Below, one piece after another: positions 1-55,036 of a stretch of DNA of 55,036 nucleotides; position 1 is the first letter of the stretch; every line of letters begins with the position of its first letter. This DNA is from Bacteroidaceae bacterium (lineage in GTDB: Bacteria; Bacteroidota; Bacteroidia; Bacteroidales; Bacteroidaceae). The notes under the pieces were generated by a model that had not been told where the DNA came from, did not search any database, and saw nothing but the letters and a program-made list of their open reading frames with translations. A program made the position numbers and the translations under genes. The DNA is taken from positions 1-55,036 of the forward strand of contig JAGCVH010000073.1 in assembly GCA_017962495.1 (NCBI GenBank). The letters are read 5' to 3'.

Positions 1-60
1 ACATTTAGATTCAAATTTAACTTTTATTTCAATTAGTTGAAATACAGATTAATTAGCAGG

Positions 61-272
61 CGACTCGAACCTATGCCTTTTGTCAGTAAGCCTTCGGCCT
101 TCCGCGATAAGCCTTAGGCCTTCTGGATTAATCCCTTAGGGCTTCCGAATTAAGCCCTTAGGCCTTCCGAGCATCAAAACTATATTCAATCCACTTCGAA
201 CCTATATTCGAGTTGCATCGAACCTATGTTCGAAGAGCATCAAGCCTATGTTCGATTTCTTTCGGGCTTATG
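61..272. repeat. 22-nt-phased CTNAGG-type repeat array, copy 1
   Basis: Ten degenerate units follow one another with hexamer cores (CTATGC, CTTCGG, CTTAGG, CTATGT and similar) at about 71, 92, 113, 135, 157, 180, 202, 224, 246 and 267, so the period is 21-23 nt. Several units form small palindromes such as CGAAC-ctat-GTTCG. The array sits directly 3' of the rho stop codon. No open frame runs through it because 22 is not a multiple of three. Bases 1-60 to its left are AT-rich and show nothing I recognise. Confidence 0.75.
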
Positions 273-274
273 CC

Positions 275-2104
275 TTATGACTGCATGGTAGCCAACAACT
301 CTTCGTTGTTCAGCGTTCGGTCCATTCTGGTCTTAAGTTCGTTCATCGCCTCGATGGGGTTCATGTCGGACAGAACCTTACGCATCATCCACATGCGTTC
401 AAGTGTGGTGTTGTTGAGCAAGAGATCGTCGCGACGCGTACTACTTGCCACGATGTTTACAGCTGGGAAGATGCGCTTGTTGGCCAAGGTTCGGTCGAGT
501 TGCAACTCCATGTTACCTGTACCCTTAAATTCTTCGAAGATGACTTCGTCCATCTTTGAGCCGGTATCTGTTAGGGCTGTTGCGATGATAGTGAGCGAAC
601 CACCTCCTTCGATGTTTCGTGCAGCACCAAAGAAGCGCTTGGGCTTGTGCATTGCATTGGCATCAACACCACCAGTGAGCACTTTTCCGCTGGCAGGCGT
701 AACCGTATTGTAAGCGCGAGCCAAACGGGTGATGGAGTCGAGGAAAATGACTACATCGTGTCCGCACTCAACCATGCGCTTCGCCTTCTCAAGTACGATG
801 CCTGCAATCTTTACGTGTCTTTCTGCAGGCTCGTCGAACGTGGAGGCGATAACCTCGGCGTTAACGGTGCGAGCCATATCTGTAACTTCCTCGGGACGTT
901 CGTCGACGAGCAACATCATTAGGTATGCCTCGGGATGATTGCGTGCTATGCTGTTGGCAATATCTTTCAGGAGCAGTGTCTTACCCGTTTTCGGCTGTGC
1001 AACGATGAGGGCGCGTTGTCCTTTACCAATAGGTGCGAAGAGGTCTACGACACGTGACGAGAGCGAATCGCCCTTTCCTGTGCAAAGCTGGAACTTTTCA
1101 TCGGGGAATAGGGGAGTCAGGTGCTCGAAAGGACTGCGGTCGCGTGCAATGGTGGGATTGCAGCCGTTAATTGTTACTGCCTTTATCAGAGGGAAATACT
1201 TCTCGCCTTCGCGTGGCGGACGAACTGGGCCTTCGACCACATCGCCTGTTTTCAAGCCAAGGGTCTTGATTATCTGCTGACTTACATATATGTCATCGGG
1301 CGAAGCCAGATAATTGTAGTCGCTCGAACGAAGGAAGCCGAAACCCTCAGGCATTACTTCCAAGACGCCTTCGCCCTTAATCTTCTCACCAAAGTCATAA
1401 CGGGGATTGATGGCTTTTTCTTCGGCCTTCTCTTCGGCTTGTAAGCGTGAGAAATCGGAAACTGCTTTATCTTCGGGCATCATGCCGAATTGTGGGTTTT
1501 CTTGAGAGGTTTCAGTCGGTTCGATGTCTTTAAGGATGATGAAGTCTGGTTCGTCGCGTTCGAAGAAATCAGTGGAATACTTTTCCTTGGAAGTTATCTT
1601 TCCAACCTTCTGAGCTTCAGTTTTCTCCTTGCTTTCGACGGGTTCTTCGGCGGGCTGTGCTGAGGACTTGGAAATGCGCGTACGCTTTTTCTTCGTTTTG
1701 GGTGCCTCCGCAGTAGTTTCCTCAGGCGTATTCTCGGGTTCTGCTACGGGTGCAATAGGTTCCTCGGCAGGTTCCGCTTCTTTCGTCTTTTTCGGGCGTC
1801 CACGCTTCTTTGCAGGAGTGTCAGGAGCCTCTTCCTCCTTCTTCTTGGCTTCGCCTTTTGCAGGGGCAACAGGTTCTGTTTCGAAGAGAGAAGGTCCTTC
1901 TTCGATTTTCTTTTTATCTTCTTTCTTAGGTCTCCCGCGCTTCTTTGGCTTTTCCGTCACGGGGGGAATCGGCATTGTTGATTCCTTATCTATGATGTTG
2001 TAAATCAGAGACATCTTGTCATTGGACATTTGAGCGCCTATGCTCAGTCCCAACTCCACGAGTTGTTCGGGAGTCATGCTTTCGAGTTCACTCTTTGTAT
2101 GCAT
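275..2104 (-). CDS. rho: Transcription termination factor Rho with long disordered N-terminal insert
   Basis: Hexameric RNA-dependent ATPase that ends transcription in the cytoplasm. The N-terminal Rho domain (about residues 1-45) is followed by roughly 200 residues of Lys/Glu/Pro-rich low complexity. That insert holds two AT-hook-like motifs (KKRGRPKK, near residues 55-61 and 99-106). The RNA-binding fold resumes near residue 250 with [13 protein letters not shown], and the ATPase core has Walker A QPKTGKT near residue 370 and a well conserved C-terminus. At 609 residues it is far longer than the roughly 420 of E. coli Rho; such inserts are known in Bacteroidota, where the B. thetaiotaomicron one has been linked to phase separation. 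The ATG start is 72 nt downstream of a good promoter. Identity is certain; DNA binding by the hooks is inference. Confidence 0.97.
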
Positions 2105-2182
2105 TATAAAATGATAAGGTATAAGGTGTAAAATGTAGAAATGGAAAAGGTGAAAGACGCATTGAGCTTAATCTTTCGACTG

Positions 2183-2214
2183 CAAAGATAGTGCAAATTG
2201 AGTGAAATACCAAA
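2183..2214 (-). promoter_or_regulatory. Bacteroidota-type promoter of rho
   Basis: On the minus strand TTTG (2211-2214) and TATCTTTG (2183-2190) are separated by 20 nt, a perfect match to the phylum's primary promoter. The predicted start is near 2176, giving a leader of about 70 nt. The -33 box lies inside the left arm of a 13-bp inverted repeat. Confidence 0.7.
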
Positions 2215-2323
2215 TAAAGAACGGAAAATTATGGAAGAATGACATAAAAAATTATTTTTAGTTTCATTCCTTCCGTAATGTTAGACCATAGGTCGAGGAG
2301 CATCGCTCCTGTTCTTTATTTGG
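2210..2323. repeat. 114-bp imperfect palindrome upstream of rho
   Basis: A 13-bp sequence CCAAATAAAGAAC at 2210-2222 recurs as its exact reverse complement at 2311-2323. Inside, GGAAGAATGA near 2233 faces TCATTCCTTCC near 2262, so much of the 114 bp could fold on itself. It may be a small MITE-like insertion or a regulatory hairpin. No protein is encoded. The rest of the rho-upstream gap (2324-2476) holds a further hairpin, TAGTTTATC/GATAAACTA, at about 2386-2419. Confidence 0.6.
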
Positions 2324-2476
2324 AATTGCCGAGATGCAGCCTATTTCGACCGCAGGTCCGCTCGGCCCTTTGGGACGCTTGCGTAGTTTATCGGAGCAAG
2401 AAAGGTATGATAAACTAAGGAAATACTCTTTTATTCTCTTTCTTACATAATGAAAGCCTATGGTATAGCGTGAATT

Positions 2477-2512
2477 AAAGCCCTTTCTCCCTAATCGCGG
2501 AGAAAGGGCTTT
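2477..2512 (-). terminator. Strong intrinsic terminator of the lipoprotein gene
   Basis: A GC-rich stem of 14 bp (AAAGCCCTTTCTCC with its complement) and a short loop lie 65 nt beyond the stop of the minus-strand lipoprotein. A T-containing tail follows on the minus strand. Confidence 0.7.
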
Positions 2513-2576
2513 GAGATTTATTCTTGAGAAAAAGGTTTATTTGAGAACAGATAAGGATGAATCGTCAGCAATGCAA

Positions 2577-3827
2577 TTATCTGTAAACAAAGATTTGAAA
2601 ATCATCTTCCGTCAACTGCCATTCTTTGCCAAACTTAATCTTTGTCAAACCAATAAAAACATACTCATCGTATTGGCGATCTTCACCTTCCGAGTATGTG
2701 CCAATCAGTTTAACATCATGCTCTTCCTTAACTTCTCCGTATTGTAAACATGGCAAATCGAATCTTGCAACAATATTGTCAAAATAAGCATGCTCTTCGT
2801 GTAGTTTATAAGGTAATGTAAAAAGATTATATTCAAGGGCAAAATTATATATCCAATCAACAGTTTGTACATCATCATTCCAATATACATTTTCTTGTTC
2901 CATTAATTCCTTTTCTGCCTTGAGGAATGAGATGTCAACATTTTCCAATACTTTCCATGAATTGGGTTCGTAATCCAATTTTCCCATCAGTTTTGTTTCA
3001 TAGGTTTTAGTTTCACTCCTATTATCAGAATAGTGATGTTTTAGTTTAATCCAACTGTTATAAGTTGTAACCCTTGTATCGCTTTCAATATCTGAAATAC
3101 CACTATCTAATAATTCGCTAGAAACAACGCACGGATGCGTTCCCAATATCCTCTTTAACATTACGTTGGCATTCAAGACATAGTCATTTCCGTTTAGTTC
3201 TACTGTTATTGAATGGGAGAGGTTTTTACGCAGATATACTGATGTTATGTCATCGAAGCGAAAATTCTTTTCAACAGAATAGTCTAAATCCTCTACTTTG
3301 TACCCATTGTCTCTTATTTTCGTAATTTTATAATAAGGCATAGTTTCTTTAGTCACACCATCATCATAGACGGCAACCTGATACTCGAGTTCATACTCAA
3401 AAGAGAATTCATCAAAGGTAACCGTATAAACCATTGCCGAATCGATTGTGGTTACGAAACCGTCCTTGTGGGTTCCTTTCTCTCGATAGGAAATATCCGT
3501 AGCGTAGCCGTTGGAAAGCCCCCACGGTTCAACATAACATATAGTGTCTACGTTGTGAAAAACATCATTCAATGTTACAGAAACGACATCGGAATGTGTG
3601 GCTCTTGTCACGCTGTTGACCTTAATCCACGACTTATAGGTCAGTTTGGTTCCCACCGTTCCATTCTTCATCTTAACCTGTTTCACGGAAACATCTTTAT
3701 CGATGCCTGTATCAATGATTTCACTTTCGAGGACCTCTGGCAAATCATCTTCACCACAAGACGATAAGGTCATGATACACATTACAAAGCCAAGGAGGAG
3801 GCCCGATAAATAGAATGTTTTTTTCAT
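2577..3827 (-). CDS. Outer-membrane-type lipoprotein of unknown function
   Basis: The 416-residue product begins with a lipoprotein signal (MKKTFYLSGLLLGFVMCIM) and a lipobox, LSSC, with the modified cysteine at about residue 24 followed by GEDD; acidic residues after the Cys suit surface export in Bacteroidota. The mature part is rich in Tyr, Val, Asp and Thr. It contains two resembling stretches around YKSWIKVNSV and YNSWIKLKHH, which suggests a duplicated beta-rich domain (residues about 40-200 and 230-410). I do not recognise the family. It is a single-gene unit, facing away from the ABC-F gene and ending in its own terminator. Confidence 0.8.
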   Translation of the reverse strand: MKKTFYLSGLLLGFVMCIMTLSSCGEDDLPEVLESEIIDTGIDKDVSVKQVKMKNGTVGTKLTYKSWIKVNSVTRATHSDVVSVTLNDVFHNVDTICYVEPWGLSNGYATDISYREKGTHKDGFVTTIDSAMVYTVTFDEFSFEYELEYQVAVYDDGVTKETMPYYKITKIRDNGYKVEDLDYSVEKNFRFDDITSVYLRKNLSHSITVELNGNDYVLNANVMLKRILGTHPCVVSSELLDSGISDIESDTRVTTYNSWIKLKHHYSDNRSETKTYETKLMGKLDYEPNSWKVLENVDISFLKAEKELMEQENVYWNDDVQTVDWIYNFALEYNLFTLPYKLHEEHAYFDNIVARFDLPCLQYGEVKEEHDVKLIGTYSEGEDRQYDEYVFIGLTKIKFGKEWQLTEDDFQIFVYR

Positions 3828-3965
3828 ATTTTCATTAGCTTAATGTAACATGCTACAAATTTACAAATAAAATTATAATAAAGAAAAAGAAAATTGAAAA
3901 AAGTGATAAGGCCCTCATTCTTGAGCCCTAAAATATTGTTTTATTCTGTCTTACAGTCTTTGAAC

Positions 3966-4080
3966 CTTTGTCTTCCAGCAAAAGCCCTTAGGTCTTCTGC
4001 AATAAGGCCTATGTTCGTTAGCAATCGAACCTATGTTCATTGGTCATTGAACCTATTTTCGTTGCGTCTAAGGCCTAATA
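3966..4080. repeat. 22-nt-phased CTNAGG-type repeat array, copy 2
   Basis: Six units have cores at 3966, 3987, 4009, 4031, 4053 and 4075, five steps of 21-22 nt. Cores include CTTTGT, CTTAGG, CTATGT and CTATTT. The array fills most of the gap between the divergent lipoprotein and ABC-F genes (3828-4166). A long open frame happens to cross it, which creates an apparent N-terminal extension of the ABC-F protein. Confidence 0.75.
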
Positions 4081-4166
4081 TCAATTTCGGTTGTTACGAA
4101 AGCATCTTTTTGCCAAGAATTTGTTTATCTCGCCAAATTACATTATCTTCGCAGATATTTTACTCG

Positions 4167-5966
4167 ATGGCACAGGTTAATCCCTATATTCAAGTAAGTG
4201 GGCTAACGCGAAGCGTGGGCGACAGGCTGTTGTTTGCCGATGTCAGTTTTGGCATTGCTGAGGGACAGCATGTGGGTCTGATTGCGCAGAACGGAACGGG
4301 TAAAACCACTTTGCTCAATATTCTGGCAGGCAAGGATAGTGCGGACGAGGGCAGTGTAATATATCGTAAGGACCTTCGAGTGGGATATCTGGAGCAAATG
4401 CCCCATTATCCGATGGATATGACTGTTAAGGAGGCGGCAGGCTGGCATCTTGGTTGGTCGCAATTGGATGAGGAGAAGCAACTCGAATGTGAAATACGTT
4501 CGGCACAGATACTCACTAAGCTAAAGATAACGGACCTGAATCAACCACTCTCCGAACTATCGGGTGGGCAGTTGAAGCGTGTTGCTTTGGCCAATGTCCT
4601 CACTATCGAACCTGACTTCTTGATATTGGACGAGCCTACCAACCACCTCGACCTAGAGATGATAGAATGGCTTGAGAAATACCTCTCTCGCACTTCCATA
4701 ACCCTCCTTATGGTTACTCACGACAGATATTTCCTCGATAGGGTTTGCTCCGTAATTATGGAACTCGACAATGAGACGATTTACACCTATCGGGGCAATT
4801 ACAGCTATTATCTGGAGAAACGCCAAGAGAGAGTCGATGCATTAAATTCCAGAGTAGCTCGAGCGCAGAATCTCTATCGCACGGAACTTGATTGGATGCG
4901 CCGAATGCCTCAGGCTCGCGGACATAAGGCTCGTTATCGCGAAGAGGCTTTCTATGAGCTGGAGAAGATAGCCAAGCAAAGGATGGAAGAGCGACGTATG
5001 CGCTTGCACGTCAAGTCTTCATACATCGGTTCGAAGATATTTGAGGCAGAATACGTGAGTAAGAGTTTTGGCGAACTTACGATATTGAAGGATTTCTATT
5101 ACAATTTCTCTCGCTTCGAGAAAATGGGTATTGTCGGTGCTAATGGAACGGGCAAGTCCACCTTCGTGAAAATGCTTTTGGGAATGGTTAGGCCTGATAG
5201 CGGTCGCTTTGTTGTAGGTGATACAGTTCGCTTTGGCTATTTTTCTCAAGATAATATGCCTGTTGACCAGCAGAAGAAGGTCATAGACGTAGTGCGTGAG
5301 AAAGCAGAGTATGTCGATTTGGGAGGAGGGCGTCATCTTACGGCAATGCAGTTCTTGCAACACTTTATGTTCCCACCCGAACAACAACAGAATTATGTCT
5401 ATAAGCTTTCGGGTGGCGAACAGCGTCGTTTGCAACTATGTCTCGTGCTGATGCAAAGCCCCAATTTCCTGGTACTTGACGAGCCGACAAACGACCTCGA
5501 TATCTTGAGCTTGCAAATCCTTGAGGAATATCTGCAAGACTTTAGTGGGTGTGTGATTGTTGTCAGTCACGATCGCTACTTCATGGATAAGGTTGTCGAC
5601 CACTTGCTTGTCTTTAATGGAGAGGGTAGGATACAAGATTTCCCCGGCAATTACACGCAATATCGCGAGTGGTTGAAATTACAGCCGAAACCCGAAAACC
5701 AATCTTCCACAAAGACCGAACCTCGACAAAGACCTCGAAAGACGGAGGAGAAACGTCGCCTTTCCTATAATGAGCGTAGGGAATACGAGCAACTGGGAAA
5801 GGAGATAGATGCTTTGGAGGAAGAAAAACAAGCAATCATCTCGGCTCTTTCGGGTGCATCTTTGTCTGTGAATGAGATTACAGAAAAATCTAAGCGCTTG
5901 CCCGAACTTGAGGCAGAACTGGATGAAAAGAGCATGCGCTGGCTTGAACTAAGTGAGCTTGCATAA
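4167..5966 (+). CDS. uup: ABC-F family ATPase (Uup-like)
   Basis: Soluble tandem ABC ATPase of the ABC-F class, which acts on ribosomes or, for Uup, in DNA repair and ribosome maintenance. It has no membrane segments. Domain 1 has Walker A AQNGTGKTTLL, signature LSGGQLKR and Walker B FLILDEPTNHLD. Domain 2 has GANGTGKST, LSGGEQRR and FLVLDEPTNDLD. The two are joined by an Arg-rich linker, and a C-terminal coiled coil (EEKRRLSYNERREYEQLGKE) is typical of Uup. I chose the ATG at 4167 (MAQVNPYIQVSGLTR, 599 residues) because the upstream 91 in-frame codons are translated repeat array and a promoter-like TATCTTCG lies only about 20 nt before this ATG. Class certain; Uup assignment likely. Confidence 0.92.
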   Translation: MAQVNPYIQVSGLTRSVGDRLLFADVSFGIAEGQHVGLIAQNGTGKTTLLNILAGKDSADEGSVIYRKDLRVGYLEQMPHYPMDMTVKEAAGWHLGWSQLDEEKQLECEIRSAQILTKLKITDLNQPLSELSGGQLKRVALANVLTIEPDFLILDEPTNHLDLEMIEWLEKYLSRTSITLLMVTHDRYFLDRVCSVIMELDNETIYTYRGNYSYYLEKRQERVDALNSRVARAQNLYRTELDWMRRMPQARGHKARYREEAFYELEKIAKQRMEERRMRLHVKSSYIGSKIFEAEYVSKSFGELTILKDFYYNFSRFEKMGIVGANGTGKSTFVKMLLGMVRPDSGRFVVGDTVRFGYFSQDNMPVDQQKKVIDVVREKAEYVDLGGGRHLTAMQFLQHFMFPPEQQQNYVYKLSGGEQRRLQLCLVLMQSPNFLVLDEPTNDLDILSLQILEEYLQDFSGCVIVVSHDRYFMDKVVDHLLVFNGEGRIQDFPGNYTQYREWLKLQPKPENQSSTKTEPRQRPRKTEEKRRLSYNERREYEQLGKEIDALEEEKQAIISALSGASLSVNEITEKSKRLPELEAELDEKSMRWLELSELA

Positions 5967-6008
5967 GTTATTTTGCCCTCTTGTGGAAAAAAATTGTGAA
6001 TTAATAAC

Positions 6009-6037
6009 TTGTAATTCATAAATAATTCGTACCTTTG
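6009..6037 (+). promoter_or_regulatory. Promoter of rpsP
   Basis: TACCTTTG at 6030-6037 matches the phylum's -7 box, with a TTG at 6009-6011 in place of the -33 box. The rpsP start is 58 nt further on. Confidence 0.6.
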
Positions 6038-6095
6038 CAGCCGCTGTCACGGGTTGGCAGCATATTTCAAACCTATTAAATAAAAATTTTAACTA

Positions 6096-6641
6096 ATGGC
6101 AACAAAAATTAGATTACAGCGTCACGGTCGTAAAGGCTATGCCTTCTACAGCATCGTTATCGCTGATGTAAGAGCTCCACGAGATGGTAAGTTTACAGAG
6201 AAGATTGGTACTTACAATCCTAACACCAATCCTGCCACTGTAGATTTGAAATTCGATCGTGCCCTGTATTGGGTTGGCGTTGGCGCACAGCCTACCGACA
6301 CCGTACGTAACATTCTCAGCCGCGAAGGTGTGTATTTGAAGAAACACCTGCTTGCTGGTGTGAAGAAGGGCGCATTTGACGAGGCCACTGCAGAGGCTAA
6401 GTTTGAGGCATGGAAGGCAGATCGCCAAAAGGGTCTGAATGCTATTGCTGCAAAGCTTGCTGCAGACAAGAAGGCTGCTGAGGCAGCTCGCTTGGAGGCT
6501 GAGAAGAAGGCTAACGCCAAAGTACAGGAGAAGGTAGCCGAGAAGAAGGCTGCTGAAGCTGCTGCTAAGGCCGAGGCAGAAGCTGCTGCATCAGAGAACA
6601 CAGAAGCTACAGAGACTAACGCCGAGACAACCGAGGCTTAA
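6096..6641 (+). CDS. rpsP: 30S ribosomal protein S16 with long Ala/Lys/Glu tail
   Basis: The core (about residues 1-85) is a canonical bS16: [20 protein letters not shown], then [13 protein letters not shown] and the TDTVRNIL region. The C-terminal ~95 residues are low-complexity Ala, Lys and Glu (for example [18 protein letters not shown]) and are predicted to be a helical or disordered extension. Total length of 181 is about twice the usual 80-90; long S16 tails are common in Bacteroidota. It is transcribed alone from its own promoter, ends at an intrinsic terminator, and lacks the rimM-trmD neighbours usual in other phyla. Role: 30S assembly and structure. Confidence 0.97.
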
Positions 6642-6692
6642 AAACCAAAACAGTTAAAAATTTTATTCTAATAGATTATTCCAAACAACAGC

Positions 6693-6730
6693 GAAAGGGC
6701 TCCGCCGTGAGGTAGGGCCCTTTCAATATT
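6693..6730 (+). terminator. Intrinsic terminator of rpsP
   Basis: GAAAGGGC at 6693-6700 pairs with GCCCTTTC at 6717-6724, followed by AATATTTTAT. It lies about 50 nt after the rpsP stop. Confidence 0.75.
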
Positions 6731-6755
6731 TTATGTGGGTTTGAATTTACTTAAT

Positions 6756-6845
6756 CTGAGGTTCGAGATTGTACAAGCGAGCGCTTAAGCTTATACAAGC
6801 AAGGGCTTGAGGTTGCTCAAGCAATGGCTTAAGGTTGTACAAGCT
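6756..6845. repeat. 22-nt-phased repeat array, copy 3 (GCTTNAGGTTG variant)
   Basis: Cores CTGAGG, CTTAAG, CTTGAGG and CTTAAGG lie at 6756, 6784, 6806 and 6828. The last two steps are exactly 22 nt, and each of these units ends in a CAAGC-type motif. The array lies between the convergent rpsP and CPBP genes and runs into the latter, supplying its last codons (LVQP) and stop. Confidence 0.65.
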
Positions 6846-7749
6846 CTTCGTCCTGCTTTACTATTGCGTCGGCTTGGGGTTGTGCAATCTCGGCTGTCAG
6901 TTTCTCCACGTTATGATGGTGGTTATGATGATGGTGGTGGTGATGCTCATCTTCGTCGTTGCGGGTAATGTGCTTTCTGTGATATTGTTTCCAGAACTCC
7001 ATAAGGAAGAGAATGCATAGCCCCGTGCAAATGATAATATAAACCCATGCAATGCCAGAGCCTCCTAAAAGCTCTGCATAGCTGATATCGTTTGCACGCT
7101 CTCCTAAAGCAAGTGTTTCCACAACGGCAATAGAGTTGTTTAGGATGTGAATGATGCTGGTCAGGACTATACTATGGCTCTTAACATAAACTACACCCAA
7201 GACAACACCCATTATGAAGGCAAAGGGAATCTGCGCTGGATTGAGGTGAATGATGCCGAACATCAATGCAGAAAAGAGTATGGCAACCCACCTGTGTTGA
7301 CCGCGACGGATGAGATAGCCGATAATGCCCTCGCGGAAAACTATTTCCTCTATGATAGGACCAATAATGGCGATGGCTAACACTCCCCAGAACGAATGGC
7401 AAAGATTGCCCATTAATGCCTCTATCGAGTTGGGCAAGTCGACCTTTTCATTCAAGAGGTTGGCGGCGATAATGCCCATTAATGCACCTACAATAGCAAG
7501 AGGTGCTTTTCTCCAGCTTATGTATTTGGGATTAACGACTCTCCATTTTATCATTTTCATCCTATGCAGGATGCAAACGGTGAGCACTCCACTTATGATG
7601 AGACCAAGTGCTATCATGGTGGCCTTTCCTACCTCGCCAAACTTAGCGGCAACACCTATCCAACCAATAATTCCTCCAACGAGAAGCTCCATCAAAATGA
7701 ATACGAAAACAGCAATAATTGGCTTCCAAAATACCTTCATTTCATTCAA
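6829..7749 (-). CDS. CPBP-family (CAAX protease/bacteriocin-processing) intramembrane metalloprotease with His-rich tail
   Basis: This multi-pass membrane protein of 306 residues carries the Abi/CPBP signature: EEIVFREG (the EExxxR motif near residue 133), then FGIIHLNP with the metal-binding His, and a further conserved region near HILNNSIAV. About eight hydrophobic segments are visible. Relatives process prenylated proteins or peptides, or give self-immunity to bacteriocins; the substrate here is unknown. After the last membrane helix comes a charged tail with a striking cluster (DEDEHHHHHHHNHHHN) that may bind Zn, Ni or Cu. The final residues and stop codon fall inside a 22-nt repeat array. 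It is a single gene with a minus-strand TACTTTTG box at 7768-7775. Confidence 0.88.
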   Translation of the reverse strand: MNEMKVFWKPIIAVFVFILMELLVGGIIGWIGVAAKFGEVGKATMIALGLIISGVLTVCILHRMKMIKWRVVNPKYISWRKAPLAIVGALMGIIAANLLNEKVDLPNSIEALMGNLCHSFWGVLAIAIIGPIIEEIVFREGIIGYLIRRGQHRWVAILFSALMFGIIHLNPAQIPFAFIMGVVLGVVYVKSHSIVLTSIIHILNNSIAVVETLALGERANDISYAELLGGSGIAWVYIIICTGLCILFLMEFWKQYHRKHITRNDEDEHHHHHHHNHHHNVEKLTAEIAQPQADAIVKQDEELVQP

Positions 7750-7851
7750 AGTTTAAGGTTATTAATGCAAAAGTAATACAAAAAAACGATATATCAACGA
7801 TTCATATGAGATTTATTTTGTATATTTGCGAGAGTTTATGGGATTTTATAT

Positions 7852-8265
7852 ATGAATGGACGGCAAATCGAGCATCGTGGTGTCGTGGAACGTGTAGTGT
7901 CCCACGGTGTTTTCGTATCTATTGTGCAAGAAACTGCTTGCTCTGCTTGTGCTGCTGCCCACTTGTGCCATAGTTCGGAAAAGAACGAGAAAGTGGTGGA
8001 GATAACTTGCGACGCCCCTCACCGTTACAATATTGGTCAGGAAGTGACTATAGTCGGTGAGGTGGGTTTAGGCTTACGTGCAACCTTGTGGGCTTATGTG
8101 ATACCCCTTGTTCTGCTTATGGCGGTGCTGATGATTTCGGCCTCATACCTCAATGCTGGAGTTGCTGCACTACTGGCTTTAGCATCCCTTATACTATACT
8201 ATATTATATTATATGCGTTTCGCAATCAGATGCAACGACGCTTTTCCTTTCGCATTAAATCATAA
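7852..8265 (+). CDS. rseC: RseC/MucC-like positive regulator of SoxR-type protein, upstream of rnf
   Basis: The 137-residue protein has an N-terminal domain with a Cys cluster (ETACSACAAAHLC near residues 26-37) followed by two membrane helices (LWAYVIPLVLLMAVLMI and AALLALASLILYYIIL). This is the RseC/MucC architecture (PF04246), whose members act with Rnf-type complexes to reduce SoxR or influence RseA. It lies 24 nt upstream of rnfB and shares its promoter (TATATTTG at 7821-7828), so it is probably co-transcribed as the first gene of the rnf operon. The Cys cluster may hold an iron-sulfur centre or form redox disulfides; that is inference. Confidence 0.85.
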   Translation: MNGRQIEHRGVVERVVSHGVFVSIVQETACSACAAAHLCHSSEKNEKVVEITCDAPHRYNIGQEVTIVGEVGLGLRATLWAYVIPLVLLMAVLMISASYLNAGVAALLALASLILYYIILYAFRNQMQRRFSFRIKS

Positions 8266-8289
8266 ACAATTAAATAATACAAACAAATC

Positions 8290-9210
8290 ATGAATCCAAT
8301 CCTTTTGGCAATTATTGCCTTGGGCGCTATCGGGCTTATTGCTGCCTTGCTGCTCTATTTCGCATCGCGCAGGTTTGCGGTGCATGAGGATGAGCGCATT
8401 GGGCAGGTAAGTGCCGTACTTCCGCAAGCAAACTGTGGAGGTTGCGGTTTTCCTGGTTGCGCCGGTTTTGCAGGTGCCTGTGTGAAGGCAACTGATGAGA
8501 AGGGGTCGCTTGAGGGCTTGCTTTGTCCTGTAGGCGGGCAACCCGTGATGGAGCAGGTCGCAGGCATACTTGGAATGACAGTTGAGGCTTCGGCTCCCAA
8601 AGTGGCTGTTGTTCGATGCAATGGCTCGTGCGAGAATCGTCCTCGTTTGGTAACTTACGACGGAGCAAAGAGTTGCAAGGTTGAACAGATGATTGGTATG
8701 GGTGATACGGGTTGCTCCTATGGTTGCTACGGCTGTGGCGATTGTGTTGCTTCTTGTCAGTTCGATGCCATTCACATTAATCCTGAGACTTTGCTTCCTG
8801 AGGTTGACGAAGAGAAGTGTACGGCTTGTGGTGCATGTGCCAAGGCTTGTCCGCGTCAGATTATCGAGGTTCGTCTCAAAGGTCCGAAGAACCGTCGTAT
8901 GGTGGTGCTCTGCAACAACAAGGACAAAGGTGCTATTGCCAATAAGTGGTGTAAGGCCTCTTGTATCGGTTGCGGTAAGTGCGTGAAGGTTTGTGAGAAG
9001 TTCGAGGCTATTACCTTGACAAAGAATCTCGCTTACATCGACGCAGAGAAGTGCAAGCTTTGTCGCAAGTGCGAGGAGGCTTGCCCGAAGGGTGCCATTC
9101 ATTCCTTCAATATGCCACCAAGAAAACCTAAGGCTGAGACGGCTGAAACCCCGAAAGCTCCTCAGACCCCAACTACTCCTAATGTTGAACCCGTTAAAGC
9201 AGAACAGTAA
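8290..9210 (+). CDS. rnfB: Rnf complex subunit RnfB (electron-transfer ferredoxin-like subunit)
   Basis: Membrane-anchored entry point for electrons into the Rnf ferredoxin:NAD+ oxidoreductase. An N-terminal helix (NPILLAIIALGAIGLIAALL) is followed by the [4Fe-4S] motif CGGCGFPGCAGFAGAC. Then come several CxxCxxCxxxCP clusters, including CTACGACAKACP, CIGCGKCVKVC and CKLCRKCEEACP, giving multiple clusters in series. The C-terminal 30 residues are Pro/Ala/Lys-rich and disordered. Length 306. The gene stands between rseC and rnfC with only 2 nt to rnfC, so tight co-expression is expected. Identity is certain from motifs and gene order. Confidence 0.97.
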   Translation: MNPILLAIIALGAIGLIAALLLYFASRRFAVHEDERIGQVSAVLPQANCGGCGFPGCAGFAGACVKATDEKGSLEGLLCPVGGQPVMEQVAGILGMTVEASAPKVAVVRCNGSCENRPRLVTYDGAKSCKVEQMIGMGDTGCSYGCYGCGDCVASCQFDAIHINPETLLPEVDEEKCTACGACAKACPRQIIEVRLKGPKNRRMVVLCNNKDKGAIANKWCKASCIGCGKCVKVCEKFEAITLTKNLAYIDAEKCKLCRKCEEACPKGAIHSFNMPPRKPKAETAETPKAPQTPTTPNVEPVKAEQ

Positions 9211-9212
9211 TT

Positions 9213-10556
9213 ATGAAGACATTTAGCATTGGTGGTGTTCACCCCGAAGAAAATAAGCTGTCTGCCGGTAGTCCCATTCGTGAGGCTCAGTTGCCTAAGC
9301 AAGCAGTGTTCAGCATGTTCCAACACATTGGTGCTCCTGCCAATCCCGTTGTTAAGAAAGGTGATGTGGTGAAGGTGGGAACCCTATTGGGCGAAGCCGG
9401 AGGCTTTGTAAGTGCTCCCATTTACTCGAGTGTAAGTGGAAAGGTAAATAAAGTAGATGTGGTTCTTGATGCCAGCGGACTTCGCCGAATGGCAGTAGTT
9501 GTTGACGTGGAAGGCGACGAATGGGAGGAAGGTATAGATCGTACTACCGACCTTGTGAAACTTGCCGATTGCCCTGATTTGGACAGTAAGACTATCGTTG
9601 ACAAGATAAAAACTGCAGGTATTGTTGGTATGGGTGGAGCTACTTTCCCCACTCATGTCAAATTGTGTCCTCCTCCTGGTAAGGTTGCAGAGTGCGTGAT
9701 TGTGAATGCCGTTGAGTGTGAGCCTTATCTTACTGCCGACCATCGATTAATGCTGGAGCACCCTGATGAGATTCTCGTTGGACTTCAGCTTGTTATGAAA
9801 GCAGTTAATGTCAAGAAAGGCTACATCGGCATTGAACGCAATAAGCCAGACGCCATCGAACTTATGACCGAGAAGGCTAAGCAGTATCCTGAAATTGAGG
9901 TAGTGCCTTTGAAAGTAAAATATCCTCAAGGTGGTGAGAAGCAGTTGATTGATGCTGTCATTAAGCGTCAAGTTCCTGCTCCTCCTGCATTGCCTATTGA
10001 TACGGGTGCTATTGTTCAGAATGTAGGAACCATCTTTGCCATCTATCAGGCAGTGATGAAGAATAAGCCTTTGATTGACCGTATCATTACTGTTACTGGT
10101 AAGAGCTTAAGTAAACCCTCCAACTTACTTGCTCGTTTGGGAACTCCATTTAGTCAGTTGATTGATGAATGCGGAGGCCTTCCCGAGGATACTGGTAAGA
10201 TTATCGGTGGCGGTCCTATGATGGGAAAAGCTCTCTTGAGTATTGATGTACCTATGACAAAGGGTTCGAGTGGTCTTCTCATTATGAAGGAAGATGAAGC
10301 CAAGCGTGCAGAGGCTGAACCTTGCATTCGCTGTGCTAAGTGCGTAGGTGCTTGTCCTATGGGACTTGAGCCTTATCTCTTGTCAAAAGTAAGTGAGTTA
10401 CGCGATTGGGATGCTGCCGAACAGGATGATATCACCAGTTGCATCGAGTGTGGTTCTTGTCAGTTTACTTGTCCCAGCCATCGTCCTTTGTTGGATTACA
10501 TTCGTCTGGGTAAGGCAACTGTAATGGGAATCATTAGAGCAAGAAGTGCCAAATAG
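9213..10556 (+). CDS. rnfC: Rnf complex subunit RnfC (NADH-binding, FMN and Fe-S)
   Basis: Peripheral subunit that carries the NAD(H) and FMN sites. The N-terminal barrel-sandwich-like region (residues 1-100) includes the conserved GGVHPEENK start. The Rossmann-like flavin/NADH domain shows GIVGMGGATFPTHVKL and NAVECEPYLTADHRLM. Near the C-terminus two [4Fe-4S] motifs, CIRCAKCVGACP and CIECGSCQFTCPS, complete the electron path to RnfB. Length 447 is normal. It is the third gene of the operon; the ATG is 2 nt after the rnfB stop. Confidence 0.98.
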   Translation: MKTFSIGGVHPEENKLSAGSPIREAQLPKQAVFSMFQHIGAPANPVVKKGDVVKVGTLLGEAGGFVSAPIYSSVSGKVNKVDVVLDASGLRRMAVVVDVEGDEWEEGIDRTTDLVKLADCPDLDSKTIVDKIKTAGIVGMGGATFPTHVKLCPPPGKVAECVIVNAVECEPYLTADHRLMLEHPDEILVGLQLVMKAVNVKKGYIGIERNKPDAIELMTEKAKQYPEIEVVPLKVKYPQGGEKQLIDAVIKRQVPAPPALPIDTGAIVQNVGTIFAIYQAVMKNKPLIDRIITVTGKSLSKPSNLLARLGTPFSQLIDECGGLPEDTGKIIGGGPMMGKALLSIDVPMTKGSSGLLIMKEDEAKRAEAEPCIRCAKCVGACPMGLEPYLLSKVSELRDWDAAEQDDITSCIECGSCQFTCPSHRPLLDYIRLGKATVMGIIRARSAK

Positions 10557-10580
10557 ATTGAACATTGAAAATAGATAAAT

Positions 10581-11576
10581 ATGGCTAATAAATTAACAAT
10601 ATCCCTTTCACCGCATGTTCACGGAGGCGACTCTGTACAAAAGAACATGTATGGTGTTTGCATAGCCTTACTTCCTGCCTTGATTGCAAGCTTTTGCTTC
10701 TTCGGCTTGGGTGCTGTTAAGGTTATGCTGGCTTCGGTGTTGTCCTGCGTCATTTTCGAGTGGGCCATTACCAAGTTTATTTTGAAGCGTGATCGTTTGA
10801 CCATACTTGATGGCTCTGCCATTCTCACTGGTTTGCTCCTTGGCTTCAATCTTCCCAGCAATCTTCCGATATGGATAATTATTCTGGGCGCCTTGTTTGC
10901 TATTGGTGTTGGTAAACTCACGTTTGGTGGACTTGGGCAGAACATCTTCAACCCAGCCTTGGCTGGTCGCGTGTTCTTGTTGATTAGTTTCCCCGTTCAG
11001 ATGACCTCTTGGTCGGACAATGTTCTCGACCATATTGATGGCTATTCGGGTGCTACACCTTTGAGTCTGATGCAGAAAGCTATCTTGGAGAAGGATGCAT
11101 CCATACTTAATGACCTTCCTTCGAGCCTTGAAATGTTCCTTGGACAGACCGAGGGTTCTATGGGTGAGGTAAGTGCTTTATTATTGCTTATCGGTTGTGC
11201 ATTTATGCTATGGCGCAAGATTATTACTTGGCACATTCCCGTAAGCATCATCGCAACGGTTGTTGTCTTTGCTGGCTTGCTTCATCTGGCCAATCCCATT
11301 TATGCTAATCCCTTGCAGGTTGTCTTCTCCGGAGGTATGATCCTTGGTGCATGCTACATGGCAACGGATTATGTGACTTCGCCTATGAGCCACAAAGGAC
11401 AACTTATCTTTGGTGTTTGCATCGGTTTGCTTACAGTGGTTATTCGTAACTGGGGCGCTTATCCCGAAGGTATGTCGTTTGCAATCATCATTATGAATGC
11501 ATTCACCCCCTTGATTAATGTATATTGCAAACCTAAGCGCTTTGGCGAAGTAATTGGAAAGGAGGCAGCAAAATGA
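10581..11576 (+). CDS. rnfD: Rnf complex subunit RnfD (membrane flavoprotein)
   Basis: Integral membrane subunit of 331 residues with about nine to ten hydrophobic segments. The covalent-FMN motif is visible as DGYSGATPLSLM; in this family the Thr of the SGAT sequence is joined to FMN by the ApbE transferase. Conserved blocks NIFNPALAGRVFLL and YMATDYVTSPMSHKGQL are present. It overlaps rnfG by 4 nt, which suggests translational coupling. RnfD contributes to the ion-translocation path (Na+ or H+). ApbE itself is not in this window. Confidence 0.98.
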   Translation: MANKLTISLSPHVHGGDSVQKNMYGVCIALLPALIASFCFFGLGAVKVMLASVLSCVIFEWAITKFILKRDRLTILDGSAILTGLLLGFNLPSNLPIWIIILGALFAIGVGKLTFGGLGQNIFNPALAGRVFLLISFPVQMTSWSDNVLDHIDGYSGATPLSLMQKAILEKDASILNDLPSSLEMFLGQTEGSMGEVSALLLLIGCAFMLWRKIITWHIPVSIIATVVVFAGLLHLANPIYANPLQVVFSGGMILGACYMATDYVTSPMSHKGQLIFGVCIGLLTVVIRNWGAYPEGMSFAIIIMNAFTPLINVYCKPKRFGEVIGKEAAK

Positions 11577-12154
11577 AGAAACTGAAATCTACTTTGCCTA
11601 ATATGGCACTTGTGCTGACCTCGATAGCACTTATTGCTGGTTTGGCACTTGGGTATGTTAATAGTGTTACGGCAGGTCCTATTGAGCAGATTAAGGCTAA
11701 GCAATTGAGTGATGGCATAAAGGCTGTATTGGCTGCTGATGAAGTTGTAGTGGAAACTCCCGACACACTTGAGAGTGGTGCCATAATATATCAGACCGAT
11801 AAGGGTGTGGCCGTTCAGGCTACTGATCTTAATGGCTTCGGTGGAAAACTGTCCGTACTAGTAGGCTTTAATGCTGAAGGTCTTATCCAAGGTTATCAAG
11901 TTTTGGAGACAAGTGAAACTCCAGGTCTTGGTGCCAAGGCTGGTGAATGGTTCCAAAAAGGTCAGAAAGGTGACATTATAGGTAAGCAAGCAGGAAACCT
12001 TACCGTATCGAAGGATGGGGGAGAGGTTGATGCCATTACTGCCTCTACTATCACCAGTCGTGCCTTCCTCCGTTGTGTAAATGCTGCTTATGCAGCTCTA
12101 AGTGAGCGAGAACAGGAAGATGCCCAGACGGGAGCTACTGCTCAAATTAATTAA
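11573..12154 (+). CDS. rnfG: Rnf complex subunit RnfG (flavoprotein with variant flavinylation motif)
   Basis: The single N-terminal membrane helix (LPNMALVLTSIALIAGLALGYV) anchors a periplasmic FMN domain. Typical RnfG features include GFNAEGLIQGYQVLETSETPGLGAK. The flavinylation site reads DAITASTITSRAF: the usual (S/T)GAT core is TAST, but the acceptor Thr in the last position is kept. The start overlaps rnfD (ATG within its last codons). Length 193. Function is covalent FMN-mediated electron transfer across the membrane face. Confidence 0.96.
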   Translation: MKKLKSTLPNMALVLTSIALIAGLALGYVNSVTAGPIEQIKAKQLSDGIKAVLAADEVVVETPDTLESGAIIYQTDKGVAVQATDLNGFGGKLSVLVGFNAEGLIQGYQVLETSETPGLGAKAGEWFQKGQKGDIIGKQAGNLTVSKDGGEVDAITASTITSRAFLRCVNAAYAALSEREQEDAQTGATAQIN

Positions 12155-12173
12155 CAATAGACAATTGATAATT

Positions 12174-12758
12174 ATGAATAACATAAAAGTATTTCTCAAT
12201 GGTCTCTTTAAGGAGAACCCGACGTTTGTGCTCCTGTTGGGTATGTGTCCCACGTTGGGAACGACCAGCAGTGCGCTGAACGGTATGTTTATGGGTTTGG
12301 CTACGCTGGCTGTATTGGTGTTCTCGAACCTCATTATTTCTCTCATTAAGAACCTCATTCCCGATCAGGTACGCATCCCTTGCTATATTGTGGTTATCGC
12401 TTCATTGGTTACCATTCTTCAGATGCTCATCAAGGCTTATGCTCCTGGTGTGGATGCTGCTTTGGGACTCTTTATTCCGCTAATTGTGGTTAACTGCATC
12501 ATTCTGGGGCGTGCAGAGGCTTTTGCTGCTAAGAATGGAGCCATTCCATCTATTTTTGATGGCCTTGGTATCGGACTTGGTTTCACTTGGGCTCTCACTC
12601 TCCTGGGTGCTTGCCGTGAGTTGCTTGGTACGGGTAAAGTGTTCAATATAACTTGCTTCCCCGAGCAATATGGCGCACTCCTGTTCGTACTTGCCCCAGG
12701 TGCATTTATCGTGTTGGGTTATTTGATAGCTGTGTTTAACAAAATTAAAAAGGCATAA
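12174..12758 (+). CDS. rnfE: Rnf complex subunit RnfE
   Basis: Integral membrane subunit with six hydrophobic segments. It carries the paired RnfA/RnfE signature (NPTFVLLLGMCPTLGTTSSALNG, with a conserved Cys; second-half LGRAEAFAAKNG). RnfA and RnfE form an inverted pseudo-symmetric pair around an intramembrane iron-sulfur site. I start it at the ATG at 12174 (MNNIKVFLNGLFKENP, 194 residues). The longer open frame from 12102 overlaps rnfG in another frame and adds residues foreign to the family. It is followed by rnfA after 5 nt. Confidence 0.96.
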   Translation: MNNIKVFLNGLFKENPTFVLLLGMCPTLGTTSSALNGMFMGLATLAVLVFSNLIISLIKNLIPDQVRIPCYIVVIASLVTILQMLIKAYAPGVDAALGLFIPLIVVNCIILGRAEAFAAKNGAIPSIFDGLGIGLGFTWALTLLGACRELLGTGKVFNITCFPEQYGALLFVLAPGAFIVLGYLIAVFNKIKKA

Positions 12759-12763
12759 CGACT

Positions 12764-13381
12764 ATGGCATTCATATTAATATTCATTACAGCGATATTCG
12801 TTAATAATATCGTTCTGAGTCAGTTCCTCGGCATCTGTCCGTTCCTGGGCGTGTCGAAGAAAGTAGAGACTGCCATTGGTATGTCTGCAGCTGTTGCCTT
12901 TGTGCTTGTTATTGCCACGTTGGTAACATATCTAATTCAAATATATGTTCTCAATGCCTTTGGACTTGAATACTTGCAGACGATTGCTTTCATCCTCGTT
13001 ATCGCAGCTCTTGTGCAAATGGTAGAGATTGTACTGAAGAAGGTTAGTCCTGCTTTGTATCAAGCTCTTGGCGTTTTCTTGCCCTTGATTACTACCAACT
13101 GCTGCATCCTTGGTGTTGCCATTCTTGTGGGTAACGGCACTTACGATGCTGCTGGTATGGAACATAATTTGGTTACGGGCGTATGGTTCGCCCTCTGTAC
13201 GGCCATAGGTTTCGGATTGGCATTGATTGTGTTTGCAGGCATTCGTGAACAACTCTCTCGTATGGATGTTCCCAAGGGTATGCAAGGAATGGCTATTGCC
13301 CTTGTAGTTGCAGGTCTTCTCTCTATGGCTTTCATGGGCTTCTCTGGAGTTAACAACGGACTTGCAAAATTATTTGAGTGA
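12764..13381 (+). CDS. rnfA: Rnf complex subunit RnfA
   Basis: Last gene of the rnfBCDGEA operon; a 205-residue membrane protein with six hydrophobic segments. Conserved motifs are NNIVLSQFLGICPFLGVSKK and LITTNCCILGVA, whose Cys residues ligate the intramembrane [2Fe-2S] seen in Rnf/Nqr structures. It pairs with RnfE. The complex couples reduced ferredoxin to NAD+ with outward ion transport, feeding the ion gradient of a fermentative anaerobe. Length is normal for the family. Confidence 0.97.
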   Translation: MAFILIFITAIFVNNIVLSQFLGICPFLGVSKKVETAIGMSAAVAFVLVIATLVTYLIQIYVLNAFGLEYLQTIAFILVIAALVQMVEIVLKKVSPALYQALGVFLPLITTNCCILGVAILVGNGTYDAAGMEHNLVTGVWFALCTAIGFGLALIVFAGIREQLSRMDVPKGMQGMAIALVVAGLLSMAFMGFSGVNNGLAKLFE

Positions 13382-13677
13382 GAAGTGAGAAGGGGCAGGG
13401 GGCAAGAGGATACGCTTGCTGCTTGTAAATAATAAATTACTGAATATTTCTCCTGCCCCCTGTCTACTGCTCCTTACCCACATAAGTGACTCTCTTCTGA
13501 TACTCTAGAAGCGATGGATGAGAATAACAGGGTATTAGCGCGAATGATATTAGGGCTTAGGACTTCGATTGAAGAGAAAAATAAAATTAATAATAACTAG
13601 ATAAGGTCGGAGGTCGCATTGGTCAATACATTTCTCTTGCCCCTTGCCCCTTGCCCCTTGTCCCTAAAAAAAGTACT
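13382..13677. other. Intergenic region rnfA-galE with low-complexity repeats
   Basis: This 296-nt gap has an inverted pair CAGGGGGCA (13397-13405) and TGCCCCCTG (13454-13462) that can form a hairpin after rnfA. A CCCTTGC-type heptamer is repeated just before galE at about 13636-13665. A solitary CTTAGGACTTCG near 13556 resembles a unit of the 22-nt arrays. No gene seen. Confidence 0.5.
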
Positions 13678-14715
13678 ATGAAAGAAACTATTTTAGTTAC
13701 TGGTGGATGCGGTTTCATTGGCTCGCATACCACAGTGGAATTACAGGAAGCAGGTTATGATGTTGTAATCGTTGACAACTTGAGTAATTCACGCATCGAA
13801 GTGCTTGATGGCATAGAGAAAATTACAGGTCAGCGTCCTGCTTTTGAACAGGTTGACCTTCGCGATTTGGAAGCCACAGAGGGAGTATTTAAGAAATATC
13901 CTCAGATTAAGGGTATCATCCACTTTGCTGCCTCCAAGGCTGTAGGTGAGAGTGTAGAGAAACCATTGCTGTACTATCGCAACAATATCGTCTCTCTCAT
14001 CAACCTGCTTGAACTTATGCCTAAGTATGATGTTAAGGGCATCATCTTCTCATCAAGTTGCACAGTTTATGGTCAACCCACCAAGGAGAATCTGCCTGTT
14101 ACAGAGGAAGCTCCCATACAGAAGGCTCTTTCTCCCTATGGTAACACGAAGCAGATTAATGAAGAGATCATTCAAGATTACGTTCACTCTGGTGCTCCAA
14201 TCAAGAGTGTTATCTTGCGCTACTTCAACCCCATTGGTGCACACCCCTCTGCAGAGATTGGTGAATTGCCTATAGGTGTTCCCATGAACCTTATTCCCTT
14301 TGTTACACAGACAGCTATCGGAGTGCGTAAGCAACTGAAGATATTTGGTAATGACTATGACACTCCCGATGGAACTTGCATTCGCGACTACATCTATGTA
14401 GTTGACCTTGCTAAGGCTCATGTAAAGGCTATGACTCGTGTACTTGAGGGTAATGGTGATGCAGTGGAAGTATTTAATATTGGTACTGGTCATGGTCTCT
14501 CTACCCTTGAGGTAGTTGAAGGCTTTGAGAAGGCTACCGGTGTCAAGCTTCCTTGGGAGTATGCACCTCGTCGTGAGGGTGACATCGAAAAGGTTTGGGG
14601 AAATGTTGATAAGGCCAACCGTGTTCTTGGTTGGAAGGCAGATACTCCTACAGAGGATGTTCTCCGCTCAGCATGGAAGTGGCAAGAGAAGTTACGTCGC
14701 GATGGTGTTATGTAA
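13678..14715 (+). CDS. galE: UDP-glucose 4-epimerase
   Basis: Extended short-chain dehydrogenase that interconverts UDP-glucose and UDP-galactose for Leloir galactose use and glycan synthesis in the cytoplasm. The NAD-binding GGCGFIGSHT is at the N-terminus. The catalytic set is SSSCTVYG followed by YGNTK (YxxxK). Further family blocks are LRYFNPIGAHPS, GTCIRDYIYVVDLA and NIGTGHGLSTLEVV. I use the ATG at 13678 (MKETILVTGG, 345 residues); nine more codons upstream are in frame but are translated CCCTTGC repeats. It is a single gene with its own terminator. Confidence 0.97.
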   Translation: MKETILVTGGCGFIGSHTTVELQEAGYDVVIVDNLSNSRIEVLDGIEKITGQRPAFEQVDLRDLEATEGVFKKYPQIKGIIHFAASKAVGESVEKPLLYYRNNIVSLINLLELMPKYDVKGIIFSSSCTVYGQPTKENLPVTEEAPIQKALSPYGNTKQINEEIIQDYVHSGAPIKSVILRYFNPIGAHPSAEIGELPIGVPMNLIPFVTQTAIGVRKQLKIFGNDYDTPDGTCIRDYIYVVDLAKAHVKAMTRVLEGNGDAVEVFNIGTGHGLSTLEVVEGFEKATGVKLPWEYAPRREGDIEKVWGNVDKANRVLGWKADTPTEDVLRSAWKWQEKLRRDGVM

Positions 14716-14770
14716 TGTTAGTATGAAGTCTATAATGGCATAATGCAATATAGGCATAATGCAATAAAAA

Positions 14771-14804
14771 ATCGAGAGTCTTTCGGGGCTCTCGATTCTT
14801 TTTT
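14771..14804 (+). terminator. Intrinsic terminator of galE
   Basis: ATCGAGAG (14771-14778) pairs with CTCTCGAT (14789-14796), followed by TCTTTTTT. It lies between the convergent galE and minus-strand repeat-protein genes. Confidence 0.85.
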
Positions 14805-14830
14805 GTTCTAATTATACTATTCAATCAGTT

Positions 14831-15235
14831 TCATCGTAGTGGGTATATTCCATAAAAGAATACCAGACCTATAATAACTTTGGAGACGTTTTCAGCACGA
14901 CCTATCAATGCACCAGTATGGTCATAAACACGTCCATCTTTTATCTGGCCCATATACGCCCCAGTATTATTGTAGAATCTATCATCATTGGTATATCCGA
15001 GTAGAGCACCAGAGTGGTCATAGAACCTGCCATCTCTCTCATAACCAGCATAGCCACCAGAGGAGTTGTAGAAGCGATTGTTCTCAACTCTACCTCTTAA
15101 TGAGCCAGAGTGATCATAGACTCTTCCATTATCGAATCTACCAATCAGTGCGCCACTGCGGTCATACATTCTTTGGCTACTGCCAGGAATGGAGAAGCCG
15201 AACATGATGAATAGTATGATTACTCGAAGCCACAT
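14831..15235 (-). CDS. Secreted/membrane protein of six 16-residue YDHSGALIG-type repeats (beta-flower-like)
   Basis: After a signal peptide (MWLRVIILFIMFGFSIPGSS) the protein holds six consecutive 16-residue repeats (about residues 24-119). Each begins Y-D/N-x-S/T-G and continues G-(R/Y/Q)-x-x-(N/D)-(G/N/D)-R-(V/F), for example YDHSGALLGYTNDDRF. A short hydrophobic C-terminus (VIIGLVFFYGIYPLR) follows. This pattern resembles what I recall of the '4-fold beta flower' domain family in Bacteroidales, though here there are six repeats. It is the last gene of a tight minus-strand cluster, 2 nt after the MFS gene. Function unknown; family name moderately sure. Confidence 0.75.
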   Translation of the reverse strand: MWLRVIILFIMFGFSIPGSSQRMYDRSGALIGRFDNGRVYDHSGSLRGRVENNRFYNSSGGYAGYERDGRFYDHSGALLGYTNDDRFYNNTGAYMGQIKDGRVYDHTGALIGRAENVSKVIIGLVFFYGIYPLR

Positions 15236-15237
15236 TC

Positions 15238-16857
15238 TTATTTGATGTTGGGTTCTTCAAGACCAATACCCTTGCGACGGTCAACAACCTTCAGCACAAG
15301 TCCCAGAATGAGAGCAGCAACACCTAATGAAGCAAGCATAACCAGGGGAGCTGTGTAGTTGAACTGTGTGGGATCTGTTACACCGGGATTGGTCTTATCA
15401 AGCACCTTACCAATGAGCAAGGGGAAGAGCCAGAGACCAATGTTCTGAATCCAGAAGATAAGCGCATAAGCACTACCTATCACCTTTGCATCCACCAATT
15501 TGGGAACACTGGGCCACAAAGAAGCGGGGACGAGAGAGAATGAGCTTCCCAGAACGAGGATGGTAACATAAGCTATGATGATACCTCCAACGGCATTACC
15601 CTTGAACAAAGGTAGAACGAAGGCAAAGGTGAGGTGACAAGCAATAAGGAGAAGAGAGCCAAGTACTAGCATAGAGGCGGCCTTACCCTTATGGTCGACA
15701 TAACTGCCAAGGATGGGGGTAATGAGCACAGCCAACAAGGGGAATACGGCAAAGATGCTTTCTGCAGACTGACGCATGTAACCCATATAACAATAGGTGA
15801 CGAGAGCTACGATGGAGAGTGTGAGCAAACCATATTTCATGCCCTTCTTCTTTTGGAAGTTCGAGGCAAAGCCTGCAGCAGCAACAATGAGCATGATGAT
15901 GTACTGGATAATGGTAACCTGATTGCTTGCCCAAAATGAGTCGGCGGAAGGTTCTGTAAGCGTAAGGTTGCACTGAAGCATATTTACGGCATACTTTTGG
16001 AAGGGGAAGATTGCCGAATAGTAAAGCACGCAAAGCAGAGCTACCAACCAGAAACCAGAGTCGGTGAGAATCTTACCAAGGTCACTAACCTTGAAGGGAT
16101 CGTCCTTCTCTTCAGCTTCTCCTGTCTGACTGTCGAGCTTCTTATCCATGAAGAAATAGACAATGGTCATTATCAGGGCTATGCAAAGCAATACCACACC
16201 AAAGGCTACACTACGGCTTACCTCTACCTGGCCTCCCAACTTGGCAAAGAAGGGAGAGAATATCATGCAAGTGGCTACACCCAGACGAGCAAGTGCCATT
16301 TCACTACCCATAGCAAGTGCCATTTCACGACCTTTGAACCACTTAACAATACCACGACTTACTGTGATACCAGCCATCTCCACGCCACAACCAAAAATCA
16401 TAAAGCCTACAGCAGCAAACTTAGCAGAGGCGGGCATACCTTCATAGAATGGCGATACCCCTAACTCGTCGAATAAAGGAATATAGTTAAGGTGGTTGGT
16501 AAACCAAGTCTCGAGGTTACTACCCATGAAAGCAGGAGCAACAGCATACCATTTGATGAGAGCACCAACAAGCATGACGGTAGCTGAAAGCAAGGCCGTG
16601 AAACGAACACCCATCTTGTCGAGGATGATACCTGCAAAGATGAGGAAGAAGACAAACACATTAAGGAATACCTCTGAGCCTTGCATGGTTCCGAAGGCTG
16701 TGGAGTCCCAACCTCTTGTTTCCTGCATGAGGTCCTTAATGGGAGAGAGGATGTCCATAAAGATGTAGCTGCAGAACATGGCTAATGCCAATAGCAGCAA
16801 AGCAGTCCAGCGCATTCCAGCACTGTCGCGTAATGTTTTTTGAATTTCTTGAGTCAT
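15238..16857 (-). CDS. Major facilitator superfamily transporter
   Basis: The 539-residue protein has about twelve membrane helices and a central loop (DKKLDSQTGEAEEKDDPFKV) between the two six-helix halves. There are MFS-like signatures, such as GIILDKMGVRF after helix 2 and SYVDHKGKAASML in the second half. The substrate cannot be read from sequence; nothing nearby is a clear substrate-specific enzyme, although the preceding S9 peptidase would release small peptides. It lies 37 nt after the peptidase gene and 2 nt before the repeat-protein gene, so the four genes likely form one operon starting at yidC. Confidence 0.88.
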   Translation of the reverse strand: MTQEIQKTLRDSAGMRWTALLLLALAMFCSYIFMDILSPIKDLMQETRGWDSTAFGTMQGSEVFLNVFVFFLIFAGIILDKMGVRFTALLSATVMLVGALIKWYAVAPAFMGSNLETWFTNHLNYIPLFDELGVSPFYEGMPASAKFAAVGFMIFGCGVEMAGITVSRGIVKWFKGREMALAMGSEMALARLGVATCMIFSPFFAKLGGQVEVSRSVAFGVVLLCIALIMTIVYFFMDKKLDSQTGEAEEKDDPFKVSDLGKILTDSGFWLVALLCVLYYSAIFPFQKYAVNMLQCNLTLTEPSADSFWASNQVTIIQYIIMLIVAAAGFASNFQKKKGMKYGLLTLSIVALVTYCYMGYMRQSAESIFAVFPLLAVLITPILGSYVDHKGKAASMLVLGSLLLIACHLTFAFVLPLFKGNAVGGIIIAYVTILVLGSSFSLVPASLWPSVPKLVDAKVIGSAYALIFWIQNIGLWLFPLLIGKVLDKTNPGVTDPTQFNYTAPLVMLASLGVAALILGLVLKVVDRRKGIGLEEPNIK

Positions 16858-16894
16858 GATATTTTGTTATTTCTATATTGCGTTGTTGGGGGTA

Positions 16895-19027
16895 TTACTT
16901 TAGCCACTTATCGAGCCAAGCAAAGTAGGTGCGTTGCCAAAGGACACCATTCTGAGGTTTCAATACCCAGTGGTTCTCATCAGGGAATATGAGCAGTTGA
17001 GCCTCTATACCACGCATACGAGCAGCATTGAAAGCAGACATTCCTTGAGTGGCATTAATGCGATAGTCCTTCTCACCATGAATGCAGAGGATGGGGGTGT
17101 CCCACTTATCTACAAAGCGATGAGGTGAGTTGTCATATGTCTTCTTTGCGCGAGCTGTCATATCTTTGTTCCAAGGAGCATCGTCATATTCCCAGTTCGA
17201 GAACCAGTTCTCTTCCGTCTCTGTGTACATAGCATCAAGGTTGAAGGCACCATCGTGAGAAATGAAGCACTTGAAACGTCCATCGTGATGACCAGCCAAA
17301 TAATAAACACTAAAACCACCAAACGAAGCACCAACTGCTCCCAGATGGTCTTTGTCGACATAGGGAAGATTCTCACAAGCATCATCGATTGCTGCCAGAT
17401 AGTCGAGCATACATTGACCAGTCCAGTCACCAGAGATTTCCTCTTGCCAAGCTAATCCAAAACCTGGTAATCCGTGACGGTTGGGGGCAATGATTACATA
17501 GCCTTGTGCGGCCATAATCATGAAGTTCCAACGATACGACCAGAACTGGCTAACAGGACTTTGTGGACCACCTTCACAGAAGAGCAGGGTGGGGTACTTC
17601 TTGTTGGGATCGAAGTGAGGAGGCTTGATAATCCAGTAGTGCATATCCTCACCTGTAGTGGTCTTAATCCAACGGGCTTCGCTTTCTCCTGCTGCTATTT
17701 GTGAGAGGATGTGATCGTTCTCATGAGTAACTTGTTGGAGGGTAGTGATGGTATCACCACTTACTGAAGCAAGATAGAGATCGGCAGGATGGAAGTAATT
17801 GTGTTGTTCCATCATTAAATGCGTGTCATCAATGATTTGCAGGCTTCCAAAGTCAGCTTGGTAGTCAGAGAGTTGCTTTACATTACCTTCGAGGTCTGTT
17901 CTGTAGAGGTTCTCTGTAGCGTGCCAAACACCAAGGAAATAGATGGTCTTATTGTCTGGAGCCCATACGAAATCATCAACATTGGAATCGAAGGATTCTG
18001 TTACATACTGCTTTGTTTTCTCCTTCAAGTCATAGATGCACAGACGAAGGCGATCAGCTTCATAACCATCTCGTTCCATGCTTGACCATGCAAGATAACG
18101 ACCATCAGGTGAGAACTTGGGATTCTGGTCATAACCAACTTGATAGTCAACCTCATTCTGATTAACAGCCTGAGTTGCTAAAGTCTTTGTAGGATCAACC
18201 TCAGGAATTTCATAGTCATTAGGTTTGCAAAGGTTGGTTACATCTCCGTCTTCTACATTATAAAGGAAAATGTCGCTATCGGTGGAGATGCTCATCATGA
18301 GACCCGTTTTGGTTCTGCAAGTATAAGCAATCTGTTTACTATCAGGGCTCCAAGCCAGTTGTTCAATACCTCCAAAGGGTTCCATAGGACACTCATAGGG
18401 AAGACCTTCGAGGATATCCTTTTCCTCTCCTGTTTCCAAGTCAAGGATGAAGGGATGAGGGATGCTCTCCACATAGTGGTCCCAATGGCGATACATGAGG
18501 TCAGTAACCAAACGACCAGTTGACTTAGGAAGATCAGCAGGACGCTTCTGTATGATGTCGTAATAAGGCACTTGCTTGATGATGATCACCTTCTTTTGGT
18601 CGGGAGAGAAGAGGAAACCTTCCACTTCACCATCGGTCTTAGTCAGTTGTTTGCGAGCCTTACCTTTAGTGTTCATAGTCCACACTTCGCCTTTGGATGC
18701 AAAAGCAATCTTGTCGTTGGAAAGCCAAACTGGGTCAGAACCTAAGCCAAGCAAGTTCGCTGTGGTATCGCTAAGTACCTGACAGTAAAGTACTGTATTA
18801 CTTCTGTTCTCTTCTACGCTGTAGTAACTAACTTGATAGGCTACTTTCTCTCCATCAGGCGAAACACTATACGAACCAATTCTTCCCATTGCCCACAGGG
18901 CTTCAGGTGTCATGATGTCGTTCTCGAGCTTAATGTCGCTTCGTGTGATGATGTTCTCGTCTGACTGTTTGCAAGCGCTCATTGCAAAAATGGTAAAAGT
19001 CAAAAGATAAATGAAATTCCTTTTCAT
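16895..19027 (-). CDS. S9-family prolyl-oligopeptidase-type dipeptidyl peptidase, lipoprotein
   Basis: A serine exopeptidase of 710 residues. The N-terminus is a lipoprotein signal (MKRNFIYLLTFTIFAMSAC). Residues about 40-430 form a beta-propeller with repeated SPDG/SPDQ/WSPDSK blades. The alpha/beta-hydrolase domain has GASFGG (Ser about 569), HGEKDYRIN (Asp about 654) and DENHW (His about 684), a complete triad. Relatives in Bacteroidota (DPP IV, DPP5, PTP) remove di- or tripeptides in the periplasm for amino-acid supply; exact specificity is not determinable here. The start is 4 nt after the yidC stop, strongly suggesting co-transcription. Confidence 0.93.
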   Translation of the reverse strand: MKRNFIYLLTFTIFAMSACKQSDENIITRSDIKLENDIMTPEALWAMGRIGSYSVSPDGEKVAYQVSYYSVEENRSNTVLYCQVLSDTTANLLGLGSDPVWLSNDKIAFASKGEVWTMNTKGKARKQLTKTDGEVEGFLFSPDQKKVIIIKQVPYYDIIQKRPADLPKSTGRLVTDLMYRHWDHYVESIPHPFILDLETGEEKDILEGLPYECPMEPFGGIEQLAWSPDSKQIAYTCRTKTGLMMSISTDSDIFLYNVEDGDVTNLCKPNDYEIPEVDPTKTLATQAVNQNEVDYQVGYDQNPKFSPDGRYLAWSSMERDGYEADRLRLCIYDLKEKTKQYVTESFDSNVDDFVWAPDNKTIYFLGVWHATENLYRTDLEGNVKQLSDYQADFGSLQIIDDTHLMMEQHNYFHPADLYLASVSGDTITTLQQVTHENDHILSQIAAGESEARWIKTTTGEDMHYWIIKPPHFDPNKKYPTLLFCEGGPQSPVSQFWSYRWNFMIMAAQGYVIIAPNRHGLPGFGLAWQEEISGDWTGQCMLDYLAAIDDACENLPYVDKDHLGAVGASFGGFSVYYLAGHHDGRFKCFISHDGAFNLDAMYTETEENWFSNWEYDDAPWNKDMTARAKKTYDNSPHRFVDKWDTPILCIHGEKDYRINATQGMSAFNAARMRGIEAQLLIFPDENHWVLKPQNGVLWQRTYFAWLDKWLK

Positions 19028-19031
19028 ATCA

Positions 19032-20903
19032 TTATTTTTTGTTTCTCATTCTTTGTTGTTCCTCTGCCATCTTCTGCATGGCTTCCAGTCGTGCGGCAAA
19101 TCCTCCCATCTTCTTGGGGTCGTTAGCGTGACGAGCCTTATAGTCTTCCAATTGCTGACGGAGTTTGTTATCATCCGTAAACTTGCGCAATCCCCACATG
19201 ATGAGGATGGTGGTAAGACCAGAGAGGAAGTAGTAGTAGGAAAGACCTGAACTGTAGTCGTTGAACATGAAGAAGAAAGCTACAGGCATGATAATCATCA
19301 TCCATTGCATCATATTCATTTGTGCCTGTTGTTCCTGACTCATCATAGCATTAGACTGTTGTTGACGCATGGAAATCCAAGTGTTGATGATGTTTGTCAC
19401 GGAGAACAATAAGCAGAATATGCTGATATGGTTTCCAATGAGCCACAGGTTCTTACCCCAACGGATAACATCGTCATAAGCACTGAGGTCGTTAGCCCAC
19501 AGGAAGCTTTCTCCACGCAGTTCTATGGCATTGGGGATGAAGTTGAAGAGTGCAATCCAGATGGGCATCTGGATGAGCATAGGAAGGCAACCGCCCATAG
19601 GACTTACACCATATTGGGAGTAGAGTTGCATCATCTCTTGCTGCTTCTTCATGGCGTCTTCCTGCTTGGGATATTTGGCATTCAATTTGTCCATTTCGGG
19701 TTTGAGCACTCTCATGCGAGCACTTGCCAGATAGCTCTTCTTGGTGGCAGGATATACGAGTGCCTTTACGATGAGGGTTAACAACAGCAGGACAATACCC
19801 ATATTCAGGCCAAAGCCCGTGAGCCAATCGAAGAGATAGAGGATGAAGAAACGATTGATCCACTTCACGATAGGCCATCCGAAGTAAACCAGATTCTGCA
19901 ACTTCAGGTTCTTATCGCTCAAGGAAAGCTTATTAGTGGACTTCAGCGTGTGGAAATCATTGGGACCCAAATAGAACTGCATCTCAGTAGCTTGCTTGCC
20001 ACTGGGGTCAAAGAAGGTTTGCATCTGGGCGTTATAATACTTCAGATAGCCCGAATTCTTTTCCTCAGGTGTGCTTTGAAGACTTACGTTTTGGAAGTCC
20101 TGATGAGCAATGATGATGCTCGAGAAGAACTGGTCTTTGAAGTCAATCCAGTCGAGTTGCTTGTCCACCTGCTTGGTGACATCCTTCATTTCGTTCAGCT
20201 TCTTAGTACCCTCATCCTTAATCTTATAGGTGAGTGCAGCATAGCGATTCTCGAACGAACCACCTTTCTCCTGTTGCTGAATGCGGTTTTCCCAGGCGAT
20301 ATCAATGTGCTTGGTAGAAGGGGAGAATAGGTTGTCGAGTCCTTCACTCTCAATGATGAAGTCCATCATATAAGAGTCTGGATGAAGGAGATATTTCAGT
20401 CTCAGTTCGCCTCCTGTTACGGCTGTGGTCAGTGTAACGCTGGAGTCACTTTGCTCGGCTACTTGGAAGAAGATGTCTTCGCTCTTGATGTTCTCAGCCT
20501 TTGTCTCAAGTGTGTAACTGAAATGGCTATCGTCCTTCGAGAGCAAAACCACATTCTCTTTCTGTTGGTTCTGGTATTCTGATAGTACAGCACTTTCAAT
20601 AACGCCTCCTTGTGTCGAGAGGGTTACGGTCACTTTCTCATTCTTCAGGGTGATGTTTGAGACTTCTCCTTGCTTGGCACTAAAGAAGGCAGAAGTGGAA
20701 TCCACGGAGGCTATGCGCTCATTTACTGAGTCTTTTGCCACCTTTTGTTTTTCCTGTTCTGCCAGTTTGGCTTGTTCCACTTGTGCTATGCTATCTTGAC
20801 GAGCCATCTCCTTGAGTTGTGCCTCACTGGGACGGCTCCACCATGAGAATAGAATCAACACCAATGCTATGAGCAAGAATCCTGTTATCGTGTTTTTATC
20901 CAT
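19032..20903 (-). CDS. yidC: Membrane protein insertase YidC
   Basis: Inner-membrane insertase that works with or without SecYEG. The first helix (NTITGFLLIALVLILFSWW) is followed by a large periplasmic domain (residues about 50-350, beta-supersandwich) and the conserved five-helix insertase core near the C-terminus (GMGIVLLLLTLIVKALVYP type region, then SPMGGCLPMLIQMPIW and FFFMFNDYSSGLSYYYFLS). The basic Met/Gln/Lys-rich tail may contact ribosomes. Length 623 is usual for Bacteroidota. It heads the minus-strand cluster; the 160-nt gap to the divergent DUF3078 gene holds likely promoters for both (minus TAATTTTG at 20984-20991). Confidence 0.98.
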   Translation of the reverse strand: MDKNTITGFLLIALVLILFSWWSRPSEAQLKEMARQDSIAQVEQAKLAEQEKQKVAKDSVNERIASVDSTSAFFSAKQGEVSNITLKNEKVTVTLSTQGGVIESAVLSEYQNQQKENVVLLSKDDSHFSYTLETKAENIKSEDIFFQVAEQSDSSVTLTTAVTGGELRLKYLLHPDSYMMDFIIESEGLDNLFSPSTKHIDIAWENRIQQQEKGGSFENRYAALTYKIKDEGTKKLNEMKDVTKQVDKQLDWIDFKDQFFSSIIIAHQDFQNVSLQSTPEEKNSGYLKYYNAQMQTFFDPSGKQATEMQFYLGPNDFHTLKSTNKLSLSDKNLKLQNLVYFGWPIVKWINRFFILYLFDWLTGFGLNMGIVLLLLTLIVKALVYPATKKSYLASARMRVLKPEMDKLNAKYPKQEDAMKKQQEMMQLYSQYGVSPMGGCLPMLIQMPIWIALFNFIPNAIELRGESFLWANDLSAYDDVIRWGKNLWLIGNHISIFCLLFSVTNIINTWISMRQQQSNAMMSQEQQAQMNMMQWMMIIMPVAFFFMFNDYSSGLSYYYFLSGLTTILIMWGLRKFTDDNKLRQQLEDYKARHANDPKKMGGFAARLEAMQKMAEEQQRMRNKK

Positions 20904-21035
20904 AATTTGATTTTACGATTTGACAATTGTACAATTGGATGATTTTACATTTTACATTTACGCGCGTCTGCGCAAAGTGGCTACAAAATTACGAAATAAT
21001 TCTTAATTCATAACCCTTAACTCTCAATTATTTTG

Positions 21036-21043
21036 TATTTTTG
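21036..21043 (+). promoter_or_regulatory. Promoter -7 box of the DUF3078 gene
   Basis: TATTTTTG at 21036-21043, 21 nt before the chosen ATG. No clear -33 TTTG is seen at the expected distance. Confidence 0.45.
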
Positions 21044-21064
21044 CAAAGAAATAACTTAGAACCT

Positions 21065-22393
21065 ATGAAGAAAACTATGCTTTTCGTGTTAATGGCAGCC
21101 ATTCTACCATTACATGCACAAAATGATGTAAAGCACAAGGATTCAAATGCTTATATGCATGAGTTGCAGGCACTTATCGAGCAAAGAGACCAGTCGATTT
21201 CCAATGCTAAAGAGCAAGCCGAAGAGGTAAGGTTGAACCCCTATTTCTTCCGTGTGATGGCTCCTGGTACCTATTACTCGCGTCCTGTTCATCAGGTAAT
21301 GGGCTTTGGCGATGAGTATTCTCTTCCTGAGACCACAGCATCGGATAGGGCTTTAGCTCAGTTGTATGTGATGAATCCAGGGTTGTTCTCTCAGACGGAA
21401 GCAACCCTAAAGGAATCCCCTGCCTTGCGTGAGGAGATAAAGGCTCCAGTTACTGTTGTCGAACCCAAATTAGCTGAAAAGGCGATTGTCGTGGAGTTGG
21501 ATACCGATGTACCCGATACCATTCCTCTCATACCCAAGAAACCTAAGTTCTGGAAAACTTCGGGTAGTGCAAGTCTTCAGTTCACACAGTCCTACTTCAG
21601 TGACAACTGGTACCAAGGTGGTGAGAATAATTATGCAGGCATAGGAACGCTTACCCTTAATGCTAACTACGACAATAAGCAGAAAGTGCAGTGGGACAAT
21701 AAGTTAGAGGCTCAACTTGGTTTCCAGACCACCAGCTCTGATGAATACCACAAGATGCGTGTTACCAACAACCTCCTGCGTGTTACCTCAAAGTTGGGTT
21801 ATAAGGCTGCAAAGAATTGGTTCTATACTGGTCAGGTGATGAGTTACACCCAGTTGGCACCCTTCTATGAGAAGAACAAAATAGACTGGAAAGCTTGTTT
21901 TGCAACCCCGCTTTACCTTACCATTTCCATCGGTATGGACTACAAGTACAAGTCCAAGAATGGCAAGTTCGACCTCTCAGTCTACATCTCTCCATTGGCC
22001 TACTACATGACCTATGTGTCGAAGCTACACTCCAATCATCATCGTGATCCTGAGAACCTGGAGAGTGACTACTGGTACTACTATCCCTCGACCTATGGTT
22101 TGAAGGATCGCAGCGATCACTTCCTTCATAAATTCGGTCCAAATCTGACTGTTAACTCTAAAATCAAGGTCATGAAGAATGTGATGTGGACCAGTCGTTT
22201 CTATTGGTTCTCGAACTTCCACAGCACCCTGTTTGAGTGGGAAAACACCCTCGATTTCACCATCAACAAGTACCTCTCTGCCAAGTTCTATGCCTATCCT
22301 CGTTTCGATGATTCCTCCAAGAACTACAAGAAGGATCACGGTTACCTGATGTTCAAGGAATGGTTGTCACTGGGTTTGAGTTATAGTTTCTAA
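21065..22393 (+). CDS. DUF3078-type outer-membrane beta-barrel protein
   Basis: The signal peptide (MKKTMLFVLMAAILPLHAQ) is followed by a ~130-residue linker. A C-terminal two-thirds follows that is rich in Trp, Tyr and alternating hydrophobics, beginning WKTSGSASLQFTQSYFSDNW and ending with the aromatic strand EWLSLGLSYSF. A terminal Phe is typical of outer-membrane barrels. The WYQGGENNYAG block is characteristic of DUF3078, a Bacteroidota family without a settled role. I start at 21065 (443 residues) because the earlier in-frame ATG lies too close to the promoter. It probably belongs with engB downstream only by proximity: a hairpin-rich gap of 132 nt separates them. Confidence 0.85.
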   Translation: MKKTMLFVLMAAILPLHAQNDVKHKDSNAYMHELQALIEQRDQSISNAKEQAEEVRLNPYFFRVMAPGTYYSRPVHQVMGFGDEYSLPETTASDRALAQLYVMNPGLFSQTEATLKESPALREEIKAPVTVVEPKLAEKAIVVELDTDVPDTIPLIPKKPKFWKTSGSASLQFTQSYFSDNWYQGGENNYAGIGTLTLNANYDNKQKVQWDNKLEAQLGFQTTSSDEYHKMRVTNNLLRVTSKLGYKAAKNWFYTGQVMSYTQLAPFYEKNKIDWKACFATPLYLTISIGMDYKYKSKNGKFDLSVYISPLAYYMTYVSKLHSNHHRDPENLESDYWYYYPSTYGLKDRSDHFLHKFGPNLTVNSKIKVMKNVMWTSRFYWFSNFHSTLFEWENTLDFTINKYLSAKFYAYPRFDDSSKNYKKDHGYLMFKEWLSLGLSYSF

Positions 22394-22396
22394 AAA

Positions 22397-22521
22397 GAGG
22401 GGACCCATCCTAGCCTTCCCTTAAAGGGAAGGGATTGTTCAAATAATAAATCGAGTACAAACAATGAATATCCTCCTCAAAGCATTTTCCTCCCCCTTTA
22501 AGGGGGATATGAGGGGGTCCG
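22397..22521. repeat. Two inverted TTAAAGGG-type palindromic elements
   Basis: Left element: CCTTCCCTTAAAGGGAAGG, preceded by GGGACCCATCC. Right element (inverted): CCCCCTTTAAGGGGG, followed by ATATGAGGGGGTCC. The second reads on the minus strand as GGACCCCCTC...TTAAAGGGGG, so the two are inverted relatives of each other. Either can end transcription of the preceding gene. Similar elements occur in many Bacteroidota intergenic regions, from memory. Confidence 0.65.
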
Positions 22522-22525
22522 CGTT

Positions 22526-23119
22526 ATGAAATCCATCTACATCACCAGCAGTCCGTCAGTAACTCAGTGTCCACCAACAACGGAACCTGAATATGCCTTC
22601 ATTGGGAGGTCGAATGTGGGGAAGAGCAGCCTTATCAACATGCTTACCCAGCACAAAGGTCTGGCAAAAACAAGTAGTATGCCGGGTAAAACCATGCTCA
22701 TCAACTATTTCCGAATAGATGACAGTTGGTTGGTTGTCGACCTTCCAGGCTATGGATACGCCAAACGCAGTAAGAAAGAGCAGGACAAACTGGTGGATAT
22801 GATTCACAATTACGTCATTGGTCGCCAACAACTCCTATGCCTGTTTGTACTCATCGATAGTCGGCACACACCTCAGAAGATAGATCTCGACTTCATCCAC
22901 TGGCTTGGTGAGAATGGTATCCCCTTTGCCATCGTTTTCACCAAATGCGATAAGCAATCTCGTGCCAAAACCTTCGCCAATGTCAATACTTTCCTCAAGA
23001 CTTTAGAGGAGGAATGGGAAGAACTACCCCCACACTTCGTTACCTCAGCAGAAACCCGTGAGGGTAGGGAAGAGCTGTTGGAGTACATCTACAGTATAAA
23101 TAAGGAATCAAAAGGTTGA
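22526..23119 (+). CDS. engB: Ribosome-biogenesis GTP-binding protein YsxC/EngB
   Basis: A TrmE-Era-EngA-EngB-Septin GTPase needed for 50S assembly in the cytoplasm. G1 is GRSNVGKSSL, G3 DLPGYGYAKRSK, G4 TKCDK and G5 TSAETREG. Its length, 197, is normal. It starts with ATG straight after the inverted TTAAAGG elements and has no close partner downstream. All nucleotide-binding motifs are intact. Confidence 0.97.
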   Translation: MKSIYITSSPSVTQCPPTTEPEYAFIGRSNVGKSSLINMLTQHKGLAKTSSMPGKTMLINYFRIDDSWLVVDLPGYGYAKRSKKEQDKLVDMIHNYVIGRQQLLCLFVLIDSRHTPQKIDLDFIHWLGENGIPFAIVFTKCDKQSRAKTFANVNTFLKTLEEEWEELPPHFVTSAETREGREELLEYIYSINKESKG

Positions 23120-23149
23120 GTCTATACCTTCAATCTAATTAACAACCAT

Positions 23150-23210
23150 TCGCGCTCGATTGTATAAGCGTTCGAGATTACTCGAACAAGAGCGTGAAGT
23201 GGATTCTTTA
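23150..23210. repeat. Short repeat patch related to the 22-nt arrays, copy 4
   Basis: Contains the palindrome GTTCGAG-atta-CTCGAAC with flanking GCGCTCGATTGTATAAGC and AAGAGCG pieces. These resemble the GTTCGAGATTGTACAAGCGA variant near 6760. Only two to three units are seen, so membership is less sure than for the other copies. Confidence 0.4.
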
Positions 23211-23567
23211 TGCGCTAGTTTTTAGCTGTTCTTAATTACAATAATCGTTTCAATTAGATACAATTATGTGTAAATAATTGCCTTCTATTCCTCACTTGTA
23301 AGTAAATTGGTGTGATTTTTAGCAAAAAAATCCTTCAAAACGAATGAAGGAGACAAAAAGTTGAAGTGCTTATTTGTACGCCGAAGTGGGTGAAAGTAAT
23401 AAAAAACATCTTTTTGCGTAAGGTTTTTTGATATAAAAGGCAGTATTTTGATGTTTTTTTTCGTATCTGTATGCTTCCATTGTTTGTTTACAATAGAAAA
23501 GAACATCAATATTTATAATGTATATGCCTGATTTATAGTCTTTTAGGTGAATGAGAACTGACAGTCA

Positions 23568-23742
23568 ATTACAATTACAGTTATTACAGTTTTTTTAAAA
23601 GGGTTGCACATCTGTGAATATTATCTTTATATTATATATAACTATCTATATATTAAATAATTATATAATAAATATAAGGATTTATAAAGAAGTGTGACCT
23701 TTTAATATTAACTGTAATAACTGTAATAACTGTAATTGTAAT
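23568..23742. repeat. 24-bp perfect inverted repeat with AACTGTAAT tandem units
   Basis: The left arm at 23568-23591 and right arm at 23719-23742 are exact reverse complements over 24 nt. The right side carries three tandem AACTGTAAT units (from 23710). Inside the arms TTAAAAGG..CACA recurs inverted as well, so the whole 175 bp could fold into one long interrupted hairpin with an AT-rich centre. It may be a non-autonomous mobile element or a protein-binding site; no gene lies inside. Confidence 0.75.
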
Positions 23743-23935
23743 CAAGCGCTTGTTTCCTTGTTATTTTTCTTCTATAAAGTCTCTCGTTTCATGTGTCGGA
23801 CTTCATGGCCTTTTGCATACTGGAAAGATATTCTCGTTCGTGAAAACTATATGTTTCATATAGACCTGTAGATCTTTTATATTGTGTTTAAATCAAAGTA
23901 AATGCATGCATTTGTTTGCCTTTATCCCTATAAAA

Positions 23936-23967
23936 TTTGTTTTTCCACTCGCTTATTTGTATCTTTG
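23936..23967 (+). promoter_or_regulatory. Promoter of kdgK-eda
   Basis: TTTG (23936-23939), exactly 20 nt, TATCTTTG (23960-23967): a full consensus match. The surrounding 42 nt are nearly identical to the thrS promoter. The leader is about 45 nt. Confidence 0.8.
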
Positions 23968-24019
23968 CACCCACATTAAACAATAACCAATAAACGGTAA
24001 ACATTTAACATTATAAGAT

Positions 24020-25042
24020 ATGGCAAAGATTGTAACATTGGGAGAGATTATGCTCCGACTGAGTCCTCAGGGTAATGACAGGTTCATCCAGACGGATGTG
24101 TTCCGCATTATACCTGGTGGTGGTGAAGCTAATGTGGCTATTTCTGTAGCTAACTATGGACATGAGGCTTACTTCGTGTCGAAACTTCCAAAGCATGAGA
24201 TTGGACAGATTGCTGTCAATGCTCTTCGTCGCTATGGGGTGAACACTCAGTACATAGCAAGGGGTGGTGAAAGAATCGGTCTTTACTATGCTGAAACGGG
24301 TGCAAGCATGCGTCCCAGTAAGGTGATTTATGATCGTGCTCACTCGAGTATTGCTGAGGCTAATCCTGAGGATTTTGACTTTGACGAGATAATGAAGGGT
24401 GCTCAGTGGTTCCACTGGAGCGGTATTACTCCTGCCATCTCTGATAAGGCTGCCTTGTTGACCAAACTGGCTTGTGAGGCTGCTAAGAGGAATGGAGTAA
24501 CAGTTAGTGTGGACCTGAACTTCCGTAAGAAGCTGTGGACTAGTGAGAAGGCTATCAGTGTTATGCGTCCACTGATGCAATATGTGGATGTGTGCATTGG
24601 TAATGAAGAGGATGCTGAACTCTGCCTTGGTTTCAAACCTGATGCTGATGTGGAAGGTGGACAAACCGATGCCAGTGGCTATGAAGGTATCTTCCGTCAG
24701 ATGAAAGAGGAGTTTGGTTTCAAGTATGTGGTTAGCACCCTGCGTGAAAGCTTCTCTGCCACACACAATGGTTGGAAGGCTCTCATCTATGATGGTAAGG
24801 AGTTCTATCAGTCGAAACGTTATGAGTTGAATCCCATTATTGACCGCGTAGGTGGTGGTGACTCGTTCTCTGGTGGTCTCATTCATGGATTGCTTACTAA
24901 GTCCACTCAGGGTGAAGCACTTGAGTTTGCTGTAGCCGCCAGTGCTCTTAAGCACACCATCAATGGTGACTTCAACTTGGTTTCCGAAGCCGAAGTAGAG
25001 GCCCTTGCAGGTGGTAGTGCAAATGGACGCGTACAAAGATAG
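24020..25042 (+). CDS. kdgK: 2-keto-3-deoxygluconate kinase (PfkB/ribokinase family)
   Basis: A sugar kinase of 340 residues. N-terminal LGEIMLRLSPQG and GGGEANVAISVANYG are the substrate-binding glycines of the PfkB family. The C-terminal DRVGGGDSFSGGLIHGLL contains the catalytic Asp and anion hole. Together with the KDPG aldolase just downstream, the likely reaction is 2-keto-3-deoxygluconate + ATP to 2-keto-3-deoxy-6-phosphogluconate, the shared end of uronate/pectin degradation. The family alone cannot exclude other sugars; the neighbour makes KDG the best reading. It is first in a two-gene unit with a strong promoter. Confidence 0.9.
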   Translation: MAKIVTLGEIMLRLSPQGNDRFIQTDVFRIIPGGGEANVAISVANYGHEAYFVSKLPKHEIGQIAVNALRRYGVNTQYIARGGERIGLYYAETGASMRPSKVIYDRAHSSIAEANPEDFDFDEIMKGAQWFHWSGITPAISDKAALLTKLACEAAKRNGVTVSVDLNFRKKLWTSEKAISVMRPLMQYVDVCIGNEEDAELCLGFKPDADVEGGQTDASGYEGIFRQMKEEFGFKYVVSTLRESFSATHNGWKALIYDGKEFYQSKRYELNPIIDRVGGGDSFSGGLIHGLLTKSTQGEALEFAVAASALKHTINGDFNLVSEAEVEALAGGSANGRVQR

Positions 25043-25122
25043 GGGGATTGGACAATTGGACGATTGGACAATTGGACAATTAACCGTGAAATCGTGAAAT
25101 CGTGAAATTGTGAAATAGAAAA
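25043..25122. repeat. Tandem GGACAATT and CGTGAAAT octamer-type repeats between kdgK and eda
   Basis: The 80-nt gap consists of GATTGGACAATTGGAC-type units followed by four copies of a (C/T)GTGAAAT-type unit. It has the look of slippage-generated filler at a gene junction and encodes nothing recognisable. Confidence 0.6.
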
Positions 25123-25800
25123 ATGAGTCGTTTTGATAAGCTTGCAGTAATGCAGAAGATAGGGGAGACTGGTATGGTCCCCGTGTTCTATCACAAAGAT
25201 GCGGAGGTGGCAAAGAAAGTCATCAAAGCATGTTATGACGGAGGCGTTAGAGCCTTTGAGTTTACCAACAGAGGCGATTTTGCACAAGAGGTGTTTGCCG
25301 AGTGTGTGAAATATGCTGCAAAGGAATGTCCCGAGTTGGCTCTGGGCATAGGTAGTGTTGTGGATGCTCCCACTGCAGCACTTTACATTCAGTTGGGCGC
25401 TTGTTTCGTGGTTGGTCCACTCTTTAATCCTGATATAGCTCCAGTATGCAATCGCCGACTGGTTCCTTACTGTCCTGGTTGTATGACAGTTAGTGAGATA
25501 GGAAAGGCTCAGGAACTGGGTTGTGACCTTACTAAGGTGTTCCCTGGCGATGTGGTTGGTCCTAATATGGTGAAGGGTTTGAAAGCTCCTATGCCTTGGT
25601 CAAAGATTATGGTAACTGGAGGTGTGTCTCCCGATGAGGAGAACCTCACCAAGTGGTTCAAGGCTGGAGTCTATTGTGTGGGTATGGGCTCGAAACTCTT
25701 CCCCAAGGATAAGGTGGAGGCTGAGGATTGGGCTTATGTCACCAATAAGTGTAAGGAGTGTCTGGAGATTATCAAGAGGACTAAAGTGAATAAGGAGTAG
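25123..25800 (+). CDS. eda: Bifunctional KDPG/KHG aldolase
   Basis: Class I aldolase splitting 2-keto-3-deoxy-6-phosphogluconate into pyruvate and glyceraldehyde 3-phosphate; members also act on 2-keto-4-hydroxyglutarate. The (beta/alpha)8 barrel of 225 residues shows the conserved [10 protein letters not shown], the [14 protein letters not shown] segment in place of the usual FxVSP, and [20 protein letters not shown]. The Schiff-base Lys cannot be placed with certainty by eye. Its last codons (aagGAGtag) merge with the GGAGTAAA repeats that flank the following four-helix-bundle gene, so the extreme C-terminus may be element-derived. Confidence 0.93.
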
Positions 25801-25832
25801 AAGGAGTAAAGGAGTAAAGGAGTTAAGCCGAT
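25801..25832. repeat. Left inverted-repeat arm flanking the four-helix-bundle gene
   Basis: AAGGAGTAAAGGAGTAAAGG followed by AGTTAAGCCGAT. Its reverse complement matches 26223-26259 with a few differences (GGCTTAACTCC is exact). It lies 5 nt before the start codon of the gene. Confidence 0.7.
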
Positions 25833-25836
25833 AGAA

Positions 25837-26214
25837 ATGACATATCAATTTCAGGATATTGTTGCTTGGCAGAAGGCACATGCATTTGTACTTTTAGTAT
25901 ATAATGTTATAAAGTCTTTTCCTGATTTTGAAAAGTATGCTTTGTGCTCTCAATTCCAGCGTGCAGCCGTATCTTTTCCTGCAAATATTGCAGAAGGATA
26001 TAAAAAGCTTAGCAAGGCTGATAAATTACGCTTTTTGAACATTGCACAAGGAAGTCTGGAAGAATGTCGGTATTATATAATACTTTCCAATGACCTTGGT
26101 TATATTGACGAAAATACTTATAAATTATTAAACGTAGCCATTGAGGAGGCCAGCAAAACCCTCAATGCCTATTGCAAGGGTATTGTTGACAAAGATTATA
26201 ATCGTTTCCCATAG
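25837..26214 (+). CDS. Four helix bundle protein (23S rRNA intervening-sequence/S23 type)
   Basis: A 125-residue all-helical protein. The N-terminal FQDIVAWQKAHAFVLLVYN and the RAAVSFPANIAEGYKKLSKADKLRFL block are the hallmark of the family first seen inside 23S rRNA intervening sequences. In Bacteroidota it is often free-standing. Function is not established. Here it sits between eda and map, bounded on both sides by inverted repeats rich in GGAGTTAAG/CTTAACTCC, which suggests that it entered as a discrete cassette. There is no obvious promoter of its own; expression may come from the kdgK transcript. Confidence 0.88.
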   Translation: MTYQFQDIVAWQKAHAFVLLVYNVIKSFPDFEKYALCSQFQRAAVSFPANIAEGYKKLSKADKLRFLNIAQGSLEECRYYIILSNDLGYIDENTYKLLNVAIEEASKTLNAYCKGIVDKDYNRFP

Positions 26215-26222
26215 CAAAAAGT

Positions 26223-26262
26223 ATTGGCTTAACTCCATGACTCCTTAACTCCTTAACTCCTG
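26223..26262. repeat. Right inverted-repeat arm flanking the four-helix-bundle gene
   Basis: ATTGGCTTAACTCCATGACT, then repeated CCTTAACT units. It starts 9 nt after the gene's stop and is the imperfect reverse complement of 25801-25832. A T-run at 26264-26270 follows, so the arm could also serve in termination. Confidence 0.7.
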
Positions 26263-26272
26263 TTTTTTTATT

Positions 26273-27136
26273 ATGAAAAAACAAAACCAATGGATTATCC
26301 CCGAAGGTCAACCTCTTACTGAGATGGACCGCATCATTCTGGATGCACAAAACAGAGGTAAACTCGTACCTACAAGGGAACTCATAAAAACTCCGGAACA
26401 GATAGAAGGAATACGCAAGGCTGGAGTGCTGAACACAAGTGTGCTGGATAAGGTTACGGAAATCATCCGTCCGGGTATGTCAACATTGGAAATTGACAGA
26501 CTGGTATATGACTACACCACAAAGCACGGAGGCATTCCTGCACCACTCAATTATGAGGGTTTTCCCAATTCATGTTGCACCTCAGTCAATGATGTTGTGT
26601 GCCACGGCATTCCCTCTGAAACAGAGATACTTGAGGAGGGCGATATCCTGAATGTGGATGTTACAACCATACTCGATGGCTATTATGCTGATGCCAGTCG
26701 CATGTTCGTCATAGGAGGAAAGACTGAACCCCGATGGCAAAGACTGGTGGATGTGGCATGGGAATGCCTGAAAATAGGAGAGGAAGTGTGTTCTCAACCT
26801 TACGTCTATGTTGGTGATATCGGTAATGCCATACAGAAACATGCCCATAAAAACCACATGTCGGTAGTAAGAGACCTGTGTGGGCATGGAGTGGGGTTGG
26901 AGTTCCATGAGGAACCTGATGTTGAGCATTATGGACACAAAGGAACAGGAATGCTTCTTGTGCCAGGTATGGTATTCACCATCGAACCTATGATTAATCT
27001 TGGTCGATATCAGGTTTGCCTCGATGAAGATGACCCCACGGAATGGGTTGTGGTAACGGAAGACTACGAACCCAGTGCTCAATGGGAACACACCTTTGTG
27101 ATGACGGAGAATGGGGTGGAGATCTTGTCTAAATGA
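26273..27136 (+). CDS. map: Methionine aminopeptidase, type I
   Basis: Removes the initiator Met from nascent proteins. The pita-bread fold is complete with its metal ligands: the two Asp of VDVTTILDGYYADASRMF, the His of CGHGVGLEFHEEP, Glu of FTIEPMIN and Glu of WEHTFVMTENGVEIL. Length is 287, with an N-terminal extension of about 40 residues (MKKQNQWIIPEGQPLTEMDR) before the family core starts at KTPEQIEGIRKAG. The gene lies just after the four-helix-bundle cassette and 10 nt before tsaD. Confidence 0.96.
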   Translation: MKKQNQWIIPEGQPLTEMDRIILDAQNRGKLVPTRELIKTPEQIEGIRKAGVLNTSVLDKVTEIIRPGMSTLEIDRLVYDYTTKHGGIPAPLNYEGFPNSCCTSVNDVVCHGIPSETEILEEGDILNVDVTTILDGYYADASRMFVIGGKTEPRWQRLVDVAWECLKIGEEVCSQPYVYVGDIGNAIQKHAHKNHMSVVRDLCGHGVGLEFHEEPDVEHYGHKGTGMLLVPGMVFTIEPMINLGRYQVCLDEDDPTEWVVVTEDYEPSAQWEHTFVMTENGVEILSK

Positions 27137-27146
27137 AGAATTAAGA

Positions 27147-28199
27147 ATGAAGAGTGAAGAATTGAGGGGAGGGTCCTCTTCCATAATAATCCTTGGTATT
27201 GAAAGTTCTTGTGATGACACAAGTGCGGCTGTCATTAAGGATGGAGTGTTGTTGAGTAATGTTACTGCCAGTCAAGCAGTACATGAAAGCTATGGAGGAG
27301 TTGTTCCCGAATTGGCAAGCAGAGCACACCAGCAAAATATAGTACCAGTAGTTGACCAAGCACTTAAGAGAGCAGGCGTTAGTAGGGAAGACCTCTCTGC
27401 TATAGCCTTCACACGTGGACCTGGTCTTATGGGTAGTTTGTTAGTGGGAGTCTCATTTGCTAAAGGTTTGGCTGCTTCCTTAGGTATTCCTATGATAGAA
27501 GTCAACCATCTGCAGGGTCATGTACTTGCACACTTTATTAAAGCAGAAGGCGAAGAATACAATCCTCCCAAGTTCCCCTTCCTTTGTCTCTTGGTAAGTG
27601 GTGGTAATTCGCAGATTATCAAGGTGAAAGCCTATAATGATATGGAAGTCATCGGACAGACCATTGACGATGCTGCAGGTGAAGCTATTGATAAAGCTGC
27701 TAAAGTGATGGGGTTAGGCTATCCAGGTGGACCAATTATCGATAAACTGGCTCGTCAGGGCAATCCCAATGCACTTCAGTTCTCCAAACCACACATTCCG
27801 GGTTATGACTATAGTTTCTCGGGCCTGAAAACATCATTCCTCTACAACCTTCGCGATTGGATGAAGGAAGATCCCGACTTCATAGAGCATCATAAGGAAG
27901 ACCTTGCTGCTTCATATGAGAAAGCAATAGTTGATACGCTGATGAATAAACTCCGTCTTGCTGCCCGTGACTTGAGGATAAGACAAATAGCTATGGCCGG
28001 AGGTGTGAGTGCAAATACAGGACTGCGAAATGCCTTCCATGAGTATGCCGAAAAGTATCATTGGAAGATATTCATTCCCAAGTTTAGTTACACCACCGAT
28101 AATGCAGCCATGATAGCCATTACGGGCTATTTCAAATACCAAGATAAGGACTTTTGCCCTATGGAAGCACCAGCATATAGCAGGGTGACAATAAAATAA
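27147..28199 (+). CDS. tsaD: tRNA N6-adenosine threonylcarbamoyltransferase
   Basis: Catalytic subunit for t6A37 in ANN-decoding tRNAs. Family signatures: ILGIESSCDDTSAA at the N-terminus, metal-binding VNHLQGHVLAH (HxxxH), the LLVSGGNSQI loop and the C-terminal TTDNAAMIA. I start at 27147 (350 residues). A further-upstream ATG would overlap map, and the MKSEELRGGSSS lead-in appears derived from AGAATGAAGA filler repeats, so the true start might even be nearer the SIIILGIES segment. All active-site motifs are intact. Confidence 0.95.
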   Translation: MKSEELRGGSSSIIILGIESSCDDTSAAVIKDGVLLSNVTASQAVHESYGGVVPELASRAHQQNIVPVVDQALKRAGVSREDLSAIAFTRGPGLMGSLLVGVSFAKGLAASLGIPMIEVNHLQGHVLAHFIKAEGEEYNPPKFPFLCLLVSGGNSQIIKVKAYNDMEVIGQTIDDAAGEAIDKAAKVMGLGYPGGPIIDKLARQGNPNALQFSKPHIPGYDYSFSGLKTSFLYNLRDWMKEDPDFIEHHKEDLAASYEKAIVDTLMNKLRLAARDLRIRQIAMAGGVSANTGLRNAFHEYAEKYHWKIFIPKFSYTTDNAAMIAITGYFKYQDKDFCPMEAPAYSRVTIK

Positions 28200-28210
28200 T
28201 TACAAAAATG

Positions 28211-28242
28211 TTTGGCTGTTACGGAAAATTGTCGTACCTTTG
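28211..28242 (+). promoter_or_regulatory. Promoter of rpmB-rpmG-DUF4295
   Basis: TTTG (28211-28214), 20 nt, TACCTTTG (28235-28242). The -33 side reads TTTGGCTGT, as does the tRNA-Ala promoter. Confidence 0.8.
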
Positions 28243-28291
28243 CACGCTGTTTGGAAGAAGCTATTAGGATAGCAAAAGAAAATTAGAAGAA

Positions 28292-28552
28292 ATGTCTAAG
28301 ATTTGTCAAATTACCGGAAAGAAGGCCATGGTTGGCAACAACGTTTCACACTCGAAGCGTCGCACAAAGCGTGTGTTCGATGTAAACTTGTTCTCTAAGA
28401 AGTTCTACTATGTAGAGCAGGACTGCTGGATTACGCTTAACATCAGTGCAGCTGGTCTTCGCATGATTAACAAAGTTGGTCTCGATGCAGCACTCAATCA
28501 GGCTGTTGCTAAGGGCTATTGTGATTGGAAAGACATCAAGGTAATCGGTTAA
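28292..28552 (+). CDS. rpmB: 50S ribosomal protein L28
   Basis: An 86-residue bL28 with the family pattern [23 protein letters not shown] at the N-terminus and a basic body ending in WKDIKVIG. First gene of a three-gene 50S operon with rpmG and the DUF4295 gene, driven by a consensus promoter 50 nt upstream. Confidence 0.97.
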
Positions 28553-28571
28553 TTGAAAGGAGAATCGCATT

Positions 28572-28760
28572 ATGGCAAAGAAAGCAAAAGGTAACAGAGT
28601 GCAGGTAATCCTCGAATGCACCGAGCACAAAGCAAGTGGTATGCCCGGCACAAGCCGTTACATCACCACCAAGAATCGTAAGAACACTCCCGAACGCATG
28701 GAGTTGAAGAAGTACAATCCGATTCTGAAGAAGATGACCATCCACAAGGAGATTAAGTAA
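28572..28760 (+). CDS. rpmG: 50S ribosomal protein L33
   Basis: A 62-residue bL33: [15 protein letters not shown], then [25 protein letters not shown], the core signature. Only one Cys remains, so this is the non-zinc-binding type. It follows rpmB by 19 nt. Confidence 0.97.
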
Positions 28761-28803
28761 TTCACTATTCGACACGTTAAACCGTAAAATCGTAATTTAA
28801 ACT

Positions 28804-28962
28804 ATGGCAAAGAAAACCGTGGCCTCCTTGCAGACTGGCAAGAATGATGGCCGAAGCTATACCAAAGTGATTAAGATGGTGAAGAGCCCCAAGACTGGTG
28901 CTTACATCTTCGACGAGCAGATGGTTCCCAACGAAGCCGTGAAGGATTTCTTTAAGAACTAA
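28804..28962 (+). CDS. DUF4295 protein (Bacteroidota-specific ribosomal protein, bL38-like)
   Basis: A 52-residue basic protein beginning MAKKTVASLQTGKNDGRSYT and ending in KDFFKN. It belongs to DUF4295, which in Bacteroidota always sits after rpmG. From memory, ribosome structures of Flavobacterium describe a phylum-specific large-subunit protein named bL38, and I believe this is the same family; treat the name as likely. It starts 43 nt after the rpmG stop with an AAACT leader and no strong ribosome-binding site, and is followed by a terminator. Confidence 0.85.
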   Translation: MAKKTVASLQTGKNDGRSYTKVIKMVKSPKTGAYIFDEQMVPNEAVKDFFKN

Positions 28963-28992
28963 TCCATATTACGACTTTCGTCTCACATACTA

Positions 28993-29026
28993 ATGCGTCC
29001 TCCAGTAATGGTGGATGCATTTTTTT
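28993..29026 (+). terminator. Intrinsic terminator after the rpmB operon
   Basis: A hairpin GCGTCCTCCA/TGGTGGATGC (with G-T pairs) and a TTTTTTT tail, 30 nt after the DUF4295 stop. Confidence 0.75.
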
Positions 29027-29081
29027 ATCCATTTCATCGAATAAATTTCCTCTTCCTCTTTTCTCTTTTCACATTATTTAC

Positions 29082-29089
29082 TACCTTTG
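29082..29089 (+). promoter_or_regulatory. Promoter -7 box of ftsY-rimO
   Basis: TACCTTTG at 29082-29089, 17 nt before the ftsY ATG. It decides the start at 29107: a longer frame from 28993 would begin upstream of transcription and inside the terminator. Confidence 0.7.
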
Positions 29090-29106
29090 TGGCAAAATGT
29101 TATATT

Positions 29107-30072
29107 ATGGGATTTTTTAATCTGTTTTCAAAGAAAACAAAGGAAGAGCAAGCAGAGACGCTGGATAAAGGCTTGGAGAAGACAAAGGAAAGTTTCTTTG
29201 GAAAACTTACGCGTGCTGTAGCTGGTAAATCTAAGGTTGACGATGATGTCCTCGATAACCTTGAGGAAGTACTGGTTACCAGTGATGTGGGTGTGGATAC
29301 CACTTTGAACATCATCCGCCGTATTGAAGAAAGAGTCGAACGTGACAAGTATGTTACTACAGCCGAACTTAATGGCATCCTCCGGGAAGAGATAGCAGCC
29401 CTGCTTACAGAAAATAATACAGGAGACACCGAGGGTTTCCAGATTCCTACTGATAAGAAGCCTTACGTCATCATGGTTGTTGGCGTGAATGGCGTTGGCA
29501 AGACCACTACTATTGGAAAGTTGGCCCATCAGTTCAAGCAAGCAGGATTGAATGTTGTACTTGGTGCAGCCGATACCTTCCGTGCCGCCGCTGTTGAACA
29601 GATTGTTATATGGGGAGAACGAGTAGGAGTACCAGTGGTGAAACAACAAATGGGTAGTGATCCTGCAAGTGTTGCTTTCGATACCCTTCAAAGTGCTGTT
29701 GCACAAGGTGCTGATGTGGTTCTCATTGATACAGCCGGACGATTGCATAATAAGAAAGGACTTATGGACGAACTGTCGAAGATTAAGCGCGTGATGCAAA
29801 AGGTGGTTCCTGATGCTCCTCACGATGTAATGCTCGTTCTTGATGGTTCTACTGGTCAGAACGCTTTCGAGCAAGCCAAACAATTTACTGCTGCCACAGA
29901 TGTTACCTCAATGGCTATAACCAAACTCGACGGAACAGCAAAGGGAGGTGTGGTCTTAGGCATAAGTGACCAATTCAAGATACCTGTTCGCTATATTGGA
30001 CTTGGTGAGGGAATGGATGATTTGCAACCCTTCAACCGTCTCGATTTTGTTAATTCCCTCTTCGGTAATTGA
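29107..30072 (+). CDS. ftsY: Signal recognition particle receptor FtsY
   Basis: SRP GTPase that docks ribosome-SRP complexes at the membrane. The 321-residue protein starts MGFFNLFSKKTKEEQ. Its N domain covers about residues 20-100 and the G domain carries GVNGVGKTTTIGKLAH (G1, near residue 125), DTAGR (G3) and TKLDGTAKGG (G4). Like other Bacteroidota FtsY it has only a short amphipathic N-terminal A region in place of the long acidic one of E. coli. Its stop overlaps the rimO start by one base, which suggests coupling. Confidence 0.97.
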   Translation: MGFFNLFSKKTKEEQAETLDKGLEKTKESFFGKLTRAVAGKSKVDDDVLDNLEEVLVTSDVGVDTTLNIIRRIEERVERDKYVTTAELNGILREEIAALLTENNTGDTEGFQIPTDKKPYVIMVVGVNGVGKTTTIGKLAHQFKQAGLNVVLGAADTFRAAAVEQIVIWGERVGVPVVKQQMGSDPASVAFDTLQSAVAQGADVVLIDTAGRLHNKKGLMDELSKIKRVMQKVVPDAPHDVMLVLDGSTGQNAFEQAKQFTAATDVTSMAITKLDGTAKGGVVLGISDQFKIPVRYIGLGEGMDDLQPFNRLDFVNSLFGN

Positions 30073-31376
30073 TGCACGACACAATTGATATCATCACGAT
30101 GGGATGCTCTAAGAATCTTGTCGATTCAGAGCGCCTAATAACTCAACTCGAGGCTGCAGGCTATCGTGTTACCCATGATAGTGAGAACCCCGAGGGGGAT
30201 ATTGCCGTGGTGAACACTTGTGGGTTTATTGTCGACGCTCAGGAAGAAAGCATCAACACCATTTTGCAAATGGCTCAGCGCAAGAGTGAGGGAACTTTGC
30301 GTAAACTCTATGTTATGGGCTGTCTCTCACAGCGTTTCCTCTCTGAACTGAAAAGGGAGATTCCTGAAGTGGATAAGTTCTATGGCAAGTTCGATTGGGA
30401 TCAATTGCTCTCTGATTTGGGTAAGACCTATCGTCCTGAACTCCGCAATCATCGTCGTCTTACCACTCCCTCTCATTATGCCTATCTGAAGATTAGTGAA
30501 GGTTGCGACCGCCATTGCAGTTATTGTGCCATTCCCTTGATGACAGGCTCACACCGAAGTCGACCGATGGAAGACATTCTTGATGAAGTGCGTTATCTTG
30601 TCGGCAAAGGAGTCAAGGAGTTTCAGGTAATAGCCCAAGAACTCACTTATTATGGCATAGACCTTTATCATCAGCGCAGGATAGCCGAACTCATCGAACA
30701 GATATCTGATATCCCTGGAGTTGAGTGGATTCGCCTTCATTATGCCTATCCCACTGATTTTCCCACCGAACTCCTTCGTGTTATTAGAGAGCGCAAGAAT
30801 GTGTGCAAATACCTCGATGTGGCTTTGCAGCATGTTTCCAGTATTGTCCTTAAGGCTATGCGTCGCAATATCACCAAGGATGAGACCTATCAGTTTGTGG
30901 AAATGCTTCGACGCGAAGTTCCTGGCATTCACATTAGGACAACCATGATGGTGGGTCATCCTGGAGAAACAGAAGCCGATTTTGAAGAACTTATGGAGTT
31001 CGTTCGCTGGGCAAGATTTGAACGAATGGGAGCCTTTGCATATAGTGAAGAAGCAGGGACATACAGTGCAAAGACATTTACCGATGACATTCCTGAAGAG
31101 GTAAAGCAAGCCAGATTGAGCAAGCTCATGCGACTGCAACAACGCATCTCTGCAGAAATACAAGAGCAGAAGGTGGGTACAGACCTCCGCGTTATCATCG
31201 ACCGCCTTGAAGGAGATTATTTCATAGGTCGCACCGAATACGATTCTCCGGAAGTAGATCCTGAAGTGCTTATCTCGGCAACTGATTATCCCAACCTCAG
31301 CATTGGTCAATTCTACGATTGCCACATTATTTCTGCCGATGATTTCGACCTTTATGCCAAACCTATATCCCTTTAA
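30072..31376 (+). CDS. rimO: Ribosomal protein S12 methylthiotransferase RimO
   Basis: Radical-SAM methylthiotransferase that modifies the conserved Asp of ribosomal protein S12. N-terminal UPF0004 domain with MGCSKNLVDSE, NTCGF and VMGCLSQR (the three cluster cysteines); radical-SAM motif CDRHCSYC near residue 145; C-terminal TRAM domain. I start at the ATG at 30072 (434 residues); a TTG one codon earlier is also possible. Forms an operon with ftsY. Confidence 0.97.
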   Translation: MHDTIDIITMGCSKNLVDSERLITQLEAAGYRVTHDSENPEGDIAVVNTCGFIVDAQEESINTILQMAQRKSEGTLRKLYVMGCLSQRFLSELKREIPEVDKFYGKFDWDQLLSDLGKTYRPELRNHRRLTTPSHYAYLKISEGCDRHCSYCAIPLMTGSHRSRPMEDILDEVRYLVGKGVKEFQVIAQELTYYGIDLYHQRRIAELIEQISDIPGVEWIRLHYAYPTDFPTELLRVIRERKNVCKYLDVALQHVSSIVLKAMRRNITKDETYQFVEMLRREVPGIHIRTTMMVGHPGETEADFEELMEFVRWARFERMGAFAYSEEAGTYSAKTFTDDIPEEVKQARLSKLMRLQQRISAEIQEQKVGTDLRVIIDRLEGDYFIGRTEYDSPEVDPEVLISATDYPNLSIGQFYDCHIISADDFDLYAKPISL

Positions 31377-31394
31377 TATCTAACTTTACCGCAT

Positions 31395-31664
31395 ATGAAC
31401 AACAAAGAATTTGTAACAGAAATTGCCTCCAAACTCGGGATGTCAACCTCTCAGGTAACTTCTCTGATGGCTGGACTTACAACCGAGATGGCATCGCACT
31501 TCGAAGAAGAGACACAGGTCTCCATCATGAACTTTGGAAACTTCGAAGTCAAGAAGAAACTTGAGCGCGTCATCATCAACCCTTCCACCAAACAGCGCAT
31601 GCTTGTACCGCCTAAGATGGCTCTTAGCTTTAAACCCAGTAACATGTTCAAGGATAAACTCTGA
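31395..31664 (+). CDS. HU-family DNA-binding protein
   Basis: An 89-residue HU/IHF fold: MNNKEFVTEIASKLGMSTSQ, NFGNFEVKKK and the beta-arm tip region RVIINPSTKQRMLVPPK, where RxxxNPxTxxxxxxP is the DNA-intercalating signature. It lies 18 nt after rimO and 5 nt before a second, larger HU gene, so the two are probably co-expressed and could form heterodimers; the latter is inference. Confidence 0.95.
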   Translation: MNNKEFVTEIASKLGMSTSQVTSLMAGLTTEMASHFEEETQVSIMNFGNFEVKKKLERVIINPSTKQRMLVPPKMALSFKPSNMFKDKL

Positions 31665-31669
31665 TTGCT

Positions 31670-32830
31670 ATGGATAACAAAATAACTATCATAGATTTGG
31701 CTGAAGGACTGGCCAAACGCAAGCACATCCAGCGCAAGGATGCCGAACAGTTTATTCGTACTGTCTTTGAAACCATTCAGGAACGTCTTCTCGAAGGAGA
31801 CCCTGTAAAAGTGAAGGGCTTGGGTACTTTCAAGCTTATTACCGTCAACAGCCGTGAGAGTGTGAATGTGCAAACTGGTGAGCGCATTGTCATCGACAGC
31901 CATTCCAAGGTGTCCTTTGCTCCAGAAAAGGCATTAAGCGATCGTGTCAATCGTCCCTTTGCCGACTTTGAAACTGTACCTCTCAACGATGGCACAAAGA
32001 CGGAGGACATGGAGAAGATTGACCTTCCCGAAGAAGATGCAATAGTAGAGCCCACTCCCGAACCCGTACAAGCACCCCTTGCCGAAATAGTAGAGCATGC
32101 TCCCGAGGTTGCTCAACCAGAGGCTGATGAAATAGTATTACCCGAGCCAGAGGTTGTAGAACCTGAACCCGAAGCAATAGTAAAGCCCATTTCGGAGGAA
32201 GTGGAACCTGCTCCCGAAGTTGTAGAACCTACTCCCGAAGAGACTAATCCCATTCCAGAGGTCGTGGAAGAAAAAGTTCTGGAACCTATTGTTGAAGAAG
32301 AACCAAAGGCTGAGCCTATTGAGGAAGTTCAGAGCGCCCCTGCAGCATTCATGGATAATCAAAACGACAAGCCCGCTGATGCTGAAGCCGTGGAAAAGAA
32401 ATCGAGAAACCTCACTCGTTGGTTCTTGCTTCTAATGCTTTTGCTTGTTGCAGCACTCATCTTGTTCCTTCTCTTTGGTCCTAAGGGTTATGATGGCGAA
32501 GCAGTAGAGCGCGAGGACACCACTCAGGTTGAGCAAAAGGATACGATAGAAGCCGTTCCGACAACTCCCACTAAGCCCACCAAGAGCCCCGAGGAGTTGG
32601 CTGCCGACTATCCTCAGGTGCCTAATGGTGAATATTGGATAGTAGGAACCAAGACCACCCACGTGCTTGAGAAGGGCGAGGACCTTTCGAAGCTTGCCCT
32701 TGAGCATTATGGTGATAAGAAGCTCATCAACTACATCATTCAATTCAACGGATACAGCATGCAGAAGGCCAGCAACTTGTTTGTTGGTACGGAAGTGAAG
32801 TTGCCAGAGTTGGTGAAGAAGGAGCAATAG
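31670..32830 (+). CDS. HU domain - acidic linker - transmembrane helix - LysM domain protein
   Basis: A fused 386-residue protein. Residues about 1-90 are an HU/IHF fold (ITIIDLAEGLAKRKHIQRKD, VKVKGLGTFKL, RIVIDSHSKVSFAPEK). Residues about 105-235 are a Pro/Glu/Val-rich acidic linker. LTRWFLLLMLLLVAALILF (about 247-266) is one membrane helix preceded by basic residues, predicting an N-in, C-out topology. The last 55 residues (HVLEKGEDLSKLALEHYGDK ... VGTEVKLPE) match LysM. As drawn, it could link DNA in the cytoplasm to peptidoglycan outside the inner membrane. The arm-tip NPxT motif is missing (SHSK), so DNA bending may be altered. Domain calls are strong; the tether role is inference. Confidence 0.92.
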   Translation: MDNKITIIDLAEGLAKRKHIQRKDAEQFIRTVFETIQERLLEGDPVKVKGLGTFKLITVNSRESVNVQTGERIVIDSHSKVSFAPEKALSDRVNRPFADFETVPLNDGTKTEDMEKIDLPEEDAIVEPTPEPVQAPLAEIVEHAPEVAQPEADEIVLPEPEVVEPEPEAIVKPISEEVEPAPEVVEPTPEETNPIPEVVEEKVLEPIVEEEPKAEPIEEVQSAPAAFMDNQNDKPADAEAVEKKSRNLTRWFLLLMLLLVAALILFLLFGPKGYDGEAVEREDTTQVEQKDTIEAVPTTPTKPTKSPEELAADYPQVPNGEYWIVGTKTTHVLEKGEDLSKLALEHYGDKKLINYIIQFNGYSMQKASNLFVGTEVKLPELVKKEQ

Positions 32831-32847
32831 ATTGCCTTGTTATAAGA

Positions 32848-32922
32848 TTTGGGTCTTCAGTCGGAAGGTCTAAGGTCTTTGAGAATAACCCCTAATGCTT
32901 TCGGCAAGAAGGCTTAGGGGTT
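32848..32922. repeat. 22-nt-phased CTNAGG-type repeat array, copy 5
   Basis: Cores TTTGGG (32848), CTAAGG (32870), CTAATG (32892) and CTTAGG (32913) step by 22, 22 and 21 nt. The last two units are complementary to one another and form the terminator at 32887-32925. Confidence 0.7.
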
Positions 32923-32925
32923 TTT
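32887..32925. terminator. Bidirectional terminator between HU-LysM and rel, built from repeat units
   Basis: AACCCCTAA (32887-32895) pairs with TTAGGGGTT (32914-32922), followed by TTTTC. The rel stop codon abuts the stem at 32925, so it can serve both converging genes. Confidence 0.8.
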
Positions 32926-35075
32926 CATACACGTGTCACGTTTTTCACGCCACGAATGTTCTTCAGTTTCCTGATAAGACCAGCCAGGCGTTCTGTGTCC
33001 TCGAGCATCACTGTGAGGTGTCCCGAGAATAGTCCATCGTGCGAGTCAATATTTATGCTTCGCATGAGCATGCGTTCCTCCTTGGAAATGACGGAGGTGA
33101 TGTTGTTGACGATGCCCATATCGTCTTGCCCGACGATGTGTAGGGTTATGCTGTATTGTGTCCCTTGTTTCGACGCCCATCTTGCCCTCACAAAGCGGTA
33201 GGGAGCCCTTTGGCGCATGGCTTGAGCGTTGGGGCAGTCCGTTCGGTGTATCTTGATACCTCCTGTTGAGGATACAAAGCCGAATACGTCGTCTCCATAG
33301 ATGGGGTGGCAACACTTGGCGAGTTGGAATTCTATGCCCTTTAGGTTCTGGTCGATAACGAGTACATCATCCTTTGTTGCCGATGGCCCGTTCGCATTCT
33401 CCTGCATCACAAAGTCTGCGGCAGAGCGCGTTTCAGAACTCTCTTCTCCCCGTTCGTGGCGTTGTTGTCCCTGATAAACTTCAAGCACTTGGTTGACATC
33501 GAGTTTTTCCTCTGCAATAGCATGGTAGAAGTCGGTCACGTTCTTATATCCCAATCGCTTGATGGTGTGCATGAGAGTTGCCTCGGAATAATCAAGTTTG
33601 CGGTTACGCATCTTCCTTTCCAGCAACTCCTTAGCCAGTGCAACATGTCCTGCTTGAGCCTCTTTCAGGCTTTGTCGTATCTTGCTTTTAGCCCTGTTTG
33701 TGGTTACTATCCCCAGCCAGTCTTGTTTGGGAGACTGGTTGTTTGAAGTTAATATTTCCACTTGGTCTCCACTCTGCAACTTGTGCCTTAAATCGGCATG
33801 ACGGTTGCCAATGCGAGCTCCTGTGCATCGGTTCCCGACCTTGGTGTGAATGGCATAGGCAAAATCGAGTACGGTTGCTCCTGCAGGCAAACGGAAAAGG
33901 TCGCCACGAGGAGTGAATACAAAAACTTCATTGCTTACACGAGAAGCGGAGTCGTTGATGGATTCGCCTTGCTCAAGTGCAGAACGAATATCGGCCAATA
34001 GTTCTTCAGTCCCGCTTTGACTTCCCGTTACTCCTTTATAACGCCAATGAGCGGCAAGTCCGTGTTCGGCAATATCGTCCATTCGCTCTGTACGAATCTG
34101 TACCTCCACCCATTTATCCTCAGGTCCTAACACGGTGATGTGCAAACTCTCGTATCCGTTTGCTTTTGGTACACTTAGCCAGTCGCGCATGCGTTTGGGA
34201 TTTGAGGGATACATGTCGGTGATGATGGAGAATGCTTGCCAACATTGAGCATGTTCCTCGTTCTTTGGAGCATCTATGATGATGCGAATGGCAAAGAGGT
34301 CGTAAACACCATCAACATCGACGTGCTGTTTCTTCATCTTCTGCCAAATGCTGTGGATGCTCTTTGTGCGTCCCTTCATGTGGAAGTGGAGACCTGCTGC
34401 AGTCAGGCGTTCGTCAATGGGCTTTACAAATCTCTCAATATATAGGTCGCGGTTGCGCTTGGTTTCATTCAGTTTGTCCTTTATGTGATAATAGGCATCG
34501 TGTTCGAGGTATTTGAGGCTGAGGTCTTCGAGTTCACTCTTCAACTTGTACAACCCCAGTTTATGAGCCAAGGGTGCATATAAGAAAGCTGCTTGCCTAC
34601 TTGCTTCGTGTTGGGCTTCAATGTTAGCTGTGTCACGAATCTGTCGCATAAGTGCCACACTCTGAGCAATAAGGATGAGAATGACACGCATATCGCCTGC
34701 CTGGCTTATAAGGAGTGAACGGAAATTGTCGGTCTCTACTGATGCAGAACGCATAAACAATTCATCCGTTCCTAAGAGATTGTTCAGCAGGCTGGCAGTT
34801 TCTTTGCCATATTGTTCTTCTATATTTTCGATGGAAACAAGTCCCATGCGAACGGCATTCTGGAACATACTCGCAAAGAGCAGGGTAGGGGTAATGCCTA
34901 TCTCTTCAGCTATGACAATAGCCGTTTGATAGTCTGTCTCAACAGCACTGAGACCAAAGGCATCGGGCAATACAAGTCCACGACTTTCCAATTGGTTCAG
35001 CGTGTCAAGAGCCTGGCGATAATTTGCTTTGGCACTGTCTTCGATATGCTGTATGATGATGTCGTTTTCTTTCAT
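32925..35075 (-). CDS. relA: RelA/SpoT-type (p)ppGpp synthetase with degenerate HD domain
   Basis: A stringent-response enzyme of 716 residues. Synthetase domain: KGRTKSIHSIWQKMKK, VYDLFAIRIIID, ANGYESLHITVLGP and VEVQIRTERMDDIAEHGLAAHW, all intact. TGS domain: VFVFTPRGDLFRLPAGATVL. C-terminal ACT domain near IVNNITSVISKEERM. In the N-terminal region the hydrolase motif HDxxED is absent: the equivalent stretch reads TLLFASMFQNAV, and the metal-binding His is not seen. It should therefore make but not degrade (p)ppGpp, like E. coli RelA, with a separate SpoT expected elsewhere. Minus-strand TACTTTTG at 35083-35090 is the likely -7 box, although it sits only 8 nt before the ATG. Confidence 0.93.
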   Translation of the reverse strand: MKENDIIIQHIEDSAKANYRQALDTLNQLESRGLVLPDAFGLSAVETDYQTAIVIAEEIGITPTLLFASMFQNAVRMGLVSIENIEEQYGKETASLLNNLLGTDELFMRSASVETDNFRSLLISQAGDMRVILILIAQSVALMRQIRDTANIEAQHEASRQAAFLYAPLAHKLGLYKLKSELEDLSLKYLEHDAYYHIKDKLNETKRNRDLYIERFVKPIDERLTAAGLHFHMKGRTKSIHSIWQKMKKQHVDVDGVYDLFAIRIIIDAPKNEEHAQCWQAFSIITDMYPSNPKRMRDWLSVPKANGYESLHITVLGPEDKWVEVQIRTERMDDIAEHGLAAHWRYKGVTGSQSGTEELLADIRSALEQGESINDSASRVSNEVFVFTPRGDLFRLPAGATVLDFAYAIHTKVGNRCTGARIGNRHADLRHKLQSGDQVEILTSNNQSPKQDWLGIVTTNRAKSKIRQSLKEAQAGHVALAKELLERKMRNRKLDYSEATLMHTIKRLGYKNVTDFYHAIAEEKLDVNQVLEVYQGQQRHERGEESSETRSAADFVMQENANGPSATKDDVLVIDQNLKGIEFQLAKCCHPIYGDDVFGFVSSTGGIKIHRTDCPNAQAMRQRAPYRFVRARWASKQGTQYSITLHIVGQDDMGIVNNITSVISKEERMLMRSINIDSHDGLFSGHLTVMLEDTERLAGLIRKLKNIRGVKNVTRV

Positions 35076-35176
35076 ATCTTCACAAAAGTACGAATAAAAT
35101 GATAATTGAGAAAATGAGAGAATGAGAAAATGAGAAAAAATTGGTAAATGGTAATTGGTAAATGGTATTTTATTTG

Positions 35177-35184
35177 TATTTTTG
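35177..35184 (+). promoter_or_regulatory. Promoter -7 box of the DUF4301 gene
   Basis: TATTTTTG at 35177-35184, 28 nt before the ATG. The upstream gap contains GAGAAAATGAGA and TTGGTAAATGG filler repeats. Confidence 0.55.
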
Positions 35185-35211
35185 CGTCAATAAACTTTTA
35201 ATCGAATTCTC

Positions 35212-36726
35212 ATGTTAACATCAACAGACAAAGCATTGCTTGAGGCTAAAGGCATCAGCGAGGCACAACTTGAACAACAATTAAACGACTTTACAAAAGG
35301 TTTCCCCTTCCTTGAATTAGCTGGTGCAGCAGCAGTCGGTCGGGGTATTCTGGCTTTAGACGAGGATGCTCAGCAATGTAGCATTAAGAAGTGGCAAGAT
35401 TATAAGGCCGAGGGTCATAAGATTACGAAGTTTGTCCCTGCTTCTGGTGCTGCAAGTCGTATGTTCAAGGATTTGTTCGAGTTCCTTGATGCCGATTACG
35501 ATGTGCCTACTAAAGATGTAGAGCGTCGTTTCTTCGAAGGAATACATGATTTTGCCTTCTTCCAAGCTCTTGATGATGCTTGTCAAGTAGTGGAAGGTCG
35601 TGGAGTGGATGCTTTAGTTGAAGCGGGTGAATATAAGAGTGTGGTTGCTTGCCTTCTGGGTGCTGATGGCTTGAATTATGGACAGTTGCCCAAAGGCTTG
35701 CTTCAGTTCCATTCGTACGACGATGAAGTTCGCACTCCATTAGAAGAGCATTTAGTAGAAGCCGCCCTTTATGCATCGTCGCGTGGTGAGGCAGATGTTC
35801 ATTTTACTGTTAGCACGGAGCATCGTGAATTGTTCGAGGCATTGGTCGAGCGCATTCGTCCTGAGTATGAAAAGCGTTTTGGTATTCGTTACCACATTAG
35901 TTTCTCAGAACAAAAGCCCAGCACGGATACCGTTGCAGCCAATATGGATAATACGCCCTTCCGTCAGGATGATGGCTCTTTGCTTTTCCGTCCCGGTGGA
36001 CATGGAGCGCTGATTCGTAATCTTGGTGATTTGGACAGTGATATTGTCTTTATTAAGAACATCGATAATGTAGTACCCGACCGCCTGAAACCTATTACCG
36101 TTACATGGAAACAAGTGATTGCTGGTGTGCTTGTTGGTTTACAAAGCAAGTCGTTTGCTTATTTGCAGAAACTCGATGAAGGATGTGGTCGTGCTGAGCT
36201 CTTACAGATGGCAGACTTCCTCGAGCAAGAACTTTGCACTAAGGTTCCGGGCTTGCATGATTTGTCTGATGCTGAATTGGCAGAATGCTTGCGTAAGAAG
36301 TTGAATCGTCCTATGCGCGTGTGCGGAGTAGTAAAGAATGTAGGCGAACCTGGTGGTGGCCCGTTCTTGGCCTATAATCCCGATGGAAGCATCTCTTTGC
36401 AGATTCTCGAGAGCAGTCAGATTGATAAAAACAATCCTGAATACGTAAAGATGTTCACGGAAGGCACACACTTCAATCCCGTTGACCTTGTTTGTGGTAT
36501 TCGTAACTATAAGGGCGAACGCTTCGATTTGCCCAAATTTGTTGACCCACAGACTGGTTTTATCTCGCAAAAGAGTAAGAACGGACGCGAACTCAAGGCT
36601 TTGGAATTGCCAGGACTTTGGAATGGAGCCATGAGTGATTGGTCAACAGTGTTTGTTGAAGTTCCATTGGAAACTTTCAATCCCGTAAAGATTGTCAACG
36701 ACCTGCTTCGTCCAGAACATCAGTAA
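35212..36726 (+). CDS. DUF4301 family protein
   Basis: A 504-residue soluble protein typical of Bacteroidota. A glycine-rich KFVPASGAASRMFKDLFEF segment near residue 80 resembles a nucleotide- or phosphate-binding loop. A further conserved FRPGGHGALIRNLGDLDSDIVF motif, near residue 260, recalls nucleotidyltransferase/UDP-sugar pyrophosphorylase folds (PGGHGA). No signal peptide or membrane helix. The function is unproven; a sugar-phosphate nucleotidyltransferase-like activity is the best guess. Monocistronic, with its own promoter and terminator. Confidence 0.85.
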   Translation: MLTSTDKALLEAKGISEAQLEQQLNDFTKGFPFLELAGAAAVGRGILALDEDAQQCSIKKWQDYKAEGHKITKFVPASGAASRMFKDLFEFLDADYDVPTKDVERRFFEGIHDFAFFQALDDACQVVEGRGVDALVEAGEYKSVVACLLGADGLNYGQLPKGLLQFHSYDDEVRTPLEEHLVEAALYASSRGEADVHFTVSTEHRELFEALVERIRPEYEKRFGIRYHISFSEQKPSTDTVAANMDNTPFRQDDGSLLFRPGGHGALIRNLGDLDSDIVFIKNIDNVVPDRLKPITVTWKQVIAGVLVGLQSKSFAYLQKLDEGCGRAELLQMADFLEQELCTKVPGLHDLSDAELAECLRKKLNRPMRVCGVVKNVGEPGGGPFLAYNPDGSISLQILESSQIDKNNPEYVKMFTEGTHFNPVDLVCGIRNYKGERFDLPKFVDPQTGFISQKSKNGRELKALELPGLWNGAMSDWSTVFVEVPLETFNPVKIVNDLLRPEHQ

Positions 36727-36732
36727 AAAAGA

Positions 36733-36762
36733 AATAGGGCATCAAGCGATGCCCTATTCTTA
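36733..36762. terminator. Terminator shared by DUF4301 and the converging holin operon
   Basis: AATAGGGCATC (36733-36743) pairs perfectly with GATGCCCTATT (36748-36758), followed by CTTATTTAA. It lies 6 nt after the DUF4301 stop and next to the stop of the opposing small gene. Confidence 0.85.
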
Positions 36763-36963
36763 TTTAATCCTTTTCGATAACAACTGTCTGAACTCTTCCA
36801 ATTGTTTTAAGAACTGACCCTCGTCAAGGTCGGGATGGAATTTCATCAAGAACTCCTTGAAGGCATTGATAGCATGCATCCTGCCTTGTGAACGTCCTGC
36901 TTGCAAACCGCTTTGGAAAGGGTTGTGTGGCAGTAGCGATCGATTAAAGTTTCCGTCACTCAT
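36760..36963 (-). CDS. Small protein of the YtxH/holin-like operon
   Basis: A 67-residue basic, helical protein without a membrane segment (starts MSDGNFNRSLLPHNPFQSGL, ends LEEFRQLLSKRIK). I use the ATG at 36963, which overlaps the stop of the preceding holin-like gene by 4 nt (ATGA), a sign of translational coupling; a longer frame starting at 37065 is a shadow inside that gene. No family recognised. Confidence 0.7.
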   Translation of the reverse strand: MSDGNFNRSLLPHNPFQSGLQAGRSQGRMHAINAFKEFLMKFHPDLDEGQFLKQLEEFRQLLSKRIK

Positions 36964-37550
36964 TTGCGACGACGACGTTTGCGGCCAAAGACATTGCCAA
37001 AGGCTCGGATGATAGCTATTGCTATGCGCAAACCTTCGTAAGCGGCAAATCCACGACTCATCCAATTGCTGACATATTCAACCTGATTGGCAGGCTTTTC
37101 ACCCGTGTGCATCATTTGGCTAAAGCCTGATGCCATGCGTGTGCGACTTTGCTTTAGTTCCTCCGACACTTGTTCTCCATCGATGGGAGTCTCGTCAACG
37201 GTGAACAAACTGTTCATCATTTCGGTTATGGGAATAATAATCCACAGCGTTCTGTAGTGCCAGAATATAAGCAAGAGCACAAGCACCAAAGCCGTAACAC
37301 AAGCAAACCCCCATGCTGTGCTTCCTAATGCCTGCCCGATGATGTATGCCAGAAAGAAGGAAAAGAACAACAAGACCATTCCACCCAGCACCAAGCAAAC
37401 AACGGCAATGGCTAGGCGGGAGAGGATGACGGATAACTTGTCACGTGTCTCCACAAGCAAAGCCTTCTTTTGAAGTCCCACGTAAGCGCGGGACTCCATC
37501 AGAAGGTCTTGCATCTGTTGTTTGGTTTCGCTGAATCCGAACATCTTCAA
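36960..37550 (-). CDS. Phage holin family (superfamily III-like) membrane protein
   Basis: A 196-residue protein with two adjacent membrane helices (LAIAVVCLVLGGMVLLFFSF and the AFVCVTALVLVLLLIFWHYR-like stretch) between charged ends; the C-terminus is very basic (FGRKRRRRK). This is the pattern of PF07332-type proteins found beside YtxH genes; chromosomal members are not lytic holins and may act in envelope stress. Middle gene of a three-gene minus-strand operon. Confidence 0.8.
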   Translation of the reverse strand: MKMFGFSETKQQMQDLLMESRAYVGLQKKALLVETRDKLSVILSRLAIAVVCLVLGGMVLLFFSFFLAYIIGQALGSTAWGFACVTALVLVLLLIFWHYRTLWIIIPITEMMNSLFTVDETPIDGEQVSEELKQSRTRMASGFSQMMHTGEKPANQVEYVSNWMSRGFAAYEGLRIAIAIIRAFGNVFGRKRRRRK

Positions 37551-37600
37551 TCGTTAACCCTTTAACCTTTTAACCAGTTAACCCTTTAACCCGTTAAACT

Positions 37601-37807
37601 TTACTCTTCCTCGGGTTGAAGTTCTTCGGCAATCTCGTCAACGAGGCTGCTCATTTCCTTTGAGGACAGACGTATGCCACGCTTGCGAAGTGCCTCGGCA
37701 ATACGGTCACGAAGTTCGCTTCCCTTTTCAGGTGCTAACAATAAACCAGCGGCAGCTCCAATGGCAGCTCCGCCCACGAATGCTACAAAATAACTGAATG
37801 CTCTCAT
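37601..37807 (-). CDS. YtxH-domain small membrane protein
   Basis: 68 residues. An N-terminal Gly/Ala helix (YFVAFVGGAAIGAAAGLLLAP) followed by EKGSELRDRIAEALRKRG is the YtxH signature (GAxxGAAAGLLxAPxxG). The acidic C-terminus ends in QPEEE. First gene of the operon; between it and the holin-like gene lie about 50 nt of GTTAACCCTTTAA repeats. A minus-strand TACATTTG at 37844-37851 is a fair -7 box. Confidence 0.85.
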   Translation of the reverse strand: MRAFSYFVAFVGGAAIGAAAGLLLAPEKGSELRDRIAEALRKRGIRLSSKEMSSLVDEIAEELQPEEE

Positions 37808-37925
37808 AGCTGTTTTTATTAATGGTTAGTAATGTATCTGTGGCAAATGTACAAAAAGTTCAGAGTTCAGAGTTCAAAGTTCAAAGTTTTTTCTTTCTTT
37901 TTAACGTTTTTTTAGGCTTAAAGGC

Positions 37926-37956
37926 TTTGTTATGTCCGTAATATTAGGTATTTTTG
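37926..37956 (+). promoter_or_regulatory. Promoter of the SPOR lipoprotein operon
   Basis: TTTG (37926-37929), 19 nt, TATTTTTG (37949-37956). The ATG follows 44 nt later. Confidence 0.65.
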
Positions 37957-38000
37957 TAGCGATTTAGAAAATAATTACATTTATATACCATATTTAAGTT

Positions 38001-38495
38001 ATGAAAAGATTATTCTTTTTGGGTTCGGCCCTCGTAATGGTGCTGGCCATGACAAGCTGCAAGAGCAGCGAGAGTGCTTACAAGAAGGCTTATGAGAAAG
38101 CTCAAGCTCAGCAGACACAACCCGTAGTTGGTACTACTCAGCAACAGACCCCTGTTCAGGTTACTCCCGTAACTCCTCAGCAGCAGACTCCCGTTACCAC
38201 TACCGATTATAGCAACGTCAGCGTTCGCACAGAAGCTGTTACGCTTGTTAGCGGTGCTGGCTTGAAGGCATTCAGCGTAGTAGTTGGTTCGTTTGGTCTT
38301 CAGAGCAACGCTCAGAGCCTGCAGTCTACTTTGGCTCAGAAGGGTTATGCAGCCCAGATTGTATCTGCAGTTGTCAACGGAATGACGATGTATCGCGTTG
38401 TTGCTACCACTCACGACACTAAGGACCAAGCCGCTCAGAGCCGTGCTGCCCTGATGGGAACATATCCCGATGCTTGGTTGCTTTACAAGAAGTAA
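38001..38495 (+). CDS. SPOR-domain lipoprotein
   Basis: The 164-residue product has a lipobox (MVLAMTSCKSSES), a Gln/Thr/Pro-rich linker (about residues 30-75) and a C-terminal SPOR domain (FSVVVGSFGLQSNAQSLQST ... YRVVATTHDTKDQAAQSRAA). SPOR domains bind denuded glycan strands at division septa, so this is a likely septal outer-membrane lipoprotein. Heads a run of plus-strand genes (ruvX after 19 nt). Confidence 0.9.
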   Translation: MKRLFFLGSALVMVLAMTSCKSSESAYKKAYEKAQAQQTQPVVGTTQQQTPVQVTPVTPQQQTPVTTTDYSNVSVRTEAVTLVSGAGLKAFSVVVGSFGLQSNAQSLQSTLAQKGYAAQIVSAVVNGMTMYRVVATTHDTKDQAAQSRAALMGTYPDAWLLYKK

Positions 38496-38514
38496 GAACT
38501 AAAGCACACGATTT

Positions 38515-38931
38515 GTGTCCAGAGTTCTTGCTATAGACTATGGGGTCCGTCGCACAGGAATTGCTGTGACGGACCCCTTACAAATTATCGCCAATGGCCT
38601 AACAACCGTTGATTCGCGACAATTGCTTGCTTTCATAAAGGAGTATGTAAGTCGAGAGGCCGTTGAGCGCTTTGTCGTTGGACGCCCTATGCAAACCAAT
38701 GGACGAGAGAGTGAGAACCTGAAAAACGTAGAGAAGTTTGTCGAGCAATTACAAAAGGCTTTGCCCGATATTCCCATTACTTGGTGGGACGAACGATACA
38801 CCAGTGTTCTGGCTCATCAGACTATGCTTGAGAGCGGCATAGGGAAAATGGCTCGACGCAACAAAGCTTTAGTCGACGAAATCTCTGCTTGCATTATCCT
38901 TCAAGGATGGATGGAGAGGCGTCCCCTGTAA
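38515..38931 (+). CDS. ruvX: Holliday junction resolvase-like protein RuvX/YqgF
   Basis: An RNase-H-fold nuclease of 138 residues implicated in 16S rRNA 5'-end maturation and recombination. Conserved: VLAIDYGVRRTGIAVTDP with the first catalytic Asp, VVGRPMQTNG, and the late WWDERYTSVLA and DEISACIILQ acidic residues. The start is GTG at 38515; no ATG gives a full N-terminus. Confidence 0.95.
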   Translation: MSRVLAIDYGVRRTGIAVTDPLQIIANGLTTVDSRQLLAFIKEYVSREAVERFVVGRPMQTNGRESENLKNVEKFVEQLQKALPDIPITWWDERYTSVLAHQTMLESGIGKMARRNKALVDEISACIILQGWMERRPL

Positions 38932-38972
38932 CACTATACTTTTAACCATTACCAATCAACTTTCCTTTTAAC

Positions 38973-39530
38973 GTGATTTTACCAATTTATACATACGGCC
39001 AACCCGTCTTGCGCAAAGTGGCAGAAGAGATTGACGAGACTTATCCGCAATTGCCAGAACTCATTCAAAATATGTGGGACACACTTGCTCGCAGTGAAGG
39101 CATCGGTTTGGCAGCGCCACAAGTGGGCTTAAGCATTCGTCTGGTTATCATCGACCTTGATGTCATCAGCGAGGACTTGCCTGAATACAAGGACTTCAAA
39201 CGCGTGTTCATCAATCCCTTTATCGAGGAGTATGACGATTCGGAAACCGATGTCATGGAGGAAGGTTGCCTTTCTCTTCCTGGCATTCATGAGAAGGTTC
39301 GCCGTCCGACTCGCATCCGCCTCACTTGGCAGGACGAACAATTCCAAGAACACGATGAATGGATTGGCGGCTATCTTGCTCGTGTGCTTCAGCACGAGGT
39401 CGATCATCTCGAAGGTGAAGTCTTTACAGATCATTTGAAAGGCTTGCGTAAGCAGATGGTTAAGAGCAGCCTTAACGACTTGATTAAGGGTCGCTTCTCG
39501 TGTTCGTATAAGGTGAAGCTGAGAAAGTAA
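38973..39530 (+). CDS. def: Peptide deformylase
   Basis: Removes the formyl group from nascent chains. The three metalloprotease motifs are intact: GIGLAAPQVG, EGCLSLP (Cys ligand) and QHEVDHLEG (two His and Glu). Length 185. It begins with GTG at 38973, giving MILPIYTYGQPVLRK. In the same plus-strand run as ruvX (41-nt gap), though map is 12 kb away. Confidence 0.97.
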   Translation: MILPIYTYGQPVLRKVAEEIDETYPQLPELIQNMWDTLARSEGIGLAAPQVGLSIRLVIIDLDVISEDLPEYKDFKRVFINPFIEEYDDSETDVMEEGCLSLPGIHEKVRRPTRIRLTWQDEQFQEHDEWIGGYLARVLQHEVDHLEGEVFTDHLKGLRKQMVKSSLNDLIKGRFSCSYKVKLRK

Positions 39531-39585
39531 CAGACATTCCCTTACCCTCAATCTAATTGTTGGGGTAAAGTTTGGCAATAAGACT

Positions 39586-41574
39586 ATGAGAAAGTATGTT
39601 CTGTTTCTCCTATTATTTATCCTTCCTTTGACGGGAAGGTTAGGAGGAGTCTTATTTGCACAGATTAATACCGACCGCGTGATGCTTATGGGGCGCAATG
39701 CCCTCTATTATGAGGACTATGTGCTTTCCATTCAGCGATTCAACATGGTCATAAATGCCAAGCCATTTCTTTCCGAGCCTTATTTCTTTCGTGGTTTGGC
39801 CAAATTCTATCTTGAGGATTATAAAGGAGCAGAAATCGATTGTTCGAGTGCAATCGAACGTAATCCCTACACCGAAGACCCTTATGTCTTGCGTGGCCTA
39901 TGCCGAGTCAATATGAAAGCCTATGACTTGGCTGAGCAAGACTATCTTCGTTCAACAGATATAAATCCTCGCAATCAGGGTTCGCTTCACAATCTTGTTC
40001 TGTGCCAAATGGAACAGAAAGCCTATGAACGAGCCGACAGTAGTCTTGATGTTATGATTCGCCGTTGGCCCAAGGAGGCTGAAGGCTATACGATGAAAGC
40101 CCAAGTTTGCTTTGCCCAGTCAGATACGGCAAATGCTGAAAGCTGGATTGACCGCGCTCTTGAGGTTAATCCTTTCGAAGGTCCTGCTTGGAGCATGAAG
40201 GCTATGGTGGTCCTTAATCGAGGGCAATACAAGGAAGGTGAGGAGTGTCTCGATAAAGCTATCGTACAACTTCCCCGTAATGCAAGCCTTTACATCAATC
40301 GTGCTCTTTCTCGCTTCCAGCAACAAAACCTTCGCGGGGCTATGTCCGACTATGATGCTGCGCTCGAGATTGAGCCTGGCAACTATCTTGGACACTTCAA
40401 TCGCGGACTTCTTCGCGCTCAGGTTGGTGATGACAACAGAGCCATCGAGGACTTTAACTTTGTTCTCAAACAAGAACCAGACAACACTATTGCCCTCTAC
40501 AATCGTGCTCTCTTGCTTGACCAGACGGGTGATTACAAAGGAGCACTCCGCGACATTACGGCAGTTATCAATGACTATCCGGAGTTCTGGACAGGTTATC
40601 AGACACGTGCTCAAATTCGTCGTAAGTTAGGCGATGTCTATGGTGCAGAACGCGATGAGTTTAAGGTCCTTAAGGCGGAGATGGAGAAGCGAACGGGTAC
40701 TTATAAGAGCAAATCCAAGACCAGAAAGAAGAGTGAACGTAATCCTGAAGACTATAATAAAATTGTGGAAGCCGACACGCAAGAGCCAGAACGCGAGGAG
40801 TATGCAAGCGAGTATCGTGGAAAAGTCCAGAATCGCCAGACCGATATGATGCCGCTTCCCCTCTATGTTCTCACGTATTACAAACAAGCTACGCAATTGG
40901 TAAGTTACATCCCTTATCATCGCACAATCGAACAATTCAACCAGTCGGGTCAGCTTCCGCTTCCGCTCTATCTCTCCAATGCCGAAGCCAATGCCTCGGA
41001 AGAGCGTATGCAACAGCACTTTGCCGATGTGGCGGCTGTAACTGAAGTCTTGGGCGATAGTCCTGAAACCACTGGTCTCCACCTTCGTCGTGCTATGGAT
41101 TATTATCACTTGCGCGATTTCGATGCCTGCCTATCCGACCTCAATCGTGCTGTAGAACTTCAGCCCCTCGTTTGTTTGTCTTATTTCCTTCGTGCTCAGG
41201 TGCGTTGTGCATTGTTACAGGTTTCTTCGGGTAAGGGCTCGGCACCTTTGTCACCCACCAATGAAGCCCGCATTGGCTATGGTCAGGCATTAGACGACTT
41301 GCACAAAGTGCTTGAGTTGGAGCCAGATATGGTTTACGCGCAATATAATATAGGTAACATTTACGTCTATCTGCACGAGTATGACCACGCCATCGAGGCT
41401 TATTCTCGCGTTCTTGAGATGCAACCTCAGTTCCCCGAAGCCTATTATAACAGAGGTGTTGTGCGTTTGCTCGATGGTCATCGCGAGGAGGGTCTTCGCG
41501 ATTTAAGTCAGGCAGGAGAACTTGGCTTGTATAGTGCCTATAACCTTATTAAAAGGTATTCCAACGCGAAATAG
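39586..41574 (+). CDS. Secreted tetratricopeptide-repeat protein
   Basis: 662 residues: signal peptide (MRKYVLFLLLFILPLTGRLGG), then about eight TPR units in the first 370 residues (for example AIEDFNFVLKQEPDNTIALY and ALRDITAVINDYPEFWTGYQ). A basic, charged linker follows (KSKSKTRKKSERNPEDYNK), then a second TPR block at the C-terminus (DLHKVLELEPDMVYAQYNIG). Such proteins are periplasmic or outer-membrane scaffolds; the partner is unknown. Last gene before the largest 22-nt repeat array. Confidence 0.88.
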   Translation: MRKYVLFLLLFILPLTGRLGGVLFAQINTDRVMLMGRNALYYEDYVLSIQRFNMVINAKPFLSEPYFFRGLAKFYLEDYKGAEIDCSSAIERNPYTEDPYVLRGLCRVNMKAYDLAEQDYLRSTDINPRNQGSLHNLVLCQMEQKAYERADSSLDVMIRRWPKEAEGYTMKAQVCFAQSDTANAESWIDRALEVNPFEGPAWSMKAMVVLNRGQYKEGEECLDKAIVQLPRNASLYINRALSRFQQQNLRGAMSDYDAALEIEPGNYLGHFNRGLLRAQVGDDNRAIEDFNFVLKQEPDNTIALYNRALLLDQTGDYKGALRDITAVINDYPEFWTGYQTRAQIRRKLGDVYGAERDEFKVLKAEMEKRTGTYKSKSKTRKKSERNPEDYNKIVEADTQEPEREEYASEYRGKVQNRQTDMMPLPLYVLTYYKQATQLVSYIPYHRTIEQFNQSGQLPLPLYLSNAEANASEERMQQHFADVAAVTEVLGDSPETTGLHLRRAMDYYHLRDFDACLSDLNRAVELQPLVCLSYFLRAQVRCALLQVSSGKGSAPLSPTNEARIGYGQALDDLHKVLELEPDMVYAQYNIGNIYVYLHEYDHAIEAYSRVLEMQPQFPEAYYNRGVVRLLDGHREEGLRDLSQAGELGLYSAYNLIKRYSNAK

Positions 41575-41594
41575 TAATCTCGGTTTTCATAACC

Positions 41595-41840
41595 CTTAGG
41601 CCTTCTGCACGGAACCCTTAGGCCTTCTACGCGAAACCCTTAGGCCTTATTTCGGAGGACCTAAGGCGCAAATGAATTGAACCTCAGGTGCAAACAAATC
41701 GAACCTCAGGTGCAAATGAATCGAACCTATGGTGCAAAACCGGAAGACATAGGTCTTGTTGTCGGAAGGTCTTAGGAGTTATGTTCGAAGGTTGTAGGAG
41801 TTTTGTCCGAAGGTTGTAGGAGCATTGAAGGATGATTGAG
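41595..41840. repeat. 22-nt-phased CTNAGG-type repeat array, copy 6 (best example)
   Basis: Cores lie at 41595, 41617 and 41639 (CTTAGG), 41661 (CTAAGG), 41683 and 41705 (CTCAGG), 41727 (CTATGG), about 41749 (ATAGG), 41771 (CTTAGG), 41793 and 41815 (TGTAGG): eleven units in register at 22 nt. Flanks between cores differ (CCTTCTGCACGGAA, TGCAAATGAATCGAA, TTATGTTCGAAGG and so on). The 41640-41715 part matches copy 7 in reverse orientation. Lies in the 390-nt gap before thrS; the remainder of the gap is the thrS promoter. Confidence 0.9.
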
Positions 41841-41902
41841 CAACCATCGACCTGAGGAAGAGCAATCGTGGCTTGTCGGATGCAAGTTTTTCTCAAACTT
41901 TG

Positions 41903-41934
41903 TTTGTTTTTTTGCTCACTTATTCGTATCTTTG
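41903..41934 (+). promoter_or_regulatory. Promoter of thrS
   Basis: TTTG (41903-41906), exactly 20 nt, TATCTTTG (41927-41934). Only about six of 42 positions differ from the kdgK promoter. The ATG follows 30 nt later. Confidence 0.8.
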
Positions 41935-41964
41935 CACCCGCATTGATAAAACGTATACGTACAG

Positions 41965-43908
41965 ATGATAAACATTACTTTTCCTGATGGTTCAGTTCGC
42001 CAGTATGAAGCAGGCGTGACTGGCCTACAGATTGCAGAGAGCATTTCGCCTCGTCTGGCACAGGACGTGCTTGCATGTGGCGTTAATGGTGAAACCGTAG
42101 AACTGAATCGCCCCATTAACGAGGATGCTCAGTTCGTACTTTATAAGTGGGACGACAAAGAAGGAAAACACGCCTTCTGGCACACCTCTGCCCACCTGAT
42201 GGCTGAGGCCCTGCAGGAGCTTTATCCTGGTATTCAGTTCGGTATTGGTCCCGCCATCGAACAGGGTTTCTATTACGACGTTATGCCTACCGAAGGGGTA
42301 ACCATTCGCGAAAGCGACTTCCCTGAGATAGAGAAGAAGATGATGGAACTGATTCAGCGTAAGGAGGAATTGGTGCGTAAGGACATCTCTAAGACCGACG
42401 CCCTTAAGTTCTTTGGCGACCACGGTCAGACCTATAAGAACGAACTCATTGCCGACCTCGAGGACGGACATATTACTACTTACACTCAAGGTAACTTCAC
42501 CGACCTCTGTCGTGGTCCTCACTTGACCAGCACAGCTGCCATTAAGGCTTGCAAGATATTGTCGGTATCTGCTGCATATTGGCGTGGCGATGAGAAGCGT
42601 CCGCAAATGACTCGTCTCTATGGTATCACATTCCCCAAGAAGAAGATGCTGGACGAGTATCTCGTATTACTCGAAGAAGCGAAGAAGCGCGACCATCGCA
42701 AGATTGGTAAGGAGATGGAATTGTTCATGTTCTCCGAGCGCGTAGGTAAGGGATTGCCCATATGGCTTCCCAAAGGTACAGCCTTGCGCCTTCGCCTTGA
42801 GGACTTCTTGAAGAAGATTCAGAAACGTTATGGATACCAGCAAGTTATCACTCCGCACATTGGTGGTAAGAACCTATATGTAACCAGTGGACACTACGCT
42901 CACTATGGCAAGGATTCGTTCCAACCCATCCATACGCCTGAGGAGGGAGAAGAGTACATGCTGAAGCCCATGAACTGTCCTCACCATTGCGAGATTTATG
43001 CTTCGAAGCCTCGCTCTTATAAGGACCTTCCTTTGCGTCTGGCTGAGTTTGGAACCGTTTATCGTTATGAGCAGAGTGGTGAGTTGCACGGACTTACTCG
43101 TGTTCGATCGTTCACGCAGGATGATGCTCACATCTTCTGCCGTCCCGATCAGGTTAAGGATGAGTTCATTCGCGTGATGGAAATCATTCAGATTATCTTT
43201 GGTGCGCTTGACTTTGAGAACTTTGAAGCTCAGATAAGCTTGCGTGATCCCGAGGATAAGGAGAAGTACATCGGTAGTGACGAGGTTTGGGAACACGCCG
43301 AACGCGCTATTATCGAGGCTTGCGAGGAGAAGGGCTTAAAGACAACTACCGAACTTGGTGAGGCCGCTTTCTATGGTCCCAAGCTCGACTTCATGGTGAA
43401 GGATGCTCTGGGACGCCGTTGGCAGTTGGGTACCATTCAGGTTGATTATAACCTGCCCGAACGCTTCCAGCTCGAATATGTAGGTGAAGATAATCAGAAG
43501 CATCGTCCAGTAATGATTCATCGTGCTCCCTTCGGTTCTATGGAACGCTTCACAGCAGTGCTCATCGAGCATACTGCCGGGCATTTCCCCATTTGGCTCT
43601 CTCCTGACCAGGTTGCAGTACTGCCCATCTCGGAGAAGTTCAACGATTATGCAAAGCAGGTGTGCAAGGAACTTGAAGCTCAAGACGTTCGCACTGTGCT
43701 TGACGATCGCAATGAGAAGATTGGCCGTAAGATTCGTGACAACGAACTGAAGCGTGTGCCTTATATGCTCATCGTGGGCGAGAAGGAACAAGCAGACGGA
43801 ACTGTAAACTTCCGCAAGCAAGGCGGTGGTGGTCAGGGAACCATGACTGTTGACGAATTTGCCAAGAAAATCAATGACGAAGTACGTGCATTAACTGAAA
43901 AGTATTGA
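41965..43908 (+). CDS. thrS: Threonyl-tRNA synthetase
   Basis: Class II synthetase of 647 residues. Order: TGS domain ([16 protein letters not shown]), editing/SAD domain with [10 protein letters not shown], and catalytic core with zinc-ligand [10 protein letters not shown] (near residue 338), motif 2 [24 protein letters not shown] and motif 3 in the [12 protein letters not shown] region. The C-terminal anticodon-binding domain ends at [10 protein letters not shown]. All domains are complete. It is followed by infC after 87 nt, the standard thrS-infC-rpmI-rplT arrangement. Confidence 0.98.
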
Positions 43909-43968
43909 TATTTAGCACAGATACAGCAAATTTTTATTTATTAATTTTTAATTATAAATTAATTGTTG

Positions 43969-43976
43969 TATCTTTG
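43969..43976 (+). promoter_or_regulatory. Promoter -7 box of infC-rpmI-rplT
   Basis: TATCTTTG at 43969-43976, 20 nt before the infC ATG, in an AT-rich stretch. It supports the start at 43996 and rules out the longer frame from 43963. Confidence 0.65.
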
Positions 43977-43995
43977 CAGCCGTTTTGAATTAATA

Positions 43996-44649
43996 ATGAA
44001 GAAAGACGACAAAAAACAACAGTATCGTGTAAACGAACAGATTCGTGCTCGCGAGGTGCGTATTGTTGGTGATGGCATTGAATCGACCGTGGTTCCTGTT
44101 CACAAAGCACTGCAGATAGCAGAGCAACGTGGTGTGGATTTGGTAGAGATTAGTCCCAATGCCGAGCCTCCCGTATGCCGACTCATCGACTTCTCGAAGT
44201 TCATCTACCAGCAAAAGAAAAAGCAAAAGGAGATGAAGGCCAAGCAGACGGTGGTGAATGTAAAGGAAATCCGTTTCGGACCTCAAACCGACGACCATGA
44301 CTACAACTTCAAGTTGAAGCATGCGATAGGATTCCTTGCTGACGGCGACAAGGTGAAGGCTTATGTCTTCTTCAAGGGACGCAGCATCCTATTCAAGGAA
44401 CAAGGCGAAGTTCTCCTGCTTCGCTTTGCTGCAGACCTGGAAGAGTACGGAAAGGTAGAGTCGATGCCAGTACTCGAAGGTAAGCGCATGATTATGTTCA
44501 TCGCTCCTAAGAAAACGGCTTCACAAACCAAGAAGTCTGCCGAAACTCAAGAAACGCCTGTGGTTGTTCCTGTGAAGAAAGCTCCTCAGCAGAAGGCTCG
44601 CAAGGAATATACTGGCCCGAAGGTTGAAGGCGAAGACTTCGATGATTAA
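43996..44649 (+). CDS. infC: Translation initiation factor IF-3
   Basis: 217 residues: the N domain starts [18 protein letters not shown], followed by [21 protein letters not shown] and the inter-domain helix [20 protein letters not shown]. The C domain has [18 protein letters not shown] and the [12 protein letters not shown] strand. A Lys/Gln/Glu-rich tail of about 45 residues is longer than in E. coli. The start is an ordinary ATG (43996), so the AUU-based self-regulation of enterobacterial infC is not present. Confidence 0.97.
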
Positions 44650-44667
44650 TAAATAAATAGGAAGAAG

Positions 44668-44697
44668 GTGCGTAACGCCCGGTATATGCGTTGCCAC
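44668..44697 (+). promoter_or_regulatory. Possible leader hairpin before rpmI
   Basis: GTG..AACGC (44668-44678) can pair with GCGTT..CAC (44688-44697) with a small internal bulge. It lies in the 84-nt infC-rpmI gap. L20 binds such leaders in other bacteria; a role here is speculative. Confidence 0.3.
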
Positions 44698-44733
44698 TCT
44701 ATTAATAATAACTAATTAAACAAAAACAAAAAA

Positions 44734-44931
44734 ATGCCAAAAGTAAAGACAAACTCCGGTGCAAAGAAGAGATTCGTGCTCACCGGCAGTGGTAAGGTAA
44801 AGCGCCATCACGCTTATCATAGCCACATCCTGACAAAGAAGACCAAGAAGCAGAAGAGAAATCTTCAGCATGCCGACTTGGTAGTGACTGAGAACATGAA
44901 GCAGGTCCGCGACCTCCTGAGCCTCCGTTAA
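44734..44931 (+). CDS. rpmI: 50S ribosomal protein L35
   Basis: 65 residues with the bL35 signature [20 protein letters not shown] and a basic [10 protein letters not shown] region. Between infC and rplT as usual. Confidence 0.97.
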
Positions 44932-45036
44932 CATATTGCCAGGAAAGAGTTCTATTACTAAAGTTATTAACCGAATGTTTAGCCTCAAAGACCATTCCTG
45001 ACGGAAAGGCGCTAACATTCAAAAAAGAACAAAACT

Positions 45037-45381
45037 ATGCCAAGATCAGTAAATCATGTAGCCAGTAGAGCTAAGAGAAAGAAAATTCTGAAGTTGACCC
45101 GCGGTTACTTTGGCGCTCGCAAGAACGTCTGGACCGTTGCCAAGAATACTTGGGAGAAGGGTCTGACCTATGCCTTCCGCGATCGTCGCAATAAGAAGCG
45201 CACTTTCCGTGCCTTGTGGATTCAGCGTATCAATGCTGCCGCACGTCTCGAAGGCATGAGCTACAGCCAGTTGATGGGTGGCCTGCACAAGGCTGGCATC
45301 GAGATCAACCGCAAGATTCTTGCCGACCTCGCTGTTAACTATCCCGAAGCTTTCAAGGCTATCGTAGCTAAGGTGAAGTAA
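45037..45381 (+). CDS. rplT: 50S ribosomal protein L20
   Basis: 114 residues, starting [20 protein letters not shown] after Met, with the [20 protein letters not shown] core and the [17 protein letters not shown]-terminus. It is the last gene of the thrS-rplT cluster, and its terminator is shared with the opposing RNA (45436-45464). Confidence 0.97.
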
Positions 45382-45429
45382 GATTAATCTCTCTTCTATG
45401 AGAATTTGGTAATTGCCGGTTCTCTACTG

Positions 45430-45688
45430 AAAAAGAAAGGACTATCCCGATGGGGTAGTCCTTTTCTTATATAAAAGCCGCACTTGGTGATGTGATGAAA
45501 CTCCGAGCTAACATGTTTTGAGCGCCCGCAACCTTTGTAATCCGCCGGTACTCGCGTACTACCCTTCACAGGGCGCGGCCCGCCATTGGAGTGCGTAAGC
45601 ATTCTCGGTTTTCAGTAATAATTTGATGAGTATCCCAGTCAAACCTTGTGCGGCTGTTCGTTTCAGAGCCTCTGCTCCTTTCTCACAT
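45430..45688 (-). ncRNA. Candidate structured small RNA, antisense-oriented, downstream of rplT
   Basis: On the minus strand a TAACTTTG promoter box (45691-45698) is followed by about 255 nt without a good reading frame. The transcript would end at a strong terminator (stem 45436-45464, then CTTTCTTTTT). Long-range pairing closes the molecule: AGCCGCAC and GTGCGGCT (plus-strand 45476-45483 and 45648-45655) are exactly complementary. Nested inside are CCGAG/CTCGG (45503-45507 with 45604-45608) and an apical CGCG..CCCT/AGGG..CGCG hairpin (45553-45577). Position after L20, size and promoter-to-terminator unit resemble what I remember of the 'Bacteroidales-1' RNA motif; a 6S-type RNA is the main alternative. 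It is not RNase P, tmRNA or SRP RNA by motif. Confidence 0.7.
45436..45464. terminator. Bidirectional terminator of rplT and of the minus-strand RNA
   Basis: AAAGGACTA (45436-45444) and TAGTCCTTT (45456-45464) with TCCC/GGGG inside form a perfect stem. T-runs follow on both strands. Confidence 0.85.
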
Positions 45689-45854
45689 GACAAAGTTACT
45701 ACTTTAATGAGAAACGAGATACTAAATGCAAGAAATAATTCAACAAAATGCATTTAAAGTGAAATTTTCTTGTTTTCTCTTGCATGTTTCATCTTTTGGT
45801 CTTATATTTGTATGATTTATGTCATAGAATTAACCACTTTAAATATTAAGAACG

Positions 45855-46418
45855 ATGACAACTTGGATTATTGTTATTGTGGTAGTAGTCTTACTTGCTC
45901 TCTACCTGATCAGCCTTTACAATGGCTTTGTAAAACTTCGTAATAACCGTGAGAATGCTTTTGCGAACATCGATGTTCAGTTGAAGCAGCGCCACGACTT
46001 GATTCCTCAACTCGTTGCAAGTGTTAAGGGTTATGCCGAACATGAAAAGACGTTGTTGGAAGAACTTACTCGTGCTCGTACTGCTGCCATGAGCGCTACG
46101 ACGATTGACGATAAGATTAAGGCCGAAGGCGAACTTACTGCTGCCTTGAATGGTTTGAAGGTTGCCGTTGAAGCATATCCCGACTTGAAGGCCAACCAGA
46201 ATTTCCTGCAGTTGCAGAATGAGATTAGTGACATCGAGAATAAGCTTGCCGCTGTTCGTCGCTTCTTCAACTCTGCTACGAAGGAATTGAACAATGCCGT
46301 TGAGACCTTCCCTGGCAACATCTTTGCCGGCATGTTTGGTTTCAAGCGCGAGATGATGTTTGAGGTTGCCGATGCAGAGCGTGCTCAGTACGACAAGGCT
46401 CCCGATATCAAGTTCTAA
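45855..46418 (+). CDS. lemA: LemA family protein
   Basis: 187 residues. N-terminal membrane helix (WIIVIVVVVLLALYLISLYN), then the LemA four-helix domain with RENAFANIDVQLKQRHDLIPQLV and RRFFNSATKELNNAVETFPG. In the same transcript as the M48 protease (gap 54 nt), a pairing found in many bacteria. The function is unclear; it is probably an accessory to the protease in envelope quality control. TATATTTG at 45803-45810 is the likely -7 box. Confidence 0.95.
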   Translation: MTTWIIVIVVVVLLALYLISLYNGFVKLRNNRENAFANIDVQLKQRHDLIPQLVASVKGYAEHEKTLLEELTRARTAAMSATTIDDKIKAEGELTAALNGLKVAVEAYPDLKANQNFLQLQNEISDIENKLAAVRRFFNSATKELNNAVETFPGNIFAGMFGFKREMMFEVADAERAQYDKAPDIKF

Positions 46419-46472
46419 ACGATTAGGAGTTAAGAGTCAAGGCTTTTAACTCCTCTTATAACTCCCAAGAAG

Positions 46473-47459
46473 ATGAAGTATGTAGGAATGCATACCCAGC
46501 AAGCCTCGAACAACATGAAGAGCATGTTGCTCCTGGTTATGTTCCCAATCATATTGCTGGGCATGGTTTATGCTTTCATTGCTATTCTGATGAAGATGGG
46601 TTCCGACCCATACAGCTTTAATTGGGAGGAGGTGACAGGCTATTTCCTTACAGCCATTCCCTTTGTTTTAGGCGTCGTGGTCATATGGTTCATGATTGCC
46701 TATTGGAGCAACACGTCGATGATTCGCAAAGCCACGGGAGCTCGCCTGCTTGAACGCAGAGAGAATCCGCGCGTATATAATATAGTAGAGAATCTGTCTA
46801 TGGCGTGCGGTATGGATATGCCTAAGGTGAACGTCATTGATACGCCCGAACTGAATGCTTTTGCCAGCGGTATTGATAAAGATAGTTATACCGTTACCGT
46901 TACCACTGGCATCTGTAATCGACTGAATGATGATGAGTTGGCAGGCGTGATTGGTCATGAACTCACGCATATTCGCAATCATGACACCCGTTTGCTCATT
47001 GTGAGCATTATCTTTGTCGGCATTATGTCCACGCTTTCGAGTATTGCCATTCGCTTGGTTTGGAACACGTTCGTGTATGGAGGCAGTGGTTCGCGCCGTA
47101 GCAATAACAACGGTAAGGGTGGGGGCGTAAGCATCATTATTGCTTTGGCCATTGCCGCTCTGCTAGCCACCGTTGGTTATGTGTTCACTCTGCTTACCCG
47201 ATTTGCAATTAGTCGCAAGCGTGAATACATGGCCGATGCCGGAGGTGCAGAATTGTGTGGCCAACCGCTTGCTCTCGCGAGTGCCTTGCGTAAGATATCG
47301 GCTAATCCTGCTTTGGCCGATGTCGAAAGGCAGGATGTGGCACAGTTGTTCATCATTCATCCCCAGAAGCTGACGTCGGGCATAACGAGTTTCCTGAACA
47401 ATATGTTCAGTACCCATCCTTCGACGGAAAGCCGAATTGCCTATCTTGAACAATTTTGA
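46473..47459 (+). CDS. htpX: M48-family membrane metalloprotease (HtpX-like)
   Basis: 328 residues. Two N-terminal helices (MLLLVMFPIILLGMVYAFIA, YFLTAIPFVLGVVVIWFMIAY), zinc site HELTH near residues 162-166, and third-ligand region KREYMADAGGAEL. Two further helices lie between, separated by a Gly/Ser/Asn-rich loop (GGSGSRRSNNNGKGG). A heat-shock-type inner-membrane protease that degrades misfolded membrane proteins. Partner of lemA. The start ATG at 46473 precedes MKYVGMHTQQ. Confidence 0.95.
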   Translation: MKYVGMHTQQASNNMKSMLLLVMFPIILLGMVYAFIAILMKMGSDPYSFNWEEVTGYFLTAIPFVLGVVVIWFMIAYWSNTSMIRKATGARLLERRENPRVYNIVENLSMACGMDMPKVNVIDTPELNAFASGIDKDSYTVTVTTGICNRLNDDELAGVIGHELTHIRNHDTRLLIVSIIFVGIMSTLSSIAIRLVWNTFVYGGSGSRRSNNNGKGGGVSIIIALAIAALLATVGYVFTLLTRFAISRKREYMADAGGAELCGQPLALASALRKISANPALADVERQDVAQLFIIHPQKLTSGITSFLNNMFSTHPSTESRIAYLEQF

Positions 47460-47488
47460 GGCTTGAGGGATAAAAAAACGTTGAAACG

Positions 47489-47520
47489 TTTGGCTGTATA
47501 AGAACTTCTGCGTAACTTTG
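47489..47520 (+). promoter_or_regulatory. Promoter of tRNA-Ala
   Basis: TTTG (47489-47492), 20 nt, TAACTTTG (47513-47520), 11 nt before the mature tRNA 5' end. The -33 side reads TTTGGCTGT, like the rpmB promoter. Confidence 0.75.
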
Positions 47521-47528
47521 CATTCGCA

Positions 47529-47605
<77 letters not shown>

Positions 47606-47608
47606 CTT

Positions 47609-47644
47609 AAGAGGTTGCTCTTTCAAGGGGTAACCTCTTTTTTT
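47609..47644 (+). terminator. Terminator of tRNA-Ala
   Basis: AAGAGGTT (47609-47616) pairs with AACCTCTT (47632-47639), followed by a T-run. Confidence 0.85.
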
Positions 47645-47654
47645 GTCCTTATCT

Positions 47655-47686
47655 TTTGTCCGTTTCGATTAAAATCCCTATTTTTG
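47655..47686 (+). promoter_or_regulatory. Promoter of the M6 protease gene
   Basis: TTTG (47655-47658), 20 nt, TATTTTTG (47679-47686). The ATG follows 31 nt later. Confidence 0.75.
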
Positions 47687-47717
47687 CAAGGCATTATGTA
47701 ATGAACTGAATAAAGAC

Positions 47718-49661
47718 ATGAATAGAATGAGATATCTTATAGGAATATGTCTGCTCCTGATGATGGGCTTGCCTTTGCAGGCTCAAGAGGGATGGGACGA
47801 TGATTTCCGTATGCTTCGTCCTGAATGTAGCATGATGGAAACCTCGTTGCTTGGTGAAGTTCGGTTGGCTCCTCGCAGGGTAGGTTCTCAAGCCACAGCC
47901 CCCCTCAAGGCTAAAGGCGTGCAGAAGGTTCCCGTCGTTTTGGTGGCTTTTGCCGATAAGGCCTTTTCTGTTGCAGACACAAACGAGGGAGTGATAGAAT
48001 ACTATCAGAAGTATTGTAATGGAACCAAGGACGGACGTCTCTATACGGCTCATGGCAGTCACGGAAGTATTCGCGACTTCTTCGTTGAGCAGAGCGATTC
48101 TGCCTTCCTGCCCGAGTTCCAGGTGATAGGTCCTGTCACACTTGACAAGAATTATGCTTATTATGGCACCAACAAGTACAAGTATCGTGTAAAGGTTGGA
48201 AATCAGATTGTTACAAAGGATAAGCTCGAGGAAGGCGATGTCCTTGTCGATTCTGTCTTGTCTCAGAGAGACGTGAACTACAGCAAGTTCTCCAGCGATG
48301 CTATATCCAAGGCGATGGAGGTGTATAGTGATTGGAATCAGTTCGACAACGACGGGAACAACACCATCGACATGGTCTTCTTCGTATTCGCAGGCTTTGG
48401 CGAAAACTACTCTGGTTCTGATAGTGACCTTATTTGGCCTAAGGAGGTTACCAAGAGCGAAACCATAAACGGGCGTGTGTTTGCCACCAATGCCGTCACT
48501 AGCGAATTGCGTCCTGCCGGCAGGGTGGATGGAGTCATGTATGGTAAAGCCGATGGTGTGGGCGTCTTCATCCACGAACTTAGTCACGCGCTTGGCTTGC
48601 CCGACTTCTACGATACGGAGAACGTAGCCTTTGGTATGGACGTCTGGAGTGTGATGGACTATGGAGAATATGGCAACAATGGCTATAATCCGGGTAACTA
48701 CACGGCTTATGAGCGTGATTTCATGGGCTGGCGCAAGTTGATAGACTTGAACGAACCATGTGTACTTACTATCCCTTGCTTTGCCGACGGAGGCTTTGGT
48801 TATAAGATTCAGAACACAGCCTCTGCCAATGAGTATTACATCATCGAGAACCGTCAAAAGAAGGGCTGGGACGATTATATTGGGCGCATGGGACACGGCT
48901 TGCAAGTGACTCATGTCGATTATGACGCTTCGTTGTGGAGTCGCAATCGCGTTAACTCCGTAGCAGATCATCAACGCATGACCATCATAGCCGCTAACGA
49001 TTGCTATCGAGGCACTAACTCAGCCGATTCTGTACCAGAATGGCGTGCTACCCTTGCCGGAAACCTCTTCCCTGGTGACACTTATAACTACAACCTGACT
49101 GACGAGACCACGCCTGCGGCTGTTGTTTACGCGGGAGGACTCTTGCACAAGCCCTTGCGTAATATCACGGAGAACGAAGACGGAACTGTTACGGTTTGCT
49201 TCATGACCAACGGGCAACTCGAGGCACCTGTGCTTCGTGAGCCAGAGAACATCATGATGGACCAGTTCGACATAGAATGGGAAGGCGTTGACTACGCCAC
49301 GAAGTATGCCTACGAACTGATTCGCAATGGTGCCATTATTCAGGAAGGCGTTACGGAGGAGACGTCTGTTCACATCGAAGGCCTCATGCCCAGCAGTGAG
49401 TTGGAGTTCCACGTTAAGGCACAGGCGGATATTCCAGAGGACTACATCGACAGCCCTTGGAGTGAGTCGCAGTATTTCTCCACTTTGGCTGACTATATCG
49501 ACGACCTGCCCGAAAGCGAGAAGATTGTTAACGTCTATTCCTCCAATGGTGTTTGGATGACTCGCTGTTATGCCGACCAGCTCCATCGTCTTTCCTTCCG
49601 CAGTGGTATTTACATCCTGCGTTATCCCAATGGAGCTTCCCGTAAGGTGCTGATTAAGTGA
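47718..49661 (+). CDS. M6-family secreted metalloprotease with FN3-like domain and T9SS-type C-terminus
   Basis: 647 residues. Signal peptide (MNRMRYLIGICLLLMMGLPLQAQ); immune-inhibitor-A/M6 catalytic domain with zinc site HELSHALGLPDF (His at about residue 286) and the later WSVMDYGEY Met-turn. An FN3-like module (DQFDIEWEGVDYATKYAYEL) precedes a C-terminal ~45 residues (GIYILRYPNGASRKVLIK) that match the Por-secretion-system tail, predicting type 9 export and surface or extracellular action. Likely substrates are host or dietary proteins. Single gene with own promoter and terminator. Confidence 0.93.
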   Translation: MNRMRYLIGICLLLMMGLPLQAQEGWDDDFRMLRPECSMMETSLLGEVRLAPRRVGSQATAPLKAKGVQKVPVVLVAFADKAFSVADTNEGVIEYYQKYCNGTKDGRLYTAHGSHGSIRDFFVEQSDSAFLPEFQVIGPVTLDKNYAYYGTNKYKYRVKVGNQIVTKDKLEEGDVLVDSVLSQRDVNYSKFSSDAISKAMEVYSDWNQFDNDGNNTIDMVFFVFAGFGENYSGSDSDLIWPKEVTKSETINGRVFATNAVTSELRPAGRVDGVMYGKADGVGVFIHELSHALGLPDFYDTENVAFGMDVWSVMDYGEYGNNGYNPGNYTAYERDFMGWRKLIDLNEPCVLTIPCFADGGFGYKIQNTASANEYYIIENRQKKGWDDYIGRMGHGLQVTHVDYDASLWSRNRVNSVADHQRMTIIAANDCYRGTNSADSVPEWRATLAGNLFPGDTYNYNLTDETTPAAVVYAGGLLHKPLRNITENEDGTVTVCFMTNGQLEAPVLREPENIMMDQFDIEWEGVDYATKYAYELIRNGAIIQEGVTEETSVHIEGLMPSSELEFHVKAQADIPEDYIDSPWSESQYFSTLADYIDDLPESEKIVNVYSSNGVWMTRCYADQLHRLSFRSGIYILRYPNGASRKVLIK

Positions 49662-49731
49662 GTGATAAAGCTCGACAAAAAGTCAAGGTGCTGATAAGGT
49701 AAGCGAAGTCTTAAACTTATTTGAATAATTT

Positions 49732-49762
49732 GCCCCATGCTTCCTTGGTGTGGGGCTTTATT
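49732..49762 (+). terminator. Terminator of the M6 protease gene
   Basis: GCCCCA (49732-49737) pairs with TGGGGC (49751-49756), then TTTATTAT. Confidence 0.65.
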
Positions 49763-49787
49763 ATGCTTGCTGATGAGATTGTACAAC

Positions 49788-49962
49788 CTTAAACGATAAG
49801 TTCTACAACCTTGGGCAATAAGCTGTACAAGTGATGACGTTTGCACCTGAGGTCTTCCAGATTTGCACCTGAGGTTCGATTCATTTGCGCCTGAGGTTCG
49901 ATTCGTTTGCGCCTAAGGTCCTCCGAAATAAGGCCTAAGGCTTTCTCGTCTAAGACATAGGT
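49788..49962. repeat. 22-nt-phased CTNAGG-type repeat array, copy 7
   Basis: Cores at 49788 and 49810 (CTTAAA, CTTGGG), then 49847, 49869, 49891 (CTGAGG), 49913, 49935 (CTAAGG) and about 49957 (ATAGG): five successive 22-nt steps in the second block. From about 49855 to 49940 the sequence is the reverse complement of 41640-41715 with few mismatches. It fills the gap between the convergent M6 and TPR genes (49662-50063), which otherwise contains the two terminators. Confidence 0.9.
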
Positions 49963-49965
49963 ACA

Positions 49966-50000
49966 AAGAAAAAGCCCCTGGATTCACATCCAAGGGCTTC
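49966..50000 (-). terminator. Terminator of the minus-strand TPR gene
   Basis: AAGCCCCTGGAT (49972-49983) pairs with ATCCAAGGGCTT (49988-49999). The minus strand then reads TTTTTCTTTG. It is 64 nt past the TPR stop codon. Confidence 0.75.
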
Positions 50001-50063
50001 TTCATAGCTATAAAATACAGTCTCCACCGAAATCCTTCAGATAGAGTTTTTTCTCAACTTAGG

Positions 50064-51503
50064 TTATTTCTTTCCACCCCAGAAGTCTTCCTCAGCCTTC
50101 TGCTTGGCAACGTATGCGTCGTAGGCAGCCTTTGCACGTGCGTTTGCAGCAGCATTGGCTTGTACCTCACGAATCTTGCTTGCCAGACGATTGGCAGAAC
50201 CACTAACGGTGATGTCAGCAGCAGATGCCTGCTCGCAGAATGTGAGCGCTTGAGGATATTGTCCGAGTGCGGTGTAAACAGCGGCTTTCTTCATGCTGGC
50301 CTGACCTGTCAGGTTGTTGTCGTAACCCATAGCTTTGTCCAGATAAACCAAGGCACCGGTGTACTGCTTGCTGTTGATAAGACTGTTGGCAATAACGAGA
50401 CTGATGCGTCCACGACGAGCGTCGGTCTGGCACAGGTCGATAGCCTTCTCGTAGTACTTCAGCATGTCTTGCATCTTGCCTTGTTGCTTGCTCCAGCTTG
50501 CCATACCGATAGCCGACTCATAGGTGGGCTCGATGTTGTAGGCGTACTCAGCGGCCTTGTAGTAAACCTCGGTATCGTCGCACTCGTTGGCAGCAAGTAC
50601 GGTCATAGCCTTACGCAGGTATTCCAGATTCTCCTTGTTAGCCTCTACCTTGGGGGTAAAGAGGGCTATCAGTTGCTCGCGGTTGGCAGCACCAGACTCG
50701 GCAAACACTTGTTCGATTACAGCCAGCGGACGGTCGTATTCGTCAACAATGCTTTGTGCCTTATCGGGGTCAGTTTCCTCTTTTGCCAATTGCAGCATCT
50801 TCTCACAAACCTCCGTTGAAGAGAGGTAGTCGTTAAGGAACTGCTCGCGATAGTACTCGTTCGAAGCCTTGTACAGTTCGTGGCTTACGGAGAAGAAGTA
50901 CTGGATGTAGGCACCCTTCACTTCGCGTCCGCCTTCCTCGTTGATGGCGTTGATGCCCTTGGCATACATGTCGTAAATCTTGTTGTAAGTGTACTCGTTG
51001 TCAACACCATAGCCATAGATGTGGTAGTAGTTGGCCTTGGCGATGAGCACGTCGCCTTCTGTGGCACGTCCGCGCTTGCCTTCGGGGATGGAGGCATTCA
51101 GATACTTGAGGTATTTAAGACGTGTGTCGAAGAGCGACATCATTTCGTCGAGGTATTGCTTCTTCTTTGGAACAACGGTTTCAGCCTTGATGAGTTCGCC
51201 CAGCATAACGGCGCCACGTGCATAAAGGCTAACGCTTGCGATGGGGGCATTGGTGATGAGCCACTTCCAGTTCTCGTACATCTCGTTCCAGTTCTGCGAG
51301 CTGTAGTACATTTGCATCATTGTGATGTATCCACCAACTTGCTTCGCAGGATCGGCAATCTGTTCCTGTCCGATATAGGAAATTTTGTAACGTTCCTCAT
51401 CGTTAGTGAAGTCCGTGTTTCCCTCGTATTTCTCATACTGTGCGAAAGTAGGAAGAACCATCGCTGAGAAGCCAATCATGAGTGCAATCTTCTTAATTTT
51501 CAT
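50064..51503 (-). CDS. Periplasmic tetratricopeptide-repeat protein
   Basis: 479 residues with a signal peptide (MKIKKIALMIGFSAMVLPTFAQ). Helical repeats run over most of the length, clearest in AIDLCQTDARRGRISLVIANS, GALVYLDKAMGYDNNLTGQ and GQYPQALTFCEQASAAD; the C-terminal helix is Ala/Lys-rich and ends EDFWGGKK. This architecture is common in Bacteroidota but has no assigned role. Minus-strand TAAATTTG at 51550-51557 is a possible -7 box; it is not close to the small genes upstream. Confidence 0.85.
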   Translation of the reverse strand: MKIKKIALMIGFSAMVLPTFAQYEKYEGNTDFTNDEERYKISYIGQEQIADPAKQVGGYITMMQMYYSSQNWNEMYENWKWLITNAPIASVSLYARGAVMLGELIKAETVVPKKKQYLDEMMSLFDTRLKYLKYLNASIPEGKRGRATEGDVLIAKANYYHIYGYGVDNEYTYNKIYDMYAKGINAINEEGGREVKGAYIQYFFSVSHELYKASNEYYREQFLNDYLSSTEVCEKMLQLAKEETDPDKAQSIVDEYDRPLAVIEQVFAESGAANREQLIALFTPKVEANKENLEYLRKAMTVLAANECDDTEVYYKAAEYAYNIEPTYESAIGMASWSKQQGKMQDMLKYYEKAIDLCQTDARRGRISLVIANSLINSKQYTGALVYLDKAMGYDNNLTGQASMKKAAVYTALGQYPQALTFCEQASAADITVSGSANRLASKIREVQANAAANARAKAAYDAYVAKQKAEEDFWGGKK

Positions 51504-51634
51504 CTGTTTTATCTTAGTTAATAATTGTGTTTAGATCTGTTAGTCGCTGCAAATTTATGAATAAATTTTATATCGTGAATAATGATTTTCGTTAAATAGG
51601 GTTTAAAAATCACAAAAAATGTTATTTCATTCGT

Positions 51635-51841
51635 TTAGTCCTCCTCGTCCTCGTATTCGTCGAAGTGCTCGATTTCCCCTGGAGTTGTGCGCTCTTCATA
51701 TTCGTCGCAGTTGTGTCTCGACTCAGCCACGAAGCGCTCTTCATAGGCCTTGCAAAAGCATATTATCGGATTGGAGAACCACTGCATGTAGGTGCCGTTG
51801 GCGCAATCCAGGCATCGGATCATAGTTGCTTTCATTCCCAT
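51635..51841 (-). CDS. Small Cys-containing acidic-tailed protein
   Basis: 68 residues: MIRCLDCANGTYMQWFSNPI followed by ICFCKAYEERFVAESRHNCD, then an acidic tail (EYEDEED). Five cysteines in a CxxC..CxC..C spacing suggest a small zinc- or metal-binding fold. The start could be the ATG at 51841 or five codons later (MIRCLDC). Only 1 nt separates it from the upstream lipoprotein stop, so the two are likely one operon. I recall similar short proteins in Bacteroidales chromosomes and phages but cannot name the family. Confidence 0.6.
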   Translation of the reverse strand: MGMKATMIRCLDCANGTYMQWFSNPIICFCKAYEERFVAESRHNCDEYEERTTPGEIEHFDEYEDEED

Positions 51842-51842
51842 A

Positions 51843-52406
51843 TTACTCTGTCGGTTCGAACTTAATCAGTTGGTTGATGTGATTTCGGATTACGAGTGAG
51901 TCGCTGTCGAGCCATTCGATGTTCATGGTGTCGAGTCTATTGACGATTCCCACTTCCTGCTTCTGCTGACTGCTCAGTACGATTTGTCCGTTCCAGATTG
52001 TCCATCCGTCGTAAGGTTCTGTCTGTGCCTTGTTCCACACCTCATCCAACTGTGTCGCGTTGATGGCTGTAAGCATGGTTTCGCCTCCAGGTGCGAGGGT
52101 GATGGCAAAGTGGTCTTTGTAGTTGCGGATGTCGCCTAAGAGTCTTCCGTCCTCGCCTGTGTAGGGGTCGGAACGATAGATTTCCAGCGTGTCTCCTGCG
52201 TCAGTAATGAACTCGAGTGCCGACATACCACTGTCCTCGCCCAAGTGTCCCCAGATGGTGGAGTCGGGTAGGGCGGTTACAGGTGGTTGGACGATGATGG
52301 TGTCTTGTTTTTCCCCATCCTCAGTCTCGCCCTGCTTCCACCAGTCTTTACAACTCGTGAGCATCAGCAGACTCAGTCCTATTAATAATAAGGTAGAATG
52401 TCTCAT
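51843..52406 (-). CDS. Lipoprotein of unknown function
   Basis: 187 residues: lipobox LLMLTSCKDWW with Cys at about residue 19, acidic residues soon after (ETEDGEKQD), then a mainly beta domain with WGHLGEDSGMSALEFITDAG. Surface-exposed lipoprotein is plausible. The promoter TACCTTTG (minus, 52429-52436) lies back to back with that of the antiporter. Confidence 0.75.
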   Translation of the reverse strand: MRHSTLLLIGLSLLMLTSCKDWWKQGETEDGEKQDTIIVQPPVTALPDSTIWGHLGEDSGMSALEFITDAGDTLEIYRSDPYTGEDGRLLGDIRNYKDHFAITLAPGGETMLTAINATQLDEVWNKAQTEPYDGWTIWNGQIVLSSQQKQEVGIVNRLDTMNIEWLDSDSLVIRNHINQLIKFEPTE

Positions 52407-52428
52407 TGCATTTGACTGAAATTATTTG

Positions 52429-52488
52429 CAAAGGTACGCAATTATTATGAATTATGAATTGTCCATTGTGAATTATTTTGTACTTTTG
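52429..52488. promoter_or_regulatory. Divergent promoters of the lipoprotein (-) and CaCA antiporter (+)
   Basis: Minus-strand TACCTTTG at 52429-52436 and plus-strand TACTTTTG at 52481-52488, separated by AATTATGAATT-type filler repeats. The plus box decides the antiporter start: the earlier in-frame ATG at 52478 lies before it. Confidence 0.65.
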
Positions 52489-52507
52489 CAGTCAAATCCG
52501 ACTGAAT

Positions 52508-53473
52508 ATGGAAATGTTTCTGGATATATTAGGAGTTGTTATAGGTCTTGTCCTCATTATCAAAGGCGCCGACACGATGGTTGAAGGCTCATCGGGCTTG
52601 GCAAGAAAGTTCCGGATAAGCGAAGCCGTGATAGGCCTTACGGTAGTTGCCTTTGGTACGAGTCTGCCCGAGTTTGTGGTTAGTTTCTTCTCTGCTTTGA
52701 AGGGCAGTGGCGACATGTCGGTCGGAAACATCATGGGTAGCAACATCTTCAATTCCCTTGTCATACTCGGAGCCTCGGCTTTTGTAAGTACCATTCCTGT
52801 CAGGCGCAGGGCGCTGAAGATAGATATTCCTTTGAGCTTTGTTGCCGCCGCTATTTGTTGCCTGCTTTGTTTCGACACATATATTTGGCACAAGAGCGAG
52901 AACATGCTCACGCGCTATGATGCCCTGATATTCTGTGCTTGCTTTGCCCTCTTCATGTATTACAACTATCGCCTTGCTATGCGCGATAAGGAGGGGATGA
53001 GGGTAGAGGAAGTCAAGGACAGCACTTGGCTCATCCTCTTCAAGATTGTTTCAGGAATAGGCCTGCTGGTCGTAGGCGGTCGTGTGCTGATTAATTCTGC
53101 TTCGGATATCGCTGTTGAGTTTGGCATTAGCGAGGCAGTAATCGGGCTTACCATTCTGGCAGGAGGCACTTCAGCTCCCGAGCTTGCAACAAGTGTCGTT
53201 GCAGCCCTCAAGGGTCGTCACGATATGGCAGTAGGGAATGTTGTTGGCAGTAACGTCTTCAACGTCTTCTTTGTCTTAGGAACGGCAGGACTCATTCGCC
53301 CAATGCAGGTCGATGGTATTATGCCTCTCGACATAGCCATGTTCCTCGGAGGTCCACTTCTGCTATTTGCGTTTGCCTTGGCTTTCCGTCGTATAAGCAG
53401 GTGGATGGGCGTTATCATGGTGCTTGCCTATCTCGCCTATCTGACCTGTCTCATTCGTATGGCAACGGCCTAA
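52508..53473 (+). CDS. Calcium/sodium antiporter (CaCA family)
   Basis: About 321 residues (the ATG at 52508 or two codons later). Ten hydrophobic segments in two inverted halves, each with the alpha-repeat: [20 protein letters not shown] in the first and [20 protein letters not shown] in the second, with matching [11 protein letters not shown] and [11 protein letters not shown]. These acidic and Asn residues bind the cation. YrbG-type exchanger exporting Ca2+ with Na+ entry. Monocistronic. Confidence 0.95.
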
Positions 53474-53524
53474 ATCTTTCCGCTTATTTTCTTATAAAAA
53501 AAGGGGGGAGTCCGCCCTGCTGTG

Positions 53525-53941
53525 TTAGGGCAGTTTGTTGAGTACGATTCGGGCAGGAATCTTCACCAGTTTTTTGTTTACAACCTTCTTCACGACCACT
53601 CCGTCCTTCAGTTCCATCATGTAGGTGGAATCGTTCTGCCAAGTCAGTTGTATGCTTTGTGTCTCGCTACCTTGGTCGTTAGAGAGTCGCAAGGTAGCCT
53701 CCTTCTCATTCTTGATCTGGAACGAAGTCACCATCCACGTCCCATACACGCCTTTCCCAGCCAGGAACCCATTCATGGGACCGAAGAGTTCCATCCCAGG
53801 CACGTCGATGCTTTCCTCGTAGAGGTCCAGTTTCAGGTCCATCTGCTCCTCCTTGTTCGTGAGTTGCATCTTCCACGGACCTCCAGCCTTCAGTACCATC
53901 GAAAGCAGTAAAACGCCAGTCAGTAACGCCTTTTTCTTCAT
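53525..53941 (-). CDS. Secreted hypothetical protein
   Basis: 138 residues: signal peptide (MKKKALLTGVLLLSMVLKAGG) and a beta-rich mature part (MQLTNKEEQMDLKLDLYEES, GPMNGFLAGKGVYGTWMVTS, SIQLTWQNDSTYMMELKDG). It resembles small periplasmic beta-sandwich/lipocalin-like proteins of the phylum (DUF4488-like), but I cannot confirm the family. Own promoter, convergent with the antiporter. Confidence 0.7.
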   Translation of the reverse strand: MKKKALLTGVLLLSMVLKAGGPWKMQLTNKEEQMDLKLDLYEESIDVPGMELFGPMNGFLAGKGVYGTWMVTSFQIKNEKEATLRLSNDQGSETQSIQLTWQNDSTYMMELKDGVVVKKVVNKKLVKIPARIVLNKLP

Positions 53942-53959
53942 AACCCTCCTATTTCAGGG

Positions 53960-53991
53960 CAAAATTACAAATAAGAAAACAAACTACCAAA
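53960..53991 (-). promoter_or_regulatory. Promoter of the secreted hypothetical protein gene
   Basis: Minus-strand TTTG (53988-53991), 20 nt, TAATTTTG (53960-53967), 19 nt before the ATG. Confidence 0.65.
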
Positions 53992-54133
53992 AAAGAGAAT
54001 AATATTATTGAATTCACAATTCATAATTCACCGCTCGGCATCCCGAAGGGTGACGCTTGCGAAAGCAAGAACTCCGCGAAGCTAACTCCCCTTTAACTTC
54101 TTTTTAACTCCATTTCTCTAATAAATAATAAGG

Positions 54134-54190
54134 TTTAGGGCTTCCGTCAGAAGGCCTTGGGATGTCGCGACCAGTCCCTTGGGATTCCTC
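54134..54190. repeat. 22-nt-phased CTNAGG-type repeat array, copy 8
   Basis: Cores TTTAGG (54134), CTTGGG (54156) and CTTGGG (54178) at exact 22-nt steps. Between them are GGCTTCCGTCAGAAG and ATGTCGCGACCAGT. Lies in the gap between the secreted protein and the degraded gene (53942-54300). Confidence 0.65.
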
Positions 54191-54300
54191 TCTCTACCAC
54201 TATACAAAGATAGTGATAATCTTTTAACTATTCAAGTTTTACATGCATTTTTTCAAGTATTTCTTTAATATTTTATGGCGGTTTTGACGATTCCGCAAAC

Positions 54301-54947
54301 ATGGAGAAGACGGACAGGGGAGATGATTCCGAGGCGACAAACGACAAGGGCGACAACTGTCGTGTCGTGTCGTCGACATACATGGGCATTCCATATAGCG
54401 AAATTGTCAAAAAAATTGGTAAGTGTTATGGGTGGAAAACCCGAAGTCGGGAATCGTAACACATTCATTCACAGGGTTGTAAGTTGCCTTCGTGGCATTT
54501 GTGACAACGATGCCAACCTTTTGCAGAGCATCACACCCAGCTTCGGTTTGAGTGAAAAAGAGGTCTCGCAAATCATAAAAAGTGCCACTAGAGAGCCCGT
54601 AAAGGGGCTTTGGAAGGAGATGAAGCGCGTGCTGGCCACTTATGCCGAGAACATCCGTTTCCACCATGCAACAGGCGAGGATGGTCACAAGATACTTATG
54701 AGTGCCATTATAGGTGACTTTGGCAAGGGGAAATCGCTGCTTTGCAAACAAGCTCAACGACCCGGTATTAGGCAGTCTCATCAACCGCATGGCAGTAATA
54801 GGTCACCGCCGTGGCACACTCTTCCATGTGATGACAGGTAAAAAGAAAGAGACACCCACCAGTGTGAAATTTGCCCTGCTCATGGCGATGTCATCGCAAT
54901 ATAATGGCAAATTATTACTCCTAACTATTTTATACACAGAGTATTAA
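54301..54947 (+). pseudogene. Frameshifted remnant of a Bacteroidales mobile-element VirE/DUF3987-type replication protein
   Basis: Three frames are needed to read it. Starting at ATG 54301, MEKTDRGDDSEATNDK leads to STYMGIPYSEIVKKIGKCYG. After an apparent 1-nt insertion near 54430 it continues GGKPEVGNRNTFIHRVVSCL, RGICDNDANLLQSITPSFGL and KEMKRVLATYAENIRF, to FGKGKSLLCKQ. A second shift near 54755 gives DPVLGSLINRMAVIGHRRGT and FALLMAMSSQYNGK, ending at 54947. The YMGIPYSEIVxKxxxxxGGxPExGxRN and ICDND pattern resembles the BT4734/VirE-N plus DUF3987 primase-helicase-like proteins of Bacteroidales mobile elements. The Walker region is shortened (GDFGKGKS). Family assignment is from memory of motifs. 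Confidence 0.55.
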
Positions 54948-55036
54948 GAAAGTCGGTAAAATAGAGAAATATGCCTAAATTATGCCCTATGTTCCCGTCA
55001 TTTCAGGCTTAAAATTCGACCATTTTCGACGTTCCA
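54948..55036. other. Window end, no feature seen
   Basis: The last 89 nt follow the pseudogene stop. They are AT-rich and show no frame, promoter or repeat that I can support. The element to which the pseudogene belongs may continue outside the window. Confidence 0.3.

Follow-up and report, generated by a model that had tools for sequence, protein, structure and literature searches.

Which kind of element keeps a step of exactly 22 nt while its lettering changes? This question is raised by an intergenic array at 41595..41840 of the window, the window being the whole 55,036-nt stretch of DNA that was analyzed. The first-pass annotation had claimed a strict 22-nt register for this locus, and this description held, as the 11 rows of the array (delimited here as 41587-41828) keep one register through three unit types without slipping. 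Their cores read, in order, CTTAGG (three times), CTAAGG, CTCAGG (twice), CTATGG, CATAGG, CTTAGG, and TGTAGG (twice). According to Pfam matches, the array is flanked by a TPR-protein gene (39586-41574) and a threonyl-tRNA synthetase-like gene (41965-43908).

Within this main array, period 22 was reported by Tandem Repeats Finder (TRF) at 41591-41648, 41659-41738, and 41760-41822, and elsewhere in the window at 87-170, 196-255, 4008-4063, 6769-6844, 49782-49830, and 49861-49919. A self-comparison at lag 22, calling a segment at an identity of at least 68% over 44 nt, yielded six segments representing five clear arrays (100-272, 3990-4067, 6759-6851, 41575-41851 with two segments, and 49833-49941). 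Zero segments were obtained for the window at lags 20, 21, 23, 24, 25, and 26, and likewise for 60 dinucleotide-shuffled windows at lag 22. The following features were catalogued:

41587..41828, no strand assigned: main array, 11 rows of 22 nt in a single register
87..282, no strand assigned: array of about 9 rows, CCTTAGG-type and then CGAACCTATGTTCGA-type units in one register (TRF, lag-22 scan)
3969..4083, no strand assigned: array of about 5 rows, CCTTAGG and then GAACCTATGTTC type (TRF, lag-22 scan)
6753..6862, no strand assigned: array of about 4-5 rows, TTGTACAAGC / GGCTTAAGG dyads (TRF, lag-22 scan)
49765..49962, no strand assigned: array of about 9 rows, TGTACAACC type and then CACCTGAGG / CGCCTAAGG type (TRF, lag-22 scan)
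32848..32922, no strand assigned: possible decayed array, CTAAGG-like cores every 22 nt by eye, under the scan threshold
54130..54195, no strand assigned: possible decayed array, TTTAGGGC / CCTTGGGA, under the scan threshold

Of the related arrays that had been proposed elsewhere in the window, four are thus clear, and three candidates are indistinct, their best lag-22 self-similarity over 44 nt amounting to 52% (32848-32922), 48% (54134-54190), and 48% (23150-23210); by eye, CCTNAGG-like cores occur in the first two and none in the third. Judged by Pfam matches, the array at 87..282 overlaps the stop, and hence the 3' end, of a gene for a 609-aa Rho factor (275-2104, minus strand), the array at 3969..4083 lies upstream of an ABC-F-like gene, in a divergent gap, and the remaining two are located in convergent gaps, namely between the S16 and Rce1-like genes (6753..6862; the sister species G017 is without it) and between an M6-peptidase-like gene and one whose TPR matches fall below the threshold (49765..49962). 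Rfam matches above the gathering score were limited to a Bacteroidales-1 RNA and a tRNA, with none at the arrays. The former, a 6S-like RNA, is encoded at 45470-45655 on the minus strand (126.5 bits).

The window belongs to a 2.95-Mb MAG, from which 455,036 bases (the window plus 400 kb) were sampled, the outside stretches being taken from long contigs first met through array matches. At lag 22, 26 segments were called, 20 of them in the 400 kb beyond the window, and 23 of the 26 lie mainly outside ORFs. Lags 20, 23, 25, and 26 gave 0 segments each; lags 14 (10 segments) and 21 (9) were raised because of 7-nt repeats. The autocorrelation of noncoding sequence, proposed as a check in the first-pass annotation, peaked at lag 22 (z 17.9) and at lag 44 (z 8.5). 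Furthermore, the pattern CCTNAGG-N(4-30)-CCTNAGG was found 156 times in the whole genome versus 7 times for the reversed control, with a core-to-core gap of exactly 15 nt, equivalent to period 22, in all but one among the matches listed, and consecutive CCTNAGG pairs within 90 nt were spaced by exactly 22 nt in 35 out of 42 cases. Different unit types in one array often share a register. Between core types the register is imperfect, since CCTNAGG and GAACCTAT centers lie 22.5 apart in 4 of 10 neighboring pairs, and TTGTACAA has no common step with CCTNAGG. Arrays in this genome comprise 2-6 units, four not being favored. Units are degenerate and abut without spacers, and identical repeats with unique spacers were not seen; a CRISPR array was therefore rejected, and the earlier view that the locus is neither a CRISPR array, a microsatellite, nor a coding repeat was borne out.

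A separate kind of repeat in the same genome comprises 7- and 8-nt tandem repeats, detected by TRF in the window at 13636-13665, 25047-25124, 25792-25827, 26228-26261, 27132-27162, 35096-35167, 37554-37602, and 37855-37888. The 455-kb sample contains 27 period-7 and 14 period-8 segments, 400 kb from other orders contain 0 of both, and 400 kb of Hallella contain 3 and 2, respectively. The A/T content of the 22-nt unit runs through three cycles in the own genome, in G012, and in the Hallella family H2 (three of six array families; 45-52% of variance), a rhythm close to the 7-nt repeats of the same genome. By eye, TTCCG and TTATT endings are common to the arms of the own and G012 arrays.

To follow the arrays into relatives, mostly MAGs (61-100% complete where stated) were sampled at 115-455 kb per genome, and core patterns were picked by eye from the arrays. 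With the own array sequence as a query, matches (E up to 0.001) were obtained in only 2 of 41 genomes, the own one and G017; a sequence-based comparison misses the element because all that is kept from one species to another is its period, its symmetry, and its size. In ten genomes of the same genus (363.6 kb), 15 lag-22 segments were called, with 0 at lags 19, 20, 25, and 26 and one at lag 23. Two genomes of this genus were particularly rich: G012, with core GGTTAACC, had 21 lag-22 segments in 163.6 kb, and G008, with core TAACGTGTTA, had 13 in 120 kb, lag 22 being far above all other scanned lags in both except for lag 44 of G012. In the other genomes lag 22 was less distinct: G016 had 6 segments in 119.4 kb (lag 21: 7, lag 14: 8), G003 5 in 114.7 kb (lag 18: 4), G017 2 in 220 kb (lag 23: 2), and, in 120 kb each, G011 3 (lag 18: 5), G021 3 (lag 21: 4), and G004 1. 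Hallella multisaccharivorax DSM 17128 harbors two array families (H1 and H2) with 25 lag-22 segments in 400 kb and one each at lags 23 and 24, a density that is biased because the 20 stretches sampled were partly picked around known matches; its genome contains 36 matches to its own thrS-upstream arrays. In Parabacteroides sp. PH5-46, 46 array matches on both strands were found at 23 places. Other families of the order (16 genomes, 257.7 kb) gave a single, array-like segment (L165), and other orders and classes of the phylum (ten genomes, 400 kb) gave no such array, their one segment being of low complexity by eye. Among 80 thrS loci, 16 lag-22 segments were called in 11 loci, next to 17 and 18 segments at lags 14 and 21; by eye, one of the lag-22 segments is a CT run (L109) and another a 7-8-nt repeat (L060, position 5858).

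The six families thus obtained are built on CCTNAGG, GGTTAACC, TAACGTGTTA, CARYTG alternating with ACGATCGT, TTTACNNNGTAAA, and GGTACGT. For the two Hallella cores, pairs within 60 nt are spaced by exactly 22 nt in 35 of 39 and 29 of 31 cases, for the G008 core in 12 of 12, and for ACGATCGT in the whole Hallella genome in 13 of 13 (reversed control: 0). The sequence comparison showed, as far as the sampled genomes represent their species, that the 22-nt period stays between species while the core is renewed. The suggested selection on phase is supported to the extent that the 22-nt step appears constrained, spacing being exact across different cores. Four units are the modal array size in four of the six families (G012, 15/21; H1, 9/12; H2, 6/10; Parabacteroides, 9/20, with 6/20 arrays of five units); G008 arrays have 2-3 units with the pattern used, four not being favored. 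Array ends look specialized, as if the element were capped: by eye, G012 arrays are A-rich at the left and T-rich at the right end, and G008 arrays end in cores such as CTGCAG or CTAG (special-looking ends at L141, L142, L145, L175-L180, and L195-L198 of these two genomes).

Near dyad symmetry, core renewal at a fixed period, and a scarcity of perfect palindromes are the features added here to the earlier description. Since sites were collected with palindromic core patterns, the symmetry of the core itself is given by choice. Beyond the search pattern, positions ±7.5, 8.5, 10.5, and 11.5 match in 92-98% of H1 sites, ±8 in 92% of H2 sites, ±5.5 to 7.5 in 92-96% of Parabacteroides sites, and ±5.5 and 6.5 in 78-83% of G012 sites; in the own genome the additional symmetry is weaker and found at ±4 and ±6. 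A further dyad is visible by eye 11 bp away in both Hallella families, H1 and H2, so that the array alternates inverted half-sites. The sites of Parabacteroides sp. PH5-46 (L285-L304) carry the same letter at ±2.5 (G..G or C..C) in 87% of 83 cases; these near-palindromes are thus polar, and by eye the polarity often flips once per array.

Of 377 sites, 3 were perfect palindromes across their nine inner positions, versus 29.9 expected after re-pairing of arms. Sites within one array are related by descent; with one site taken from each of 107 arrays, 1.0 was found versus 8.2 expected, a value as low occurring in 0.1% of 1000 re-paired draws. Arm matching is below the re-paired level in five of the six families (z -2.2 to -5.5), the own family being at z 0.0. 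Positive pairing covariation was recorded at ±4 and ±6 in the own genome (z 4.4 each), at ±5.5 (z 5.1) and ±6.5 (z 4.0) in G012, where stray TTAA sites were part of the set, and at 5.5 of the G012 linker dyad (z 4.7). Pairing between units in 15 four-unit G012 arrays revealed none that was kept (16 comparisons, z -2.5 to 1.3). A per-array dyad test against column-permuted units was weak in the own genome, with a mean z of 1.35 and a p value not exceeding 0.05 for 8 of its 26 arrays. Period-27 control repeats scored equally high (2.2 versus 1.73 and 2.46 for 22-nt arrays of kin), and the dyad argument rests on the position-wise and re-pairing tests. In a hairpin the two arms of a site would match, which is not what these sites show. 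The scarcity of perfect palindromes together with the lack of kept unit-to-unit pairing in the G012 arrays argues for dyad-symmetric protein sites on double-stranded DNA, tiled every two helical turns, rather than for terminators, REP/RAYT elements, or hairpins of RNA or single-stranded DNA.

Gene context was counted four times: with ORFs only, twice with a gene finder at a 66% threshold, and with a better-trained one at 61%. The main count used the latter, a home-made finder based on codon usage, for gaps of 80-1500 nt in the own, G012, G008, and Hallella genomes. Of the 63 convergent gaps, 28 contained an array, as did 35 of the 214 co-directional and 15 of the 88 divergent ones, an enrichment in convergent gaps with p 4e-4 versus divergent and p 1e-5 versus co-directional gaps (Fisher). 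Within co-directional gaps, the array was closer to the upstream stop in 26 of 35 cases (p 0.006), which supports the suspected link with gene 3' ends. Genomes differ in this respect, with arrays in 7 of 7 convergent gaps of G008 and in divergent gaps of G012 (5/13) and G008 (3/8). Leaving out Hallella, the numbers were 20/35 convergent, 27/140 co-directional, and 10/52 divergent. The stricter count (66%), in which Hallella gene calls are poor, showed a weaker bias, with 23/65, 31/247, and 14/79, respectively (convergent versus divergent p 0.02), with 22 of 33 co-directional arrays closer to the upstream stop (p 0.08).

Taken together, the arrays are dispersed intergenic elements and may be short tilings of abutting, approximately dyad-symmetric 22-bp double-stranded sites, i.e., candidate phased operator-like arrays of a Bacteroidales class, an interpretation of sequence patterns to which we give a substantial chance, somewhat short of even. 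Each unit would bind one dimer of a predicted DNA-binding protein, adjacent dimers, two helical turns apart, would lie on the same face and could bind cooperatively, and the assembly might act as a local barrier or organizer where transcription units end, either by curbing read-through and collisions or by anchoring supercoils. Protein and core would be replaced together in evolution, with the geometry retained. Dimer symmetry, exact two-turn spacing, one geometry in several sequences, and the rarity of hairpin-perfect units fit a cooperative binder of double-stranded DNA, and their location near the ends of genes suggests a role in insulation or in organizing the chromosome locally. The bolder version is doubtful, namely that Bacteroidales chromosomes carry a nucleoprotein lattice of dimer sites every 22 bp, often four, whose geometry would be conserved, whose sequence would be rewritten genome-wide in each species along with a fast-evolving DNA-binding protein, which would mark or insulate transcription-unit ends, and whose sites would be symmetric for the protein and imperfect against hairpins. 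Several core types occur per genome, and one protein would hardly read them all. The search for a binder covered one family, Lrp/AsnC, whose octamers were suggested by the four sites, and found no binding protein: the segment that we take to be the recognition helix (CGVSRAA[VI]HQR) of the sole AsnC match in G012 is the same in the G008, G011, G016, and Hallella copies (20 of 22 matches fetched), so that this candidate, constant though the cores differ, was rejected.

The main rival is a selfish or neutral element, similar to a MITE or minisatellite such as BrickBuilt, made by a copying enzyme or by slippage in a fixed 22-bp step and surviving where it is least harmful, between convergent genes; we regard it as a real possibility, tentatively held and well below even. 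Its copies are dispersed and alike within a species, and the convergent enrichment also fits tolerance. At two convergent loci an array is present in the own genome and absent in G017, and in RUG12892 (L031), the closest kin that has a name, the gene pair at the thrS-like gene is by eye the same while the array is missing. Among 27 syntenic gap pairs with both gaps of at least 80 nt, arrays were present in both members of 1 pair, in one member of 2, and in neither member of 24; at L127/L188 the own genome and G017 both have an array, and at L122 G017 gene calls overlap and no array is found. This weak positional conservation counts against the protein-site reading. Flanks speak against the selfish element, as no sign of a leader, tail, or terminal inverted repeats was seen in 60-nt flanks: alike flank pairs numbered 1/861 in G012, 1/231 in H1, 0/171 in H2, and 0/10 in Parabacteroides, where flanks are few, and 7/190 in the own genome, some of which probably continue the array. 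A neutral copier also leaves unexplained the dyad symmetry in differing sequences, the common four-unit size, and the scarcity of perfect palindromes, although the latter could stem from their mutational instability. The selfish reading explains dispersal and presence/absence better, and geometry worse, than a protein lattice.

Improbable are topology sites, in which phased sequence would be wrapped by a nucleoid protein or DNA gyrase at the 3' ends of genes, the places where positive supercoiling accumulates. The bias to 3' ends and convergent gaps would suit them, as would the preference of E. coli gyrase for phased G/C variation, regions downstream of operons, and BIME-2, described in the source text available (PMC6379681). 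However, no 10-11-bp G/C phase is shared, period 11 accounting for 2-19% of A/T-profile variance over the six families with mixed sign, and the sharp, species-specific base identities exceed bendability.

The '3'-end RNA element' option of the first-pass annotation, with 3' untranslated hairpins or bidirectional terminators, fared worse and is judged very improbable. The arrays form more stable folds than dinucleotide-shuffled sequence (mean z -3.0), as near-palindromes must; a T-tract ends several G012 arrays, and a simple terminator scan called one site inside the array at 6753-6862, on the minus strand (chance mean 0.6). On the other hand, sense and antisense fold energies are equal on average (mean difference +0.6 kcal/mol for 22 co-directional arrays), and neither the absence of unit-to-unit compensation in G012 nor the palindrome deficit suits an RNA. 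Moreover, at 6641-6829 of the window a strong, terminator-like hairpin with a T-rich tail lies 3' of the S16 gene in the own genome (6693-6724, -22.7 kcal/mol), outside the array, and G017 has its counterpart (-27.0 kcal/mol) without an array; the terminator scan calls this hairpin in G017 and not in the own genome.

An origin as REP/BIME elements that a Y1 (RAYT) transposase has dispersed is hardly credible: the arrays are near-palindromic, intergenic, close to 3' ends, and present in many copies, but hairpin-perfect units are rare, and Y1_Tnp (PF01797) was matched in 3 of 11 genomes, weakly in each (G003, G017, and Hallella, which is array-rich with one match just over the cut-off), and not in the own, G008, and G012 genomes (85-88% complete, the genomes being incomplete).

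Constant spacing under replaced lettering, in one group of gut and rumen bacteria, hints at a rigid protein-on-DNA structure. If the protein-site reading is true, such bacteria would possess a previously unknown architectural or insulator system, and a protein would have co-evolved with its dozens to hundreds of sites across the genome; if the arrays are selfish, they would be the product of a minisatellite maker that works in fixed steps of 22 bp. Both readings differ in their predictions, and with H. multisaccharivorax DSM 17128 a cultured strain with arrays exists.

Among known systems, plasmid iterons and other phased operator arrays consist of protein-bound sites about two helical turns apart, iterons being direct repeats at an origin. 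The spacing is alike, whereas here many near dyad-symmetric arrays occur per genome. Intrinsic terminators were rejected for want of a compensated RNA hairpin with a T-run, some G012 T-tracts and the one in-array call notwithstanding. In the portions of the literature available, REPs are described as stem-loops that carry a GTAG/CGTC tag and are accompanied by a RAYT, the CGTC type also occurring in Bacteroidetes, and REP/BIME-2 elements, functional analogues like the gyrase sites below, resemble the arrays in their many extragenic palindromic copies near gene 3' ends, with BIMEs alternating in orientation and proposed to bind protein and gyrase (PMC2817692, PMC3733652); the arrays differ by their scarce hairpin-perfect units, their step of 22, and the fact that no RAYT was found in the own, G008, and G012 genomes. 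Gyrase-preferred sites, as far as the text available shows, are likewise helically phased and downstream of operons (PMC6379681), whereas the arrays have strong species-specific cores and no common G/C phase. The earlier statement that no described family fits is to be qualified, in that near relatives in kind exist. In the literature searched, as available in part, nothing on 22-nt dyad arrays in Bacteroidales was met apart from one paper, on the BrickBuilt MITE of Porphyromonas gingivalis (Klein et al. 2015, PMC4596501). According to its available text, BrickBuilt comprises 23-nt imperfect tandem units, intergenic, with 19 elements in ATCC 33277, and a leader and a tail with IS5-type terminal inverted repeats, reported in P. 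gingivalis and P. gulae. On this partial account, it shares with the arrays the order Bacteroidales, the strictly intergenic position, a near-equal unit length, the absence of spacers, dispersal, and a variable unit number. It differs in its period and its conserved flanks, and the cores here differ per species; by unrelated flanks (G012, H1, H2) and a period of 22 rather than 23, a BrickBuilt-type MITE was rejected. The same paper cites earlier genome work on 22-nt direct repeats in P. gingivalis W83, and by analogy these repeats could be the same thing as the arrays described here.
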